Notes under the pieces: model-generated
Seen by the model: the letters and a program-made list of their open reading frames with translations, nothing else
Database searches by the model: none
What the model was told of the DNA's origin: nothing
Assembly: GCA_011389685.1 (NCBI GenBank)
Contig: JAABTV010000009.1
Location: 1 to 64,000 of the forward strand
Reading direction: 5' to 3'
From: Paracoccaceae bacterium
GTDB taxonomy: Bacteria; Pseudomonadota; Alphaproteobacteria; Rhodobacterales; Rhodobacteraceae
Length of the DNA: 64,000 nucleotides
Shown: positions 1 through 64,000 of the stretch, piece by piece
Layout of the letters: each line of letters opens with the position of its first letter
Position numbering within the stretch: the first letter of the stretch is position 1
Program-made: the position numbers and the translations under genes

Positions 1-39
1 TCTCGTTGTTCAGAAGTGCCTTCTGCTCTTCCCTGTCGC

Positions 40-1203
40 TCACCCCATCAACCCCATCAACTCACGCCCCACCAGCATCCGGCGGATCTCGGACGTGCCC
101 GCGCCGATCTCCATCAGCTTGGCATCGCGAAAGATGCGGCCCACCGGGTTGTCGTTCAGGTATCCGGCCCCCCCGAACGCCTGCACTGCCTGATGGCTGA
201 CCTTCATCGCCTCTTCACTGGCATAAAGCACGCAGGCCGCCGCGTCCTGGCGCGTGACCTCGCCGCGATCACAGGCCTTGGCGACCTCGTAGATATAGGC
301 GCGGGCCGAGTTCATCGCGGTGTACATGTCCGCGATCTTGCCCTGCATGAGCTGGAAATTCCCGATCGGCTGGCCGAACTGGTGGCGCTCCTTCATGTAG
401 GGCATGACCTCGTCCATGCAGGCCGCCATGATCCCGGTGCCGATCCCCGACAGCACCACGCGCTCGTAATCGAGCCCCGACATCAGCACCGCAACGCCCT
501 TGCCCTCTTCACCCAGCACGTTCTCGAACGGCACTTCGACATTATCGAAGATGAGCTCGGCGGTGTTCGACCCACGCATGCCCAGCTTGTCGAAATGCGG
601 GCCGGTCGAAAAGCCCTTCATGGTCTTTTCCACGATGAAGGCGGTGATCCCCTTGGCGCCCGCCTCCATGTCGGTCTTGGCATAAACCACCAGCACATCC
701 GCATCTGGCCCGTTGGTGATCCAGTATTTGTTGCCGTTGAGAACATAGCGATCGTTCTTCTTGTCGGCGCGCAGCTTCATGCTCACCACGTCGGACCCGG
801 CCGAGGGTTCGGACATCGCCAGCGCCCCGACATGCTCACCCGAGATCAGCCCGGGCAGGAATTTCTGCTTCTGTTCATGCGTCGCGTTGCGCCGGATCTG
901 GTTGACGCAGAGATTGGAATGCGCGCCGTAGCTGAGGCTGACCGAGGCCGAGGCCCGCGCGATCTCCTCGACCGCGACCACATGGGCGAGATAGCTCATG
1001 TCGGCCCCGCCATATTCCTCCGGCGTGGTCACGCCCAGCAGGCCCAGCTCGCCAAACTCGCGCCACAGCGCATTGGGGAACTCGTTGCTGCGGTCGATCT
1101 CGCCCGCCATCGGCTTGATCCGCTCCTGCGCGAAACGATGCACCATCTCGCGCAGCGCGTTCACATCCTCGCCCAGATCGAAATTCATTGACCCCATGAA
1201 CAT
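40..1203 (-). CDS. ivd: isovaleryl-CoA dehydrogenase
   Basis: Acyl-CoA dehydrogenase of 387 aa that oxidises isovaleryl-CoA to 3-methylcrotonyl-CoA in leucine breakdown, passing electrons to ETF. The FAD/substrate motif MSEPSAGSD and the WITNGP stretch are typical of the family. Two features point to the isovaleryl subtype: a mid-protein LDYERVVL segment, where this subtype carries its catalytic Glu, and a C-terminal [10 protein letters not shown] in place of the usual YEGTS. The start at 1203 has a GGAGGG ribosome site 7 nt upstream; internal Met 3 and 6 are less well placed. No other leucine-catabolism genes are inside the window; they may lie beyond the left edge. Confidence 0.95.
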
Positions 1204-1223
1204 GCGGTCGCCCTCCGGTTTAT

Positions 1224-1237
1224 TGAACAGTTGTTCA
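1224..1237. promoter_or_regulatory. perfect palindrome upstream of ivd (candidate operator)
   Basis: TGAACA-GT-TGTTCA is a perfect 14-bp dyad 21-34 bp before the ivd start, where a repressor would overlap the promoter or leader. The symmetry and spacing resemble TetR-family operators. No regulator gene is visible nearby, so the assignment is inference. Confidence 0.45.
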
Positions 1238-1260
1238 TTTCCTACCCCATCCCCCGATTC

Positions 1261-1275
1261 GGATCAACCTGATCC
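1261..1275. promoter_or_regulatory. second perfect palindrome upstream of ivd
   Basis: GGATCA-ACC-TGATCC is a perfect dyad 58-72 bp upstream of ivd and 23 bp from the first palindrome. It could be a second operator or chance; nothing else supports it. Confidence 0.25.
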
Positions 1276-1298
1276 ATCTTTCCGCACGCACCCCTTGA

Positions 1299-1317
1299 CT
1301 GGGGGTTTCACCCCCAG
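1299..1317. repeat. short perfect hairpin in the ivd upstream spacer
   Basis: The arms CTGGGGGT and ACCCCCAG are separated by 3 nt. It is the first of several hairpins in the 265-bp spacer between the aminotransferase stop and ivd and may end transcription coming from the aminotransferase. Confidence 0.4.
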
Positions 1318-1325
1318 ACCCCCAA

Positions 1326-1383
1326 GGTATTTCGGGTCAGATGAAGACCTGGGCCTTGGGCTTCATCTTGCCTGAAATACTCC
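1326..1383. repeat. inverted pair of a dispersed motif
   Basis: The left copy (1326-1346, GGTATTTCGGGTCAGATGAAG) and the right copy (1361-1383, CTTCATCTTGCctgAAATACTCC) are imperfect inverted repeats of one motif. The right copy matches 22359-22381 at 20 of 23 positions, so this is a dispersed intergenic repeat and not a local coincidence. Confidence 0.6.
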
Positions 1384-1393
1384 GGGGGGGTGA

Positions 1394-1414
1394 CAAAATC
1401 CTGAAGGGATTTTG
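1394..1414. repeat. 21-bp palindrome
   Basis: CAAAATCC and GGATTTTG arms flank a 5-nt loop. It is similar in size and AT-rich arm design to the palindromes at 52794-52864 and 59905-60020. It lies just past the stop of the DegT-type aminotransferase and could act as a terminator. Confidence 0.5.
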
Positions 1415-1468
1415 CACCTCGGGGGCTGGCCCCCGCTCCGCCCTGTCGGCGCCGCCCACGGGCCGCCG

Positions 1469-2662
1469 TCATTGCCCCTGGAATACAGCCCCCACCTCGG
1501 CCCGGATGATCCGCGCGATGAGCGCGCAATCCTCAAGGCTGAAGGTCAGGGGCAGGCGCATGTCGAGGATGGATCTCAGGATGCGGTCGCTTTCCGGCAT
1601 CGGCGACGAGGGCGCATAGCGCCAACTGTCATAGCGCGAGGTAAACCCCACAGGCTCGGCCCCGCCGAACCATTTGAGTTCCACGCCCCGTGCAGCACAG
1701 CGGCGCAGGACCGCCTTGATCCTGTCCTCGGCCCAGTCGAGCAGCAGGAACTGGATCGAGGAACCGACGAAACGCTCTTCTTCTGGCCGCTCGACCACGG
1801 TCAGCCCCGGCGTGCCGCGCAGCCCCTCCTCGACCACGCGGTAGCGCGTGGTCCAGGCCGCGCATTGCGCCTCGAGCCGGGCCAGTTGCGGGCGCAGGAT
1901 CGCCGCGCGCAGGTTGTCCATCCGCCCCGACATGTTGGGCGTTTCGTATTTCACCTGCTCGAACACCTCGGGCCCCGGCGCGGCGAGGTGGCGACCGTAG
2001 AGCATGTAGGACCCCGACAGAACGACCGCCCGCGCCGCGATCTCCGCGTCATCGGTGATCAGGAACCCGCCCTCGCCCGAATTGAGATGCTTGTAGGTCT
2101 GGGTCGAATAGCAGCCGATCACCCCGTCCCGGCCCGACAGCCGCCCGCGCCAGCGCGCGCCCATCGTGTGCGCGCAATCCTCGATCACGGTGATGCCATG
2201 GGCGCGGCAGATCTCCATCAGCCGGTCCATGTCGGCCAGATGCCCGCGCATGTGGCTCAGCATCAGAACCCGCGCCTCGCCGGCCTTGGCCGCGAGGTCA
2301 TCAAGGTCGATCACCAGCCCCTCGGTCACGCCCACGAAGACCGGCACCGCGCCGACGCTTGCGATGGCCCCCGGCACCGGGGCCAGCGTGAAGGCATTGG
2401 TCAGCACCGGATCGCCCGGCTTCACCCCCACGGCGCGCAACGCACAGGCCAGCGCATAGCCGCCCGAGGCCACGGCAAGGCAGTATCGCGCGCCCATGGC
2501 CTCGGCGAATTCCCGTTCCAGAAGCGCCACTTCGCCCGGATCGTCGCCCGTCAGGTTATAGCGATGCAACCGCCCGCTTTTCATCACCGCGATCGCGGCC
2601 TCGATCCCGGCATCGGGGATCGGCTCCTGCTGGGTGAAGCTGCCCTTGAAAACCTCGCTCAT
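1469..2662 (-). CDS. DegT/DnrJ/EryC1/StrS-family PLP aminotransferase
   Basis: A 397-aa fold-type I aminotransferase of the sugar aminotransferase family. Visible are the glycine-rich start of the PLP region (AVASGGYAL), the cofactor Asp segment VIEDCAHTMGA and the Schiff-base lysine in TYKHLNSGEGG. Relatives transfer an amino group to keto-sugars for surface polysaccharides or secondary metabolites. Here it stands alone: no sugar-nucleotide or glycosyltransferase genes flank it, and gph lies upstream on the same strand 50 bp away. Substrate cannot be told from sequence. Confidence 0.85.
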   Translation of the reverse strand: MSEVFKGSFTQQEPIPDAGIEAAIAVMKSGRLHRYNLTGDDPGEVALLEREFAEAMGARYCLAVASGGYALACALRAVGVKPGDPVLTNAFTLAPVPGAIASVGAVPVFVGVTEGLVIDLDDLAAKAGEARVLMLSHMRGHLADMDRLMEICRAHGITVIEDCAHTMGARWRGRLSGRDGVIGCYSTQTYKHLNSGEGGFLITDDAEIAARAVVLSGSYMLYGRHLAAPGPEVFEQVKYETPNMSGRMDNLRAAILRPQLARLEAQCAAWTTRYRVVEEGLRGTPGLTVVERPEEERFVGSSIQFLLLDWAEDRIKAVLRRCAARGVELKWFGGAEPVGFTSRYDSWRYAPSSPMPESDRILRSILDMRLPLTFSLEDCALIARIIRAEVGAVFQGQ

Positions 2663-2712
2663 GGGATATTTCTGCGCCAGCCTGCGCAGCGCGTCAACGC
2701 TGCCGCGACGGC

Positions 2713-3375
2713 TCAGCGCAACAATCGTTCCACCACGCCGGGCAATTCCTCGTAAGCGTCGATCAGCGCCTCGGGCGCCAGCGCCGCCATATCCGCGCCC
2801 GATGGCCCGAAGGTCACCAGCACCGACGGCACCCCCGCCGCCCGCGCGGTCATGCGGTCGGTGTCGCTGTCACCTACGAGCAGACAGCGCGCCGGATCGC
2901 CGCGCAGCCGCCGCGCCGCCTCGCGCAGCGGCTCCGGGTCGGGCTTGCGCACCGGAAGCGTATCGGCCCCCACCAGCGCACCGAACGCCGCCCGCGCCCC
3001 CAGGCTCACCATCAGCCGCTCGGCCAGCGCCTCGGGCTTGTTGGTGCAGATCCCCACGCCATGGCCCGTCCGCGCCAGCGCCTCGACCGCCGCCATCGCC
3101 CCGGGATAAAGCACCGTATGCGTGTCGATCGCGCCGGCATATTCCTCGAGCAGGCGCGGATACCACGCCGCGATCTCCACCTCGGGACGCCCCCCCATCC
3201 GGGTGAAACCCAGTCGCAGCATCGCCTTGCCCCCGCGCAGCGCCGTGCCCGCATCACGCCCCGGATCGAGCAGATCGCCCACCCCCATCACCCGGAAACA
3301 GGCATTCGCCGCCGCGATCAGATCGCCCGACGTATCCGCCAAAGTCCCGTCGAGATCGAAAATCACCGATTTCAT
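2713..3375 (-). CDS. gph: phosphoglycolate phosphatase (HAD superfamily)
   Basis: A 220-aa HAD hydrolase that removes phosphate from 2-phosphoglycolate. Motif I is FDLDGTLADT near the N-terminus, followed by the cap domain, motif II in CTNKPEAL, the motif III lysine in RKPDPEP and motif IV VGDSDTD. The ORF track shows a 731-aa frame up to 4908, but its first 500 residues are antisense to glmU. The real start is the ATG at 3375, where homology to the family begins. It is divergent from glmU with 132 bp between. A related HAD phosphatase with another substrate is possible. Confidence 0.85.
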   Translation of the reverse strand: MKSVIFDLDGTLADTSGDLIAAANACFRVMGVGDLLDPGRDAGTALRGGKAMLRLGFTRMGGRPEVEIAAWYPRLLEEYAGAIDTHTVLYPGAMAAVEALARTGHGVGICTNKPEALAERLMVSLGARAAFGALVGADTLPVRKPDPEPLREAARRLRGDPARCLLVGDSDTDRMTARAAGVPSVLVTFGPSGADMAALAPEALIDAYEELPGVVERLLR

Positions 3376-3507
3376 CTGCCTGCCCCGCCCCGGCGAAAAC
3401 CCGCCTGCCCCTGTCACACGCCGCAATCTATCTTGAACGCGCCCGCCCTTGCCACGCGGTGCCAACCGGATAAAACGGGCGCGACGGCAATGACAAGAGA
3501 AACCTTT

Positions 3508-4863
3508 ATGAGCACAAGCCTGATCATCCTCGCCGCCGGACAAGGCACGCGCATGAACTCCGACCTGCCCAAGGTGCTGCACCCGGTGGCCGGGGCGCCG
3601 CTGTTGATCCATGCGATGAAGTCCGGCGCCGCGCTCACGCCCGAACGCACCGTCATCGTGGCCGGTGTGGGCGCCGAGGAGGTCGCAACGGCCGTGCAAG
3701 CCTTCGACGATTCCGCGCAGGTCGTGATCCAGTCCGAACAGCGCGGCACCGGCCACGCGGTGCTCTGCGCCCGGGATGCGCTCCGCGGGGCATCGGGTGA
3801 CGTGATCGTGCTCTATGGCGACACGCCCTTCATCCGCCCCGAAACGCTCGCGCGGATGGCCGAGGCCCGGGCGCGCCATGATGTCGTCGTGCTGGGGTTT
3901 GAGCCCGCCGATCCCGGTCGCTACGGGCGCCTCGTGATGCAGGGCGAGATGCTGGAGCGGATTGTCGAATACAAGGACGCCTCGGATCAGGAACGCATGA
4001 TCACGCTGTGCAACAGTGGCGTCATCGCCGCCTCCGCCAGCACGCTTTTCGACCTGCTCGACTCCGTCACCAACGACAATGCCAGCCGGGAATACTACCT
4101 CACCGATATCGTCGCCATTGCCCGCAAGCGCGGGCTTTCGGCCAGCGCCGTCACCTGCGACGAGACCGAGACCCTGGGCGTCAATTCCCGCGATCAACTG
4201 GCCCGGGCCGAAGCCGCATTCCAGGCCCGCGCCCGCGCCGAGGCACTGGAGAACGGCGTCACCCTCACCGCCCCCGAAACCGTGTTCTTCGCCCATGACA
4301 CGGTGATCGGGCGCGACACGGTGATAGAACCCAACGTGATCTTCGGCCCCGATGTGACCGTGGAATCCGGTGCCCGAATCCGCGCCTTCTCCCATCTCGA
4401 AGGCTGCCACGTGTCGCGCGGCGCGATCGTCGGCCCCTATGCAAGGCTGCGCCCCGGCGCGGAACTCTCCGAAAACGTCCATGTCGGTAATTTCGTCGAG
4501 GTCAAGAACGCCACGCTGGCCGAGGGCGCCAAGGCCAACCACCTCAGCTATCTCGGGGATGCCAGCATCGGCGCGGGCACGAACATTGGCGCAGGCACGA
4601 TCACCTGCAACTATGACGGCGTGATGAAGCACCGGACCGAGATCGGCGCCCGCGCCTTCATCGGCTCGAACACCATGCTGGTGGCCCCGGTGCGCGTGGG
4701 CAACGATGCGATGACCGGCACCGGCACCGTGGTCACGCGCGACGTGCCCGACGCGGCGCTGGCGATCGGCCGGGCCGAACAGCAGAACAAACCGGGGCTG
4801 GCGCGCAAAATGTTCGAAATGTTGAAAACCAAAAAGGCAAAGCGCGACGGGGAGAGCAGATAA
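3508..4863 (+). CDS. glmU: bifunctional GlmU (UDP-GlcNAc pyrophosphorylase / GlcN-1-P acetyltransferase)
   Basis: A 451-aa cytoplasmic enzyme making UDP-N-acetylglucosamine for peptidoglycan and LPS. The N-terminal uridyltransferase has LAAGQGTRM and LYGDTPFI; the C-terminal half is a left-handed beta-helix with hexapeptide repeats and the acetyltransferase segment CNYDG. The 600-aa ORF-track frame is over-extended through the gph upstream region. I chose 3508 because AAGAGA lies upstream and the protein then begins directly at the nucleotide-binding loop; 3490 is an in-frame alternative lacking a ribosome site. It overlaps glmS by one base. Confidence 0.96.
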   Translation: MSTSLIILAAGQGTRMNSDLPKVLHPVAGAPLLIHAMKSGAALTPERTVIVAGVGAEEVATAVQAFDDSAQVVIQSEQRGTGHAVLCARDALRGASGDVIVLYGDTPFIRPETLARMAEARARHDVVVLGFEPADPGRYGRLVMQGEMLERIVEYKDASDQERMITLCNSGVIAASASTLFDLLDSVTNDNASREYYLTDIVAIARKRGLSASAVTCDETETLGVNSRDQLARAEAAFQARARAEALENGVTLTAPETVFFAHDTVIGRDTVIEPNVIFGPDVTVESGARIRAFSHLEGCHVSRGAIVGPYARLRPGAELSENVHVGNFVEVKNATLAEGAKANHLSYLGDASIGAGTNIGAGTITCNYDGVMKHRTEIGARAFIGSNTMLVAPVRVGNDAMTGTGTVVTRDVPDAALAIGRAEQQNKPGLARKMFEMLKTKKAKRDGESR

Positions 4864-6686
4864 TGTGCGGAATTGTCGGGGTGCTGGGCAATCACGAAGC
4901 CGCCCCAATCCTTGTCGAGGCGCTGAAACGGCTCGAATATCGCGGCTATGACAGCGCCGGGATCGCCACCCTGAATGACGGTCGGCTCGACCGCCGGCGC
5001 GCGGTGGGCAAGCTGGTGAACCTCTCCGATCTTCTGGTGCATGAACCGCTCGCCGGCAAGTCCGGGATCGGCCATACCCGCTGGGCGACCCATGGCGCGC
5101 CCACCGTCGACAACGCCCACCCCCACCGCGCCGGACCGGTGGCCGTGGTGCATAACGGCATCATCGAAAATTTCCGCGAGATCCGCGCGGAACTGGCCGG
5201 GAAGGGCATCCGTTTCACCACCGAGACCGACACCGAAACCGTGGCCCTGCTGGTGCAAGACCACATGGATCGGGGCCTTGCCCCGCGCGAGGCTGCGCTG
5301 GAAACCATCAAGCGGCTGACCGGCGCCTATGCGCTGTGTTTTCTCTTCGAGGGCGAAACCGACCTGCTGATCGCCGCGCGCCAGGGCTCGCCGCTGGCCA
5401 TCGGCCATGGCGAGGGCGAGATGTTCGTGGGCTCCGACGCCATCGCGCTCGCCACTATGACCAACCGCATCACCTATCTCGAAGAGGGCGATTTCGCCGT
5501 GATCACGCGGCATAGCCTTGAAATCCTCGATCGCGAGAACCGTCCCGCCAACCGCGAGATCCGCACCGTCTCGATCGAGAACACGCAAGTCGACAAGGCC
5601 GGGCACAAGCATTTCATGGCCAAGGAAATCGCCGAACAGCCCAAGGTCATCGGCGAGGCGATCCTGCATTACCTTTCGGATGACGGCAAATCGGTGGTCC
5701 TGCCCGGCAAGGGGATCGACTTCACGCAGATCGACCGGCTCTCCATGGTCGCCTGCGGCACCGCCTTCTATGCCTGCCTGACCGCGAAATACTGGTTCGA
5801 ACAGATCGCCGGCCTGCCCTGCGATGTCGATATCGCCTCCGAATTCCGCTATCGCGAACCGCCGATCCCGGCCCGCACCGCCGCCCTTTTCGTCAGCCAG
5901 TCGGGCGAAACCGCCGACACGCTGGCCGCGCTGCGCTTCTGCGAGGGCCGCGCCGCCACGATCCTCTCGGTGGTCAACGTCCCCGAAAGCTCGATCGCGC
6001 GCGAATCCGACCTCGCCCTGCCGATCCTTGCAGGCACCGAAATCGGCGTCGCCTCGACCAAGGCCTTCACGTGCCAGCTCACGGTGCTCTACATGCTGGC
6101 GCTCAAGGCGGCGCAGGATCGCGGGGCGATCAACGATGACCAACTCGCCGATCACCTCAGCGCCCTGCGCGCGCTGCCCTCGGCCTTCAACACCGCGCTC
6201 GAAGGCTCGCACGCCATGGCCGAGGCCGCCCGCAAGCTCGCCGAGGCCCGCGACATCCTCTTCCTGGGCCGCGGCCTGATGTTTCCCCTCGCGCTCGAAG
6301 GCGCCCTGAAACTGAAGGAAATCAGCTATATCCATGCCGAAGCTTATGCGTCAGGTGAACTCAAGCACGGCCCCATCGCGCTGATCGACAAACATGTCCC
6401 CGTGGTCGTGATGGCGCCTCGCGACGCGCTTTTCGACAAGACCACCTCGAACATGCAGGAAGTGATCGCCCGCAGCGGTCGTGTGCTTCTGGTGACCGAT
6501 CCGCCCGGCGCCGCCGAGGCCGCGGACGACGCCTGGATCACCCTCACCATGCCACAGGTCGAGCCCAATCTCACGCCGATCCTCTACGCGCTCCCGGCCC
6601 AGCTTCTGGCCTATCACACCGCGGTGGCCAAGGGCACCGACGTGGACCAGCCCCGCAATCTCGCCAAATCGGTGACGGTGGAATAA
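4863..6686 (+). CDS. glmS: glutamine-fructose-6-phosphate aminotransferase
   Basis: A 607-aa enzyme making glucosamine-6-phosphate from fructose-6-phosphate and glutamine, the first committed step to UDP-GlcNAc. The N-terminal MCGIVG places the nucleophile Cys at position 2; the class-II glutaminase domain is followed by two SIS sugar-isomerase domains (SQSGETADT, then GRGLMFPLALEGALKLKE). The C-terminus PRNLAKSVTVE is the conserved end. Its ATG shares the last A of the glmU stop codon, so translation is coupled and the two enzymes form an amino-sugar operon. Confidence 0.97.
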   Translation: MCGIVGVLGNHEAAPILVEALKRLEYRGYDSAGIATLNDGRLDRRRAVGKLVNLSDLLVHEPLAGKSGIGHTRWATHGAPTVDNAHPHRAGPVAVVHNGIIENFREIRAELAGKGIRFTTETDTETVALLVQDHMDRGLAPREAALETIKRLTGAYALCFLFEGETDLLIAARQGSPLAIGHGEGEMFVGSDAIALATMTNRITYLEEGDFAVITRHSLEILDRENRPANREIRTVSIENTQVDKAGHKHFMAKEIAEQPKVIGEAILHYLSDDGKSVVLPGKGIDFTQIDRLSMVACGTAFYACLTAKYWFEQIAGLPCDVDIASEFRYREPPIPARTAALFVSQSGETADTLAALRFCEGRAATILSVVNVPESSIARESDLALPILAGTEIGVASTKAFTCQLTVLYMLALKAAQDRGAINDDQLADHLSALRALPSAFNTALEGSHAMAEAARKLAEARDILFLGRGLMFPLALEGALKLKEISYIHAEAYASGELKHGPIALIDKHVPVVVMAPRDALFDKTTSNMQEVIARSGRVLLVTDPPGAAEAADDAWITLTMPQVEPNLTPILYALPAQLLAYHTAVAKGTDVDQPRNLAKSVTVE

Positions 6687-6692
6687 GTCGGC

Positions 6693-7397
6693 ATGCCTCC
6701 GCAGCATCGCAGCCAGACCATCACGCTCGACGATGCGCTGGCCCGGTTGCGCGCCCTGATCGAACCCGGCCGCGCCGAGGGCCAGCGCGCCTATCACAAG
6801 CAAAGCCGCGAGGTGCTGGGCATCCCCAACCCGGCGCTGAACGACCTCACCAAGGCGTGGCGCCAACAGCTCACCGTGGACGAGCGCGTCACCCTCGCCA
6901 ATCAGCTCTGGCAGACCGATATCTTCGAGGCCCGCATCGCCGCCGCCAAGCTGCTGACCCAGGCCCGCATCCGCCCCGACGCCGCCGCCTGGGCGCTGAT
7001 CCGGGGCTGGGTGCCCGACTTTGACAGTTGGGCAATCGCCGATCATGCCTGCATTGCCGGGCAGAAACGTCTCGTCGCCGATCCCGCACGGCTCGACGCG
7101 GTCGAACCCTGGACCCGGTCCGACCATATGTGGACGCGCCGCGCGGCGCTGGTCATTACCCTGCCCTGGACCCGGCAGAACCACCCCGGCCCGGAGGATC
7201 TGGCGATCCGCGACCGGGTGCTGGGATGGGCCGCCTCTTACGTCGACGATCGGGAATGGTTCATCCAGAAAGCCGTGGCCTGGTGGCTTCGCGATCTTTC
7301 GAAACACGACCCCGCCCGCACCCGGGCCTTCCTCGACGCCCATGGCGACCGGATGAAACCGTTTGCCCGAAAGGAGGCGGGAAAATACCTGCCATAA
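6693..7397 (+). CDS. AlkD-like DNA alkylation repair protein
   Basis: A 234-aa all-helical protein of the DNA alkylation repair (HEAT-like repeat) family; AlkD relatives excise positively charged alkylated bases. The motif DFDSWAIADH and the following MWTRRAALV segment match the conserved Trp/Asp and Arg positions of the family, and a late WFIQKAVAWWLRDLSK stretch matches another. It starts 6 bp after glmS, so it is probably the distal gene of the glmU-glmS transcript. Not every member of the family is an active glycosylase, so the activity is inferred. Confidence 0.8.
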   Translation: MPPQHRSQTITLDDALARLRALIEPGRAEGQRAYHKQSREVLGIPNPALNDLTKAWRQQLTVDERVTLANQLWQTDIFEARIAAAKLLTQARIRPDAAAWALIRGWVPDFDSWAIADHACIAGQKRLVADPARLDAVEPWTRSDHMWTRRAALVITLPWTRQNHPGPEDLAIRDRVLGWAASYVDDREWFIQKAVAWWLRDLSKHDPARTRAFLDAHGDRMKPFARKEAGKYLP

Positions 7398-7458
7398 GAT
7401 CCTGCGCGCGCTTCGCCGGGGACAGAACCGCATGACCCGGGGCCCAACGCGCGCAACA

Positions 7459-7565
7459 TTAACCACTTTGGCCCCGCCCTTCGCTGCGACGCGGCGGTGC
7501 ACACCCGACAGCCGGGCAGCAGCCGGATGTCACCCCTCGATTCCAGCCGGAAACCCGCGTTAACC
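7459..7565 (+). repeat. TTAACC-bounded dispersed element, copy A
   Basis: The element runs from TTAACC (7459) to TTAACC (7560). It contains a 24-nt core (7503-7526) that is 22/24 identical to 34760-34783, then ATGTCACCCC, then GCGTTAACC. Copy B at 34727-34835 has the same order and nearly the same spacing. It lies 61 bp after a plus-strand gene stop. Function unknown. Confidence 0.6.
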
Positions 7566-7581
7566 TTGCGGAACGGGGCGT

Positions 7582-8082
7582 TTACTCGCTGTAAACTTCG
7601 ACCTCCGGCAGATCGGTCAGCGGCGCCTCGATCACCCGCAATGCGGCCAGAGACATGCGGCTTCCGGCGGTTTTCGGGCCGTCGGTGGGGATCAGGTCAA
7701 GCTCCACCGCCTTGCCATTGCTGGGAAAAACCACGCGCCCCCGCCCCGGGGCGGACACCAGCGGCGTTTCGATCCAAAGACCCGGTCGCGACGGATCGCC
7801 CAGCGACGCGATGGTGCGCCCAAGGCTGCGCCCCTGCCCGCTGGCCTGCGCCGCCTGCCCGGCGCGCTCGGCCGCCTGCTTTTCCTCGGCGCTGGTGGTG
7901 TCGAACTCCGCAACCGTCCGCGCCCGCGGCGATGGACGCTGTGCCGCACCGGACGGCCGTGCCACCGGACGGACCTGCGATTCCTCGGCCGGATTTGGCG
8001 CAACCTCTTGTTGCAAGGGTAAAATCTGCCCACAGCCTGCAAGCAGAGCCGCCGCGCTCAAAACCAAGATAGCCTGTTTCAT
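7582..8082 (-). CDS. putative lipoprotein, function unknown
   Basis: A 166-aa protein with an N-terminal type II signal peptide whose lipobox is LLAGC, so the mature protein would start at that Cys and be membrane-anchored. The next part is a low-complexity Ala/Pro/Gln-rich linker, followed by a compact C-terminal domain that includes [13 protein letters not shown] and ends EVEVYSE. The start was moved to 8082 from the 8145 ORF start because the signal peptide begins there. I do not recognise a named family. It is divergent from moaA with 86 bp between. Confidence 0.75.
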
Positions 8083-8168
8083 GGGCCAAGTGTATGCGCC
8101 CCGCACCCGGCCATCAATCGCACAAATCGCCCTTGCGCGCACCATCGCCCGCGCTTACCTTCGCAGGC

Positions 8169-9176
8169 ATGACAGCACCCTTGATCGACCCTTTCCAGCG
8201 CGCAATCTCCTACCTGCGCGTCTCGGTGACCGACCGCTGCGATTTCCGCTGCGTCTATTGCATGTCCGAAAACATGACCTTCCTGCCCAAGAAGGAGCTT
8301 CTGACGCTGGAAGAGCTGGACCGCATGTGCTCCACCTTCATTCGCCTCGGCGTTCAGAAACTGCGCATCACCGGGGGCGAGCCACTGGTGCGGCGCGACA
8401 TCATGACGTTTTTCCGCGCGATGACCCGCCATCTCGAGTCCGGTGCGCTCAAGGAATTGACGCTGACCACCAATGGCAGCCAATTGCACCGCTTTTCCAA
8501 GGACTTGTTTGATGCGGGCGTGCGCCGGGTGAACATCTCGCTCGACACGCTGGACCCGGAGAAATTCGCCGCGATCACCCGCTGGGGGCGGCTCGACAAC
8601 GTGCTGCGCGGGATCGACGCGGCGCAAGAGGCCGGGCTCAGGGTCAAGATCAACGCGGTCGCCCTCAAGGGCTTCAACGATGTCGAACTCTTCGAGCTCA
8701 CCGAATGGGCGGCGGCGCGCGACATGGATCTCACCTGGATCGAGGTCATGCCGATGGGCGATATCGGCAACGAGGACCGGCTCGATCAATACTGGTCGCT
8801 CAAGGACCTGCGCGCGCAACTCGAATCACGCTACACGCTCACCGACCTGGCCGAGCGTTCGGGCGGGCCCGCACGCTACGTCAAGATCATGGAAACCGGT
8901 CAGAAGATAGGCTTCATCACGCCGCTCACGCATAACTTCTGCGAAAGCTGCAACCGCGTCCGCCTCACCTGCACGGGCGAGCTTTTCATGTGCCTCGGTC
9001 AGGAGGATCAGGCCGACCTGCGCGTGCCGCTGCGCACCCATCCCGACAGCGACGCCCCGCTCGAAGACGCGATCCGCGCCGCCATCGCGCGCAAGCCCAA
9101 GGGCCATGATTTCGACTATTCCCGTCAGGACGTGTCGGGCCAGATGCCCCGCCACATGAGCCACACAGGCGGCTGA
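8169..9176 (+). CDS. moaA: GTP 3',8-cyclase (molybdenum cofactor biosynthesis)
   Basis: A 335-aa radical-SAM enzyme that starts molybdopterin synthesis from GTP. Cys24, Cys28 and Cys31 form the CxxxCxxC radical-SAM cluster; a second cluster is shown by the late [11 protein letters not shown] segment; the protein ends in the Gly-Gly tail this enzyme needs. The ORF track starts at 8094, but homology begins at MTAPLIDPF (8169). No other moa genes are adjacent. Its 3' end carries a 14-bp tandem duplication and then a strong terminator. Confidence 0.95.
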
Positions 9177-9198
9177 CCAGGACGGGCGGCTGACCAGG
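9168..9198 (+). repeat. 14-bp tandem duplication over the moaA stop codon
   Basis: GGCGGCTGACCAGG occurs at 9168-9181 and again at 9185-9198, offset by 17 bp. The first copy contains the moaA stop codon. Confidence 0.7.
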
Positions 9199-9220
9199 GC
9201 GGGCCAAAACCCGCCCTTTT
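9196..9220 (+). terminator. rho-independent terminator of moaA
   Basis: The perfect stem AGGGCGGG / CCCGCCC closes a short loop and is followed by TTTT, 20 bp after the moaA stop. The A-rich loop gives only weak function on the minus strand. Confidence 0.8.
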
Positions 9221-9227
9221 CAATGCC

Positions 9228-10391
9228 TTACGCGGCGGGCATCCGCTTTTCGACCAGCTCGGCAAACCACGAGCATCCCACCGGGATCGCCTCATCGTTG
9301 AAATTGTATTCCGGGTGATGCACCATCGCCGTGTCGCCATTGCCCAGCAGGATATAGGCCCCGGGCCGTTCCTCCAGCATGAAGGCGAAATCCTCGCCCC
9401 CCATCACCAGGGGCGCCTCGTCGCAATCCCCCGAGATGGAGTTCGCCACCTCGATCGCGAAATCGGTCTGTTCGGGGTGGTTCTCCATCACCGGGTATCC
9501 GCGGATGTAATCGATCTCGGCCCGCCCCCCGAACGTGGCCGCAATCCCTTGGCAAATCTCGGAAATTCGGCGTTCGGCCAGATCGCGCATCTCCGGGCTC
9601 ATGGTGCGCACCGTGCCCTTGATCTCGACCCGTTGCGGGATCACGTTGAACGCTTTCGACGAGGTCTCGAACGACGTGACCGACACCACGATCCGGTCCA
9701 CCGGGTCGGCATTGCGGCTGGCGATGGTCTGAAGCGCGGTCACCGCCTGCGCCGCCATCACCGTCGTGTCGACCGTTTCATGCGGCTTGGCGGCATGGCC
9801 ACCCCGACCCTCGAAGGTGATGTCGAACATGTCGGTCGCCGCAAAGAACGGCCCCGAGCGGATCGCGAAACTGCCCACCGGCTTGCCCGGCCAGTTGTGC
9901 ATCCCGTAAACCTCGTGAATGCCCCAGCGTTTCATCAGCCCGTCGTCGCACATCTCCTTGCCGCCGCCGCCGCCTTCCTCGGCGGGCTGAAAGATCATCA
10001 CCGCAGTGCCATCGAAATTGCGGGTCTCAGCCAGGTATTTCGCAGCACCCAGCAGCATCGCGGTGTGCCCGTCATGGCCACAGGCATGCATCGCGCCCGG
10101 CGTCTTCGACGCATAGTCGAGCCCCGTCGCCTCGGTCATCGGAAGCGCATCCATGTCGGCGCGCAACCCGATGACCCGCCCGGATTTATCGCTCTTGCCC
10201 CGGATCACGGCTACAACGCCGGTGCGCCCGATTCCCTCGACCACCTCGTCACAGCCGAATTCGCGGAGCTTCTTGGCGACCAACGCCGAGGTCCGGTGCG
10301 TGTCGAACAGGATCTCGGGATGTTCATGGATATCGCGTCGCCATTCGGTGATCTCTCCGTGCAACTCCGCAAAGCGGTTCTTGACTGGCAT
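9228..10391 (-). CDS. M20-family amidohydrolase, paralogue 2
   Basis: A 387-aa metal-dependent amidase of the hippurate hydrolase/AbgB group (M20D) that cleaves N-acyl or aminoacyl amide bonds. Metal and catalytic motifs visible are MHACGHDGH, QPAEEGGGGG and MGGEDFAFML. It is the same length as, and closely similar to, the upstream paralogue (both begin MPVKNR and share KLREFGCDEVVEG), with a 27-bp gap between them, so this is a tandem duplication. It is the last gene of the minus-strand dipeptide transporter operon, which suggests it hydrolyses imported substrates. Confidence 0.9.
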   Translation of the reverse strand: MPVKNRFAELHGEITEWRRDIHEHPEILFDTHRTSALVAKKLREFGCDEVVEGIGRTGVVAVIRGKSDKSGRVIGLRADMDALPMTEATGLDYASKTPGAMHACGHDGHTAMLLGAAKYLAETRNFDGTAVMIFQPAEEGGGGGKEMCDDGLMKRWGIHEVYGMHNWPGKPVGSFAIRSGPFFAATDMFDITFEGRGGHAAKPHETVDTTVMAAQAVTALQTIASRNADPVDRIVVSVTSFETSSKAFNVIPQRVEIKGTVRTMSPEMRDLAERRISEICQGIAATFGGRAEIDYIRGYPVMENHPEQTDFAIEVANSISGDCDEAPLVMGGEDFAFMLEERPGAYILLGNGDTAMVHHPEYNFNDEAIPVGCSWFAELVEKRMPAA

Positions 10392-10418
10392 CTTATTCTT
10401 TCCTTCTTCTGTTATGTC

Positions 10419-11582
10419 TCAGCCAATCGGCATCCGCGTCTCGGCCAGTTCGGCAAACCAGCTCGTGCCGAACGGGATCGCCGCGTCGTTGAATTCGTAT
10501 CTCGGGTTGTGCAGATCGGCACTCGCCCCGTTGCCGATGAAGATATAGGCCCCGGGCCGCGCGCTCAGCATATCGGCGAAATCCTCGCCCCCCATCACCG
10601 GCGTCATCTCGGTCTCGACCGCATCGGAAATCCGCCGCGCGGCATGGGCCGCGTTCTCGACCCCTTGCGGATCGTTCACCAGGACCACGCGGTCGGCGAT
10701 ATAGGTCAGTTCCGCCTCGGCCCCATGCGCCTGCGCCGTCAGCCGCGCCAGCGCCTCGATCCGCTCGCGCACCAGTGCCTGCACCTCGGGCTTCAATGTC
10801 CGCACCGTGCCCTTGAGGCTCACGCTGTCGGGCAACACGTTGTAAGTGTCGCTCTCGCTGCGAAAGCCGCAAACCGACACAACCACGTTGTCCAGCGGAT
10901 CGACATTGCGCGACGCGATGGATTGCAGCGCCTGCACGATCTGCGAGGCCGCCAGCACCGTATCGACCCCCAGATGCGGCATCGCCCCGTGCCCGCCCTT
11001 GCCCCGCACGAGGATCTCGAACTTGTCGGGCGCGGCCATCTGCGGCCCCGGGCGCATCGCGAAATGGCCCACCGGCATCCCCGGCCAATTGTGCAGCCCG
11101 TAAACCTCGGCGACGTTCCCGCGCTCCATCACACCCGCATCGACCATCGCCTTCGCACCGCCGCCACCCTCTTCGGCGGGCTGGAACAGGAGCACGACCG
11201 ACCCGTCGAAATTGCGCGTCTCGGCGAGGTATCGCGCCGCGCCAAGCAGCATCGCGGTATGCCCGTCATGACCACAGGCATGCATCTTGCCGGGCCGGGT
11301 CGAGGCATGCGCCGCCCCCGTGGCCTCATTTATGGGCAATGCGTCCATGTCGGCGCGAAAGGCAATCGCCCGATCGCCACCGCCATGACCCCGGATCACA
11401 CCGACAACCCCGGTGCCGCCGACACCCTCGACCACCTCGTCACAGCCGAACTCGCGCAGCTTTCCGGCCACGAAACCGGCGGTCTCATGCTCTTCGAATC
11501 GCAATTCGGGATTGGCATGCAGATGGCGGCGCCATTGGGCGATATCCTCCTGCATCTCGGCCAGACGGTTCTTGACGGGCAT
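10419..11582 (-). CDS. M20-family amidohydrolase, paralogue 1
   Basis: A 387-aa M20D amidohydrolase with the zinc/catalytic motifs MHACGHDGH, QPAEEGGGG and MGGEDFADML, probably a cytoplasmic amidase acting on N-acylated amino acids or short peptides. The ORF-track frame starts at 11636; I use 11582 because the paralogue starts at the equivalent MPVKNR. It diverges from the downstream copy mainly in the lid/dimerisation part, so the two likely accept different acyl or amino-acid groups. It sits 60 bp downstream of the FAD oxidoreductase. Confidence 0.9.
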   Translation of the reverse strand: MPVKNRLAEMQEDIAQWRRHLHANPELRFEEHETAGFVAGKLREFGCDEVVEGVGGTGVVGVIRGHGGGDRAIAFRADMDALPINEATGAAHASTRPGKMHACGHDGHTAMLLGAARYLAETRNFDGSVVLLFQPAEEGGGGAKAMVDAGVMERGNVAEVYGLHNWPGMPVGHFAMRPGPQMAAPDKFEILVRGKGGHGAMPHLGVDTVLAASQIVQALQSIASRNVDPLDNVVVSVCGFRSESDTYNVLPDSVSLKGTVRTLKPEVQALVRERIEALARLTAQAHGAEAELTYIADRVVLVNDPQGVENAAHAARRISDAVETEMTPVMGGEDFADMLSARPGAYIFIGNGASADLHNPRYEFNDAAIPFGTSWFAELAETRMPIG

Positions 11583-11642
11583 GGCGTCTCTCCTGTTGCG
11601 CGGCGTTGAACTTACTCCCCTCACCGGCACGGGCAAGGGGGG

Positions 11643-12986
11643 TCAGAGATCGGGGCCCAGCTCGAGCTTCGAGCCATCGGAAAACCGCGAAAGGCGAAAC
11701 CGCGACAGGTCATGCCCCGGCGCCTCGCCATTCATCAGGTCGGCCATGATCCGCCCGAAGGCCGGGCCGATCCCGAACCCGTGCCCGCACATGCCGGTGC
11801 AGATGAACAGCCCCGGCACCTGCGCGGCCTCGTCCACCACCGGCACCACGTCGGGCATGGTGTCGATCATCCCCGCCCATTTGCGCGCAACCGGCACTTT
11901 TCCCAACGCCGGAAAACTCTCCTCGAACCGGCGCACCACCTCGGCCAGCGCCGGTTCGTTCGGCACGGGATCGAGAATGCGCATCCGCTCGAACGGGCTC
12001 TCCTCATCAAGCGACCAGCGCCGTTTCGTACCCCAGGCATCCGGGTATCCCTTTGGCGCGACAAACCGATAGCGCGGCCCGAACGGATCGCCCATCAAGA
12101 GCTGTCGATAATGCGGCAGCGCGCGAAACGCGTCCGGCCCGATCCAGAATTCGTAAAACCCCGACGAGGCAAGGGTATAGCCGCCATCGGCCCGGCGCCG
12201 AAACGCCATGCCCCCCTCGCCCGCCGCCCCGTCATGCACATCTGCCACCGGCCCCGTGGCCAGCACGTTCGAGCGCACGGAAAGTTGCGGAATCTTCACG
12301 CCCTCGCGGCGCAGGAACAGCGCCGACCACGCCCCCGCCGCCGCCAGCACTCGGTCACAGGCGATGCGCCCCGCCTCGGTCACCACCCCCGCGACCCGCC
12401 CCGACGCAAGGTCGAGCCCGCGCGCCGCGCATCCCTCAATGATCGTGACACCCGCGCGCACGGCGCCCCGCGCCAGCGCCGGCACCGCCACGAACGGTTC
12501 GGCGCACATGTCGCTGGGCGTGTGCAGCGCCCCGGCCCAATCCCGCGCCGCAGCCGGCATCATCGCGGCCAGTTCGGACCGGCTCATCATCCGGCTGTCG
12601 ACGCCATTCGCGCGCGCCTCGGGCAGCCACGCCTCGAACGCCGCCAGCTTCTTGTCGTCCGCCCCCAGAAAGGTGATCCCACAGGTCCGCAGGCCGATAT
12701 CCTCGCCCGCCGCCTCGGCCAATTCGCGCCAGCGCGACAGCGCCTCGACCATGATCGGCAATTCCGCCCGGTCGCGCCCGGTCTGGCGAATCCAGCCCCA
12801 GTTGCGTGCGCTCTGCTCGGCGGCCACGCGGCCCTTTTCGACCACGACCACGCGTTGCCCCTTGCGGGCGAGATACCACGCCGCGGTGATCCCGATCACG
12901 CCGCCGCCGATGATCACGACATCGGCACGCCCGGGCAACGCGGCGTCATGCTCCGGTTGCCCCATCGAAATGGGAAATCCGCTCAC
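11643..12986 (-). CDS. FAD-dependent amine/D-amino acid oxidoreductase (DAO family)
   Basis: A 447-aa flavoprotein with an N-terminal Rossmann motif (VVIIGGGVIGITAAWYLA) and a RNWGWIRQTGRD segment near the flavin site; a C-terminal CTGMCGHGFGIGPAFG closes the FAD domain. The family oxidises D-amino acids, glycine, sarcosine or related N-substituted amino acids. Its start overlaps the end of the argE-like gene by 4 bp (ATGA), so translation is coupled and it belongs to the transporter operon. Substrate unknown. Confidence 0.88.
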   Translation of the reverse strand: MSGFPISMGQPEHDAALPGRADVVIIGGGVIGITAAWYLARKGQRVVVVEKGRVAAEQSARNWGWIRQTGRDRAELPIMVEALSRWRELAEAAGEDIGLRTCGITFLGADDKKLAAFEAWLPEARANGVDSRMMSRSELAAMMPAAARDWAGALHTPSDMCAEPFVAVPALARGAVRAGVTIIEGCAARGLDLASGRVAGVVTEAGRIACDRVLAAAGAWSALFLRREGVKIPQLSVRSNVLATGPVADVHDGAAGEGGMAFRRRADGGYTLASSGFYEFWIGPDAFRALPHYRQLLMGDPFGPRYRFVAPKGYPDAWGTKRRWSLDEESPFERMRILDPVPNEPALAEVVRRFEESFPALGKVPVARKWAGMIDTMPDVVPVVDEAAQVPGLFICTGMCGHGFGIGPAFGRIMADLMNGEAPGHDLSRFRLSRFSDGSKLELGPDL

Positions 12987-14149
12987 GCCAACTCCCGCAG
13001 CAATGCGCGCATGAAATCATGGCCCGCGTTGAACTGTGCCACGCTGATGAACTCGTCGGGCTGATGCGCCTGCGCGATGCTGCCCGGGCCACAGATCACC
13101 ACCGAATATCCGGCCGCCTGGAACTGCCCGGCCTCGGCGCCGAAACTCACCACATGGGTTTCATTGTCCCCTGTCAGCCGCCGCACCAGCGCCTCGGCTT
13201 CGCCCCCCTCTTCGGGCACCAGCCCCGGCACGTCGAAGGCCTGTTCATGCTCGATCCGCGCCTCGGGCCGGATCGCCTGCATCTCGGCCTCGACCTCGCG
13301 CAGCCTGGCGATGTAGCGGTCGCGCCAATCCTCGGCCAACTGGCTCGGCACCACGCGATAACCCATCAGGAAGCGACAGTCCTTGGCAGTGATGTTGTTG
13401 GCAGTGCCGCCCGTGATCGTGCCGACATGGCCCAGCGTCCAGGGCGGCTCGAACATCGCGGCCAACTCGTCCGGCTCCCGCGCCATCTCCTCGGCATTGA
13501 CCCGGTTGACCCAGTCGATGATCTTCGCCGCTTCCATGATCGCGTTGACGCCCCTGTGCATCAGGCTCGAATGCATCTCGTAGCCGACGATATGCGTGGA
13601 AATCCCGATCCCGCCCTTGTGCCCCGTGACCGCGCGCATCTCGGACGGCTCGCCCACGATCACCGTGCTGGCCCTGGGCAGCGGCCCCTGCATCGCCCGG
13701 ATCATCGGCGGCGCCCCGGTGCAGCCCACCTCCTCGTCATAGGACAGCGCGATCTGAAGCGGGCGCGTCACGCCCTGGTATTTCGCCTCGACCAGCGCCC
13801 AGAGCGCCAGCGCATCAAACCCCTTCATGTCGCAAGTGCCGCGCCCGAAATACTTGCCGTCACGCTCGGTCACGTTGAACGGGTCGCTGGCCCAGGGCTG
13901 GCCGTCCACCGGCACCACATCGGTATGACCCGACAGAATCACCCCGCCCTCGACCTCGGGTCCGACATGGGCAAAAAGCGCGGCCTGCTCGTTATCCTCG
14001 CGGTAATGTCTGTGACAGACAATCCCGTGACCGCTCAGATACTCCTCGACCCAATCGACCAGAGGCAGGTTCGAATCGCGGCTCACCGTGGGAAAGCTCA
14101 CCAGCTTTTCCATCAGGTCCAGCGGGCTCAGGCGTGGGGTCATGCTCAA
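12983..14149 (-). CDS. argE: acetylornithine deacetylase-like M20 peptidase
   Basis: A 388-aa zinc hydrolase of the ArgE/DapE group. The metal-binding HTD motif lies in LSGHTDVVPV, the bridging Asp is in GTCDMKGFDA, and the catalytic Glu pair is in SYDEEVGC. ArgE makes ornithine from N-acetylornithine, but the setting here, 4-bp overlaps with both the double ABC ATPase upstream and the FAD oxidase downstream, suggests a catabolic role on imported N-acyl amino acids. The argE symbol rests on family similarity. Confidence 0.82.
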   Translation of the reverse strand: MSMTPRLSPLDLMEKLVSFPTVSRDSNLPLVDWVEEYLSGHGIVCHRHYREDNEQAALFAHVGPEVEGGVILSGHTDVVPVDGQPWASDPFNVTERDGKYFGRGTCDMKGFDALALWALVEAKYQGVTRPLQIALSYDEEVGCTGAPPMIRAMQGPLPRASTVIVGEPSEMRAVTGHKGGIGISTHIVGYEMHSSLMHRGVNAIMEAAKIIDWVNRVNAEEMAREPDELAAMFEPPWTLGHVGTITGGTANNITAKDCRFLMGYRVVPSQLAEDWRDRYIARLREVEAEMQAIRPEARIEHEQAFDVPGLVPEEGGEAEALVRRLTGDNETHVVSFGAEAGQFQAAGYSVVICGPGSIAQAHQPDEFISVAQFNAGHDFMRALLRELA

Positions 14150-15966
14150 TACCCGCTATCCGTAGTCAGGATGAAATGGCCCGGGCTGACCTCTTCGAAC
14201 TCCGACGGCGCGGGCTCATAGCCGACCGGATGAATGGGCGACGGGATCGGCTTGAAGTTCAATTCCTTTTCCAGTTTCCGCCGATGCGGATCGGCGATCG
14301 GAACTGCCTTCATCAGCGCCTTGGTATAGGGGTGTTGCGGGTCTTCGAACACCGCCCGGCGCGGCCCCATCTCGACGATCCGGCCAAGATACATCACCCC
14401 CACATCGTGGCTGACCCGTTCGACCACCGCCATGTCATGGCTGATGAACAGATAGCTGAGGCCCAGCTCGGCCTGAAGCTCCATCATAAGGTTCAGAACC
14501 TGCGCCTGCACGCTCACATCCAGTGCCGACACCGCCTCGTCCGCGACAATCAGCTTGGGGTTCAACGCCAGTGCCCGCGCGATCGCCACCCGCTGGCGCT
14601 GCCCGCCCGACAATTCATGGGGAAACCGCCGCAGGAAACTGCGCGGCAATTCCACCCGGTCGAAAAGCTGCGCCACACGGTCCTGCAATTCCTTGCCCTT
14701 GGCGACATGGTAGTTGCGCAGCGGCTCGGCCACCTGGTCCATCAGCTGCATCTGCGGGTTGAGGCTCGCGAACGGGTCCTGGAACACCATCTGCATGTCG
14801 ACCCGCGCCTTTTGCAGCCCATCATGGCCCAGCGCCATGATATCCACGCCGCCCAGCGTCACATGCCCTTCCTGAGGCTCGACCAGCCGCAGGATCGAAC
14901 GGCCCACGGTGGATTTGCCGCAACCCGATTCCCCCACGAGGCTCAGCGTCCGGCCCTTGCGGATCGAAAAGGACACATCCTCGACCGCATGCACATTGGC
15001 CACGGTCCGGCGAAAGAACCCGCCCTTGACCGGGAACCGCGTGGTCAGGTTGCGCACCTCCAGAAGCACCTCCTCGCTGCCCGGAATCGGGTCGGTTCGA
15101 TGCCCCTCGACCCCCAGAAGCTTCATCGGCGCGGGCAGGTCCTTGCCGTTCATCTCGCCCAGCCGCGGCACCGCCGAGAGCAGCGCCTTGGTGTAGTCGT
15201 GCCGCGGATTCTCGAAGATCTGTTCGACGGTCCCCTCTTCGACCTTGTTGCCACGATACATCACGACCACACGGTCGGCCATCTGCGCCACCACCGCCAT
15301 GTCGTGGGTGATGAACATCACCGCCGTCCCGGTCTCGCGCTTCAAGCGGTTCATCAGCGCCAGAATCTCGGCCTGGATCGTCACGTCAAGCGCCGTCGTC
15401 GGCTCGTCCGCGATCAACAGGCGCGGCTCACAGGCCAGCGCCATGGCGATCACCACGCGCTGGCGCATGCCGCCCGACAATTCATGCGGATATTGCTTCA
15501 ATCTCCGCTCGGCCTCGGGGATTCGCACCTGCTTGAGCAGTTCCAGCGCCCGCGCCTCGGCCTGTTTGCGGTTCATCCCCATGTGCAGGCGCAGCCCTTC
15601 AGTCAACTGCCGTTCCACGGTGAAAACCGGGTTGAGCGCCGTCATCGGCTCTTGAAAGATCATCCCGATCTCGTTGCCGCGAATCGTGCGCATCAGCCCC
15701 TGGTCGGTCCGCGCCAGGTCGATCTCGCCGCCCTCGCGCCGGTTGAACAGGAGCCGCCCGCCCGCGATCTCGCCGCCCCCATATTCGACCAGCCGCATCA
15801 GCGACAGCGATGACACCGACTTGCCCGACCCGGATTCGCCAACGATGCAAACGGTTTCGCCCGGCGTGATCTCGAACGATACCTCCTCGACCCCGACGAC
15901 CGGTCCATCCTTGGTCTGAAACTCCACCCGGAGTTTCTCGATCTTCGCAATCGGCTGGTCGAGCAT
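14146..15966 (-). CDS. fused double ATP-binding protein of peptide ABC transporter (DppD-DppF type)
   Basis: A 606-aa cytoplasmic ATPase made of two ABC modules in one chain. Module 1 has Walker A GESGSGKS, signature LSGGMRQRV and Walker B LIADEPTTALD; module 2 has GESGCGKS, LSGGQRQRV and VADEAVSALD, where the usual Pro is Ala. Each module ends with the oligopeptide-transporter C-terminal extension. It is the first gene of the minus-strand operon, overlaps the argE-like gene by 4 bp, and would energise the DppB/DppC-type permeases encoded divergently from 18 kb. Confidence 0.93.
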   Translation of the reverse strand: MLDQPIAKIEKLRVEFQTKDGPVVGVEEVSFEITPGETVCIVGESGSGKSVSSLSLMRLVEYGGGEIAGGRLLFNRREGGEIDLARTDQGLMRTIRGNEIGMIFQEPMTALNPVFTVERQLTEGLRLHMGMNRKQAEARALELLKQVRIPEAERRLKQYPHELSGGMRQRVVIAMALACEPRLLIADEPTTALDVTIQAEILALMNRLKRETGTAVMFITHDMAVVAQMADRVVVMYRGNKVEEGTVEQIFENPRHDYTKALLSAVPRLGEMNGKDLPAPMKLLGVEGHRTDPIPGSEEVLLEVRNLTTRFPVKGGFFRRTVANVHAVEDVSFSIRKGRTLSLVGESGCGKSTVGRSILRLVEPQEGHVTLGGVDIMALGHDGLQKARVDMQMVFQDPFASLNPQMQLMDQVAEPLRNYHVAKGKELQDRVAQLFDRVELPRSFLRRFPHELSGGQRQRVAIARALALNPKLIVADEAVSALDVSVQAQVLNLMMELQAELGLSYLFISHDMAVVERVSHDVGVMYLGRIVEMGPRRAVFEDPQHPYTKALMKAVPIADPHRRKLEKELNFKPIPSPIHPVGYEPAPSEFEEVSPGHFILTTDSGY

Positions 15967-16256
15967 GGAAATCCCCGTCGCATGTGCTGGATATTATGAA
16001 ACGCTAACGACAGCTTCGCGGCGATGTCAAACATTTGGGCGGTGACGAAAAAAAAGGCACCGACCCGGAGGCAAGTCTTGCATTTTGCGCCCACTCGGTC
16101 TGTGATGCGAGGCAGTTGCCGGGGCGGGTCTGCGAAATCGGGGGCCTTCGTCCGCCCGATCGTGTTAAATGTCATCCCGGCAAACCAAACGAAAACCGCG
16201 CCGTTCGCGTGGCAACAAACGCACAGGCGCAAGACCTGTCCAACAAGGAGTGAGAC
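15967..16256. promoter_or_regulatory. divergent control region of the dipeptide transporter
   Basis: This 290-bp spacer separates the minus-strand ATPase/hydrolase operon from the plus-strand binding-protein/permease operon. Promoters for both must lie here if the arms are co-regulated. No clear operator or hairpin was found. AAGGAG lies 6-7 nt before the binding-protein ATG. Confidence 0.6.
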
Positions 16257-17957
16257 ATGAAAGTGAAAGCAACCCTGCTCGGCGCCGCCGCAGCGTTCGC
16301 ACTGGCCCCCGCGGCCATGGCGGAACGCGGATCGGATGGCCACGTCAACATCATCTACTGGCAGGCCCCGTCGATCCTGAACCCCTATCTCTCCGGCGGC
16401 ACCAAGGATATCGAGTCCGCGTCGCTGGTGATCGAACCGCTGGGCCGCTACGACGAGAACGGCAATCTGGTGCCTTATCTGGCCGCCGAGATCCCCACCG
16501 TCGAAAACGGTGGCGTGTCCGAGGATCTCAAGACCATCACCTGGAATCTGAAGGACGGGCTGCTCTGGTCCGACGGTTCGCCGGTCACATCGGCCGACGT
16601 GGCCTTCACCGCCGAGTATTGCATGCATCCCGAAGGCGGTTGCGCCCAGCTCGCAAAATTCGATGGCGTCGAGAGCATCGAAACCCCGGACGACCTGACC
16701 GTCGTGGTGAATTTCAAGGAACCCAAGCCCAACCCCTATGGTCCCTTCATGGGTGGCCAGTCGCCAATCATCCAGAAGGCCCAGTTCGAGAACTGCCTCG
16801 GCGCCAAGGCGCCCGAATGCACCGATGCGAATTTCGGCCCGATCGGCACCGGCCCCTTTGTCGTCGACGAGTTCAAGCCCAATGACGTGATCGCCATGTC
16901 GGCCAACCCCAACTACCGCGATCCGGACAAGCCCGCCTTCGCCACGCTGACCTTCAAGGGTGGCGGCGATGCCACCGGCGCGGGCCGCGCGGTGCTGGAA
17001 ACCGGCGAGTTCGACTATGCCTGGAACCTGCAGCTTGCCCCCGATGTGATCGCCAAGATGGCAGAGGGCGGCAAGGGCAAGACCATCGCGGCCTTCGGCA
17101 CGCTGGTCGAACGGATCGAGATGAACCTGACCGATCCGAGCCCGGATCTGCCGGCCGATGTGCGCGCGACCCGCAAGGCACCGCACCCGTTCCTGTCGGA
17201 ACTGGCCGTGCGCAAGGCGCTCTCGATGGCCATCGACCGCGAATTGCTGGTCGAGATCGGCTATGGTCAGGCCGGACGCCCGACCTGCAACCTCGTGCCC
17301 GCGCCCGAGATGTTCGCCTCGGACAACACCGACTGCCTGACCCAGGACATCGAAGGCGCCAAGGCGCTTCTTGAAGAGGCCGGCTGGACCGTGGGTTCTG
17401 ACGGTGTGCGCTCCAAGGACGGTGTGCGCCTCTCGATCCTCTACCAGACCTCGACCAACGCCGTCCGTCAGGACTTCCAGGCGCTGATCAAGCAGTGGTG
17501 GGAGGAAATCGGCGTCGAGACCGAACTGCGCAACATCAACGCCTCGGTGTTCTTCGGCGGTGATCCGGGTTCGCCCGACACTTTCCAGAAGTTCTATGCC
17601 GATGTCGAGATGTATGCCAACAACTTTGACGGCACAGATCCGCAGGCCTATCTTTCGATGTATCGCTGTGGCAACGAACCCAAGCCCTCGAGCCAATGGC
17701 AAGGTGAGAACATCAACCGGTTCTGCGATCCGGAATATGATGCGCTTCTCGACGAGCTGTCGCAGACCGGCGTCCTTGAAGAGCGTGGCCGCATCGCCAA
17801 GAAGCTCAACGAGATGCTGACCAAGGAAAGCTACACCATCGTTCCGCTGGTCGATCGCGGTCGGGTCTCGGCCCATTCGAACACGCTGGGCGGCGTTGTC
17901 CTCAACACCTGGGACAGCGAACTCTGGAACGTGGCCGACTGGTATCGCATCAAGTGA
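16257..17957 (+). CDS. peptide ABC transporter substrate-binding protein (SBP family 5)
   Basis: A 566-aa periplasmic binding protein. Residues 1-22 are a Sec signal peptide ending AMA, followed by the family-5 pattern: an early NIIYWQAPSILNPYLSGG, the middle KDGLLWSDGSPVTSADV motif and a late LSMAIDRELL. The family binds di- and oligopeptides, opines or nickel. Two permeases follow and the ATPase is divergent. A hairpin after its stop codon probably stabilises this cistron so that it exceeds the permeases, as is usual for binding proteins. Confidence 0.93.
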   Translation: MKVKATLLGAAAAFALAPAAMAERGSDGHVNIIYWQAPSILNPYLSGGTKDIESASLVIEPLGRYDENGNLVPYLAAEIPTVENGGVSEDLKTITWNLKDGLLWSDGSPVTSADVAFTAEYCMHPEGGCAQLAKFDGVESIETPDDLTVVVNFKEPKPNPYGPFMGGQSPIIQKAQFENCLGAKAPECTDANFGPIGTGPFVVDEFKPNDVIAMSANPNYRDPDKPAFATLTFKGGGDATGAGRAVLETGEFDYAWNLQLAPDVIAKMAEGGKGKTIAAFGTLVERIEMNLTDPSPDLPADVRATRKAPHPFLSELAVRKALSMAIDRELLVEIGYGQAGRPTCNLVPAPEMFASDNTDCLTQDIEGAKALLEEAGWTVGSDGVRSKDGVRLSILYQTSTNAVRQDFQALIKQWWEEIGVETELRNINASVFFGGDPGSPDTFQKFYADVEMYANNFDGTDPQAYLSMYRCGNEPKPSSQWQGENINRFCDPEYDALLDELSQTGVLEERGRIAKKLNEMLTKESYTIVPLVDRGRVSAHSNTLGGVVLNTWDSELWNVADWYRIK

Positions 17958-17973
17958 TCAACGTCTGATCTAA

Positions 17974-17997
17974 GGGGCGCCCTTCGCGGGGTGCCCC
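17974..17997 (+). other. intercistronic hairpin after the binding-protein gene
   Basis: GGGGCGCCC pairs with GGGTGCCCC (one G-T pair) around a TTCGC loop, 16 bp after the stop. There is no U-tract, so partial termination or mRNA protection is likelier than full termination. Confidence 0.6.
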
Positions 17998-18050
17998 GTC
18001 ATCATCACGCCAAGAAAAAACAAAAAGACCGTTCAACAAGGGCGTCCCCC

Positions 18051-19115
18051 ATGCTGACTTTCTCCATCCGACGGCTGGTTCTTTCCGTGCCGACGCTCTT
18101 GTTCATCGCTCTTGTCATCTTTCTTCTGCTGCAACTCGCCCCCGGCGACCCGATGGCGCAGGTGCCGCTGACCGTCCCTCCCGAGGTCAAGCAGAAGATG
18201 CGCGAGGCGCTGGGCCTCGGTCAGCCGATCCACGTGCAGTTCTGGAAATGGCTGGTCCAGATGTTCTGGATCGAGCCGCAGGTCTTCATCGACTGGCTCA
18301 CCAACAAGAGCGCCCTGTTCGGCTGGCTGCCCGATACCGATCTCTACACCGCCTGCGGCGGGGCGGTCGAAGGTCCCTGCGATCTGCGCGTGATCTCATG
18401 GCAGACCCGCTCGCCGGTGATGGACATCGTGGTGCAACGCCTGCCGCAAACGCTCTGGGTCGTGGGCATGGCCTATGTCGTGGGCATCCTGATCGCCATT
18501 CCCATCGGCATCTACTCGGCCTACCGGCAATATTCGGTCTTCGATCAGGCCGGCACCTTCATCACCATGATCGGCTTTTCGATCCCGCCCTTCTTCACCG
18601 GCCCGCTGCTGATCGTGATCTTCTCGGTGCAACTGGGCTGGTTTCCCTTCATCTACGACACCACCCATGTGGTCGAGGACTGGGACAGCTTCGTGTTTCA
18701 ACTCCGACAGATGCTGATGCCGGTGATGGTGCTCGCGCTTCAGACCACCGCACAGATCAGCCGCTTCATGCGCGCCTCGATGCTCGACAACCTCAATCAG
18801 GACTACGTGCGCACCGCCCGTGCCAAGGGCCTGTCCGAGGCGGTCGTCGTCATGATCCACGTGCTGCGCAACTCGATGATCCCGGTCGTCACCGTAATCG
18901 CGCTCGGCGTGCCCGCCATCTTCGGCGGCGCCATCATCACCGAGGTCGTGTTCTCGGTGAACGGCATCGGGCAGTTGCTGATCACCGCGCTTTTCGCCAA
19001 TGACCTGCCGATGGTGATGACCATCACCTTCATGTTCGCGGTGCTCATCGTGTTCTTCAACCTGATCGCCGATATCCTCTACGGCCTTCTCGACCCGAGG
19101 ATCCGCTATGACTGA
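18051..19115 (+). CDS. peptide ABC transporter permease (DppB type)
   Basis: A 354-aa inner-membrane permease. The N-terminus IRRLVLSVPTLLFIALVIF is the first membrane segment of DppB-type proteins, followed by APGDP. A large periplasmic insert with an acidic/Cys segment (TACGGAVEGPCDLR) sits after it, then about five more helices. The EAA-loop motif YVRTARAKGLSE contacts the ATPase. The ORF track begins at 17991, but the coding pattern and homology begin at 18051. It overlaps the next permease by 8 bp. Confidence 0.92.
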   Translation: MLTFSIRRLVLSVPTLLFIALVIFLLLQLAPGDPMAQVPLTVPPEVKQKMREALGLGQPIHVQFWKWLVQMFWIEPQVFIDWLTNKSALFGWLPDTDLYTACGGAVEGPCDLRVISWQTRSPVMDIVVQRLPQTLWVVGMAYVVGILIAIPIGIYSAYRQYSVFDQAGTFITMIGFSIPPFFTGPLLIVIFSVQLGWFPFIYDTTHVVEDWDSFVFQLRQMLMPVMVLALQTTAQISRFMRASMLDNLNQDYVRTARAKGLSEAVVVMIHVLRNSMIPVVTVIALGVPAIFGGAIITEVVFSVNGIGQLLITALFANDLPMVMTITFMFAVLIVFFNLIADILYGLLDPRIRYD

Positions 19116-20082
19116 TCCGATGCCCCAAACCCCGCTCAACGCGCTTCAGGAGCCCGAGATCACCCAGCCCGCGCGCTCGCAATGGCGCGATGTCTGGGAC
19201 CAGTTCAAACACCACAAGGGCGCCCTTATGGGCGGCGGGTTCCTGATCTTCATCACGCTGGCCGTGCTGTTCGGCGATTTGATCTGGCAAATCGACCCCA
19301 AGAAGCTCGACATCCGCAACAAGGATGTCCGCCCGATCTACACCGCGATCTGGGAGTCGGACGCCAAGGTCAGTTGGGCGAACCCGCTGGGCACGGACAA
19401 TCTCGGGCGCGACCAGCTCGCGCAGGTCCTCGCCGGCGGCCGGGCCTCGATGGCGGTGGGCTGGGCGGCGATGATCCTGACCATGCTGATCGGCACCACC
19501 ATCGGCGTGCTGGCCGGGTTCTTCCGACGGCTCGACGGGCCATTGATGCGCTTCACCGACCTCGTGCTCTCGCTGCCCATCCTGCCCTTGCTTCTGGTGG
19601 CGGTGACGCTGTTCCGGCAACCGCTCCGGGCCAATTTCGGCCCCGAGATGGGCATGTTCATCCTGATCGTGGGCGTCATCGGCGTGACCTCGTGGATGCA
19701 GGCCGCGCGGATCGTGCGCGGCGACATTCTCGCCCTCAAGGAGCGGGAATTCGTGCTCGCCGCCCGCGCCGCCGGCACCACTTCGCGCGGCATCATCTTC
19801 CGCCACCTTCTGCCCAACGTGCTCTCGCCGCTCATGGTCTCGGCAACGCTCGGGCTGGCCACCGCGATCATCACCGAAAGCGCGCTGTCGTTCCTCGGCG
19901 TCGGCTTCCCGTCGGATTTCCCGACCTGGGGCAAGATGCTGGCCGACGCGGTGCCCCGGATGCAGGAATATCCCGAACGGGTGATGCTGCCCGGCATGAT
20001 GATCTCGCTCACCGTGCTGTCGGTGAACTACCTCGGCGACGGGCTGCGCGACGCGCTCGACCCGCGCATCCGCGGCCGCTGA
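19108..20082 (+). CDS. peptide ABC transporter permease (DppC type)
   Basis: A 324-aa inner-membrane permease. A cytoplasmic N-terminal tail with WRDVWDQFKHHKGAL precedes the first helix, the conserved NPLGTDNLGRDQLAQVL lies mid-protein, and the EAA loop is in VLAARAAGTTSRGIIFRH. The C-terminus DGLRDALDPRIRGR is the family ending. It starts inside the end of the DppB-type gene, so the two permeases are co-translated. It completes the transporter with the divergent fused ATPase. Confidence 0.93.
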   Translation: MTDPMPQTPLNALQEPEITQPARSQWRDVWDQFKHHKGALMGGGFLIFITLAVLFGDLIWQIDPKKLDIRNKDVRPIYTAIWESDAKVSWANPLGTDNLGRDQLAQVLAGGRASMAVGWAAMILTMLIGTTIGVLAGFFRRLDGPLMRFTDLVLSLPILPLLLVAVTLFRQPLRANFGPEMGMFILIVGVIGVTSWMQAARIVRGDILALKEREFVLAARAAGTTSRGIIFRHLLPNVLSPLMVSATLGLATAIITESALSFLGVGFPSDFPTWGKMLADAVPRMQEYPERVMLPGMMISLTVLSVNYLGDGLRDALDPRIRGR

Positions 20083-20095
20083 GACATTGACTCAA

Positions 20096-20127
20096 GGTCC
20101 GGGGCGGGCGCCCCGCTCCCCCGGACC
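20096..20127. terminator. hairpin between convergent permease and DUF3422 genes
   Basis: The perfect 9-bp arms GGTCCGGGG / CCCCGGACC enclose a GC-rich loop that can itself pair. It fills the 49-bp space between two convergent stops. There is no T-tract, so it is a GC-rich, bidirectional stop candidate. Confidence 0.5.
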
Positions 20128-20131
20128 GGCC

Positions 20132-21439
20132 TCAGTGCTGTTTGCGAATACGCCGCACGATCCACCAGACCACCAGCACCACCAGCGGCGTCACCCCCGC
20201 GGTCAGCAGCGTTTTGTCCACGCCCGCCCCGCGTGCCAGCGGATAGGCCGCATAGCTCACCAGGTTGACCGCGTAATAGGACACCGCCACCACCGACAAC
20301 CCCTCGACCGTGCGTTGCAGCCGCAATTGCAGATCGGCCCGCCGGTCCATGCTCTCCAGCAACGCCTGGTTCTGCGCGCTGCGCTCCACATCGACCCGTG
20401 TGCGCAACAGGTCCGCCGCCCGCGCGGCCCGCGCCACCATCACCTGAAGCCGCGCCTCGGTGGCCCTGACCGTGCGCATCGCCGGGTCGAACCGGCGCAG
20501 CATGAACTCGGCGAAGGTCTGCCGCCCGGCGAACCGCGCCTCGCGCATCACCTCGACACGCTCATGCACCAGCCGCTCATAGGCCGCCGTCGCGCTGAAC
20601 CGGAACGATGTCTGCGCCGCGATCTGCTCCAGCGCCCCCGACACTTCCAGCAACTGCCCGAGCGTCTCCTCGGCCGGGCGCGCCTTTTCACCCATATCCT
20701 CCACCAGATCGGTCAGCCGCGCGCCGGTGCGGGCAAGCTCCGGCGAAAGCGCGCGGGCCCGTGCAAACCCCAGAAGCGACAGCGTCTTGTAGGTCTCGAT
20801 CTCGCAAAGCCGCTGCACGATCCGACCGACCCGGCGCTGCCCGATCCCGTCGGTCACGAAAACCGCAAAGCGCAGATGCCCGGCCGGATCGATCCGGAAA
20901 TCGCCCGCCATCACCGCCGCATCGTCCAGCACGTGACTGGCCGCCAGGCTATCGGGCACGAACCAGTCGGTCATCCGCGCCGACATCTCCGCCTCGCCCC
21001 CCCGCGGCTCCACCCGGATCAACGCCGATGTGATCCGCATCCCCGGCGCGGCCTCCAGCCAATCCGCCGGAAACACCTCGAAATCCGCCGGATCAAAGGC
21101 GCGCGATGACAGCCCCCCCGAAAAGGCGGTGTAGGTCACGACCTCGGTATGGCTCTCCCACTTGATCCAATGCCGCCCCACCGGGCCGAAATAATGCGTG
21201 GCATCCGGCTTGGGATGCGGCGCGCCGTGCCGGTCCAGCAACGCACAAAGATGCGCCATGTCCGCAGCCCGGTCCCGCCCGGCCGCATTGCCCGACTGCT
21301 TCAACGCCAGGAAAACTGCGGTGCATGGCACATCGAGCGACGGGAAGGGCCGCGCATGCATCTCGTTGGCAAGCTCGTATCTGAGCGGATGATCTTCCAC
21401 CGGCCCTGTCCCCCGCGTCACGTCAACCGGGGCCAGCAT
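20132..21439 (-). CDS. DUF3422 family membrane-anchored protein
   Basis: A 435-aa protein of the uncharacterised DUF3422 family. The N-terminal ELANEMHARPFPSL motif is its hallmark. The middle is long and helical with many Ala/Arg/Glu (probable coiled coil), and the C-terminus holds two membrane segments (around VSYYAVNLVSYAAYPL and TPLVVLVVWWIV) ending in a basic tail. The large N-terminal part is therefore probably cytoplasmic. No function is known to me, and its neighbours (permease, enoyl-CoA hydratase) give no hint. Confidence 0.85.
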   Translation of the reverse strand: MLAPVDVTRGTGPVEDHPLRYELANEMHARPFPSLDVPCTAVFLALKQSGNAAGRDRAADMAHLCALLDRHGAPHPKPDATHYFGPVGRHWIKWESHTEVVTYTAFSGGLSSRAFDPADFEVFPADWLEAAPGMRITSALIRVEPRGGEAEMSARMTDWFVPDSLAASHVLDDAAVMAGDFRIDPAGHLRFAVFVTDGIGQRRVGRIVQRLCEIETYKTLSLLGFARARALSPELARTGARLTDLVEDMGEKARPAEETLGQLLEVSGALEQIAAQTSFRFSATAAYERLVHERVEVMREARFAGRQTFAEFMLRRFDPAMRTVRATEARLQVMVARAARAADLLRTRVDVERSAQNQALLESMDRRADLQLRLQRTVEGLSVVAVSYYAVNLVSYAAYPLARGAGVDKTLLTAGVTPLVVLVVWWIVRRIRKQH

Positions 21440-21484
21440 ACACGCGCCGGCGGACCGCTCAATCAGCCAAAACCGCGCGGGGCC

Positions 21485-22246
21485 TCAGCCGTCGTAGTCG
21501 GGCGCGCGTTTCTCGCCCATGGCCGCCACGCTCTCGGCGAATTCCGGCCCCTGCAACTGCGCCGCGAACAGCTTCGATTCCGCCGCCATGCACTCAGTCA
21601 CCGCCTCGCGCCCCTGCCGGATCAATCCTTTCGAGAGCCGCATCGCCACCGGCGCCGACCCGGCCACGCCGCGCGCGATCTCTGCGACCGCATCGCTCAA
21701 TTCCGCATCCGCGAACACCCGGGCCACCAGCCCGGCCCGCTCGGCCTCATGGGCACTCAGGGTCCGCCCGGCCAACAGCATGTCATTGGCCACCGCCATC
21801 CCGACCGCGGCGGGCAGCAACAGCGACGAACCCGCCTCCGGCACCAGCCCCAGCTTCACGAAGGGCACCCCCAACGTCGCACGCTCCCCCGCATAGACCA
21901 GGTCGCAATGCAGCAGCATGGTCAGCCCGATCCCGATCCCCGGGCCGTTCACCGCCGCAATCACCGGCTTGGGACAGTCGCGGATCGCATTCAGGAACCG
22001 CCAGACCGGCGGCTCCCCGGCCTCGCGATCCCCCTTGGCGAAATCCGTGAGGTCATTGCCGGCGGTGAACATCTCCCCCGCCCCGGTCATGACCAGCGCC
22101 CGATCCCCGTCGCTCTCCCCATAAGCCTCCAGCGCATCGGCCATGGCGCTGTACATACCCTGGGTCAGCGCGTTCTTCTTATCCGGCCGGCTGATCGTCA
22201 GGGTGACAACCCGCCCCTCGCGGCTGATGATGATGTTCTCGCTCAT
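21485..22246 (-). CDS. enoyl-CoA hydratase/isomerase family protein
   Basis: A 253-aa crotonase-fold enzyme. The oxyanion-hole segments are GEMFTAGNDLTDF and AVNGPGIGIGLTMLLHCDLVYA, and a catalytic Glu candidate is in LVPEAGSSLLLPAAVG. Members hydrate or isomerise enoyl-CoA esters in fatty-acid or aromatic-acid degradation. AGGGAGGA precedes the start at 22246. It is alone between DUF3422 and pntB, so its pathway is undetermined. Confidence 0.88.
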   Translation of the reverse strand: MSENIIISREGRVVTLTISRPDKKNALTQGMYSAMADALEAYGESDGDRALVMTGAGEMFTAGNDLTDFAKGDREAGEPPVWRFLNAIRDCPKPVIAAVNGPGIGIGLTMLLHCDLVYAGERATLGVPFVKLGLVPEAGSSLLLPAAVGMAVANDMLLAGRTLSAHEAERAGLVARVFADAELSDAVAEIARGVAGSAPVAMRLSKGLIRQGREAVTECMAAESKLFAAQLQGPEFAESVAAMGEKRAPDYDG

Positions 22247-22358
22247 GGAGTCCTCCCTGCGGCGTTTCTCATGGGCTAGACGATCCCTGCCCGGCGATCA
22301 ACGCGCCATCCAAATGCCGTTGCGGCAGAGCCGCGTCATGGACGCATCCCCTCATCCC

Positions 22359-22381
22359 TTCATCTTGCGCCAAATACTCCC
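22359..22381. repeat. dispersed 23-bp motif, third copy
   Basis: CTTCATCTTGCgccAAATACTCC differs from the 1361-1383 copy only in the three middle bases. It lies in the 272-bp spacer between pntB and the enoyl-CoA hydratase gene. Confidence 0.6.
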
Positions 22382-22412
22382 GCCGGAGGCGTCCCACATC
22401 ACCCCGACGCCC

Positions 22413-22464
22413 CGCCCCCTCTGGCGAACGGGGTGGGTGGGTGGGCGGTCGCCAGAGGGGGCGG
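22413..22464. repeat. 52-bp inverted repeat with G-rich loop
   Basis: Perfect 16-bp arms (22413-22428 and 22449-22464, CCGCCCCCTCTGGCGA and its complement) enclose a 20-nt loop of G-runs. It lies immediately downstream of the pnt terminator in the direction of pnt transcription. Confidence 0.7.
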
Positions 22465-22469
22465 CCACG

Positions 22470-22498
22470 AAAAAGGGCGCCCCCGAAGGCGCCCCTTT
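22470..22498 (-). terminator. rho-independent terminator of pntAB
   Basis: On the minus strand the stem GGGCGCC/GGCGCCC with a short loop is followed by TTTTT, 20 bp after the pntB stop. Confidence 0.8.
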
Positions 22499-22518
22499 CC
22501 CCATCCATGACACCCCCG

Positions 22519-24003
22519 TCAATCGAGCAGCGTCAGCAACTTGTCGAGACTGGCTTTCGCATCGCCATAGAACATCCGCGTGTTCTCCTTGAAGAACAGC
22601 GGGTTCTCGATCCCCGAATAGCCGGTCCCCTGGCCACGCTTGCTGACGAAAACCTGTTTCGCCTTCCACACTTCCAGCACCGGCATCCCGGCGATCGGGC
22701 TGTTGGGATCATCCTGTGCGGCCGGGTTCACGATGTCGTTCGACCCGATCACAATCACCACGTCGGTATCAGGGAAATCCTCGTTGATCTCGTCCATCTC
22801 CATCACGATGTCATAGGGCACCTTGGCCTCGGCCAGCAGCACGTTCATATGCCCCGGCAGACGCCCCGCCACCGGGTGAATGGCGAACCGCACAGTCTTG
22901 CCCTTGGCCCGCAGCCGCTTGGTCAGTTCCGAAACCGATTGCTGCGCCTGCGCCACCGCCATGCCATAGCCCGGCACGATGATCACGCTGTCGGCCTCAT
23001 CGAGCGCCTGCGCCACGCCATCGGCCTCGACCGCGACCTGTTCGCCCTCGACCTCCATCGCCGGGCCCGACGTGCCGCCGAACCCGCCAAGAATGACGCT
23101 GACGAAATGCCGGTTCATCGCCTTGCACATGATATAGCTCAGGATCGCCCCCGAACTGCCCACCAGCGCACCGACCACGATCAGCAGGTCATTACCAAGG
23201 CTGAACCCGATCGCCGCCGCGGCCCAACCCGAATAGGAGTTGAGCATCGACACCACCACCGGCATGTCGGCCCCGCCGATCCCCATGATCAGGTGATAGC
23301 CGATGAAGAACGCCAGCAGCGTGAGCGCGATCAGCGTCCAGATCCCGGCACCGCCGAGATAAAGCGCGGCAACCACCAGCGAAAGAATGGCCGCGCCGGC
23401 ATTGAGCATGTGACCACCGGGCAGTTTCTTGGCCGCACTGTCCACCTTGCCCGCCAGCTTGCCATAGGCAATGACCGACCCGGTAAACGTCACCGCCCCG
23501 ATCCAGATGCCCAGCATCAGCTCGACCTTGAGGATGTTGATCTCCACCGCCGTCTTCTTGGCGACGATCGCGGCAAATCCGGTGAACTGCTTGGCAAAGG
23601 CCATCGCCTCGAGCGAGGCTTCCTCGAGCCGCGGAAAGGCCAGCCCGGCCTCGCCAAAGGCGGCGGCGACGCGCCCCATCTCGAGATCGGCATTGAGCCC
23701 GACAAACACCGCCGCGAGGCCCACAAGGCTGTGCATGATCGCAACCAGCTCGGGCATCTGCGTCATCTGCACCCGCGTGGCCAGTTGATAGCCGACCAGA
23801 CCGCCCGCCCCGATCAGCACCAGCGACAGAAGCCAGAGCCCCTGCCCCGGCCCGACCAGCGTAGCCAGCACGGCGACGGCCATGCCGACGATGCCGTACC
23901 AGATCGCGCGCTTGGCGCTTTCCTGCCCGCTCAAACCTCCCAGGCTGAGGATGAAGAGAACAGCTGCGACCGCATAGGCCGCTATCGTGAATCCGAAGTC
24001 CAT
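22519..24003 (-). CDS. pntB: NAD(P) transhydrogenase subunit beta
   Basis: A 494-aa membrane subunit of the proton-translocating transhydrogenase, which makes NADPH from NADH using the proton gradient. The N-terminal 270 or so residues form about nine helices (domain II); the C-terminal domain III binds NADP(H), with [15 protein letters not shown] as its nucleotide loop and later [14 protein letters not shown] and [14 protein letters not shown]. It begins 13 bp after pntA ends, so the two form one operon closed by the terminator at 22470. Confidence 0.97.
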
Positions 24004-24016
24004 AATCCCCTCCGCC

Positions 24017-25588
24017 TTATGATTTCTGGAACATGGCGAGCATGCGCCGTGTCACGAGGAAGCCGCCGAAGATGTTGATCCCGGCCATGAAGACCGCAAG
24101 CGCGGCGAGGATGGTGATCAGCAACGAACTCGATCCGATCTGCATCAGCGCACCGAGGATGATGATCGACGAGATCGCGTTGGTCACCGCCATCAGCGGC
24201 GTGTGCAGGCTGTGGCTCACGCCCCAGATCACCTGGAAGCCGACAAAGACCGCCAGCAGAAACACGATGAAATGCTGCATGAAACTCGCCGGCGCCACCA
24301 GCCCGACCGACAGCACCAGCGCCGCACCGATGCCCAGCAAGGTTACCTGTTGCCTGGTCTGCTCTTTGAAGGCGGCCACCTCGGCGGCGCGTTTCTCTTC
24401 CGGCGTCAGTTCCTTGGCCTTCTCCTGCGGGCGCGTCGCGATCGCCGCCACCTTGGGCGGCGGTGGCGGGAAGGTGATCTCGCCCTGATGGGTCACGGTC
24501 GCCCCGCGGATCACGTCGTCTTCCATGTTGTGATTGATCTGGCCATCCTTCTCGGGGGTCAGATCGGTCAACATGTGGCGGATATTGGTGGCATAGAGCA
24601 AAGACGCCTGGGTCGCCATCCGGCTCGGGAAATCGGTGTAGCCGATGATGGTGACGCCATTGTCGGTCACGACCTTCTTGTCGGCGACCGTGCCCTCGAC
24701 ATTGCCGCCCTTCTCGGCGGCCAGATCGACGATCACCGACCCGCGCCGCATCGCCTTGACCATGTCGTCGAGCCACAGCTTGGGCGCCTCGCGGTTGGGG
24801 ATCAGCGCCGTGGTGATCACGATATCCATGTCGGGCGCCAATTCGCGGAACTTGGCCAATTGCGCCTCGCGGAACTCGGGGCTCGACACGCTGGCATAGC
24901 CGCCGGTCGCCGCGCCGTCCTGCTGTTCCTCCTCGAAATCGAGATAGACGAACTCGGCGCCCATCGATTCGACCTGTTCGGCCACCTCGGGGCGCACGTC
25001 AAAGGCATAGACCACCGCGCCAAGGCTCACCGCGGCCCCGATCGCGGCCAGGCCCGCGACACCCGCGCCCACGACCAGAACCCGCGCCGGCGGCACCTTG
25101 CCCGCGGCCGTGATCTGACCGGTGAAGAACCGGCCATAATTGTTGCCCGCCTCGATCACCGCGCGATAGCCCGCGATATTGGCCATCGACGACAGCGCGT
25201 CCATCTTCTGCGCCCGACTGATGCGCGGCACCATCTCCATCGCGATGACCGATGCGCCCTTTTCCTTCGCGGCCTCCAGCCCGGCCTCGTTACCACCCGG
25301 ATTGAAGAAGGAAATCAGCGTCTTGTCCTTGGTCAGACGGTTCATTTCCTCGTCCGTGGGGATGCGCACCTTGGCGATGATGTCGGCATCCTTCCACAGC
25401 GCATTGGCGGTCCTCTTGATCGTGACCCCGGCCTCCTTGTAGGCCGCGTCGGTAAAGCCCGCAGCCGCTCCGGCGCCGGTCTCGATCAGACATTCATAGC
25501 CCAGCTTCTGCAATTGCAGCGCCGAGTCCGGGGTCATCGCGACACGCGCTTCCCCCTCGATGACTTCTTTTGGCGTTCCGATTTTCAC
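24017..25588 (-). CDS. pntA: NAD(P) transhydrogenase subunit alpha
   Basis: A 523-aa subunit: the N-terminal NAD(H)-binding domain I (alanine-dehydrogenase-like, with [17 protein letters not shown]) followed by a linker and three C-terminal helices of the membrane domain. The ORF track starts at 25633 with non-family residues. I place the start at a GTG (25588, VKIGTPKEV) because homology begins there and GGAAG lies 7 nt upstream. Alpha is a single chain here, as in enterobacteria, and not the split PntAA/PntAB seen in some alphaproteobacteria. Confidence 0.93.
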
Positions 25589-25753
25589 CTTGTCACTTCC
25601 CTTTTCGTTCCTGTCCGCCGCGCCCCCCGGCACGACCCCTCGCGTGGCTGGCTGCCCTTATGGCACATCCCGCAGCGATCTTCGATTGCCGGAATGTCGC
25701 ATTGCAAGCCCGTTTTGCCGCTTGAGGCTCCATGCCGTCGGATTTTCCATCCG

Positions 25754-26206
25754 TCAAACCCAACGCCGCGTCTTTTGGCAATAGCGCGCGAACTCGGCGC
25801 GGAACTTGCGGCGCAGGCGGTTTTCCTCGGCAATTATGAAATGCCGCTCGATCCACCACACGAAGACCGGCACCAGCGGCAGCGCCAGCACCGCGTCCCA
25901 GTAAAGGATGCAGCCCAGAAGGATCAGCGCATCGCCGACGTAGATCGGGTTGCGCGTGCGCGAGAAGATCCCCGATTGCACCAGCGCATCGGCCTCGCGG
26001 TGCGGAACGATCGTGGTGCGCTGGCGCCACATCTCGTAAACCGCCAGCGCCATCAGCAAAAGCCCCGCCCCGGCCAGAAGACCGCCCAGGAAATCCGCCG
26101 GCGCCCCGCCGAAACTCAACCCCATCGGGAAATGGCGCGCCTGCCACCACGCCAGCCCGAGGCACAGCGCCAGCCAGACCGGCGGTATGTCGACCCATTT
26201 CAGCAT
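25754..26206 (-). CDS. isoprenylcysteine carboxyl methyltransferase-family membrane protein
   Basis: A 150-aa membrane protein with about four helices. The C-terminal half has the ICMT/PEMT signature: IFSRTRNPIYVGDALILLG followed by RHFIIAEENRLRRKF. Bacterial members are S-adenosylmethionine-dependent methyltransferases or membrane proteins of unknown substrate. The overlapping 25593-26237 frame is a shadow. It lies 165 bp upstream of pntA on the same strand and may be independent. Confidence 0.8.
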   Translation of the reverse strand: MLKWVDIPPVWLALCLGLAWWQARHFPMGLSFGGAPADFLGGLLAGAGLLLMALAVYEMWRQRTTIVPHREADALVQSGIFSRTRNPIYVGDALILLGCILYWDAVLALPLVPVFVWWIERHFIIAEENRLRRKFRAEFARYCQKTRRWV

Positions 26207-26354
26207 CCTGCGTCATACCTCCTGCATCCGCACGCACCCGCGTCCCGGCTTATACACATTCGGCCATCCGAATGTCGACCGCGATGACGGAACGACACGG
26301 CTTGCCCCCGGCCCGCGCGGCGCTACTCTGGGCACAAATCAGGGAGGATAAGCA

Positions 26355-27107
26355 ATGATGTTGAATGGCAAACACGCGCTCGTCACCGGCGGCGGCACCG
26401 GGATCGGCCTCGCCATCGCCCGCGCCCTCGTGTCCGAGGGTGCCGAGGTCACGATCACCGGGCGGCGGCTTTCGGTGCTTGAGGAGGTGGCGGGCGACGG
26501 GATGCACCCGCTCGCGATGGACGTGGCCGACGAGGCGCAGGTGCGCGACGGCATCGACGCCGCCGTGACCGCCCGCGGACCCGTCCAGATCTGCGTGGCC
26601 AATGCCGGCATCGCCGAGGGCCGCAAGCTGCACAAGACCGACACCGAACTGTGGCGGCGCATCATGTCGATCAATCTCGACGGCTGTTTCTTCACCATCC
26701 GCGAATCGCTGCGCTCGATGACCGGCACCGACTGGGGCCGGGTGATCGCGGTCTCTTCCATCGCGGGGCTGCGCGGCGCGCCGGGGGCGGGCGCCTACGC
26801 CGCCTCGAAACATGGCGTCATCGGCATGATCCGCTCCTTCGCCGAGGATTTCCTGGGCCAGCCTTACACCTTCAACTCGATCTGCCCGGGCTATGTCGAT
26901 ACCCCCATCGTCACCCGCAACACCGACGCCATCGCCGACCGCGCGGGCGTGTCCAGGGACGAGGCGCGCGACATGATGGTGCAGATGAACCGCCATCAGA
27001 AACTGATCTCGCCCGAAGAGGTCGCCGCCGCCGCGCTCTGGCTGTGCAACCCCCTCTCCGAAAGCACCAACGGCACCGAAGTGCGCATCGCCGGCGGCCA
27101 GGTCTGA
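26355..27107 (+). CDS. short-chain dehydrogenase/reductase
   Basis: A 250-aa NAD(P)-dependent oxidoreductase of the classical SDR type. The cofactor loop is VTGGGTGIGLAIA, the NAG motif is in VANAGIAEG, the catalytic Ser is in VSSIAGLRG and the YxxxK is YAASK, with CPGYVDTP after it. It resembles 3-hydroxybutyrate/3-oxoacyl reductases, but the substrate is open. GGAGG lies 7 nt before the ATG at 26355; a second ATG follows at once. Divergent from the ICMT-like gene. Confidence 0.9.
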   Translation: MMLNGKHALVTGGGTGIGLAIARALVSEGAEVTITGRRLSVLEEVAGDGMHPLAMDVADEAQVRDGIDAAVTARGPVQICVANAGIAEGRKLHKTDTELWRRIMSINLDGCFFTIRESLRSMTGTDWGRVIAVSSIAGLRGAPGAGAYAASKHGVIGMIRSFAEDFLGQPYTFNSICPGYVDTPIVTRNTDAIADRAGVSRDEARDMMVQMNRHQKLISPEEVAAAALWLCNPLSESTNGTEVRIAGGQV

Positions 27108-27149
27108 CTCGACCACACATGACCTCGACAGGCCGGGCAGGATCCGGTC

Positions 27150-27164
27150 TGTTATCCGATAACA
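27150..27164. repeat. 15-bp perfect palindrome after the SDR gene
   Basis: TGTTATC-C-GATAACA lies 43 bp past the SDR stop. It could be a terminator core without a T-tract or an operator for the small downstream ORF. Confidence 0.35.
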
Positions 27165-27223
27165 CGCCGCCATCCCGCGCCTGTCTTTGAATGACAGCGC
27201 GCCCTGCGCCATTCCTGTCTCGA

Positions 27224-27246
27224 CCGCCCGGCCAATCACCGGGCGG
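27224..27246 (+). other. hairpin before small ORF
   Basis: Perfect 8-bp arms CCGCCCGG / CCGGGCGG flank a 7-nt loop, 27 bp upstream of the 47-aa ORF start. Confidence 0.4.
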
Positions 27247-27273
27247 ACGCAAGAGACAAGAGAACAGGCCGCC

Positions 27274-27417
27274 ATGACCCGCAAGATCGCCATCCTGACC
27301 CTGACCGGCACGAGCCTCGTCGCGCTGCTCGCCATGCTCACCCTCCCCGGCAAGGAAACCGGACAGGACACCGCGCGCCTCGCCGCCCCCGCCCCGGTCA
27401 CGGTCGAACCGCTCTGA
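27274..27417 (+). CDS. small membrane or secreted peptide, 47 aa
   Basis: Too short for the ORF track in its own right; the 27187 frame over-extends it. It begins MTRKIAIL and continues as one hydrophobic segment (about residues 5-23, LTLTGTSLVALLAMLTL), then a short Ala/Pro-rich tail ending VTVEPL. An AGAGACAAGAGAACAGG purine tract supplies a ribosome site. It looks like a single-pass membrane peptide or an uncleaved signal anchor. No family recognised. It is convergent with the glycosyltransferase gene, 22 bp away. Confidence 0.5.
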   Translation: MTRKIAILTLTGTSLVALLAMLTLPGKETGQDTARLAAPAPVTVEPL

Positions 27418-27439
27418 GCGGTTTCGGAACGAACGCGCG

Positions 27440-28315
27440 TCAGAACAGGCCGAAGAACCGCTCGGGCAGCTCGAACTGAAGCGCATAATCCGGCCGGTCG
27501 AACGCGAAAAACCCGGTATCTCCGCGCGGGCCGAACGTGTCGCGCATATGCTGACGATAGGGCGCCATGTCGAACCCCTCGACCGTCTCAAGCGCCGCGA
27601 AGCCTTCGAACACCGCCCGATCCTCGCCCCGCGCCTCGGCGAACCAGTGCCGCCCGATCGCCGTCTCCTTGACCCCCGCCCCGATCTCCTGCGTGACCGC
27701 GTTGCGCCGGTTCATCGCGCCGACATATTCCGGGAAATCACAGAATTTCAGGTGCAGGAGATAGAGATCGTCGGGCGCATGCAGCTTGTCATATTGCGTG
27801 AAATGCCCGCCCCGCGCGATCTTGGTGCCCACCGACACCACACAGGGCTTGGAATAATGCGGCGCCAGCCGCACATGCCGCCGCGGCCCCAGGATACGAT
27901 CGCCCACCGCCTCGGGTTCAAGGTCGATCCGGTGGATCACCTCCAGCCCCAAAGGCGTCAGAACCCGCCGGATCGGTGCATCCCACATATACTCCAGAAG
28001 GGTCTTGCCGCTGGCCGGATCGACCACCACCAATTCGTCCACATCGCCCACGACCACGTGATCGTAGTAACTGCGCAGCCCCATCACGAGGTTGTTCAGC
28101 AACCGCCAGCGTTTCATGTCGAAATTCCTGTGCGGATCGCCCGGAATGCCGATGATATTGCACCCCGTGGCCAGATCGGCCACCGCCTCGCCACGCCCAT
28201 GATTCACGATATAGCAATTCTCGCGCCCCAGAACCTCGCCGTAATGATGCAGCCAGGCGCGCAGGAAAAACAGATCCTCGCGCACCATGGTCAATGCCGC
28301 CAGTTTCGATTGCAT
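27440..28315 (-). CDS. glycosyltransferase family 2-like protein
   Basis: A 291-aa cytoplasmic protein of the family-2-like glycosyltransferases that begin KLAALTMVRED-FLRAWLHHY. A metal-binding DxD-type motif is in VVGDVDELVVVD. The C-terminal part includes LHLKFCDFPEYV. Such proteins often add sugars to surface polysaccharide or lipid. The start is set at 28315 because the track's extra N-terminal residues are not family-like. It is divergent from a sulfotransferase-like gene 146 bp away, and the pair may modify one surface product. Confidence 0.75.
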   Translation of the reverse strand: MQSKLAALTMVREDLFFLRAWLHHYGEVLGRENCYIVNHGRGEAVADLATGCNIIGIPGDPHRNFDMKRWRLLNNLVMGLRSYYDHVVVGDVDELVVVDPASGKTLLEYMWDAPIRRVLTPLGLEVIHRIDLEPEAVGDRILGPRRHVRLAPHYSKPCVVSVGTKIARGGHFTQYDKLHAPDDLYLLHLKFCDFPEYVGAMNRRNAVTQEIGAGVKETAIGRHWFAEARGEDRAVFEGFAALETVEGFDMAPYRQHMRDTFGPRGDTGFFAFDRPDYALQFELPERFFGLF

Positions 28316-28461
28316 CGCCCCTAGCCCCTCTTGCAGCCCCCGACCGGGGCCTTGTCCAAGCCTGTGGCTTTTCCTAACCGGTTTGATGCGGGGAAAGAAA
28401 TGAAATATTCCTTGCACAAGAGGCGCGCCACCGCACGCCGCCAGAACCGAGGCCGGGCCGC

Positions 28462-29235
28462 ATGACCTATCCCATCCCCGAGGGCTTTCGCCAGAGCGGG
28501 CGGCTCGTCCAGCGCGTGAACGACCTTGCCCTGACCCGGTTCCAGGTGCTCGGCGAACGCGCCAGCGCCACCAACCTCGTGCGCAAACTGATCGAGAAGA
28601 ACCTGCGCGTCCGGCGCAGCGACGCGCTGGGATGGAAACATGCCGCCCCGCACATGGTCGCGATCCCGGCCGATTTCCTCACCATCGTGGTGGTGCGCCA
28701 CGCCGAAAGCTGGGCGCTCTCGATGTTCAAACGCCCCTGGCATGCCGACCCCGCGATCCAGGCGCTGGAATTCCCCGCCTTCCTGCGCGCGACATGGTGC
28801 GGCGTGGTCGACCGGCTCGGCGATTTCGAGGAGATTCCCGCCGAACTCGCGAACGATCTGCGCCATCGCGAATTGCAATTCGACCGCCACCCCGTCACCG
28901 GCGCGCCCTTGCCCAATCTATTCGCCCTGCGCCGGGTCAAGCTGGCGGCGATGCTGGGCATGCTCAACCGCGACTGCAACGTGATGCTCCTGCGCGCCGA
29001 AGAGGTGCAGGCCGACCCCGAAGGCTTCGTCACATGGGCTGCGCAGGCCCTAGCGCTCGACCGCAAGAGCGACGGGTTCCAGGGTGTGAGCCGCCGCATG
29101 GGCAACCGCTTTCGCCGGGCCGTCCCGATCGTGTCGGCGCCGACACGCCTCGATGCCACCGACCGCGCCTTCATGATGGACGAGTTGGACCTCACCCTCG
29201 AATCAGCGCTGGGATACAGCTATTCCCCGGACTGA
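28462..29235 (+). CDS. sulfotransferase-like protein
   Basis: A 257-aa protein. The N-terminal FQVLGERASATNLV resembles the 5'-phosphosulfate (PAPS) loop of sulfotransferases, and VVVRHAESWALSMFKRPW resembles the 3'-phosphate-binding region that follows in this fold. It may transfer sulfate, or be a kinase-like relative, to a carbohydrate acceptor made by its divergent glycosyltransferase neighbour. Similarity is by motif only. It is convergent with a small membrane-protein gene (overlap 16 bp). Confidence 0.6.
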   Translation: MTYPIPEGFRQSGRLVQRVNDLALTRFQVLGERASATNLVRKLIEKNLRVRRSDALGWKHAAPHMVAIPADFLTIVVVRHAESWALSMFKRPWHADPAIQALEFPAFLRATWCGVVDRLGDFEEIPAELANDLRHRELQFDRHPVTGAPLPNLFALRRVKLAAMLGMLNRDCNVMLLRAEEVQADPEGFVTWAAQALALDRKSDGFQGVSRRMGNRFRRAVPIVSAPTRLDATDRAFMMDELDLTLESALGYSYSPD

Positions 29236-29450
29236 GCTTTCCTGACCTCGCGCGCGCCCTTCAATGCCAGCAGGACAAAGGGCGCGCCGTGCATCAACAG
29301 GTCGAGAATGTCGATGCCGCGCGTCAACTCGCCCGCCGCCAGCATCTTGAGCTTTTCCCAGATATGCGGCTCGGGCACGAACGGCGCAAGGCCGAGTAAC
29401 AGCGTGACAACCGCCAGCATCGTCCATGAAAAACTGTCCAGAAACCGCAT
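29220..29450 (-). CDS. small membrane protein, function unknown
   Basis: A 76-aa protein with two hydrophobic segments: about residues 7-28 (FSWTMLAVVTLLLGLAPFV) and 52-66 (LLMHGAPFVLLALKGA). The ORF-track version (120 aa) reads through tRNA-Asp and its terminator and is not real; the ATG at 29450 is the first sensible start. Its stop overlaps the end of the sulfotransferase-like gene by 16 bp. No family is recognised. Confidence 0.65.
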   Translation of the reverse strand: MRFLDSFSWTMLAVVTLLLGLAPFVPEPHIWEKLKMLAAGELTRGIDILDLLMHGAPFVLLALKGAREVRKAQSGE

Positions 29451-29481
29451 GCTGCCCTGCCCTGTTTTGACCCCGATAACG

Positions 29482-29509
29482 AAAAAAGCGCCCGCAAGGG
29501 GCGCCTTTT
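29482..29509 (-). terminator. terminator of tRNA-Asp
   Basis: GCGCCC / GGGCGC arms are flanked by A and T tracts. On the minus strand it ends in TTTTTT just 12 bp past the tRNA 3' end. The A-tract on the other side would also let it act on the plus strand. Confidence 0.85.
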
Positions 29510-29520
29510 CAAAGCAGCGG

Positions 29521-29597
29521 TGGCGCGGTTGACGGGGCTCGAACCCGCGACCCCCGGCGTGACAGGCCGGTACTCTAACCATCTGAGCTACAACCGC
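29521..29597 (-). tRNA. tRNA-Asp (anticodon GTC)
   Basis: A 77-nt gene on the minus strand. The acceptor stem GCGGTTG pairs with CAACCGC, the discriminator is G and the CCA is encoded. The D stem is GCTC/GAGT, the anticodon stem CCGGC/GCCGG holds loop CTGTCAC with anticodon GTC, and the T arm has GGTTCGAGC. All stems close, with only G-T wobbles. It decodes both Asp codons. Confidence 0.97.
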
Positions 29598-29869
29598 CCA
29601 CTGCTTGCGCCCGGGCTGTTGGCCTGAGCGTGGCGCTGTGTTTAGGGCCAGCCGCGCGGGGCGTCAAGCGCCTGTTGACCCGTTATTCGCGAAAAATGCG
29701 CATCACCACCGTTGCGCCTTGGTCACAGTCGGCCCCGGCGCAAACACTCATCACATTCCGGCCCGGCGCATGCCACTTTCTCCGCGCAGCCTGAGCGAAT
29801 GACCAACGCGCCGCCCGGTGCTTCGCCGGTCCGCGCCCCAAGGCAGAACTCGAGCAGAAAGGGCAAGAC
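29598..29869. other. 272-bp gene-free spacer upstream of tRNA-Asp
   Basis: It must contain the tRNA-Asp promoter near 29600-29650 on the minus strand. The 29605 and 29712 frames in the ORF track are proline/arginine-rich shadows. No repeat or RNA recognised. Confidence 0.5.
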
Positions 29870-29998
29870 ATGGCGTCTTCGAAACCCCCGAAACCGGCCA
29901 ACGGGTCGTCACCGAACCCAACCCCCCGGCCCGAGACGAAATCCCCCCGGCCCGAGGCGCGCCCCAGGCCCATAATCACCGACTACGCATCGCTTTGA
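29870..29998 (+). CDS. small proline-rich ORF, 42 aa
   Basis: Not in the ORF track. ATG at 29870 has AAGGGC 5-10 nt upstream. The peptide is MASSKPPKPANG... with about a dozen prolines and several Lys/Arg, ending in a non-repetitive IITDYASL. The change of composition at the C-terminus and the good ribosome site suggest a real small gene, but GC-rich DNA easily makes Pro-rich frames. It stops 36 bp before the TfoX-like gene. Confidence 0.35.
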   Translation: MASSKPPKPANGSSPNPTPRPETKSPRPEARPRPIITDYASL

Positions 29999-30034
29999 GG
30001 TGACAGCACCCCCTGCGCGGCCTATCCTGCGCGC

Positions 30035-30388
30035 ATGAGCACTCCGATTTCCTCGATCCGCAATCTTGGCCCCGCGACCGAGGCGGCCTTTGCCCGCGCC
30101 GGGATCACCTCGGCCGAGGAACTGCGCGAGATCGGCGCCGACGCCGCCTATGCACGGCTCCTCGAAACCGGACAGCGCCCGCATTTCATCGCCTATTACG
30201 TGCTGGTCATGGGGCTTCAGGGGCGCCCGTGGAACGATTGCAAGGGCGACGAGAAAGCCGCCCTGCGCAAGCGATTCGACGCGATCAAGGCCAGCGGACA
30301 TGACAAGGGCCGCTCCGATCTCGAAGCGGCCCTCAACGCGATTGGCGTTGTCGAACGAAAGACAGGCGTTCTCGGGAACACCCGCTAA
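30035..30388 (+). CDS. TfoX C-terminal-domain protein
   Basis: A 117-aa protein matching the C-terminal half of the competence regulator TfoX/Sxy, an HhH-like helical domain: ISSIRNLGPATEAAFARAGI then AYYVLVMGLQGRPWNDC. It lacks the TfoX N-terminal domain, as do many alphaproteobacterial stand-alone versions, so a role in competence should not be assumed. The final residues and the TAA stop are provided by, or abut, the palindromic element at 30385; the natural C-terminus may have been changed. Confidence 0.8.
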   Translation: MSTPISSIRNLGPATEAAFARAGITSAEELREIGADAAYARLLETGQRPHFIAYYVLVMGLQGRPWNDCKGDEKAALRKRFDAIKASGHDKGRSDLEAALNAIGVVERKTGVLGNTR

Positions 30389-30499
30389 AGCGTTCCGCGA
30401 AAAACCTGCAACACAGCTTTTGCGGAACGCGCGCTTTGCTTATTTGATGTGCAGCGTTCCACCTTATCCCTGTCTCAGGTATAAGGTGGAACGCTTTAG
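30385..30499. mobile_element. 115-bp palindromic interspersed element (MITE/REP-like)
   Basis: It is bounded by perfect 12-bp inverted repeats CTAAAGCGTTCC (30385-30396) and GGAACGCTTTAG (30488-30499). Inside are two hairpins: GCGTTCCGC/GCGGAACGC (30390-30430) and a perfect 15-bp stem AGCGTTCCACCTTAT with its complement (30453-30495). It has no coding capacity. The T-A-A of the left end is the stop codon of the TfoX-like gene. Confidence 0.7.
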
Positions 30500-30502
30500 T
30501 CG

Positions 30503-30554
30503 TGCATCGCCAATGTCCCGAGAGCGCAACGCGCGGCAGGGTATTGGCGATGCA
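30503..30554 (+). terminator. long-loop hairpin with T-tract
   Basis: Perfect 12-bp arms TGCATCGCCAAT / ATTGGCGATGCA are separated by 28 nt, followed by GTTTTT on the plus strand. It probably ends transcription from the TfoX-like gene before convergent ndk (stop at 30572). Confidence 0.55.
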
Positions 30555-30571
30555 GTTTTTCCCGAGACGCC

Positions 30572-30994
30572 TTAACCGACCAGTTCGAGACCCGAGAAGA
30601 AGAACGCGATCTCTTCCTTCGCCGTGTCCGCCCCGTCCGACCCGTGGACCGAGTTTTCCCCGATCGACAGCGCGAATTCCTTGCGGATGGTGCCCGCCTC
30701 GGCCTCGGCGGGGTTGGTCGCGCCCATGATCTCGCGGTTCCTGGCAATGGCGTTCTCGCCTTCCAGCACCTGCACCACGATCGGCTCGGAAATCATGAAC
30801 TCGCACAGCTCGTCAAAGAACGGCCGCTCCTTGTGGACGCCGTAAAAGGTCTGCGCCTGCTCCAGCGTCAGCCGGATGCGTTTGGACGCGACCACGCGCA
30901 GCCCGCCATCTTCCAGCATCGCGGTGATCTTGCCGGTCAGGTTGCGGCGGGTGGCGTCGGGTTTGATGATGCTGAACGTGCGTTCGAGTGCCAT
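30572..30994 (-). CDS. ndk: nucleoside diphosphate kinase
   Basis: A 140-aa enzyme that equilibrates nucleoside di- and triphosphates via a phosphohistidine. The N-terminus [15 protein letters not shown] and the active-site NSVHGSD (catalytic His) are exact family motifs, and the length is usual. AGGAG precedes the start. It is convergent with the TfoX-like gene, with structured DNA between. Confidence 0.97.
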
Positions 30995-31096
30995 GTGTCA
31001 AGGCTCCTTGAAGGGGGGTGGAATGAATTGGCGTCGCCCTAGCATGGGCCACGGGGATTGAAAAGCCGCCACGTCAGGCCCCCGTCCTATCCCCCG

Positions 31097-32311
31097 TCAT
31101 ATCCCCGGCCGCATCCGCTCCAGCCGCCCCACCGCATAGGCCCCGGCCAACCCGATCACACCCGAAACCGACAGCGCCCCCATCAGCACGTAAACCCCGA
31201 AGGCATTGGCCACCAACGCCCCCACCAAGGTCGAGATCACCGCGCCCCCCGCCAGCGTCAGCGCCCCCGAAAGCCCCGAGGCCGACCCCGCCAGGTGCGG
31301 CGCCACCGACATCACCCCGGCATTCGCCCCGGGCAGGGTCAGACCGTTGCCGACCCCGACACAGACCGACCCGGCAAAGAAAACCGCCGGATGCAGCGCC
31401 CCGCCCGCGATCACCGCCATCGCCAGCAACGGCCCGACCGCCACCACCCAGCGCCCCATGATCATCAACCGCACGATGCCCCAGCGCCGCGTCGTGCGCG
31501 CCGCGACGATATTGCCCAGCATGAACCCCGCCGAGGTCGAGCCCATCCCGATGCCAAGCTCGGTCGGGCTCAGTCCGTACTGCGCCTCGGCCACCTGCGG
31601 CGCGCCGCCCATGAAGGCGTAAAAGCCCCCGACCGAGAACACCAGCACCACGCAATAGGCCCAGAACAGGCGCGCGCGGAACAACTCGGGGTAAGCGCGG
31701 AACTGGTCCGCGAAACTGGCCGAAGGGGCCAGGTTGGTCTCGCCCATATCCGACCAGACCAGCCAGGTGAGCACGGCGCCCAGCGCCATGAACAGCCAGA
31801 AACTCATGCGCCAGCCAAACAGCTCGTCCAGCACCCCGCCGATCACCGGCCCCATCAGCGGCGCCAGCGCCATCGCCGTGCCCACCACGCCCAAAAGCCG
31901 CGCCGCCTCCTCGGGCGGGCACATGTCGCGGATCACCGCGCGGCTCAGCACCATGCCGACGCCGACCCCGCATTGCAGCATCCGGAACCCGAGGAAAACC
32001 CAGACATTTCCCGCCAGCGCACAGCCCACCGAGGCCAGCGCAAAGACCGCGACACCGCCCAGCATCACCGGCCGCCGCCCGATCCGGTCGCTTAAGGGGC
32101 CAAGGATCATCTGCAACAGCGCCGACATCGCGAGGTATCCGCCCAGCGCCAGCGACACCAGCGCATAGTCGGCCTCGAACTCCGCCGCGATCTTGGGCAT
32201 CGACGGCAGGAACATGTTGAGCGCCAGAACGCTGAGCCCGGTCAACAGGATCAGGGTCAGCAATCGGGGCGGGGTGCGCGCGGGCATATCGGGCGCGGCA
32301 GGGGCGGCCAT
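31097..32311 (-). CDS. Bcr/CflA-family drug exporter (MFS)
   Basis: A 404-aa inner-membrane proton antiporter of the major facilitator superfamily, with about 12 helices. The family motifs are FLPSMPKIAAEF near the N-terminus, the MFS loop GPLSDRIGRRPVMLGG between helices 2 and 3, and RAVIRDMCPPEEAARLLG after helix 4. Bcr/CflA proteins export bicyclomycin, chloramphenicol or sulfonamides, and some export amino-acid derivatives. The 31074-32381 frame is a shadow. Natural substrate unknown. Confidence 0.9.
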   Translation of the reverse strand: MAAPAAPDMPARTPPRLLTLILLTGLSVLALNMFLPSMPKIAAEFEADYALVSLALGGYLAMSALLQMILGPLSDRIGRRPVMLGGVAVFALASVGCALAGNVWVFLGFRMLQCGVGVGMVLSRAVIRDMCPPEEAARLLGVVGTAMALAPLMGPVIGGVLDELFGWRMSFWLFMALGAVLTWLVWSDMGETNLAPSASFADQFRAYPELFRARLFWAYCVVLVFSVGGFYAFMGGAPQVAEAQYGLSPTELGIGMGSTSAGFMLGNIVAARTTRRWGIVRLMIMGRWVVAVGPLLAMAVIAGGALHPAVFFAGSVCVGVGNGLTLPGANAGVMSVAPHLAGSASGLSGALTLAGGAVISTLVGALVANAFGVYVLMGALSVSGVIGLAGAYAVGRLERMRPGI

Positions 32312-32487
32312 GGGACAATCCGTTCACAAAGCAACAGGCCAGCGGTAGCGCGCCATCCTCCGGGCTGCAAGACCATGCCACCCGCGTGCCGCTGCGTCAG
32401 AACGCGAAATCCACCGCTATTGCAAATCCCCCTCGGGCGCGGTCTCCTGTGTCTCCTGTCTTGTCGGGCCAGGTTCGGCCTGATATT

Positions 32488-32501
32488 GTTAACACATTAA
32501 C
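32488..32501. promoter_or_regulatory. GTTAA-N4-TTAAC palindrome before the PLP decarboxylase gene
   Basis: The dyad GTTAA-CACA-TTAAC lies 18 bp before the ATG at 32520, in the only AT-rich stretch of the spacer. It could be an operator or part of a promoter. Confidence 0.3.
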
Positions 32502-32519
32502 TTGTATGGAGTCGACCGG

Positions 32520-33935
32520 ATGCGCTGGAGCGATTTTCCCAAATGGGGCACATGGTTGGGCGACTGGGCCGCGCGCTATCACGCCGGGCTGCGCGACCGC
32601 CCGGTGCGCGCGCGAACGAAACCCGGCGAGATCGCCGCCCAACTGCCGCAAAGCCCCCCGGAAGAGCCGCAGCCGCTTGACGATGTGATCGCCGATTTCG
32701 AACGCATCGTCATGCCCGGCATGACCCATTGGCAGCACCCGCGCTTCTTCGCCTATTTCCCCTCGAACGCGGCCCCGGCCTCTGTGCTGGCCGATCAGAT
32801 CGTCACCGTCATGGCCCCGCAATGCATGCTCTGGCAGACCTCTCCGGCGGCGACCGAGATGGAAACCCGGATGATGGACTGGCTCCGCCAGGCCATCGAC
32901 CTGCCCGACGCCTTTCACGGCGTCATCCAGGATTCGGCCTCATCGGCCACGCTGGCCGCGATGCTGACCCTGCGCGAACGCGCGCTCGGCTGGCAGGGCA
33001 ACCAAGCGGGGATTTCCGGCCAGCCCCGGCTGCGCGTCTATGCCAGTGCCGAGGTGCATACATCCATCGACCGCGCGATCTGGATTTCCGGCATCGGGCA
33101 GGAAAACCTCGTGCGCATCCCCACGACCGGCCCCCTGCGCGCAATGGACACCGCCGCGCTCGACGCCGCGATCCGCGCCGACCTCGCCGCCGGATACCGG
33201 CCCGCAGGCATCATCGCCTGCACCGGCGGCACCGGCACCGGCGCTTGCGACGACATTTCCGCCACCTGTGACGTGGCCAAAGACCACGGGCTGTTCATCC
33301 ATGTCGATGCGGCCTGGGCCGGCGCGGCGATGATCGTGCCCGAGTTTCGCAGCCTCTGGGCCGGGGTGGAGCGCGCCGACAGCGTGGTCCTGAACCCCCA
33401 TAAATGGCTGGGCACGCAGTTCGACCTTTCGGCCCATTTCGTGAAATCGCCCGAGGATCTGACCCGCACCCTTTCGATCCAGCCCGAATACCTCAAGACC
33501 CATGGCGCCGACGGGATCATCAACTATTCGGAATGGTCGGTGCCGCTGGGGCGGCGGTTTCGCGCCCTGAAGCTCTGGTTCCTGATCCGCGCCCATGGCC
33601 TTTCAGGCCTGCGCGACCGCATCCGCAACCATGTCGCCTGGTCCGAGGCGCTCGCCGAACGGCTGCGCGCCACACCCGGCTTCGAGATCGTGACCGAGCC
33701 GGTCCTGTCGCTCTTCACCTTCCGCTACGCGCCCGAGGGCACGACCGACCCGGACGCGCTCAACCTTGCGCTGGTGAATGCGATCAACGACGATGGCCGC
33801 ATCTACCTGACCCAGACCCGCACGGGCGGCGCGCTCGTCATCCGCTTCCAGGCCGGTCAGTTCGACGCCACCGAAGCGGATGTCGCCGCCGCCTTTGACG
33901 TGATCACCGAGATCGCCGCCACACTGAAGGAGTAA
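32520..33935 (+). CDS. PLP-dependent amino-acid decarboxylase (group II)
   Basis: A 471-aa fold-type I decarboxylase of the aromatic-L-amino-acid/glutamate decarboxylase group. HPRFFAYFPSN near residue 75 and QDSASSATLAA are conserved; the cofactor Asp is in IHVDAAWAGA and the Schiff-base Lys in LNPHKWLG near residue 295. It would turn Trp, Tyr, DOPA or a related acid into an amine. The ORF-track start is a TTG at 32502; I use the ATG at 32520 with GGAG 9 nt upstream. It is 2 bp from the aldolase gene. Confidence 0.88.
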   Translation: MRWSDFPKWGTWLGDWAARYHAGLRDRPVRARTKPGEIAAQLPQSPPEEPQPLDDVIADFERIVMPGMTHWQHPRFFAYFPSNAAPASVLADQIVTVMAPQCMLWQTSPAATEMETRMMDWLRQAIDLPDAFHGVIQDSASSATLAAMLTLRERALGWQGNQAGISGQPRLRVYASAEVHTSIDRAIWISGIGQENLVRIPTTGPLRAMDTAALDAAIRADLAAGYRPAGIIACTGGTGTGACDDISATCDVAKDHGLFIHVDAAWAGAAMIVPEFRSLWAGVERADSVVLNPHKWLGTQFDLSAHFVKSPEDLTRTLSIQPEYLKTHGADGIINYSEWSVPLGRRFRALKLWFLIRAHGLSGLRDRIRNHVAWSEALAERLRATPGFEIVTEPVLSLFTFRYAPEGTTDPDALNLALVNAINDDGRIYLTQTRTGGALVIRFQAGQFDATEADVAAAFDVITEIAATLKE

Positions 33936-33937
33936 CC

Positions 33938-34711
33938 ATGCCCGCCCCCGTGAACCGTTTCAAGGCCGCCCTGAAAGAGGGCAAGATGCAATATGGCTGC
34001 TGGGCCAGCTTCGCCGATCCTTACGCCACCGAAATGCTGGCCAGCGCCGGGTTTGACTGGTTGGTGATCGACGGCGAACACGCGCCCAACGATCTGCAAA
34101 CCATCTCAGGGCAGGTCCAGGTGCTGCAACACGAGCATTCCGAGGCGGTCGTGCGCATCCCGATCGGGCGCGACTGGATCATCAAGCAGGTGCTCGATAC
34201 CGGCTGCCAGACCATCCTCGTGCCGCTGGTGGAAACCGCCGATCAGGCCGCCGATCTGGCCCGCGCCATGCGCTACCCTCCCGAGGGCAATCGCGGCATG
34301 GGCGGCGCCGGTGCCCGGGCCACCCGTTTCGGCGCGATCGCCGACTACGTGGCCACCGCCAATGATCAGGTCTGCCTCTTGCTGCAGGTCGAAACGGCGA
34401 AGGGTCTCGAGAACCTCGATTCGATCCTCCAGGTCGAGGGTGTGGACGGGGTGTTCATCGGCCCGGCCGACCTCTCGGCCGATATGGGCCATCCGGGCAA
34501 TGCCGGCGCCCCCGAGGTGCAAGAGGCGATCCGCGACGCCCTTGCCCGCATCAAGGCCTCCGACAAGGCGCCCGGCATCCTCGCCGTGGATGACGGCGTG
34601 GCGCAGCAATATGCCGACTGGGGCTCGCAGTTCCTGGCCGTCGGGATCGACGTGCTGATGCTGGTGCGCAGCGCCCGCGAGACCATCGCCCGCTGGCGCG
34701 CAAGGGGCTGA
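33938..34711 (+). CDS. HpcH/HpaI-family aldolase
   Basis: A 257-aa class II aldolase of the HpcH/HpaI group, which cleaves 4-hydroxy-2-oxo acids to pyruvate (or a 2-oxo acid) and an aldehyde. The catalytic and metal residues lie in WLVIDGEHAPND, LLQVETAKGLEN and GPADLSADMGHPGN. Its ATG follows the decarboxylase stop, and that gene's end (AAGGAGTAACC) supplies the ribosome site, so the two are one transcript. Known members act in 4-hydroxyphenylacetate or sugar-acid catabolism; this substrate is unknown. Confidence 0.9.
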   Translation: MPAPVNRFKAALKEGKMQYGCWASFADPYATEMLASAGFDWLVIDGEHAPNDLQTISGQVQVLQHEHSEAVVRIPIGRDWIIKQVLDTGCQTILVPLVETADQAADLARAMRYPPEGNRGMGGAGARATRFGAIADYVATANDQVCLLLQVETAKGLENLDSILQVEGVDGVFIGPADLSADMGHPGNAGAPEVQEAIRDALARIKASDKAPGILAVDDGVAQQYADWGSQFLAVGIDVLMLVRSARETIARWRARG

Positions 34712-34726
34712 GCGGCGCACGCTGCG

Positions 34727-34835
34727 TTAACCTCTGGCGTTCATCCTTTGGCAAGAATTACCCGGCAGCCGGGCGGCAGCCGGGAGTCATACGCATGTCA
34801 CCCCCCTGTCCGGCGCCGCAGAACCGGCGTTAACC
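34727..34835 (+). repeat. TTAACC-bounded dispersed element, copy B
   Basis: TTAACC (34727) and TTAACC (34830) are 103 bp apart. The core at 34760-34783 matches copy A at 22 of 24 positions, and ATGTCACCCC follows (34795). It begins 16 bp after the aldolase stop and ends 80 bp before the GntR regulator start. Confidence 0.6.
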
Positions 34836-34915
34836 CCACCGCGCGCAGCCCTTCCATAAATATACGTAAAAGCCTAGACTGGAGGCATTTCCGCGCGCAA
34901 AGGGTCAGAATTTCC

Positions 34916-35566
34916 ATGGCAGGCCAGACCGAAACCATCATCTCCGCGGTGCTCGCGGATATCGACACGGGCCATCTCAACCCCGGTGATTCGATCGAGG
35001 AACAGGCCCTGATCGACGCCCACGGCGTCTCGCGCACCCCCGTCCGCGAAGCGATGATCCAGCTCGAAACCGCCGGTCTCATCACCCGCCACCCGCGCAA
35101 GGGCGCCACCGTCTTTCGCCCCACGCTCGAGGAATTCCTCGCGATTCTCGAAGTCCACGCCAAGCTCGAAGGCCAGGCTGCGGGGCTCGCCGCGCGGCGG
35201 CTGTCGAAATCCCATGCACGCACCCTCGAGGCCGCCACCGCGGCCTGCGAGGCCCACGCCGCCACCCATGGCGACGCGGAGCCCGATCACTATTATCAAC
35301 TCAATCTCGACTTTCACCGCAGCGTCGCCGAAGCGGCTGGAAACCCGTTCCTGCTCGACATGATCAAGACCAACGCGCGCAAGCTCATGGCCTATTACCG
35401 CGCGCGTTATCACTATGCCGGCGTGATCGAGACATCGGCGCGCGAGCATCGCGAAATCGCCAAGCTGATCGCCAGCCGCCGCGCCGCCGAGGCCGAAGAG
35501 GCGATGGCCCTGCATGTCAGCTTTGATCATGTGACCGCGATGGACCTGCTCGCCGCGCTCGCCTGA
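34916..35566 (+). CDS. GntR-family transcriptional regulator (FCD domain)
   Basis: A 216-aa regulator. An N-terminal winged helix-turn-helix (VSRTPVREAMIQLETAGLI, then RHPRKGATV) is followed by an all-helical FCD ligand domain with the metal-type histidines in LNLDFHRSV and ETSAREHREI. FCD regulators sense small acids or amines and usually repress the catabolic genes next to them. I set the start at 34916, where the domain begins; the 34748 track start reads through the repeat. It is convergent with the amidotransferase gene 3 bp away and is likely to control the P450 cluster. Confidence 0.88.
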   Translation: MAGQTETIISAVLADIDTGHLNPGDSIEEQALIDAHGVSRTPVREAMIQLETAGLITRHPRKGATVFRPTLEEFLAILEVHAKLEGQAAGLAARRLSKSHARTLEAATAACEAHAATHGDAEPDHYYQLNLDFHRSVAEAAGNPFLLDMIKTNARKLMAYYRARYHYAGVIETSAREHREIAKLIASRRAAEAEEAMALHVSFDHVTAMDLLAALA

Positions 35567-35569
35567 GGA

Positions 35570-36265
35570 TCACCTGGCAGGACGCTTGTTTTGTTCAAGA
35601 AATTGCGCAATCCACTCGGCCGTATCAGCCATGTCTGGTGCTGTGCTCAGTGTCGCGCGCGCCCGTGCCGTGATCTCGGGGCCAAGCTCATCGGCCAGTT
35701 CCTCGATCAGCGCCGCGACGAATTCCGGCTCCATCTCGGGGTGGTATTGCGTCGTCATCACGCCATCGCCCACCACGAACCCGGCCACCGCGCAGCCCGG
35801 CCCGGTGGCGATCACCTCCGCCCCTTCGGGCAGCTGCACGACCTGTTCGGAATGGCTGGAGTAGATCGGCATTTTCCGCCCATCGGTGAATTCCGCCTCG
35901 ACCTGCCCAAAGACCCAGCCGCCCGGGTTCGCCCCCACCTTGCCGCCCAGCGCGGTGGCGATCACCTGGTGCCCGAAACAGGCCCCGAAAAGCGGAATGC
36001 CCGCCGCGATGATCTCGCGCACCAGCGCTTCCAGCCGCGCCACCCACTCCGCCCCCGAATTGACCGAGGCCGGCGAGCCGGTGATCATCACCCCGTCGAT
36101 CCCCTCAAGCGTGTCGGGAAACACCCCGTCCTTGACCGGGTAGACCACGAACGCCCAATCCGGCCTGACCCGCCACATCATCGCGGGAAACTTCTCGCCA
36201 TCCCTGGGCCAGCGATGGGCAAAATCGCTCTCGTCGGTATTGGTCATCAGGATCGCGATGCGCAT
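35570..36265 (-). CDS. class-I glutamine amidotransferase-like hydrolase
   Basis: A 231-aa stand-alone GATase1 protein. The nucleophile elbow is FGACFGHQ, and the His of the triad lies in TTQYHPEMEPEF. Similar stand-alone proteins sit beside glutamine-synthetase-like ligases and hydrolyse gamma-glutamyl amides (as in putrescine or aniline pathways). The ligase is 1.4 kb away here, which supports that role over GMP synthesis. The start at 36265 has AGGAAA 7 nt upstream. Divergent from the P450 gene. Confidence 0.8.
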   Translation of the reverse strand: MRIAILMTNTDESDFAHRWPRDGEKFPAMMWRVRPDWAFVVYPVKDGVFPDTLEGIDGVMITGSPASVNSGAEWVARLEALVREIIAAGIPLFGACFGHQVIATALGGKVGANPGGWVFGQVEAEFTDGRKMPIYSSHSEQVVQLPEGAEVIATGPGCAVAGFVVGDGVMTTQYHPEMEPEFVAALIEELADELGPEITARARATLSTAPDMADTAEWIAQFLEQNKRPAR

Positions 36266-36349
36266 GGCCGATTTCCTTTGCATATTTACTGTTCTTTACA
36301 ATATACTTAACATCACAACAACACGAATCCACCGCGGGAGGCGCCGAAA
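36266..36349. promoter_or_regulatory. divergent promoter region, amidotransferase/P450
   Basis: 84 bp, markedly AT-rich at 36280-36315 compared with the surroundings. Minus-strand TATATTGTAAAG resembles TATACGTAAAAG upstream of the GntR gene (34862-34873), and both are candidates for GntR binding. GGGAGG precedes the P450 ATG. Confidence 0.45.
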
Positions 36350-37609
36350 ATGACCATCTGGACCCCGACCGATGACGGCCATGCCGACCTCACCAGCCAC
36401 GACAGCTTCGCGCGCGGCGCGCCGCACAACACCTTTGCGCGCCTGCGCCGCGACGATCCGGTACACTGGACCGCCTATGACCAGGGCGAGGATTTCTGGT
36501 CGATCACCCGCAACGCCGACATCACCGAGATGAACCGCAACACCGCCGTCTTTTCCTCGGCACGCGGTATCCGGATGGAGGATCAGAGCTACGAGGAATA
36601 CCTCGCCCGCCGCACCTTTCAGGAGACCGACCCGCCCGAGCACATGATGACCCGGATCAAGGTCGCCAAGGCATTCTCCAAACCCGTGATCGCCGCCTTT
36701 GAAGAGGATATCCGCAAACTCTGTGACGAAATCCTTGACCAGGCGCTCGCCCGGGACAGCTTTGACGCAACGAAAGAGATCGCCCGGCAGTTGCCGATGC
36801 GGATGCTGGGCCGCATCCTCGGCCTGCCAGACGCGGATCTGCCGTGGCTCGTGGAAAAGGGCGATGCGCTCATTGCCAATACCGACCCGGATTTCACCGA
36901 TCACGTGCTCGATCAGATGACCACGGACGAGTTTCGCATGATGCCCTTCAACTCACCCGCCGGGGCGGAGCTTTTCCAATATGCCAGGAAACTCATGGCC
37001 GAGAAGGAAGCGTCCGGCGACACGTCCGGCGTGCTGCACATGATCCGCCAGCCCGCCAGGGACGGCAGCGTGATCACCGAAGAGGAGTTTCGCAACTTCT
37101 TCTGCCTGCTGGTGGCGGCGGGCAACGACACCACGCGCTATTCCATCGCCGCGGGCATCCAGGCCATGTGCCACCAGCCCGAACTCCTTGAACATATGCA
37201 GGCGGGTGGCGACATCTGGGACACGGCTCCGGATGAGATCATCCGCTGGGCCACGCCCGCGCTCTATTTCCGACGCACCGCGCTGCAAGATCATGAAATT
37301 CATGGGAAAAAGGTCCGCGAAGGCGACAAGGTGCTGTTCTGGTGGATCTCGGCCAATCGCGACGAGGCCGCGTTCGACGACCCGTTCCGCGTGAATCTCT
37401 TTCGCAGCCCCAACAAGCACCTGAGTTTCGGCCAGGGTGGCCCGCATGTCTGTCTGGGCATGTGGCTCGCGCGGCTCGAAGTGCGGGTCTTGTTTCAGGA
37501 ACTGGCCAAACGCATCAAATCGGTTCAGGCTGACGGCGACCACGAATTCCTCCGCTCGAATTTCGTGGGCGGGATCAAGAAGCTGCCGGTGCGGATCACC
37601 CGCGCGTAA
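36350..37609 (+). CDS. cytochrome P450 monooxygenase
   Basis: A 419-aa soluble bacterial (class I) P450. The I-helix oxygen-activation motif is VAAGNDTTRYS, the ExxR pair is in PDEIIRWATP, and the heme-ligand loop is LSFGQGGPHVCLG with the thiolate Cys. It should receive electrons from a ferredoxin, and a suitable [2Fe-2S] ferredoxin gene lies in the same operon; no ferredoxin reductase is nearby. Placement with a gamma-glutamyl ligase-like gene suggests hydroxylation or N-dealkylation of an amine-derived substrate. Confidence 0.93.
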   Translation: MTIWTPTDDGHADLTSHDSFARGAPHNTFARLRRDDPVHWTAYDQGEDFWSITRNADITEMNRNTAVFSSARGIRMEDQSYEEYLARRTFQETDPPEHMMTRIKVAKAFSKPVIAAFEEDIRKLCDEILDQALARDSFDATKEIARQLPMRMLGRILGLPDADLPWLVEKGDALIANTDPDFTDHVLDQMTTDEFRMMPFNSPAGAELFQYARKLMAEKEASGDTSGVLHMIRQPARDGSVITEEEFRNFFCLLVAAGNDTTRYSIAAGIQAMCHQPELLEHMQAGGDIWDTAPDEIIRWATPALYFRRTALQDHEIHGKKVREGDKVLFWWISANRDEAAFDDPFRVNLFRSPNKHLSFGQGGPHVCLGMWLARLEVRVLFQELAKRIKSVQADGDHEFLRSNFVGGIKKLPVRITRA

Positions 37610-37636
37610 AAGGCAGGCCAGACCAGGGAGACCACC

Positions 37637-38926
37637 ATGCAAGACCGCCTGCGCGCGATATTCTGCGATCACCTGTCGATCATCCGCGGCAAATACCTCC
37701 CGCACACAAAAATCGCCGATTCCGGCACCCGCTTCTGCCGCTCGACCTTCGGTGTGCATTACGACAAGGATCTGCTCGACGCGCCGGGCGCGATGATGAT
37801 GCAGGGCCTGCCCGACATGGAACTGCGCTGGCGCCATGACGAGATCCGCCAGAGCTGGGACGAGCGCACGCAGATCGTGATCGGCGACCTTTTCGACGAC
37901 GCGGGCGAGCCGCTGCCGCTCTGCCCGCGCGGGGCATTGAAGCGCGCGGTGGCCGACTGGCGCAAGCGCGGGCTCAACCCCAAGGTCGGGATCGAACTGG
38001 AATGCTTTGCCCTGCAGGCCGACGAAGAGGGCCGCCTTGCCCCCTATGACGCGCCCGGCGGCGTGGTTTACGGCACCGGGCCGATGACCGACCCGCTGCG
38101 CTTCAACGATGCGATCTGGGACATGGCCGAGCAGCTGGGGTTTCACCTCGAAATGATCACCGCCGAGTTCGACAGCCCGCAATTCGAATACGTGCTGACC
38201 TTTGACGACGCGGTCAAGGCGGTGGACGATATCGTCCTGTTCCGCCTCATGGCGCGCGAGATCGCGCTCGAACACGGTGTGATCCTGAGCTTCATGCCCA
38301 AACCCATTGCCGAGGCCGGCGGCTCGGGCATGCATGTCAACTTTTCCTTCACCGAAGAGGATGGCGGCAACGCGCTCTCCGCCGGTCCGCGCGGCGGGCC
38401 CGAGCACATGAACGATCTGGCGCGCGGATGCCTTGCCGGTCTTCTGCATCATCACAAGGGGCTTGCGGGCCTCATCGCGCCGACCGCGAATTCCTATCAG
38501 CGGCTTCAACCCGGTTCGCTTTCGGGGTTCTGGCAGAACTGGGGCGGCGATCACCGCAACGTCACCACGCGCATATCCTCCGAAGGCGGCGCCAAGGCCC
38601 GGCTCGAACACCGCATGGCCGATGCCAGCGCCAACCCCTATACCGCCACGGCCGCCGTGCTTCAGGCCGCGCGGCTGGGCGTCGAGAATGGATACGACCT
38701 GCCCCCGATCGAGACCGGCGACGGGTTCGACAACACTGATGCCAAGGAAAGCACCGCCATCGACCTGCGCGGCGCAATTGCCGATCTGAAGGCCGACAGT
38801 GCGCTCTGCGCCGCGGTGGGGCCGCTTCTGTGTGACAACCACATCTACATGAAGGAAAAGGAAGTGAAAAAGACCAGGGATCTCGAAGGCGACGCGCTGC
38901 GCGATTTCTACGTCTATTTCGTCTGA
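37637..38926 (+). CDS. glutamine synthetase-like gamma-glutamyl amide ligase
   Basis: A 429-aa member of the glutamine synthetase superfamily. Catalytic-domain motifs visible are GIELECFAL, MITAEFDSPQFEY, EAGGSGMHVNFSF, the NSYQRLQPG ammonia/ATP loop and SSEGGAKARLEHRMADASANPY. The N-terminal GS beta-grasp region is short and divergent (starts MQDRLRAIFCDHLS), which fits the PuuA/GlnA-like ligases that join glutamate to amines better than true GlnA. It follows the P450 gene by 27 bp. The amine is unknown. Confidence 0.88.
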   Translation: MQDRLRAIFCDHLSIIRGKYLPHTKIADSGTRFCRSTFGVHYDKDLLDAPGAMMMQGLPDMELRWRHDEIRQSWDERTQIVIGDLFDDAGEPLPLCPRGALKRAVADWRKRGLNPKVGIELECFALQADEEGRLAPYDAPGGVVYGTGPMTDPLRFNDAIWDMAEQLGFHLEMITAEFDSPQFEYVLTFDDAVKAVDDIVLFRLMAREIALEHGVILSFMPKPIAEAGGSGMHVNFSFTEEDGGNALSAGPRGGPEHMNDLARGCLAGLLHHHKGLAGLIAPTANSYQRLQPGSLSGFWQNWGGDHRNVTTRISSEGGAKARLEHRMADASANPYTATAAVLQAARLGVENGYDLPPIETGDGFDNTDAKESTAIDLRGAIADLKADSALCAAVGPLLCDNHIYMKEKEVKKTRDLEGDALRDFYVYFV

Positions 38927-38941
38927 GCCAAGGGAGGATAC

Positions 38942-39256
38942 ATGAAAGTCACCTGGAAACTGCCCGACGGCGGCGAAAAGACCGCCGAGGTCGAGCCCGG
39001 CACCTCGATGATGCAGGCCGCCGTGGACAACAACGTGCCCGGCATCATCGGTGAATGCGGCGGCACGCTCTCCTGTGCGACCTGCCATGTCTATGTCGAT
39101 GACGCATGGCTCGATCAAACGGGTGGCGCGGATGATTTCGAGGATGCGATGCTCGACGTGGCCGAGGCCGAGCGCCACGCCACCTCGCGCCTCAGTTGCC
39201 AGATCGAGGCCGATGACGATCTCGACGGGCTGGTGCTGATCGTGCCGCAGCCCTGA
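38942..39256 (+). CDS. [2Fe-2S] ferredoxin, adrenodoxin/putidaredoxin type
   Basis: A 104-aa electron carrier. Cluster ligands are in GECGGTLSCATC (C-x5-C-x2-C) and a fourth Cys in RLSCQIE. This spacing is that of vertebrate-type ferredoxins that feed class I P450s and hydroxylases. It begins 15 bp after the ligase gene with GGGAGG upstream and is the last gene of the P450 operon. The reductase must come from elsewhere in the genome. Confidence 0.93.
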   Translation: MKVTWKLPDGGEKTAEVEPGTSMMQAAVDNNVPGIIGECGGTLSCATCHVYVDDAWLDQTGGADDFEDAMLDVAEAERHATSRLSCQIEADDDLDGLVLIVPQP

Positions 39257-39287
39257 GGCCGTTTCGGCGGATTATCTGCGTGATCCA

Positions 39288-41171
39288 TCAGTAAAGCAGG
39301 TTCAGAACCACCATCGACACGATCAGGAACAGAACCGTCATCACTCCGCCCGAGCGCACGAAATCGGCCACCTTGTAGCCCGCCGGCCCCATGATCAGCG
39401 CGTTGACCTGATGCGTCGGGATCAGGAAGGAATTCGAGGTCGAGATCGCCACCGTCAGTGCGAATATCGCCGGATCGCCGCCCGTCGCCACCGCGATCGA
39501 CACCGCCAGCGGCACCAGCAGGACCGTGGCCCCCACATTCGACATGACCAGCGTGAACACCGTGGCCAGGATCGCGATCCCGACCTGCAAGGCCCAGACC
39601 GGCCAGCCGTCCAGCAAACGCAGCACCTGATGCGCGATCCAGTCGGCCGTGCCCGTGGCCTGCACGGCGTGGCCCAGCGGAATGAGACTCGCCAACAGGA
39701 ACACCGTTTGCCAACTGACCGCCCTGTAGGCTTCGTCGATGCGCAGCACCCGCGACGCGATCATCCCCACAGCCCCCACCAGAAGCGCCAGCGACAGCCG
39801 CACATCGCTGAAAATGACCAGAATCAGCGCCACGAGGAAAAAGAACAACGCCCAACCCACTTTCTGCGGGCGCAGTTCCTCGCGCGGAAAATCAGATGTG
39901 ACCACCACGAAGTCCCGCCCCCGCGCCAACCGCGCCAGCGCGTCCCAGGCGGTGAACACCGCCAGCGTGTCACCCTCCTGCAAGCGCACGTTCAGGATAT
40001 CGTCGGCCTCGTGGTCCCGGGTCTCGACCAGCGACAGCGTTTCTCCCTGCCGATGCACCGCCAGAAGCGACAGGCCATAGGTCCGCCGCAACGCCAGTTC
40101 CAGCGGCGTCTTGCCGATCACGACGCTGCCCGGTGGCACGACGACCTCGCCCACCCCGGTCACGGTCGGTGCGAAATCGTCGGCAAAAATGTCGAGATCA
40201 TCCAGCACCTCGAGCCCATACCAACCCGCGACCTCTTCGACCACCCGGCGGCGACCCAATACCGCCAGGCGGCAGGGCGTCTGGATCTTGGTCGCCACCG
40301 GCGGCGTCATCCAGCGCCGCCCGCCATGATAGGATCCGATGATGTAAAGGTTGTGCGCCAGCATGATGTCACGAAATTCCTGACCTTCGAGCAGGTTGCC
40401 CGCTGGCACGATCACCTCGATGATGTCGGATTTGAGGCCATAGGTCTTCTTGAGATACTCGCCCATCGCCTGCCCCGATGTGCGGTCATCGCTGGCGCCG
40501 CGGCTGGGCAGCACCCACCGCCCCAGCAGCATGAAATAGAGAATCCCGGTGGCCACGAGGGCCAGCCCCACGGGCGTGACCGAAAACAGGCCGAACCGCT
40601 CCATCTGCTGCGATGCAGGCAGGGTCTCGTTGGCGCTCAGGATCAGGTCGTTGAGAAGGATCAGCGGCGATGAGCCGACAAGCGTCATCGTCCCGCCCAG
40701 GATGGCGCAAAACCCCATCGGCATCAGCAAGCGCGACAGTGGCAACCCGGTGCGCACCGAAATCCGGCTGACCACCGGAAGAAACAGCGCCGCCGCGCCC
40801 ACGTTCTGCATGAAGGACGAAATCACCCCCACCGTGCCCGAGATGATCGGGATGATCCGTGCCTCGGTCCGCCCGCCATAGCGCAGGATCACCGCCGCCA
40901 CCTTGCTCATCAGCCCGGTCCGGTCAAGCCCCGCGCCGATGATCATCACCGCGATGATCGAGATCACGGCGTTGGAGGAAAACCCCGCGAAAAGATGCCG
41001 CTCATCGGCCAGCCCGCCCAAACCCGGAAACTGGCTCAGCATCCCCAGCAGCACCATCATCAGGATCGCGGTGACGTCGATGCGAAACACCTCGGTCACG
41101 AAAAGCGTCACCGTCAGCGCCAGAACCCCGAGAACGACCATCATCTCGGTGGTCAGCACGATCGGATCCAT
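39288..41171 (-). CDS. SLC13/DASS-type anion transporter with TrkA-C domains
   Basis: A 627-aa inner-membrane carrier. Helices of the DASS/ArsB-like fold occupy the first 190 and the last 230 residues, with family segments FAGFSSNAVISIIAVMIIGAGL and QNVGAAALFLPV. Between them are two TrkA-C-like regulatory modules (around residues 210-390, for example GEVVVPPGSVVIGKTPLEL). Substrates in this family are di/tricarboxylates, sulfate or other anions. It is convergent with the ferredoxin gene, 31 bp away, and may import a substrate for that pathway, but this is not shown. Confidence 0.88.
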   Translation of the reverse strand: MDPIVLTTEMMVVLGVLALTVTLFVTEVFRIDVTAILMMVLLGMLSQFPGLGGLADERHLFAGFSSNAVISIIAVMIIGAGLDRTGLMSKVAAVILRYGGRTEARIIPIISGTVGVISSFMQNVGAAALFLPVVSRISVRTGLPLSRLLMPMGFCAILGGTMTLVGSSPLILLNDLILSANETLPASQQMERFGLFSVTPVGLALVATGILYFMLLGRWVLPSRGASDDRTSGQAMGEYLKKTYGLKSDIIEVIVPAGNLLEGQEFRDIMLAHNLYIIGSYHGGRRWMTPPVATKIQTPCRLAVLGRRRVVEEVAGWYGLEVLDDLDIFADDFAPTVTGVGEVVVPPGSVVIGKTPLELALRRTYGLSLLAVHRQGETLSLVETRDHEADDILNVRLQEGDTLAVFTAWDALARLARGRDFVVVTSDFPREELRPQKVGWALFFFLVALILVIFSDVRLSLALLVGAVGMIASRVLRIDEAYRAVSWQTVFLLASLIPLGHAVQATGTADWIAHQVLRLLDGWPVWALQVGIAILATVFTLVMSNVGATVLLVPLAVSIAVATGGDPAIFALTVAISTSNSFLIPTHQVNALIMGPAGYKVADFVRSGGVMTVLFLIVSMVVLNLLY

Positions 41172-41381
41172 CAGGCGCCCTCCCTTTCATTCACGGTTCA
41201 GAATATGGCCTCGAAGCCCGGCCGCAAAATGGTTTCTTGCGGTTTGTCCCAAAACCTGCCCGCTGCCCGTGCATCTGAGCAAAACACCGCACGCGCCGCG
41301 CACCGCCGCAATGGCGATTGATTTCCCCGCCGAATTTCTGCAAACCGCCCCGAACGGACAGCATCCTCGGGGAGGGCCAGC

Positions 41382-42173
41382 ATGACACGGATCGACGCCA
41401 CATTCGCCAAGCTCAGGGCGGAGGGAAAGAAAGCCTTCGTGGCCTACGTGATGGCGGGCGATCCCGATTACGACACCTCGCTCGAGATCGTGAAGGGGCT
41501 GCCCGGCGCGGGCGTGGACATCATCGAGCTGGGCCAGCCCTTCACCGACCCGATGGCGGACGGCCCGACGATCCAGGTCGCGGGGCAACGGGCGCTGGCA
41601 CAGGGCATGACCTTGCAAAAGACGCTCGACATGGCACGGGCGTTTCGCGAGACCGATACCGAGACGCCGATCGTGATGATGGGCTATTACAACCCGATCT
41701 ATTCGCGCGGGGTCGACCGCTTTCTGGCCGATGCCAAGGAGGTCGGGATCGACGGGCTGATCATCGTGGACCTGCCCCCCGAAGAGGACGAGGAACTGTG
41801 CATCCCGGCGCAGAAGGCCGGGCTCAACTTCATCCGGCTGGCCACCCCGACGACCGATGACAGGCGCCTTCCGCGGGTGATGCAGAACACGTCGGGTTTC
41901 GTCTATTACGTGTCGATCACCGGGATCACCGGATCGGCGCAGGCCGAAGCGGGCGACGTGGCCCCCGAGGTGGCGCGGATCAAGGCGGCGGGGAACCTGC
42001 CGGTGGTGGTGGGGTTCGGCATCACCACACCCGAGGCCGCGGCCCGGATCGCCGCGGTGGCCGACGGGGCCGTGGTCGGCAGCGCCATCGTGAGCCGGAT
42101 CGCCCGGGGCGACACGCCGGCCGAGGTGCTGGGCTTTGTCAAGACGCTGGCCGATGGGGCGCATTCGGTCTGA
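41382..42173 (+). CDS. trpA: tryptophan synthase alpha chain
   Basis: A 263-aa TIM-barrel enzyme that splits indole-3-glycerol phosphate. The catalytic Glu and Asp are in [15 protein letters not shown] and the phosphate loop is in [13 protein letters not shown]. The first residues [29 protein letters not shown] are the family start. GGGGAGGG precedes the ATG. trpB is not in the window, so the usual trpFBA order is broken here. Confidence 0.97.
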
Positions 42174-42309
42174 GCGGGGCATCTGACCACGACATATGCC
42201 CGCCGGATGGGCGGAAATGGCCAGATTTCGGTTCACGACCGGATGACGCTGCGGTAATTTCTGGAAAACCCCCGGCGGAGCGGTTAGGATCAGGACGAGG
42301 CAATCAAGC

Positions 42310-42801
42310 ATGGGTCAGCGCAGGATGACGCTGCATAACACGAGACAACTTCCCCTGAGGCTCAAGACATCGCACAAGAGCGATGTGCGCACGCAATTCG
42401 CGGCGTTGTGTTTTCGCGTGAACAACGGCAAGCCCGAGATCCTGTTGATCACCAGTCGCGGCAGCAAGCGCTGGATCGTGCCAAAGGGCTGGCCGATGCA
42501 TGGCGTGACACCCGGCGCGGCCGCCTTGCAGGAGGCCTGGGAAGAGGCCGGCGTTCTGGGCAAGGCGGTCGAGCATTGCCTCGGGATCTACTCCTATCCC
42601 AAGGAACTCGATGACGGCACCATATTGCCCTGCATCGCCATGGTCTATCCGGTAAGGGTCAAGACGCTTGCACGTGACTATCCCGAGGTCGGGCAGCGTC
42701 GGCGCAAGTGGTTTTCGCCCAAGAAAGCGGCGGCCAAGGTGTGCGAGCCGGAACTGGGGCATATCCTACGCAGCTTCGACCATGGGCTGTTGAAGCCCTG
42801 A
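42310..42801 (+). CDS. NUDIX hydrolase with altered Nudix box
   Basis: A 163-aa NUDIX-fold protein resembling the diphosphoinositol-polyphosphate/Ap4A type phosphohydrolases. The box reads PKGWPMHGVTPGAAALQEAWEEAGV; against G-x5-E-x7-RE-U-x-EE-x-G-U the first Glu is Val and the Arg is Gln, while the metal-binding EE pair is intact. The fold is clear but the activity is uncertain. In-frame ATG at 42325 is an alternative start. No operon partner. Confidence 0.85.
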   Translation: MGQRRMTLHNTRQLPLRLKTSHKSDVRTQFAALCFRVNNGKPEILLITSRGSKRWIVPKGWPMHGVTPGAAALQEAWEEAGVLGKAVEHCLGIYSYPKELDDGTILPCIAMVYPVRVKTLARDYPEVGQRRRKWFSPKKAAAKVCEPELGHILRSFDHGLLKP

Positions 42802-42868
42802 GCCGGAGCTTGCGCCGGGGCGCTGGCGGTATATGTAATAGGTAAGGGGTTTCGGGAAGCCGCGTGAC

Positions 42869-43303
42869 ATGATCAAGTTTTCACTCAAATGTGCCGGTGG
42901 CCACGATTTCGAAAGCTGGTTCCAGTCGACCGAAGTGTTCGACACACTTAAGGCCGGGGGACACTTGGCCTGTGCGGTCTGTGGTGGTGCGGATGTCGAA
43001 AAGGCGGTGATGTCGCCACGGGTGAGCACGGCACGAGACCCCGCGCAGGTGGGCAAGGCGGGGTCGCTCAGCGCGCCCGCAAGCCCGGCGGAACAGGCAC
43101 TCGCCGCGCTCAGGGCGCATATCGACGCGAATTCGGATTACGTGGGCATGGAATTCGCCCGCGAGGCGCGCGCCATTCACGACGGTACGGCACCCGAACG
43201 GCCGATCCATGGCGAGGCCCGCGCCGAAGAGGCCCGCCGCCTGATCGAGGATGGCGTGCCGGTGGCGCCGCTGCCCTTTCGCTCCGGGCGGAAATCCAAC
43301 TGA
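42869..43303 (+). CDS. DUF1178 family protein
   Basis: A 144-aa protein of the alphaproteobacterial DUF1178 family. It begins MIKFSLKCAGGHDFESWFQS and has CAVCGGADVEKAVMSP; the CxxC plus an upstream Cys suggests a small zinc-ribbon-like N-terminal domain, with helix-rich C-terminal part and the conserved VGMEFAREARAIHDG. Function unknown. It follows the NUDIX gene by 67 bp and may share its transcript. Confidence 0.88.
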   Translation: MIKFSLKCAGGHDFESWFQSTEVFDTLKAGGHLACAVCGGADVEKAVMSPRVSTARDPAQVGKAGSLSAPASPAEQALAALRAHIDANSDYVGMEFAREARAIHDGTAPERPIHGEARAEEARRLIEDGVPVAPLPFRSGRKSN

Positions 43304-43348
43304 AACGGGCGGTGGGTTGACACCCACCCTACACAAGAGGTCAACGCC

Positions 43349-43993
43349 ATGCATGTCGTGATCACCGGGGCCAACCGTGGCGTGGGGCGCGCCCTGGCGC
43401 AGGAATACGAGGCGCGCGGCGCGCGCGTGTCGGGGACGTCGCGGGACGGTTCGACCGGGCACCGGCTCGACGTGGCCGATCCGGCGTCGCATCGGGTGCT
43501 GGCCACGCGGCTCGACGGGCAAGCGGTCGATCTGCTGGTCTGCAACGCGGGGGTTTTCCTCGACAAGGGGCAGGATCTCGACGGGGGCTATCCGCCCCAG
43601 ATGTGGGCGGAGAGTTTCGCGGTGAACGTGACCGGCGTTTTCATGGGCGTACAGGCGTTGCTGCGCAATCTGAAAATGGCCGACAGCGCCAAGATCGCCA
43701 TCATTTCAAGCCAGATGGGCAGCGACACGCGAGCACCCGGCGGTTCTTATATCTATCGCGCATCGAAGGCGGCAGCGCTCAACCTCGGGCGCAATCTTGC
43801 GACCGACCTCAAGGCGTCGGGCATCGCGGTGGGCATCTATCATCCCGGCTGGGTGCGCACGGATATGGGCGGATCACCGGCCGAGATCACCGTGGACGAG
43901 GCCGCTACTGGGCTCGCGGCGCGTTTCGACGACCTCTCGCTTGCCACGACGGGCGAGTTCCTCACATGGGACGGGCGGACGCATCCGTTCTGA
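43349..43993 (+). CDS. short-chain dehydrogenase
   Basis: A 214-aa SDR. It has GANRGVGRALA for the cofactor, CNAGVFLD, an active-site Ser in IISSQMGS and YxxxK in YRASKAAALN. It is shorter than classical SDRs and resembles the C-factor/sniffer-like group. AAGAGG precedes the ATG. Substrate unknown. It is convergent with the ABC ATPase gene, with 30 bp between. Confidence 0.88.
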   Translation: MHVVITGANRGVGRALAQEYEARGARVSGTSRDGSTGHRLDVADPASHRVLATRLDGQAVDLLVCNAGVFLDKGQDLDGGYPPQMWAESFAVNVTGVFMGVQALLRNLKMADSAKIAIISSQMGSDTRAPGGSYIYRASKAAALNLGRNLATDLKASGIAVGIYHPGWVRTDMGGSPAEITVDEAATGLAARFDDLSLATTGEFLTWDGRTHPF

Positions 43994-44023
43994 TGGCGCG
44001 CGCGCCGCACGGGATGCAGGGCC

Positions 44024-44812
44024 TCAACAGCACCTGCGGAATCCGGATATGTCGCAGGCGCCTTCCAGCGGGAGCGCCCGTTCATCGACATTGACGAGAT
44101 CGCGCAGCAGCGGATCATCCCGCGTTTTCTCGACGAACCCGAAGATCGTGGCTTCGCTGCGCGTGCCGGGTGCCCCGGGCGGGGTGAGGCTGCCGGTGAT
44201 CCCCCTGCCCTGCCGGTCGAGCACCGCGATGCGATGGGCCAGGCGGGCGGCCTCGAACAGGTCATGCGTGATGAAAAGCCCGCCGAACCCGCGCGCCCCG
44301 GACAGCGACAGAACGAGATCCTGCATGCGGCGGCGCAAGGCCGGGTCCAGCGCCGCAAAGGGCTCGTCGAAGACCAGGAAATCCGGCTCGACCACGAGCG
44401 CCCGGGCGATGGCGACCCGCGCGCGCATCCCGCCCGAAAGCGCATCGGGACGTTTCGACAGGTCGTCGGGCCGAAGCGCAACGGCCTCGGCCGCCGCCTG
44501 AACCCGCGCCGCGATCCGCTCGGCGCCCATTCCGGCGAGTTGCAGCGGAAAGCCGATGTTGTCGCGCGCATCGGCCCAGGGCAGCAGGCGCGCTTGCTGA
44601 AACACCATGCCGTGGCGTGCATAGCGGCGCATGATCCGCCCCCGATCGGGTTTCAGGACACCGCCCGCGATCGCCGCGAGCGTGCTCTTGCCGCTGCCCG
44701 AAGGGCCAACGAGGGCCACCAACTCGCCGGGCCGGATCACCAGCGACACGGTATCAAGCACGCGCCGCCCGGCAAAGGCGTGGCTGATCGTGGCGAGGGT
44801 CAGGCCGCTCAT
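44024..44812 (-). CDS. NitT/TauT-type ABC transporter ATP-binding protein
   Basis: A 262-aa ABC ATPase: Walker A GPSGSGKS, Q-loop VFQQARLLPW, signature LSGGMRARV, Walker B FLVFDEPFAALD and the switch His in ITHDLFEA. It belongs to the nitrate/taurine/aliphatic sulfonate importer class. The ORF-track frame (from 45595) merges it with antisense permease; the true start is 44812, overlapping the permease end by 4 bp. The last gene of a three-gene operon. Confidence 0.92.
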   Translation of the reverse strand: MSGLTLATISHAFAGRRVLDTVSLVIRPGELVALVGPSGSGKSTLAAIAGGVLKPDRGRIMRRYARHGMVFQQARLLPWADARDNIGFPLQLAGMGAERIAARVQAAAEAVALRPDDLSKRPDALSGGMRARVAIARALVVEPDFLVFDEPFAALDPALRRRMQDLVLSLSGARGFGGLFITHDLFEAARLAHRIAVLDRQGRGITGSLTPPGAPGTRSEATIFGFVEKTRDDPLLRDLVNVDERALPLEGACDISGFRRCC

Positions 44813-45648
44813 CCGTCCGGCCTTTGCCAATGGCCGGTGCGGCTCTGCAACGGGCGGATCAGCAGGTGTTCGATCAGCAACAGGCCGATGACCGCCAGCG
44901 CGACATTGGCCAGTGCCATGTCGATATCCATCTGCGCGCGGGCGCGGGCCATCTCGGCGCCGAGGCCCGCGACATTGGTCACCAGTTCGGCCATGATCGC
45001 CACCTTGAAGCCCAGCGCCAGCGCGATGCCGATGACCGGGCCCAGCGCCGCGAGGATCTGGCGCAGGGCGACGCGGTGAAACCGGGCCAGCGCGGAGGCG
45101 CCGAAACTCGCGGCCATGTCTTCGAGCCGCCGGTCGCGGCCGCGCACCGCATCGACCGTGCCGATATAGAGGATCGGCCCGGTGACAATGGCGATGGTAA
45201 AGAGGATCGCCCCGTGCGAGGGACCAAACCAGATCATCGTCAGGATGACCCAGGCGGTGGCGGGCATACCCAAAAGTATGATCGCCACGGGCGCAAGTAT
45301 CGCGCGGATCACCGCGACATAGCCCGAAAGCAGGCCAAGCCCGCCACCGATCACCACCGAAAGCCCGAGCGCGAGCAGCACCCGCGCCAGCGTGGCGCCC
45401 AGAGCGGCCCAGCCGGCCAGCCCCGAAAGCGCGGTGACGGTGGCCGCCACCGTCTGCCATGGCGAGGGCAGGATGAACGCGCCGTACTGCAAATGCGCCG
45501 CCTGCCAGAGCGCGAGAAAGAGCGCGATGCCGATGAGCGGCGGGCCGATCCGCCACGCTGCGCGCCCGGCCAGAACGGGCAGCATGTCGGCCCATTCCGC
45601 AAGGCGCTCACGTTGCCGCGCGCGGATGAGGCCCGGATCAAAGCGCAT
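44809..45648 (-). CDS. NitT/TauT-type ABC transporter permease
   Basis: A 279-aa inner-membrane permease with about six helices. The first helix is in GPPLIGIALFLALWQAA, then FILPSPWQT, which is typical of the SsuC/TauC family; the EAA loop is in DMAASFGASALARFHRVALRQI. Start 45648 is chosen over further upstream Met codons because it overlaps the binding-protein stop by only 11 bp. Partner ATPase gene overlaps its end. Confidence 0.9.
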   Translation of the reverse strand: MRFDPGLIRARQRERLAEWADMLPVLAGRAAWRIGPPLIGIALFLALWQAAHLQYGAFILPSPWQTVAATVTALSGLAGWAALGATLARVLLALGLSVVIGGGLGLLSGYVAVIRAILAPVAIILLGMPATAWVILTMIWFGPSHGAILFTIAIVTGPILYIGTVDAVRGRDRRLEDMAASFGASALARFHRVALRQILAALGPVIGIALALGFKVAIMAELVTNVAGLGAEMARARAQMDIDMALANVALAVIGLLLIEHLLIRPLQSRTGHWQRPDG

Positions 45649-46642
45649 AGAGCGCATCATCCGGCAACCGCCCGCCGATGATCCCCGGATCGGCGGCCAA
45701 CAGCGCATTGTAGAGGGCCTCGACCTCGGGTCTGGCCTGCGAGGCGGCGCGCACCGAGATGCTGGCAAAGGGGATCGCCTCTTCCAGAAGCCCCGGCGCC
45801 CGGTCGAGAAACGCGCCCGCATGCGCCGCCGCCGCGCCCGGATCGGCATTGAGCGAGGCCGTCGCTCGTGCCAGCGCGTCATTCAGCGCCCCGGCCAGCC
45901 ATGGATGATCGGCCGCGTGATCGCTGCGAATGGCCAGGCAAGCCTGCGGCAGGACCGGCCTCAAGCCGGTGATCCGGCCCAGCACCTCTTTCATCTGCAC
46001 GCCACGGTGCAGCCCCTGCCCATTGCTCCCCGTGGCGCGCGCGCGGCGCAGCACGGCCGTGGCCGCCGGTTCAGCGATCAGGGCGGCGTCGGCCCGCCCG
46101 GCCAGCAGAAGCTGACCGGCTTCCATATGGGTCGCCGCCGGGAGCAGTTCCAGCGCGTCAGGGCCGACTCCGGCCGCGCGCAGGCCAAGGCGCATCATGT
46201 GGCCGGTAAAGCCGTTGATGCCCGACAGGGCCACGCGTTTACCGCGCAGATCGGCGATGTCGCAGCCCGCGATGTCGCGCGCGACAAGCCCGCAATGCCC
46301 GTCGGTCAGCGTGGCGATCATGCGCAGGCCAAAGCCGCGATTGTAAAGGCTGGCCGCGCCCTGGGTCGGCATGACCGTTACCGGCACCTTGCCCGAGACG
46401 AAACCCGCGCGCATCTGGTCGAACCCGGACCAGATCGGCAGATCGACCGTATCGGCAAAGCTGTCGAAGGCACCGATGGCGCGGGCATGCGCCAACAGGA
46501 TTCCGGGCCCCGAGCCGGGCGTTTGCAGCACCAGCCGCGTGAGGCGCTGCGTTCCCGCGCGCAGCACCATCGGCATTGCGAGCGCGGCCACCCCGGTTAC
46601 GAGGGCGGCGCGTCGGGTGAGGGGCGATCTGTGATATGTCAT
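45638..46642 (-). CDS. NitT/TauT-type ABC transporter substrate-binding protein (Tat signal)
   Basis: A 334-aa periplasmic binding protein. The N-terminus has a twin arginine (LTRRAALVTGVAALAMPMV), so export is probably by Tat, followed by the SBP fold with PTQGAASLYNRG and GKRVALSGINGFTGHM. The ligand class (nitrate, sulfonates, thiamine precursors) cannot be settled. A perfect FNR box lies 63-76 bp upstream, so the operon is probably induced at low oxygen. Confidence 0.82.
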   Translation of the reverse strand: MTYHRSPLTRRAALVTGVAALAMPMVLRAGTQRLTRLVLQTPGSGPGILLAHARAIGAFDSFADTVDLPIWSGFDQMRAGFVSGKVPVTVMPTQGAASLYNRGFGLRMIATLTDGHCGLVARDIAGCDIADLRGKRVALSGINGFTGHMMRLGLRAAGVGPDALELLPAATHMEAGQLLLAGRADAALIAEPAATAVLRRARATGSNGQGLHRGVQMKEVLGRITGLRPVLPQACLAIRSDHAADHPWLAGALNDALARATASLNADPGAAAAHAGAFLDRAPGLLEEAIPFASISVRAASQARPEVEALYNALLAADPGIIGGRLPDDALYAL

Positions 46643-46704
46643 TGCTCATGTCCCGGACTGGTTGTTCGTGATTCCGCGATGCATCTTCTCGCACGGGGAC
46701 GGCC

Positions 46705-46718
46705 TTGATCTGGATCAA
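46705..46718 (-). promoter_or_regulatory. FNR/FnrL-type binding site
   Basis: TTGAT-CTGG-ATCAA is an exact FNR consensus dyad. Its centre is 69 bp before the binding-protein start, placing a class II promoter start near 46670 and leaving a leader of about 28 nt. For lysC, on the other side, the centre is about 140 bp from the ATG, so it more likely serves the ABC operon. Confidence 0.75.
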
Positions 46719-46851
46719 TCCTTCCAGCGCAGGAGGGTCTTGACATTCCATCGGGCGCATATGCCGCAACCTGCTTGCCCGGGCCAAGCCATCTTGCCCT
46801 TGGGGCCGGTCCGTCATACACCGCGCGCAACGCGAATGATGGGGAGGGGCG

Positions 46852-48090
46852 ATGCCGGTTCTCGTGATGAAATTCGGCGGCACCTCGGTCGCCACGCTGG
46901 ACCGCATCCGCCGGGCCGCCAAGCGCGTGGGCGTCGAGGTGGCCAAGGGTCATGACGTGATCGTCATCGTCTCGGCCATGGCCGGCGAGACCAACAGGCT
47001 CGTGGGCTATGTCGACGAGACCTCGCCGCTTTACGATGCGCGCGAGTATGACGCGGTGGTCAGTTCGGGCGAGAACGTGACCGCCGGGCTGATGGCGCTG
47101 ACGCTTCAGGAGATGGACGTGCCGGCGCGCAGTTGGCAGGGCTGGCAGGTGCCGCTGAAGACCACGAACGCACACAGTCAGGCCCGGATCGAGGACATTC
47201 CGCCTGACAACATCCGCGCCAAGTTCGCCGAAGGAATGCGCGTGGCCGTCGTGGCGGGCTTCCAGGGGATCAGCCCCGAGGGCCGCATCACCACGCTCGG
47301 CCGGGGCGGAAGCGACACCACCGCGGTGGCCTTTGCCGCCGCGTTCGAGGCCGAGCGCTGCGATATCTATACCGATGTGGACGGGGTCTATACCACCGAT
47401 CCGCGGATCTGTGACAAGGCGCGCAAGCTTGATCGGATCGCGTTCGAGGAAATGCTGGAACTGGCCTCGCTGGGGGCCAAGGTGCTGCAGACCCGTTCGG
47501 TCGAACTGGCCATGCGCTACAATGTGAAGCTGCGGGTGCTGAGCAGTTTCGAGGAACAATCGGACACGGCGGGCACGCTGGTCTGTGCCGAGGAGGACAT
47601 CATGGAATCGAAAGTCGTCAATGGGATCGCCTACAGCCGCGACGAGGCCAAGATGACGCTGGTTTCGGTCGCTGACCGCCCCGGCATCGCGGCGGCCATC
47701 TTCGGCCCGCTGAGCGAGGCGGGGGTGAACGTGGACATGATCATCCAGAACATTTCCGAGGAGGGGCGCACCGACATGACCTTTTCCTGCCCCACCGATC
47801 AGGTGACGCGGGCGGAAAAGGCGCTGCACGCCGCCAAGGCGCGCGGCGAGATCAATTTCCACGACCTGATCGCGGATACCGACGTGGCCAAGGTCAGCGC
47901 CGTGGGGATCGGAATGCGCAGCCAGTCGGGCGTCGCCGCCAGGATGTTCAAGACGCTCAGCGACGAGGGGATCAACATCAAGGTCATCGCCACTTCGGAA
48001 ATCAAGATCAGCGTGTTGATCGACCGTAAATACATGGAACTGGCCGTGCAGGCGCTGCATGATGCCTTCGAACTGGAGAAAGCCGGCTGA
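46852..48090 (+). CDS. lysC: aspartate kinase
   Basis: A 412-aa enzyme that phosphorylates aspartate, the first step to Lys, Thr and Met. The N-terminal KFGGTS and the GRGGSDTTAVA motif define the kinase; two C-terminal ACT domains (from about residue 260) give feedback control by lysine and/or threonine. GGGGAGGGG precedes the ATG. lysC next to ptsP is a common arrangement in this order. Confidence 0.97.
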   Translation: MPVLVMKFGGTSVATLDRIRRAAKRVGVEVAKGHDVIVIVSAMAGETNRLVGYVDETSPLYDAREYDAVVSSGENVTAGLMALTLQEMDVPARSWQGWQVPLKTTNAHSQARIEDIPPDNIRAKFAEGMRVAVVAGFQGISPEGRITTLGRGGSDTTAVAFAAAFEAERCDIYTDVDGVYTTDPRICDKARKLDRIAFEEMLELASLGAKVLQTRSVELAMRYNVKLRVLSSFEEQSDTAGTLVCAEEDIMESKVVNGIAYSRDEAKMTLVSVADRPGIAAAIFGPLSEAGVNVDMIIQNISEEGRTDMTFSCPTDQVTRAEKALHAAKARGEINFHDLIADTDVAKVSAVGIGMRSQSGVAARMFKTLSDEGINIKVIATSEIKISVLIDRKYMELAVQALHDAFELEKAG

Positions 48091-48290
48091 GCGTCCGGCG
48101 CCAGTGTAACGACGATGTTGAGACCGTGCCTCTTGCGGCATCAGATGCACAAAAGGCGCGCTGACGGGACACAACTTTTGCGCGAAATCCGACCTGCCGG
48201 GTCCAGTTTCCCGTTTCCCTCATGGGGGGTGTGTGGTGTAAGGTCGGGTTCGGACGCAAGATCGTCAGGAACCCGGGGGGACGAAACTCC

Positions 48291-50546
48291 ATGAGCGATG
48301 CGAGTGTGACCGACAGTCGGCAGATGCTTGGCCGGTTGCGCAATGTCATGGCCGAGGACAGCGCCGGACAGGCGCGGCTCGACAAGATCACCGGCCTGAT
48401 CGCCGAGGAAATGCATTGCGAGGTCTGTTCGGTCTACCTGTTTCGCGACAAGGACACGCTGGAGCTCTGCGCGACCGAGGGTCTCAACCCCGATTCGGTG
48501 CACCAGACGCGGATGCGGCTGGGCGAAGGGCTGGTGGGCCGGGTCGCGCGCACGGGGCGGGTCATGAACACCGCCGATGCGCCTGCCGAGCGCGGCTTCC
48601 GCTATATGCCGGAAACCGGCGAAGAGGTGTTCTCGTCCTTCCTGGGCGTGCCGATCCAGCGGCTCGGCGAAAAGCTCGGCGTGCTGGTCGTCCAGTCGAA
48701 ATCCAAGCGCGAGTTTTCGGAGGACGAGATCGAGGCCCTGGAAGTGGTGGCGATGGTCCTTGCCGAGATGGCCGAACTGGGCGCCTTCGTGGGCGAAGGC
48801 GCCGCGCTCAGGGCGCGCCATACCGAGGCGGTGATGATTCGCGGCGGCGTCGGCCAGGAGGGCGCGGCCGAGGGCCATGTCTGGCTGCACGAGCCACGGG
48901 TGGTGGTGACCAACCTCATCGCCGAGGACCCGCATCGCGAGTTGGAGCGCCTGCGCGAGGCCGTGGACCGGCTGCGCGTGAGCGTCGATCAGATGCTGGA
49001 CGGCGCGCGCGGCGGTGACAAGGAACAGCTTCAGGTGCTCGAAGCCTATCGCATGTTCGCCAATTCCAAGGGCTGGCTGCGCCGGATGGAAGAGGACATC
49101 GCCCGCGGCCTGTCGGCCGAGGCGGCGGTGGAAAAGGAGCAATCGACCGCGCGGGCGCGGATGGGGCAGGTCAACGACCCCTATCTGCGCGAGCGGCTGC
49201 ACGATCTCGATGATCTTTCCAACCGTCTGCTGCGCATCCTCACCGGACAAGGCCGGGACACCGGCGCCGAAATGCCCGCCGATCCGGTTCTGGTGGCGCG
49301 CAACATCGGGCCGGCGGAACTGCTCGATTACGGCCGCAGCCTCAAGGGCATCGTGCTGGAGGAAGGATCGGTCGGATCGCACGCCGCGATTGTCGCGCGC
49401 GCATTGGCCATTCCGCTGATCATTCATGCCGAGCGGGTCACGACCGAGGCGCTCAACGGCGATCAGATCATGGTCGATGGCGAACAGGGGCTGGTGCATC
49501 TGCGCCCCGATGAAACCGTGGTCAGCGCCTTTCGCGACAAGATGGCGATGCAGGTCGAAGCGCTGGAACGCTATGCCTCGATCCGTGACAAGCCCGCGTA
49601 CAGCCGCGATGGTGTGGCCGTGGCCATGCACATGAACGCGGGGCTGATGGCCGATCTGCCCTCACTCGCCGGGTCCGGGGCCGAGGGCGTGGGCCTGTTT
49701 CGCACCGAATTGCAGTTTCTCGTGCGCACCCAGATGCCCAAGCGCGGCGAGTTGTCGGCGCTTTATGCCCGGGTGCTGGATGCGGCACAGGGCAAGCGGG
49801 TGGTGTTTCGCACGCTCGATATCGGCTCGGACAAGGTCTTGCCCTACATGACGGCGCAGGACGAACCCAACCCGGCGATGGGCTGGCGCGCGATCCGGGT
49901 GGGGCTGGACAAGCCGGGGATCATGCGGATGCAGTTGCAGGCGCTGTTGCGGGCCGCGGCGGGGCGGCCGCTGGCGGTGATGTTTCCCTTTGTCGCCCAG
50001 CGCGAGGAATATGACGCGGCCTGTGCCGAGATGGACAAGGCGCTGGAACGCGAGCGGATCCTTGGTCATGCGCTGCCCGAAGTGCTGGAAGTGGGCGCGA
50101 TGCTGGAAACACCCAGCCTCGCCTTCGCGCCCGACAAGTTCTTTCGCGACGTCGGTTTCCTGTCGATCGGGGGCAACGATCTCAAGCAGTTCTTCTTCGC
50201 CGCCGACCGCGAGAATGAACGGGTGCGCAAGCGCTATGACACGCTCAATGTCAGCTTCCTGAGCCTGATCGAACAGATCGTGGAGCGCTGCGCGACGACC
50301 GACACGCCGCTGAGTTTCTGTGGCGAGGATGCCGGGCGACCGGTCGAGGCGCTGTGCCTGGCGGCCATCGGTCTGCGCTGCCTGTCGATGCGGCCGGCCT
50401 CGATCGGGCCGGTGAAACACGCGATCCGGCGCACCGACCTGGCCGAGCTGCGCGCGGTCATTCATGCCGCACGTGAACGCGGCGACCAATCGGTGCGTCC
50501 TGCGGTGGTGGACTATCTGCGGGACAACGGCGGGATACCGGCCTGA
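48291..50546 (+). CDS. ptsP: phosphoenolpyruvate-protein phosphotransferase, nitrogen type (EI-Ntr)
   Basis: A 751-aa cytoplasmic enzyme that starts the nitrogen-related phosphorelay (EI-Ntr to NPr to EIIA-Ntr). An N-terminal GAF sensor (about residues 20-165, where glutamine or 2-oxoglutarate can act) precedes the PEP-utiliser part: the phospho-His is in GSVGSHAAIVARAL, then EGVGLFRTELQFL, and FLSIGGNDLKQFFF and the catalytic Cys in SFCGEDAG. The track starts at 48222; family homology starts at 48291. Confidence 0.96.
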   Translation: MSDASVTDSRQMLGRLRNVMAEDSAGQARLDKITGLIAEEMHCEVCSVYLFRDKDTLELCATEGLNPDSVHQTRMRLGEGLVGRVARTGRVMNTADAPAERGFRYMPETGEEVFSSFLGVPIQRLGEKLGVLVVQSKSKREFSEDEIEALEVVAMVLAEMAELGAFVGEGAALRARHTEAVMIRGGVGQEGAAEGHVWLHEPRVVVTNLIAEDPHRELERLREAVDRLRVSVDQMLDGARGGDKEQLQVLEAYRMFANSKGWLRRMEEDIARGLSAEAAVEKEQSTARARMGQVNDPYLRERLHDLDDLSNRLLRILTGQGRDTGAEMPADPVLVARNIGPAELLDYGRSLKGIVLEEGSVGSHAAIVARALAIPLIIHAERVTTEALNGDQIMVDGEQGLVHLRPDETVVSAFRDKMAMQVEALERYASIRDKPAYSRDGVAVAMHMNAGLMADLPSLAGSGAEGVGLFRTELQFLVRTQMPKRGELSALYARVLDAAQGKRVVFRTLDIGSDKVLPYMTAQDEPNPAMGWRAIRVGLDKPGIMRMQLQALLRAAAGRPLAVMFPFVAQREEYDAACAEMDKALERERILGHALPEVLEVGAMLETPSLAFAPDKFFRDVGFLSIGGNDLKQFFFAADRENERVRKRYDTLNVSFLSLIEQIVERCATTDTPLSFCGEDAGRPVEALCLAAIGLRCLSMRPASIGPVKHAIRRTDLAELRAVIHAARERGDQSVRPAVVDYLRDNGGIPA

Positions 50547-50776
50547 GGTTATAGCCTGATTGGATTCGCCTGATGCCGGACGAGAGGGCAGTACACGGCC
50601 GCGGTCGGGTGCTCGCCGCATCAGCCTCGTGCACTTTATCCTGCAAAGTCATCCCTAGCCCAGAACGGCGCACAACCCATCAAAATCACCCGGCCGGGGG
50701 GCGGCCGTGTGCTGCCCGGGCGGCTTTGCCGCTGTTCCGGGCGATAGAATCCAGCTCGCTTCGACTTGCGACCATC

Positions 50777-51550
50777 CTACCCCGCCCGTTTGACCGACGC
50801 TTTCTCGACACGTTCGCGCAAGGCTTCGAGCAGCTCGGCATGGTCGCGATCGGCGTGGATCGCGAGGCGCCGCAGCCCGAAATGGACATGGGCCATTTCC
50901 TGGTAATAGCTTGTATAGGCATAATTGGTCGCCGCCCCGGCCACGGCCCCCAGAACCGGCACGGTCTGCGCGGCCAGCTTCTGGCCAAGCACGGTGGCGA
51001 GGCGCGGCGCAACCCGCACGATCAGCGATTGCACCGCCTGCCCCGTCACGACCATCCGGGTCGAGATGAAGGCCAGATCGGCACCGTCATCGGCTTCGAG
51101 CGGCCCGGCGGCGGCAAACACGCGGACGCAGTCGAATTTCACACCCTCCTCCTCCGCGTCGAAGCCATGTTCGATGGCGATGCCCTGGATCACCCGCAAC
51201 AGCACGGTGGTCGTGACCGGCAACTCCGCCAGCGCCGTCGGCAGCCCGCCAAAGCCACCCGCCGCCCCCATCGCGGTGGTGACGGCGGTGTTGAGCCATC
51301 CCGGCTGATCCCGGACATTGCGGCGCGAGTGAGACGCGGCGCGCAGCGCGGCATGCAGCGCGGCCTCGGTGCGCGTGTCAAGCTGGCTGCGAACGGCTGT
51401 GGGCAACCTGTCGAGCAGGTTTTCGGCCTGCCCGCCGATGAGGTTGAGCAATTTCAGACCCGGCCCCCCGGCCCCGCGATAGCGACGGGCCAGCGCGTCG
51501 AGCGCGGCCTCGACATCGGGTTCGGCGGGCGGGGCGTCGAGGATTTCCAT
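50777..51550 (-). CDS. EcsC family protein
   Basis: A 257-aa protein of the EcsC family, named for a protein beside the Bacillus Ecs ABC transporter. Visible features are a glycine-rich hydrophobic middle (GGFGGLPTALAELPVTTTVLLRVIQGIA) and a later VPVLGAVAGAATNYAYTSYYQEMA, which may contact or insert in the membrane. No biochemical role is assigned to the family to my knowledge. It stands alone here, convergent with ptsP across 230 bp with no clear terminator. Confidence 0.82.
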   Translation of the reverse strand: MEILDAPPAEPDVEAALDALARRYRGAGGPGLKLLNLIGGQAENLLDRLPTAVRSQLDTRTEAALHAALRAASHSRRNVRDQPGWLNTAVTTAMGAAGGFGGLPTALAELPVTTTVLLRVIQGIAIEHGFDAEEEGVKFDCVRVFAAAGPLEADDGADLAFISTRMVVTGQAVQSLIVRVAPRLATVLGQKLAAQTVPVLGAVAGAATNYAYTSYYQEMAHVHFGLRRLAIHADRDHAELLEALRERVEKASVKRAG

Positions 51551-51602
51551 GGAGGACCTTCATGTTGCTGCCTGTCAGAGATTGGCAGGAAGCGGCACGA
51601 AA

Positions 51603-52103
51603 TCAAGTCTCGCGCATGACCTGACCCGAGATGCCGTCCCAGGCGCCGGGCACGAGGGCGCGCCCCAGCACGCGCTCGGGATTGGTCGGCGGGGGCATCT
51701 TGACCCCGCCGAGCCGGCCGAAACCGAACCGCGCATAATAGGGCGCATCCCCCACCAGCATCACGCGCGGCCAGCCATGCCGCGCCGCGATATCGAGGCT
51801 GTCGCGGATCAGAACGCCGCCCAGCCCTTCACCCTGGTGCGTGGGATGCACCGCCACCGGCCCGAGCAGAAGCGCGGGGTGCACCCTGCCCGCCCCGGCC
51901 ACGATCCGCACCGACCAATACCGGATCGCCCCGCCGACAAGCCCATCGGGATCACGCGCCACCAGTGACAGGCCCGCGACCGGCTCGACCCGCTCGCGCA
52001 GGCGATAGGAGGACAGTGCCGTTCGCGCCGGACCGAAACACAGGTCATAGAGCGCTTCGACCTCCCACCAGTCCTCTGCACCTTCGGGGGTCAGCTCGAA
52101 CAC
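51603..52103 (-). CDS. GNAT-family N-acetyltransferase
   Basis: A 166-aa GNAT protein. The acetyl-CoA pyrophosphate-binding motif is HPTHQGEGLGGVLIRDSL, preceded by LLLGPVAV and followed by MLVGDAPYYARFGF, a pattern of the YhbS-type predicted acetyltransferases. Acceptor unknown. It is read 52 bp upstream of the EcsC gene on the same strand and is divergent from the flavin reductase gene (80 bp). Confidence 0.88.
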   Translation of the reverse strand: MFELTPEGAEDWWEVEALYDLCFGPARTALSSYRLRERVEPVAGLSLVARDPDGLVGGAIRYWSVRIVAGAGRVHPALLLGPVAVHPTHQGEGLGGVLIRDSLDIAARHGWPRVMLVGDAPYYARFGFGRLGGVKMPPPTNPERVLGRALVPGAWDGISGQVMRET

Positions 52104-52183
52104 CGCTCAATCCTCGTTCTTGGGGTGGAATCGCCCCTAGCACGCAGGTAGAGACGGAGCAATTGGATAAGGAAAGGCGCCCC

Positions 52184-52789
52184 ATGTTCTATCGACCCGA
52201 AGACGGCCACGGCTTGCCGCACAACCCGTTCAACGCCCTGATCGTGCCGCGGCCAATCGGCTGGATCTCGACCCGGGGCGCGGACGGGCTGGACAATCTC
52301 GCGCCCTATTCGTTCTTCAATGGCTGCGCCTATACGCCGCCACAGGTGATGTTCGCCAGCACCGGCACCAAGGAAGACCGCGACGGGACCAAGGACAGCC
52401 TTGCCAACATCCGCGAAACCGGCGTGTTCTGCGTCAATATCGTGGCGCAGGCGATGACGGATGCGATGAATGCAAGCTCGCAGACCCTGCCCGCAGGGGT
52501 TTCCGAGTTCGACCACGCCGGGCTTGAACGGGCCGAGTGCGAGACCATCCCTTGCGCCCACGTCAAAAACGCGCCCGCGGCGATGGAATGCCGGATGACC
52601 CGGATCGTCGAACTGGAGGGCGCGGCGAACGCGGTCTGTTTCGGCAGGGTGACGGGCATTCACATGCGCGACGACTGCCTTGTCGAGGGCCTGTTCGACA
52701 TCACCCGTTTCACCCCCTTGGCGCGGCTGGGATACCGCGACTACGCTGTGGTGACCGAGACCTTCACGCTGGCACGCCCCGACGATTGA
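52184..52789 (+). CDS. flavin reductase-like domain protein
   Basis: A 201-aa FMN-binding split-barrel protein of the DIM6/NTAB flavin reductase family. Early PHNPFNALIVPRPIGWIST, then APYSFFNGCAYTPPQVMFAS and GVFCVNIV are the flavin-contact segments. Members reduce flavin for monooxygenases or act as flavoproteins. The track's 51965 start extends into antisense GNAT; the ATG at 52184 has AGGAAAGG 6 nt upstream. Confidence 0.88.
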   Translation: MFYRPEDGHGLPHNPFNALIVPRPIGWISTRGADGLDNLAPYSFFNGCAYTPPQVMFASTGTKEDRDGTKDSLANIRETGVFCVNIVAQAMTDAMNASSQTLPAGVSEFDHAGLERAECETIPCAHVKNAPAAMECRMTRIVELEGAANAVCFGRVTGIHMRDDCLVEGLFDITRFTPLARLGYRDYAVVTETFTLARPDD

Positions 52790-52793
52790 GGCG

Positions 52794-52864
52794 CCGTTTT
52801 CTTTCAAAGAAAACGGTTCGAATTCCGTCGCGGAATTCGGATCGGAATTTGTCTCAAATTCCGA
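52794..52864. repeat. cluster of three tandem perfect palindromes
   Basis: P1 52794-52816 (arms CCGTTTTCTTT, one-base centre), P2 52819-52839 (arms CGAATTCCG, centre TCG) and P3 52842-52864 (arms TCGGAATTTG, centre TCT), spaced by 2 bp each. P3 overlaps the tag stop codon. The cluster fills the gap between two convergent genes and likely works as a two-way terminator. Confidence 0.8.
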
Positions 52865-53432
52865 CCTGGCCGAGCGCGGCACATGGCGCGTGGCGCGGAC
52901 AGGTGACGAGGTGGTCGTTGACCATCCCCACCGCCTGCATGAAGGCATAGGTGATGGTCGGACCGCAGAACTTGAACCCGGCCTTTTTCAGATCCTTTGA
53001 GATTTGCCGTGACAGCGGGGTTTCGGCGGGCACCTCGGCCAGGCTTTTCCAATGGTTCTGGATCGGCTTCCCGTCGACATAGGACCACAGGAAGCGGTCG
53101 AACCCACCCTGCGCCTCGATCCCGGCCCAGGCGCGGGCGTTGGTGATCGTGGCCTCGATCTTGCCGCGATGCCGGATGATACCGGGATCGGACAACAGCC
53201 GCACCACATCGCCTTCGCCCCAGCCCGCGATGATCCGCGGCTCGAACCCTTGAAAGGCGGCGCGGAAATTGTCGCGCTTTTTCAGTATCGTGATCCAGCT
53301 CAACCCGGCCTGGAACCCGTCGAGGACAAGCTTTTCCCAAAGCGCCCGGCTGTCCCATTCGGGCACGCCCCATTCGGTGTCGTGATAATCGAGATAGATC
53401 CCGTCCGGCCCGGCCCAACCACATCTTTCCAT
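52854..53432 (-). CDS. tag: DNA-3-methyladenine glycosylase I
   Basis: A 192-aa base-excision repair enzyme that removes 3-methyladenine. The start MERCGWAG contains the N-terminal zinc Cys; YHDTEWGVP has the zinc His and catalytic-site residues; the C-terminal HLVTCPRH gives the remaining zinc ligands. The track's longer starts (53471, 53583) add non-family residues; GGGGAGA lies upstream of 53432. The last codons are part of palindrome P3, so the C-terminus may have been altered by it. Confidence 0.93.
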   Translation of the reverse strand: MERCGWAGPDGIYLDYHDTEWGVPEWDSRALWEKLVLDGFQAGLSWITILKKRDNFRAAFQGFEPRIIAGWGEGDVVRLLSDPGIIRHRGKIEATITNARAWAGIEAQGGFDRFLWSYVDGKPIQNHWKSLAEVPAETPLSRQISKDLKKAGFKFCGPTITYAFMQAVGMVNDHLVTCPRHAPCAALGQVGI

Positions 53433-53558
53433 GCCACGTCTCCCCAGGTTTGCCGCCATTTTCAGGCACAATTGCCGAAAATGCAGAGCTTAACCCGGTC
53501 TTAGCAAATGGGGCGCAAGACTGCACTTCGTTGAAACGCCAAACGCAGGGAGCTACGC

Positions 53559-54401
53559 ATGCCGCGGCACACCCGCAAGACACTCGCCGATATCCCTCCC
53601 GGGCACGAAGACCCGCTCAGCTATGCGGTCACCACCCGCGACCGGTCGGTCATGCAGATGGTCGAGGAGGCGGTCAGACGCAAGCGGGTGATGCTTGCCT
53701 ACCAACCGGTTGTTCAGGCGTTGCGCCCCGATCGCGTCGCCTTTTACGAAGCGCTCATCCGGGTGCAGGACCAGACCGGGCGAATCATTCCGGCGGGCGA
53801 GTTCATCAGCCGCGTGGAAGAGACGGAAACCGGCCGTGCCCTCGATTGCATCGCGCTGGAAAAGGGTCTGCGCGTGCTGGCGGAAGAGCCTGCATTGCGG
53901 CTCTCGGTCAACATGTCGGCCCGCTCGATCGGGTATGAGCCCTGGATGCGCGTGTTGCGCCACGGCTTGCGGCGCGACCCCACGGTGGGCGAACGGCTGA
54001 TCCTCGAAATAACCGAAAGTTCGGCGATGACCGTGCCCGAGCTTGTCACCGGCTTCATGGCCCGTATCCAGAAGAAGGGCGTCAGTTTCGCGCTCGACGA
54101 TTTCGGGTCCGGGCAGACCTCATTCCGCTATCTGCGGGATTTCTACTTCGACATTCTCAAGATCGACGGGCAGTTCATTCGCGGCATTCACACCAATCCC
54201 GACAACCAGGTGCTGACCCGCGCGCTGGTTTCCGTGGCGCAGCAATTCGACATGTTCACCGTGGCCGAATATGTCGAGAATGCCGCGGATGCCGCCTATC
54301 TGACCGAGATGGGGGTGGATTGCCTGCAAGGCTATTACTTTGCCGCCCCCACGGTGCAAAAGCCCTGGCAGCATCGTCAGGACCGCCGCGCCAGCGCCTG
54401 A
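53559..54401 (+). CDS. EAL-domain cyclic-di-GMP phosphodiesterase
   Basis: A 280-aa cytoplasmic protein consisting of a single EAL domain after a short N-terminal tail. The signature is YEALIR; metal and substrate residues are in VNMSARSIG, LEITESS, LDDFGSG, ILKIDGQFI, AEYVENA and LQGYYFAAP, so the active site appears intact. There is no GGDEF, sensor or membrane segment. It should lower c-di-GMP. Single gene, 126 bp from divergent tag. Confidence 0.92.
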   Translation: MPRHTRKTLADIPPGHEDPLSYAVTTRDRSVMQMVEEAVRRKRVMLAYQPVVQALRPDRVAFYEALIRVQDQTGRIIPAGEFISRVEETETGRALDCIALEKGLRVLAEEPALRLSVNMSARSIGYEPWMRVLRHGLRRDPTVGERLILEITESSAMTVPELVTGFMARIQKKGVSFALDDFGSGQTSFRYLRDFYFDILKIDGQFIRGIHTNPDNQVLTRALVSVAQQFDMFTVAEYVENAADAAYLTEMGVDCLQGYYFAAPTVQKPWQHRQDRRASA

Positions 54402-54452
54402 CGGGCAATTCACTCCGGTGCAGGTCAACGCATGCGACAGCATGCCGACAGT

Positions 54453-54467
54453 TGCCGCAGTGCGGCA
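54453..54467. promoter_or_regulatory. TGC-rich perfect palindrome upstream of phaA
   Basis: TGCCGCA-G-TGCGGCA lies 100-114 bp before phaA. PhaR repressors of related bacteria bind TGC-rich dyads near PHB genes, so it may be a PhaR site. The match is by character, not exact consensus. Confidence 0.35.
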
Positions 54468-54566
54468 GATCGGCTATGCAAGGTGCGAACCCGGTCGGGG
54501 CGAGACCGAACCTTTGGGGATCGTTCCCCATATCCCCGACCCATCCAAGGGAAGAGGACCACGCCC

Positions 54567-55742
54567 ATGACCAATGTCGTTATTGCTTCGGCCGCACGCA
54601 CCGCCGTCGGTTCGTTCAACGGCTCTTTCGCCAACACACCCGCCCATGATCTGGGCTCCACCGTGCTCGAAGCCATCGTCGCGCGCGCCGGAATCGAAAA
54701 ATCCGAGGTCAGCGAGACGATCCTGGGCCAGGTCCTGACCGCCGGTCAGGGTCAGAACCCCGCCCGCCAGGCCCATGTCAACGCCGGCCTGCCCATCGAA
54801 AGCGCCGCCTGGGGCATCAACCAGGTCTGCGGCTCGGGCCTGCGCGCCGTGGCGCTGGGTGCGCAGCATGTCCAGCTGGGCGATGCCGATGTCGTCGCCG
54901 CCGGCGGACAGGAAAGCATGAGCCTTTCGCCGCATGTGGCGCATCTGCGCGCGGGCACCAAGATGGGCGATGTCAAATATATCGACAGCATGATCCGCGA
55001 CGGGCTGTGGGATGCCTTCAACGGCTATCACATGGGCCAGACCGCCGAGAACGTGGCCGAGAAATGGCAGATCAACCGCGACACCCAAGACGAATTCGCC
55101 GTGGCCAGCCAGAACAAGGCCGAAGCCGCGCAAAAGGCCGGGAAATTCGCCGACGAGATCGTGCCCTTCACGGTCAAGACCCGCAAGGGTGACATCGTGG
55201 TCGACAATGACGAATACATCCGCCTCGGCGCGACCATGGAGGCCATGCAGAAACTGCGCCCGGCCTTCACCAAGGATGGCAGCGTCACCGCCGCCAATGC
55301 CAGCGGGTTGAACGACGGCGCCGCCGGCGTCCTGCTGATGAGTGCCGACAATGCCGAAAAGCGCGGCATCGAACCGTTGGCCCGCATCGCCTCCTATGCG
55401 ACGGTGGGTCTTGACCCGTCGATCATGGGCGCGGGGCCGATCTTTGCCAGCCGCAAGGCGCTGGAAAAGGCCGGCTGGAAACCCGAGGATCTCGACCTTG
55501 TCGAAGCCAATGAGGCCTTTGCCGCGCAGGCCTGTGCGGTCAACAAGGACATGGGCTGGGATCCGGCCATCGTGAACGTCAATGGCGGCGCGATTGCGAT
55601 CGGCCACCCGATCGGCGCCTCGGGCGCGCGAATCCTCAACACGCTCTTGTTCGAGATGCAGCGGCGCAACGCCAGAAAGGGGCTGGCGACGCTCTGCATC
55701 GGCGGCGGCATGGGCGTGGCCATGTGTATCGAGCGGGCCTGA
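54567..55742 (+). CDS. phaA: acetyl-CoA acetyltransferase (beta-ketothiolase)
   Basis: A 391-aa thiolase that joins two acetyl-CoA to acetoacetyl-CoA. The acylated Cys is in [14 protein letters not shown] (about residue 88), the His in [11 protein letters not shown] and [19 protein letters not shown], and the second catalytic Cys in [24 protein letters not shown] precedes the ATG; the 54432 track start is too long. It is followed by phaB 173 bp later, so it feeds polyhydroxybutyrate synthesis. Confidence 0.96.
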
Positions 55743-55872
55743 TCGCATCACCGACGGGGCGCCGCCGGGGCGCCCTGTCCTCTTTGCCGGGCGATGATCG
55801 ACCACTCGGAAAAAACAGCAGCAACGCGGTGAATTCTGAGCGCAACATTATTGCGTGTCACATATTATTTGC

Positions 55873-55885
55873 GTAACAGAGTTAC
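55873..55885. promoter_or_regulatory. palindrome in the phaA-phaB spacer
   Basis: GTAAC-AGA-GTTAC lies 30 bp before phaB in an AT-rich stretch with repeated TTGCGT. A separate phaB promoter is likely, as the spacer is 173 bp. Confidence 0.35.
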
Positions 55886-55915
55886 CAACGCATCAATTAA
55901 TCTGGAGGAGACATC

Positions 55916-56638
55916 ATGGGACGAACTGCATTGGTCACGGGCGGGTCACGCGGTATCGGGGCTGCCATTTCGAAAGCATTGAAGGCCGAAGGCTATGAGG
56001 TCGCCGCGACCTATGCCGGCAATGACGAGGCCGCGACCAAATTCACCGGGGAAACCGGGATCAAGACCTACAAGTGGAACGTGGCCGATTACGACGAATC
56101 CAAGGCGGGCATCGCAAAGGTCGAGGCCGATCTCGGCCCGATCGACGTGGTGGTCGCCAATGCCGGGATCACCCGTGACGCACCATTTCACAAGATGACG
56201 CCCGAGCAATGGAACGCGGTGATCGACACCAACCTCACCGGCGTGTTCAACACCGTGCATCCGGTCTGGCCGGGGATGCGCGAACGCAAGTTCGGGCGCG
56301 TGATCGTGATTTCCTCGATCAACGGCCAGAAGGGGCAATTCGCACAGGTCAACTATGCCGCCACAAAGGCGGGCGATCTGGGCATCATCAAGTCGCTGGC
56401 ACAGGAGGGCGCGCGCGCCGGCATCACCGCCAACGCGATCTGCCCGGGCTATATCGGCACAGACATGGTGATGGCCGTGCCCGAAAAGGTCCGCGAACAG
56501 ATCATCGCGCAGATCCCGGTCGGCCGGCTGGGCGAGCCCGAGGAAATCGCCCGCTGCGTCGTGTTCCTCGCCTCCGAGGATGCCGGCTTCATCACCGGCT
56601 CGACCATTTCGGCCAATGGCGGGCAGTTCTTCGTCTGA
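55916..56638 (+). CDS. phaB: acetoacetyl-CoA reductase
   Basis: A 240-aa NADPH-dependent SDR that reduces acetoacetyl-CoA to (R)-3-hydroxybutyryl-CoA. The start MGRTALVTGGSRGIGAAIS, NAGITRDAPFHKM, the Ser in ISSINGQKGQFAQVNYAATKAG (catalytic YxxxK) and ICPGYIGTDM are characteristic of PhaB. TGGAGGAG precedes the ATG. Together with phaA it makes the monomer for PHB; the polymerase phaC is not in this window. Confidence 0.95.
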   Translation: MGRTALVTGGSRGIGAAISKALKAEGYEVAATYAGNDEAATKFTGETGIKTYKWNVADYDESKAGIAKVEADLGPIDVVVANAGITRDAPFHKMTPEQWNAVIDTNLTGVFNTVHPVWPGMRERKFGRVIVISSINGQKGQFAQVNYAATKAGDLGIIKSLAQEGARAGITANAICPGYIGTDMVMAVPEKVREQIIAQIPVGRLGEPEEIARCVVFLASEDAGFITGSTISANGGQFFV

Positions 56639-56734
56639 GCTTCAAACGCTTTCCGATCCCGCCTGATCCTGATAACGGGAGCCTCAAGGGGCCGTGCCAC
56701 CTAGTGCGGCCCTTTTCGGTCTGGAGCGACATGT

Positions 56735-57595
56735 ATGACAAGGACGCGAGCAACAGGTGTAGGCTTCGTTGCCGTGATCCTCTGGGCGCTTCTCGCGCTT
56801 TTCACGGTGGGTAGCGCGCCGGTCCCGCCCTTGCAGGTGACTGCGATGTCCTTTGTCTTGGCCGGGGCCATCGGCGTACTCGGGACGCAAGTCACGGGCG
56901 GGTGGGGCAAACTGCGCAAAGTGGGTTGGCACGTCTATGTCTTCGGGACACTCGGGCTGTTCGGCTATCACGCGCTTTACTTCAGTGCCCTGCGGCTCGC
57001 CCCGCCCGCCGAGGCCGGGTTGATCGCTTATCTCTGGCCGTTGCTGATCGTCCTGATGTCAGGGCTCTTGCCAGGCGAACAGCTCAGGATCGGGCATTTT
57101 CTTGGTGCTCTCACGGGGTTTGCCGGAGCGGCGTTGATCGTCGGAGGCGACCTGGGCTTCGCAACAAGCGCCTTGCTGGGCTATCTGCTCGCATTTGGCT
57201 GTGCCTTGACATGGTCGGGATATTCGGTGCTGTCGCGGGAGCTGGGCGATGCGCCCACGGAAACGGTGACCATTTTCTGCCTGATGACCGCGGTCCTGTC
57301 GGCAGGGCTACATCTTGCGCTGGAGGATACCACTTGGCCCGTCAATACACTCGGCTGGATGTCGATTCTGGGGTTAGGGTTGGGGCCGGTGGGCCTGGCA
57401 TTCTATGTCTGGGATATCGGAGTCAAGCGCGGCGACATTCAACTCCTGGGCGTCGCATCCTATGCAGGGCCCTTGTTGTCCACGCTCATACTGGTGATGG
57501 CTGGCGTCGCTGAGCCAAGCTGGAAACTGGCGATATCCGCCATCCTCATCACCGGCGGCGCGGCATTGGCCGCGCACGCCAGCTTCAAGGGATAA
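56735..57595 (+). CDS. DMT-superfamily (EamA) transporter, YddG-like
   Basis: A 286-aa inner-membrane protein with ten helices in two EamA repeats. The N-terminal VILWALLALFTVGSAPVPPLQ resembles the YddG aromatic amino acid exporter subgroup. Export of amino acids or related metabolites is likely. Codon use is slightly less GC-rich than in phaA/phaB. It ends 3 bp from the stop of the DUF465 gene on the opposite strand. Confidence 0.85.
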   Translation: MTRTRATGVGFVAVILWALLALFTVGSAPVPPLQVTAMSFVLAGAIGVLGTQVTGGWGKLRKVGWHVYVFGTLGLFGYHALYFSALRLAPPAEAGLIAYLWPLLIVLMSGLLPGEQLRIGHFLGALTGFAGAALIVGGDLGFATSALLGYLLAFGCALTWSGYSVLSRELGDAPTETVTIFCLMTAVLSAGLHLALEDTTWPVNTLGWMSILGLGLGPVGLAFYVWDIGVKRGDIQLLGVASYAGPLLSTLILVMAGVAEPSWKLAISAILITGGAALAAHASFKG

Positions 57596-57598
57596 TGC

Positions 57599-57772
57599 TC
57601 ATTCCGCCGTCACATCGAGGCGGGAGATCTCTTCCTTGATCCGCAGCTTCTGCTTCTTCAACTCGGCAATTTCGGCGTCCGTGGCGCCCGGCGAACGCTG
57701 AAGCTCTTCGACCTTGTCCGAGAGGGTCTGGTGTTTCCTCTTCAGTTCCTCGACATGCGAACTCACGCTCAT
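57599..57772 (-). CDS. DUF465 (YdcH-type) small coiled-coil protein
   Basis: A 57-aa protein, below the size of most annotated genes. It begins MSVSSHVEELKRKH and is a continuous heptad-rich helix (LSDKVEELQ, then DAEIAELKKQKLRIKEEI). This is the DUF465/YdcH family, of unknown function. GAGGAG lies 6 nt before the ATG at 57772; the 57835 ORF start is too long. Confidence 0.85.
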   Translation of the reverse strand: MSVSSHVEELKRKHQTLSDKVEELQRSPGATDAEIAELKKQKLRIKEEISRLDVTAE

Positions 57773-57884
57773 GGGCAATCTCCTCTCATGTAACATCCAC
57801 ATGACAAGTGCAGCACAAAACGCGCGACCTGTCACGCATGATCCGTATCCAATTCAAGGATACCTTGCAGATGTAATCTCGATT

Positions 57885-58652
57885 TCAGTCAGGAAAAGGC
57901 AGGGCCGCACCGTCGCGCAGGACCGAACGAATTGTTTCACTGTAGTTTTCGCGGTCTTCGTCATGGGAGGCACTGTCATGCAGAACCAAGGCCGCATGGA
58001 GGCGAAAAGCCGCGCGCCCGCCCTTGCGGGCGCGCAGGATCACCAGTTGGCTGTCGCGCCCGGGACGGGGAATCAGCGGCAGCAACTGCAGCGAGCCAAG
58101 CCGCGCCTGCATCGGCCCGAGAAGATCGGGAAGCCGGTCGGCCCGCTGGATGACATGCAGGAAACCGCGCGGTGCGAGGCGCCGGGCGGCCTGTTCGATC
58201 CACAGCGAAAGCGGCGTCGGACCGCCCAGCGCGATTTCGCGGGCGTCCTCCTGCGCCGCGGTGCCGGTGGCGCGGTCGAAATAGGGCGGGTTCATGATGA
58301 CATGGTCGAATTGCCGCGCCCGGAGCGCGGCGGGCATGGTGGCCAGATCGCCCTCGACCACCTCAAGCGGAATCGCGTTTTCAAGGGCATTGCGCCGGGC
58401 GAGCGCGGCATAGGCGGGCTGAAGTTCCAGCCCCGTGAGCGAGAGGTCCGCCACCCGGCGCCCGAGGCACAGTGTCGCGGCTCCGGCACCGCAGCCCATG
58501 TCGAGCACCGATTGACCGGCGCGCGCGTTGACCGAAGCCGCCAGCAAGACCGGATCGACGCCCGCGCGATAACCCCGTCGCGGTTGCCAAAGGTCAAGCC
58601 GACCACCCAGAAACCGGTCTCGGGTCAGATCATCCATCGGTTTCGATGTCAT
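57885..58652 (-). CDS. tRNA (adenine-N6) methyltransferase, TrmN6-like
   Basis: A 255-aa Rossmann methyltransferase. The N-terminal FLGGRLDLWQPRRGYRAGVDPVLL and the SAM motif VLDMGCGAGAATLCLG, with the catalytic NPPY in DHVIMNPPYFD, match the TrmN6/YfiC type that methylates A37 of tRNA-Val. Exact target not proven. An alternative start at 58637 would overlap the preceding DUF2007 gene by 8 bp and not 23 bp. Confidence 0.85.
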   Translation of the reverse strand: MTSKPMDDLTRDRFLGGRLDLWQPRRGYRAGVDPVLLAASVNARAGQSVLDMGCGAGAATLCLGRRVADLSLTGLELQPAYAALARRNALENAIPLEVVEGDLATMPAALRARQFDHVIMNPPYFDRATGTAAQEDAREIALGGPTPLSLWIEQAARRLAPRGFLHVIQRADRLPDLLGPMQARLGSLQLLPLIPRPGRDSQLVILRARKGGRAAFRLHAALVLHDSASHDEDRENYSETIRSVLRDGAALPFPD

Positions 58653-58845
58653 TGTCCCGAAGCGCCCGCACGGCGCGGTCGAAATCCCGATCCGCCACCA
58701 TCAGGCGCCGCGGCAAGATGCCGATGGATCCCTCAAGCACGCTCATGTTTACGTCCATTTCAAACGCGGCTATACCCTCGCCCTGAAGCAGTGCGGTGGC
58801 AAAGGCGATCACGGTCGGGTCATTGGTGCGCAAAAGCTGTTTCAT
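58630..58845 (-). CDS. DUF2007 small protein
   Basis: A 71-aa protein of the DUF2007 group (putative signal-transducing/GlnB-like fold), recognised from MKQLLRTNDPTVIAFATALLQGEGIAAFEMD and the later PRRLMVADRDFDRAVRAL. The track's 58890 start is over-extended. It overlaps the methyltransferase start, so the two are co-translated. Function unknown. Divergent from the polyprenyl synthase gene, 53 bp away. Confidence 0.82.
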   Translation of the reverse strand: MKQLLRTNDPTVIAFATALLQGEGIAAFEMDVNMSVLEGSIGILPRRLMVADRDFDRAVRALRDNDIETDG

Positions 58846-58898
58846 GGGGATGACATAATGGCATGGATCGGGTCTTGTCGAGGGATGCAACGGGGGTG

Positions 58899-59900
58899 AT
58901 GACCGTGGATCAGGTGGTCCGGAAACCGCATGAAAGGCTTGCCACGCATCTCGGCGCGGGCATGGAAGCCGTCAACGCCCTGATCCGCGAGCGGATGGCG
59001 AGCCGACACGCGCCCCGCATTCCCGAGGTTTCCGCGCATCTGGTCGAGGCGGGCGGCAAAAGGTTGCGCCCGATGCTGACCCTCGCAGCGGCGGAACTGT
59101 GCGGCTATGACGGCCCTTATGCCGTACATCTGGCGGCCACGGTCGAGTTCATCCACACGGCGACGCTCCTGCATGACGATGTCGTGGACGAAAGCGCGCA
59201 ACGCCGCGGGCGCCCCACGGCGAACCTGCTCTGGGACAACAAGTCGAGTGTTCTGGTCGGGGATTACCTGTTCTCGCGCTCGTTCCAGTTGATGGTCGAG
59301 ACCGGGTCGCTCAGGGTTCTGGACATCCTCGCCAACGCCTCGGCGACGATTGCCGAAGGCGAGGTGCTGCAATTGACCGCGGCACAGGACCTTGCGACGG
59401 ATGAAGCCGTTTACCTTCAGGTTGTGCGCGGCAAGACCGCCGCGCTGTTCTCGGCCGCGACCGAAGTGGGCGGCGTGATCGCGAATGCGCCCGAGGAGCA
59501 GGTGCAGGCCCTGTTCGATTACGGCGACGCGTTGGGAATCGCCTTCCAGATCGTCGATGACCTTCTGGACTATACCGGTGACGCGACCGCGACCGGAAAG
59601 AATGTCGGCGACGATTTCCGCGAACGCAAGCTGACCCTACCGGTGATCAAGGCGGTGGCCGCGGCCGATGTCACGGAACGCGCGTTCTGGCAGCGCGTGA
59701 TCGAAAAAGGCGATCAGCGCGATGGCGACCTCGACCACGCGATGTCCCTTCTGAACCGGCACCGGGCCTTCGACGCCACCCGGGCGGATGCGCTGATGTG
59801 GGCAGAAAAGGCCAAGACAGCGACCGGCCTGCTGCCCGCGCATGAATTGCGGGACATGCTCCACGATCTTGCCGACTACGTGGTCTCGCGTATTTCCTGA
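58899..59900 (+). CDS. all-trans polyprenyl diphosphate synthase
   Basis: A 333-aa prenyltransferase that makes the long side chain of ubiquinone. The two Asp-rich metal motifs are LLHDDVVDES and QIVDDLLDYTG, with GGKRLRPML upstream and an Ala/Leu-rich tail. The length fits octaprenyl/decaprenyl synthases; Rhodobacterales usually have Q-10, so decaprenyl is likely. I use 58899 over 58863 because family N-termini begin there and 58863 would leave only 17 bp for a divergent promoter. Confidence 0.9.
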   Translation: MTVDQVVRKPHERLATHLGAGMEAVNALIRERMASRHAPRIPEVSAHLVEAGGKRLRPMLTLAAAELCGYDGPYAVHLAATVEFIHTATLLHDDVVDESAQRRGRPTANLLWDNKSSVLVGDYLFSRSFQLMVETGSLRVLDILANASATIAEGEVLQLTAAQDLATDEAVYLQVVRGKTAALFSAATEVGGVIANAPEEQVQALFDYGDALGIAFQIVDDLLDYTGDATATGKNVGDDFRERKLTLPVIKAVAAADVTERAFWQRVIEKGDQRDGDLDHAMSLLNRHRAFDATRADALMWAEKAKTATGLLPAHELRDMLHDLADYVVSRIS

Positions 59901-59904
59901 CCGC

Positions 59905-60020
59905 GCCGAATTCTTGCGAAGAATTCGGCCTGTTTTCCTTCAAGGAAAACAGCACCGCCGCGACCCCGGTGCGAAACAAGAATCCTCGAAGGATTCTTGA
60001 GCCAATTCTGCCTCAGAATT
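59905..60020. repeat. cluster of four palindromes
   Basis: P1 59905-59929 (arms GCCGAATTCTT), P2 59930-59952 (arms CTGTTTTCCTT, one-base centre), P3 59977-59999 (arms CAAGAATCCT) and P4 60004-60020 (arms AATTCTG). P1 and P2 abut. P4 overlaps the nusB stop. As with 52794-52864 this fills the gap between convergent genes. P2 closely resembles P1 of that cluster. Confidence 0.8.
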
Positions 60021-60480
60021 CGGCCGGTTTCGCTTCCCGCGCCATGTGGTCCAGGACCGCATTGACGAATTGCGGCTCCTTGCTTTCGGGAAAGAACGCG
60101 CGGGCCACATCGACATATTCGGTAATCGCGACCCGCGGTGGCGTATCGCCCTGGGTCAACTCGGCCCCCGCCGCGCGAAAGAGGGCGCGCAGGGTCGGGT
60201 CGATCCGCGCGATCGGCCATTTGGCCACCAGCGCGCGGTCAGTCAACTGGTCGATCGACGCCTGATAGTTCACCGCCGTTTGCATCACGAACCGGAAATG
60301 CTCGGTGTCGCCATCAATGAGTTCACCATCATCGTAATCGGCACCAAAGCGGTATTCCTCGAATTCATGCATGATCGATTCGACCGTCTGGCCAGAATGT
60401 TCCATCTGGAACAGCGCCTGCACCGCATAAAGCCGCGCCGCCGATCTCATCTTGCGTTTCTGATTGCCCGAAAGCGTCAT
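60013..60480 (-). CDS. nusB: transcription antitermination factor NusB
   Basis: A 155-aa all-helical RNA-binding factor that, with NusE/S10, binds boxA of rRNA operons. The N-terminal RSAARLYAVQALFQ and the late RVAITEYVDVARAFF ... FVNAVLDHMA are conserved. The start at 60480 overlaps the ribH stop by 4 bp (ATGA); the track's 60567 start is too long. Last gene of ribB-ribH-nusB. Confidence 0.94.
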   Translation of the reverse strand: MTLSGNQKRKMRSAARLYAVQALFQMEHSGQTVESIMHEFEEYRFGADYDDGELIDGDTEHFRFVMQTAVNYQASIDQLTDRALVAKWPIARIDPTLRALFRAAGAELTQGDTPPRVAITEYVDVARAFFPESKEPQFVNAVLDHMAREAKPAEF

Positions 60481-61022
60481 CCAGTGGGGGTATCCTTGGG
60501 TTTGCCCGCGATCTGGTATTCCTGGGTGTCGGGGATGAAGCCGACCCCTTTGCGGACACCGCTCCACTTACGGCCGAGCGCGATGAGATGCAAGGCCGCC
60601 GCCGCCGCACCGGCCCCCTTGTTCATCTTTTCGGGATTGGCGCGGGCCTCTGCCTGATCGTGGTTCTCGACCGTGATAATGCCGTTGCCTATACACAGCC
60701 CCTGAAGCCCCAGCAGGGTCAGCGCGCGCGAGCTGTCGTTGCAGACCGTTTCGTAATGGGTGGTCTCGCCCCGGATGACACAGCCCAGCGCGACATAGCC
60801 GTCGAAATTCGACAACCGCTCCGCGATACCGATGGCGGTGGCGATTTCCAGCGCGCCGGGCACTTCGACGATCTCATGCGTGGCACCGCTGGCCTCGATC
60901 TCGGCCGTGGCGCCTGCGATCAGGTGATCGGCGATATCGCGATAGAAGGGCGCCGTGACGATCAGCAGTTTCGCAGGCTTGTCCAGTTCGGCGCGCGGCA
61001 GGGTATAATGGGATTCGGCCAT
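60477..61022 (-). CDS. ribH: 6,7-dimethyl-8-ribityllumazine synthase
   Basis: A 181-aa riboflavin enzyme that joins the pyrimidine product and 3,4-dihydroxybutanone phosphate. Motifs: EVPGALEIATAIG, VALGCVIRGETTHYE with the active-site His in the GETxHxE-like pattern, and GNGIITVENHDQA. It starts 3 bp after ribB ends and overlaps nusB, so the three are co-translated. Confidence 0.95.
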   Translation of the reverse strand: MAESHYTLPRAELDKPAKLLIVTAPFYRDIADHLIAGATAEIEASGATHEIVEVPGALEIATAIGIAERLSNFDGYVALGCVIRGETTHYETVCNDSSRALTLLGLQGLCIGNGIITVENHDQAEARANPEKMNKGAGAAAAALHLIALGRKWSGVRKGVGFIPDTQEYQIAGKPKDTPTG

Positions 61023-61025
61023 GTC

Positions 61026-62156
61026 TCAGCCTCCTTCGTGAATCGGGCGGGTGCCCGTGATCGAAAGCCCGTAGGCATCGATTCCAAGATAGCGCGTGCT
61101 GGGCGAATCGGTGAGCAGGACAAGCTCGCTCAGGCCCAGCGTCACCATGATCTGCGACCCCAGCCCGGTGCGCTTCACGATCTTGGGCCCCTGGTCGCCC
61201 TCGCCGAAATCGAGCCTCGGATGGGGTTCGCGGAACAGCAGGACCGCGCCACGGCCCTCCTCGGCGATGATCTTCATCGCGCGCGGCAACTCATCGGACG
61301 GCCCCGGGCCGAGGCCGAGGATATCTTCAAGCTCGTTCACCGCATGGGCGCGCACCAGCACCGGCTCGGGCGTGGAGATGTCGCCCTTGATCAGCGCCAC
61401 ATGTTCGGTGCCGGTGATCTCGTCGGTAAAGACACGCATCTGCCACGCGCCGCCATGCTCCGACGTGACCGTCCGGGTCCGGCTCTCGCGCACGAGGTTG
61501 TCGTGCTTGTGGCGATAGGCGATGAGATCGGAAATCGTGCCGATCTTCATGCCGTGTTCGCGCGCGAATTCGATGAGTTCGGGCAGGCGGGCCATGCTGC
61601 CGTCGTCGTTCATGATCTCGCAGATCACCGCCGAAGGATTGAGCCCCGCCAGCCGCGAAATATCGACCGATGCCTCGGTATGACCGGCGCGCACCAGAAC
61701 ACCGCCCGTTCGCGCGCGCAGCGGAAACACATGCCCCGGCGTGGCGAGCGACGCCATCGTGTTCTGTTCATTGATCGCGGTCGCGATGGTCAGCGCGCGG
61801 TCAGCGGCGGAAATGCCGGTGGTCACGCCTTCGCGCGCCTCGATCGAGACGGTAAAGGCGGTTTCCATGCGGCTTGAATTGTTGACCGCCATCATCGGCA
61901 GGCCAAGCCGGTCGATCCGCTCGGATGTCATCGGGAGGCAGATCAGCCCGCGGCCATGCGTGGCCATGAAATTCACCACCGCGGGCGTGGCGAATTCGGC
62001 GGGGATGATCAGATCGCCCTCGTTCTCGCGGTCCTCGTGATCGACGAGGATATACATCTCGCCGCGCCGCGCACCGTCGATGATCTCTTCGATCGGCGTG
62101 ATCGCGCCCCTGAGCGACGCCTCAACGCTGCCCGGTTGTTCAAAGCTCGTTGACAT
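61026..62156 (-). CDS. ribB: 3,4-dihydroxy-2-butanone-4-phosphate synthase with degenerate GTP cyclohydrolase II domain (RibBX type)
   Basis: A 376-aa protein. Residues 1-205 are the RibB domain with [28 protein letters not shown] and [10 protein letters not shown]-like segments. The C-terminal part has GCH II architecture but lacks the three zinc Cys: where active RibA has a Cys-rich loop, it reads [13 protein letters not shown], and the whole domain contains no Cys. GTP cyclohydrolase activity is therefore not expected. Such proteins, sometimes called RibBX, occur in proteobacteria. Start of the riboflavin operon. Confidence 0.92.
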
Positions 62157-62166
62157 GCATGTCCCC

Positions 62167-62196
62167 TTTCGCCCTGCGGGATAGCGCAGGGCGAAA
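62167..62196. other. perfect 12-bp hairpin in the ribB leader
   Basis: Arms TTTCGCCCTGCG and its complement, 6-nt loop, ending 11 bp before the ribB ATG, next to the AGGGG ribosome site. There is no T-tract on either strand. It could terminate NYN-gene transcription or modulate ribB translation. Confidence 0.55.
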
Positions 62197-62224
62197 CGGT
62201 TGGCCAGAGGTCACGTTGCGGCGG

Positions 62225-62869
62225 TCACGTCCCGACCGACTCGGCAAGGTTGATTTGCGTTTGCTGCCCCTGCCCCGAAATGACGTAATCCGCCGGGCGG
62301 CTTCTGAAATACTCGCGCCACGTCTTCGCGCCGACATGCGAAAGACCAAGCCCAAGCTTGCCCTTGATCGCAGGGTTGACCTGGGAAATCAGGAACCCTT
62401 CGGTCTTTTCCCTGAACAGCCGACGAATGCGCTCATGTGGGTCGCCTTCGTCAGCGGCCCCCAGCGCGATCCAGCCGGTGCAGGATTTCCGAAATGCTTC
62501 CGGCGCCTTGTCTTCACCGGCGCCGATAACCTTTGCGCCCTCTTCGCGCAAACGGGTGGCAAGGTGGCGGAAATCGCCATCGGAACTGGCCAGAACGAAA
62601 CTGTCCGCCAGCCCCTTGTGGAAAATTCCCATCGCATCGACAGCTAGCATGAGATCCGCAGCGTTCTTGCCCGGACCGGCATGGTGGAAGGCAAATCCCG
62701 GGGCGCAATCCCAGCCGGGAATCTTCCCTGCCGACCCATAGACCCGCTTGACCGAGAGCGCACCGTGACGCGCCGCCGCGACGATCAATCGCCCGGCAAA
62801 ATCGTTGCTGATGTTTTCACCGTCGATCAGCAAAGCGACCCTTTGTGTAACTGCGCTTTGCGCCTGCAT
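62225..62869 (-). CDS. NYN-domain (LabA/DUF88-type) putative ribonuclease
   Basis: A 214-aa protein. The PIN-like NYN domain occupies the first 130 residues with acidic residues in LLIDGENIS, KNAADLMLAVDAM and SSDGDFRHLA, which form the usual metal-binding set. The C-terminal ERIRRLFREKTEGFLISQV ... KTWREYF segment resembles an OST-HTH/LOTUS RNA-binding domain. An RNA nuclease or RNA-processing function is likely. It is upstream of ribB with 68 bp containing a hairpin. Confidence 0.85.
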   Translation of the reverse strand: MQAQSAVTQRVALLIDGENISNDFAGRLIVAAARHGALSVKRVYGSAGKIPGWDCAPGFAFHHAGPGKNAADLMLAVDAMGIFHKGLADSFVLASSDGDFRHLATRLREEGAKVIGAGEDKAPEAFRKSCTGWIALGAADEGDPHERIRRLFREKTEGFLISQVNPAIKGKLGLGLSHVGAKTWREYFRSRPADYVISGQGQQTQINLAESVGT

Positions 62870-62944
62870 TATCCCGCTCCGAGCATGCTTTCCCGAAAGC
62901 TATTTTGAAAAGCCGACGGAAAAATGGCGCAGGCGCGGAAAAAC

Positions 62945-63916
62945 TCAGCCGCCGAATTGCCACAGCGCGGGAATGAATCGATAGGCGTCGCCGTCGCGGA
63001 TGACATGGCCCGCCCCCGGAAACGGGAAATGATAACCCAGAAGCGCGATGCCGTCGCTGGCCGCCATGTCGAGGATCGCGCGGCGGCTGGCCACGGTCGC
63101 CTCGGGGTCGGCGTCAATATGATTATACCACTCGGGATGCGCGAAGTTGAGCCATCCATGGGTGAGCGCGTCGCCCACGGCGATGAGTTGCTGACCCCCC
63201 GATTCCACCCGCAGCGCCATGTGGCCGAAGGTGTGGCCGAAACTTTTCATCACGGAAATGCCTGGCGCGATCTCGTCGCCGTCTTTCACCAAATTCCATT
63301 CGGCCCCGTCGACATTGATCGAATTGACCGCCCCCAGCACGAATTGCTGTTCCTCCGGCGCGACCTGGTTCACCAGGTCGTCCTGCATCCAGTAGGCATG
63401 TTCGGTCTCGCCGATGAAATAGGCGGCGTCGGGAAAGATCGCCTCGTCGAAATCGTCGCGGATGCCCCAGATATGATCGGGATGGGCATGTGTGATGAAG
63501 ACATGGGTGATCGAACCGGGGTCGATGCCCGCGGCCGCCATGTTCGCCAGAAGCCGCCCGGTCGTGTCGAAGAACCGCGAGCCGGACCCGACATCGACCA
63601 GCACCCTGGCGTCGCCCAGTTCGACCAGCAGGTGATTGGTATGGGCATAGTTGTCACCCGGATCAAGGTAATGCGCTTCGAGAAAGGCCGCGACCTCGCC
63701 CTCGGGCGCGTTGACACCAAGCCCCGCCACAGGCTGGGTAAAGAACCCATCGGACAGGACAGTCATCCGCGCGTCACCCAGCGTAAAGCGAAAATGCCCC
63801 GGGTTGGACCCACCCGGCGCGCCAAGCCCGGCCCGCGCGGCGGCAGGCAGGGCAAAGGCGGGGGCGAGTGCGGCGAGCCTGAGCAGATCGCGGCGGTTGG
63901 GACGGATGAGTGTCAT
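62945..63916 (-). CDS. Tat-exported MBL-fold metallohydrolase
   Basis: A 323-aa protein. The first 30 residues hold a twin-arginine signal (NRRDLLRLAALAPAFALPAA), so it is probably periplasmic. The metallo-beta-lactamase fold follows: VDVGSGS, the metal site HAHPDH, a later His in SFGHTFGHMA and an Asp in VGDALTHG. Substrate could be a lactone, an ester or a thioester; relatives are often called N-acyl-homoserine-lactonase-like, but this cannot be told. Upstream 84 bp to the window end holds its promoter. Confidence 0.88.
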   Translation of the reverse strand: MTLIRPNRRDLLRLAALAPAFALPAAARAGLGAPGGSNPGHFRFTLGDARMTVLSDGFFTQPVAGLGVNAPEGEVAAFLEAHYLDPGDNYAHTNHLLVELGDARVLVDVGSGSRFFDTTGRLLANMAAAGIDPGSITHVFITHAHPDHIWGIRDDFDEAIFPDAAYFIGETEHAYWMQDDLVNQVAPEEQQFVLGAVNSINVDGAEWNLVKDGDEIAPGISVMKSFGHTFGHMALRVESGGQQLIAVGDALTHGWLNFAHPEWYNHIDADPEATVASRRAILDMAASDGIALLGYHFPFPGAGHVIRDGDAYRFIPALWQFGG

Positions 63917-64000
63917 GGTTGCGGCCTCCCCTTTTCATTCGGGGCCGAGTATGAAGCCTGAGACCGGCAACGCAACAACAAATTGGAATGTGTTTACCGG

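Follow-up and report, generated by a model that had tools for sequence, protein, structure and literature searches.

The element at positions 30385-30499 of the window (the whole 64,000-nucleotide stretch of Paracoccaceae bacterium DNA analysed here) belongs to a family of dispersed two-hairpin repeats of Rhodobacterales-type bacteria that insert into the dinucleotide TA, duplicate it, and still differ in presence between strains. It is, with high probability, a non-autonomous MITE-like element with the two-armed anatomy of CIR repeats (Caulobacter CcrM-associated intergenic repeats), moved in trans into the TA of the target YTAR in a manner that restores a stop codon lying there. What the present analysis adds to an earlier note on this DNA is how such insertion works: it falls exactly on a TA and, where that TA is part of a stop codon, restores the codon.

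Anatomy of the Window Copy

Position match and fold confirm the 12-bp ends, the 115-bp spacing and the two inner hairpins that the earlier note had described: the ends, CTAAAGCGTTCC and GGAACGCTTTAG, lie at exactly 30385-30396 and 30488-30499, and the hairpins between them have a folding energy of -57.7 kcal/mol (z = -8.9), a stability equalled by 0 of 200 shuffles. A covariance model scan finds a single copy in the window, scoring 126.6 bits with model R1 and comprising, on the forward strand, flanking target bases, TA duplications and core. The two TAs enclose the element proper, or mobile core AAGCG...CGCTT, of 109 bp (30388-30496, forward strand; 111 bp in the putA copy of Aliiroseovarius), as delimited by empty and filled sites and by the end composition of 102 copies; the outermost C and G belong to the target. 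Both TAs, the left at 30386-30387 and the right at 30497-30498, are read directly from the sequence, and their origin by duplication is indicated by the empty and filled sites and the end composition. Within the core, all on the forward strand, hairpin 1 (GCGTTCCGCG...GCGGAACGC, loop motif ACCTGnnnCAC) spans 30390-30430 according to fold, covariation and GANTC count, the linker joining both arms spans 30431-30452 according to fold, and hairpin 2 (GCGTTCCACC...GGTGGAACGC, loop motif CTGTCTCAG) spans 30453-30495 according to fold and covariation. The element has no coding capacity, as had been claimed.

Two convergent genes, both recognised by ORF and domain match, adjoin it: ndk (nucleoside diphosphate kinase; 30572-30994, reverse strand) on one side and, on the other, a TfoX_C-domain gene (tfoX; 30035-30388, forward strand). 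The TAA of the left end (30386-30388), whose first two bases are the left TA, stands in frame and closes this 117-aa ORF (TfoX_C, E = 5.5e-19), and is thus the stop of the upstream ORF, as the earlier note had it.

Hairpin pairing is maintained across the family, with covariation in both arms: 16 pairs have changed on both sides, and such cells number 58 as against 18 in shuffles, neither value being reached in any of 500 shuffles and the signal collapsing once partners are slid. The motif GANTC occurs in the loop of arm 1 (position 24) in 51 of 102 copies and in the loop 1 region 55 times, where shuffling predicts 5.6; the window copy has CAACA there and no GANTC. Single-hairpin copies exist too. 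The pairing may be kept for transposition or for effects on RNA ends.

Copies and Hosts

The element is not single-copy: a blastn search of the source assembly (the window's own genome, G000) detects about nine copies, six full-length and several partial, and the two further genomes of the genus also contain copies by blastn. A covariance model based on 21 copies matches (E <= 1e-5) in 24 of 397 genomes of the host family, many of these 24 having at least nine scored candidates, and in a pattern scan G352, G385 and G099 each give 38-61 matches resembling the ends, as against 8-13 for the reversed control. Named hosts are plasmids of Roseovarius, Aliiroseovarius, Tritonibacter and Octadecabacter, together with one Roseovarius contig. 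Since copies within a genome are about 93-96% identical in G099, G352 and G385 and 72-85% identical in most others, activity differs from lineage to lineage. Searches of Rfam with the element gave no relevant match, those against phages no match, and those of the literature on Rhodobacterales MITEs nothing relevant.

Other repeats were seen along the way. A 24-bp perfect palindrome in G385 (TAAAGCGTTTCGCGAAACGCTTTA; C300:46193-46216) resembles two element ends fused with the interior lost. A repeat of about 42 bp in the window (34764-34805, ggcagccgggcggcagccgggagtcatacgcatgtcaccccc) contains GANTC and has dozens of sites across the three genomes of the genus, and yet another dispersed repeat, lying about 80 bp to the right of an element copy in the window's own genome (C48:12894-12980), has many matches of 75-90% identity in all three.

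Insertion Into TA

The ends of 102 copies follow the consensus Y-TA-AAGCG...CGCTT-TA-R, in which the TA is nearly fixed (T85 and A90); the base outside it is variable (C60/T26/A12/G4), as target sequence should be. Comparison of filled with empty sites identifies the target as the TA inside YTAR and shows that this TA is duplicated. In Aliiroseovarius crassostreae, six strains without the element read GAGC-TA-AACCG at putA and two strains with it (S204 and S056) read GAGC-TA-AAGCG...CGCTT-TA-AACGG, the difference being the core plus one TA. At the C53 locus, the site is filled in the window's own genome (TCACG-CTA-AAGCG) and empty in G002, a sister species (TCACGCTAG); at rlmE, G002, which lacks the element, has CTAG. 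A second locus is also polymorphic between strains, with edges less clean, and in a nested case one copy has entered another at a TA, which again flanks it on both sides.

Stop Codons at the Element Ends

Insertion next to the end of a gene whose stop is then provided by the element, as suggested beforehand for tfoX, recurs across the family. Among 143 testable ends (those towards which a coding-like ORF reads, gene calls near copies being heuristic), the neighbouring gene stops exactly at the element TAA in 30, against a background of about 0.5 stops per position over the preceding 50 bases. Recognisable genes among these include rlmE, and the end of putA is annotated there by NCBI's pipeline. 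In relatives lacking the element at C53, rlmE or putA, the site reads CTAG or CTAA and the encoded protein has an identical end; the protein is unchanged at these loci and at tfoX because CTAG or CTAA becomes C-TAA. Neutrality therefore follows from the end sequence: the core's first A, placed behind the TA of a TAG or TAA, gives TAA. An exception occurs in G002 (C11; L055, 1497-1702), where two adjacent copies stand at the end of a gene that continues into the element, so that ...FRAPG at its C-terminus is replaced by ...FRAQERSA.

In the mechanism that we propose, a trans-acting transposase, probably of the DDE type, would insert the core AAGCG...CGCTT at the TA within YTAR, preferably CTAG, and duplicate that TA; a TAG or TAA stop hit in this way would be rebuilt as TAA with the host C-terminus kept, and insertions inside genes would presumably be purged. 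Copies would gather at gene 3' ends because CTAG is concentrated at stops and between genes and because of that presumed purging. Non-genic sites near copies overlap a stop codon in 27% of cases for CTAG, 14% for CTAA/TTAG and 9% for TTAA, and non-genic insertions lie at stops in 32 of 85 cases (38%), where 17% is predicted from the target mix used (p = 4e-6). The overlap with stop codons is an observation; the twofold excess over available targets is provisional, since the gene caller is heuristic and truncating in-frame insertions are also counted. Convergent gaps hold 42 of 89 copies, against 11 of 55 in the background, and divergent gaps are avoided. On balance we lean towards reading the whole as a CIR-type, TA-duplicating family whose ends, together with YTAR, make insertion into TAG or TAA protein-neutral, stops being safe landing sites on either strand at which about a third of copies are found, roughly twice what target availability predicts. 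Selection may be the reason for the siting.

Elsewhere, in G352 (C11:9000-13200), two copies, one of them truncated, enclose a gene for a predicted membrane protein of 257 aa, and a pyrF-like gene takes its stop codon from the first copy; this may be a composite unit.

Alternative Explanations

That the insertion altered the C-terminus of the TfoX-like protein, as the earlier note had suggested, could draw on the element TAA being the tfoX stop codon and on the variation of TfoX C-termini between genera, with the G001 protein ending earlier; it is essentially refuted by G002, where tfoX without the element encodes the identical ...GVLGNTR end followed by its own TAG (an empty site that is not clean, since there is a difference of about 300 bp beside it), and the same neutrality at C53, rlmE and putA leaves the suggestion scarcely credible. 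A different possibility is that, once arrived, the elements were domesticated and kept by selection as structures of the 3' end that stabilise mRNA or terminate transcription. Such a role would suit the strong covariation of the hairpins, their very stable fold, the position behind stop codons, and the enrichment in convergent and avoidance of divergent gaps, but target choice and purging can also give this siting, presence varies between strains and is patchy (24 of 397 genomes), and no T run of terminator type is found at the window element, so that we regard domestication as unlikely.

The third possibility, that these are REP or REPIN sequences moved by a RAYT (Y1) transposase, in the form of two inverted hairpins preceded by a fixed short motif, bears on the earlier note's "MITE or REP-type", of which the MITE half is supported and the REP half is not. 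Like REP/BIME/REPIN sequences, the repeats are intergenic and pair two inverted hairpins, whose loop and flanking CTAAAG are conserved; single-hairpin copies occur, and the window's own genome encodes one Y1 (RAYT-like) protein, Y1_Tnp. Insertion into the TA within YTAR, however, duplicates the TA, which makes the element MITE-like and not REP; neither insertion without target duplication nor flanking of the RAYT gene by this repeat, features of REP/REPIN systems, is found here. The local Y1 gene (C30:6710-7228; 1405-1923 of locus L101) has inverted GTAGGGTGGGTG...CACCCACCCTAC palindromes in its downstream flank, a different sequence that is probably a REPIN family belonging to this gene, and its locus contains no TAAAGCG. 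RAYT was therefore rejected as mobiliser, and the REP explanation, largely refuted by the TA duplication at empty sites, is very improbable. One exact GTAGGGTGGGTG occurs in the window at 43321-43332 on the reverse strand.

As for a mobiliser of the MITE-like element, the IS630 candidate was rejected, as a domain search finds DDE_3 absent from the window's own genome and from G352, G385 and G354, all of which have many copies; around IS630-like genes in G247 and G099, inspection of nearby TAAAGCG gave no convincing flanking pair. No IS-sized pair of these ends carrying a transposase was found, and a 1.1-kb inverted end pair in G352 (C11) is no IS but an ordinary gene with a repeat copy on either side. 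IS5/IS427-type elements may be candidate mobilisers.

Relation to Known Systems

Frequent gene ends at such repeats are explained by an element that rebuilds the stop codon hit, a simple strategy of neutral insertion, and call for caution in annotation: in these genomes a mobile element forms the end of many genes and leaves the protein unchanged. The element shows the terminal inverted repeats, absent coding capacity and dispersed copies of MITEs, with target site duplication at putA (empty and filled strains) and C53. Like RUP, Correia and ERIC-type MITEs, it is about 100-130 bp long, non-coding and palindromic, with TA duplication and presumed movement in trans, but it forms two separate arms and not one end-to-end stem, and no matching IS was found. 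IS630 and IS870 are described as also targeting the TA within CTAG (Tenzen and Ohtsubo 1991, cited in PMC2170065; Fournier 1993, cited in PMC6471742), and for IS870 the CTAG is said to make the stop of its own ORF; here the stop codon rebuilt is that of the host gene, and no such transposase was found in the key genomes.

A close likeness is that to CIR repeats, which the published summary describes as alphaproteobacterial, about 110 bp long and mostly intergenic, with two arms and a linker, TA at the termini, GANTC exposed in the loop of one arm, and a mobility mechanism that it gives as undetermined (Chen and Shapiro 2003, as summarised in PMC2229807). The present family has two hairpin arms and a linker over about 110 bp, TA at its termini, and GANTC at one loop position in half of the copies (51/102). 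Whether the element simply is the CIR already described, sequence family included, we judge to be evenly balanced: the published anatomy agrees, while the likeness is one of description and the window copy lacks GANTC; the element is accordingly called CIR-like by that description. The element here has inverted repeats at its termini, duplicates TA at a YTAR target and is mobile at the level of strains, all of them features that the review records as absent or unknown for CIR, and so offers direct evidence on how CIR-like repeats move in alphaproteobacteria, by precise TA insertion that is still polymorphic among strains.
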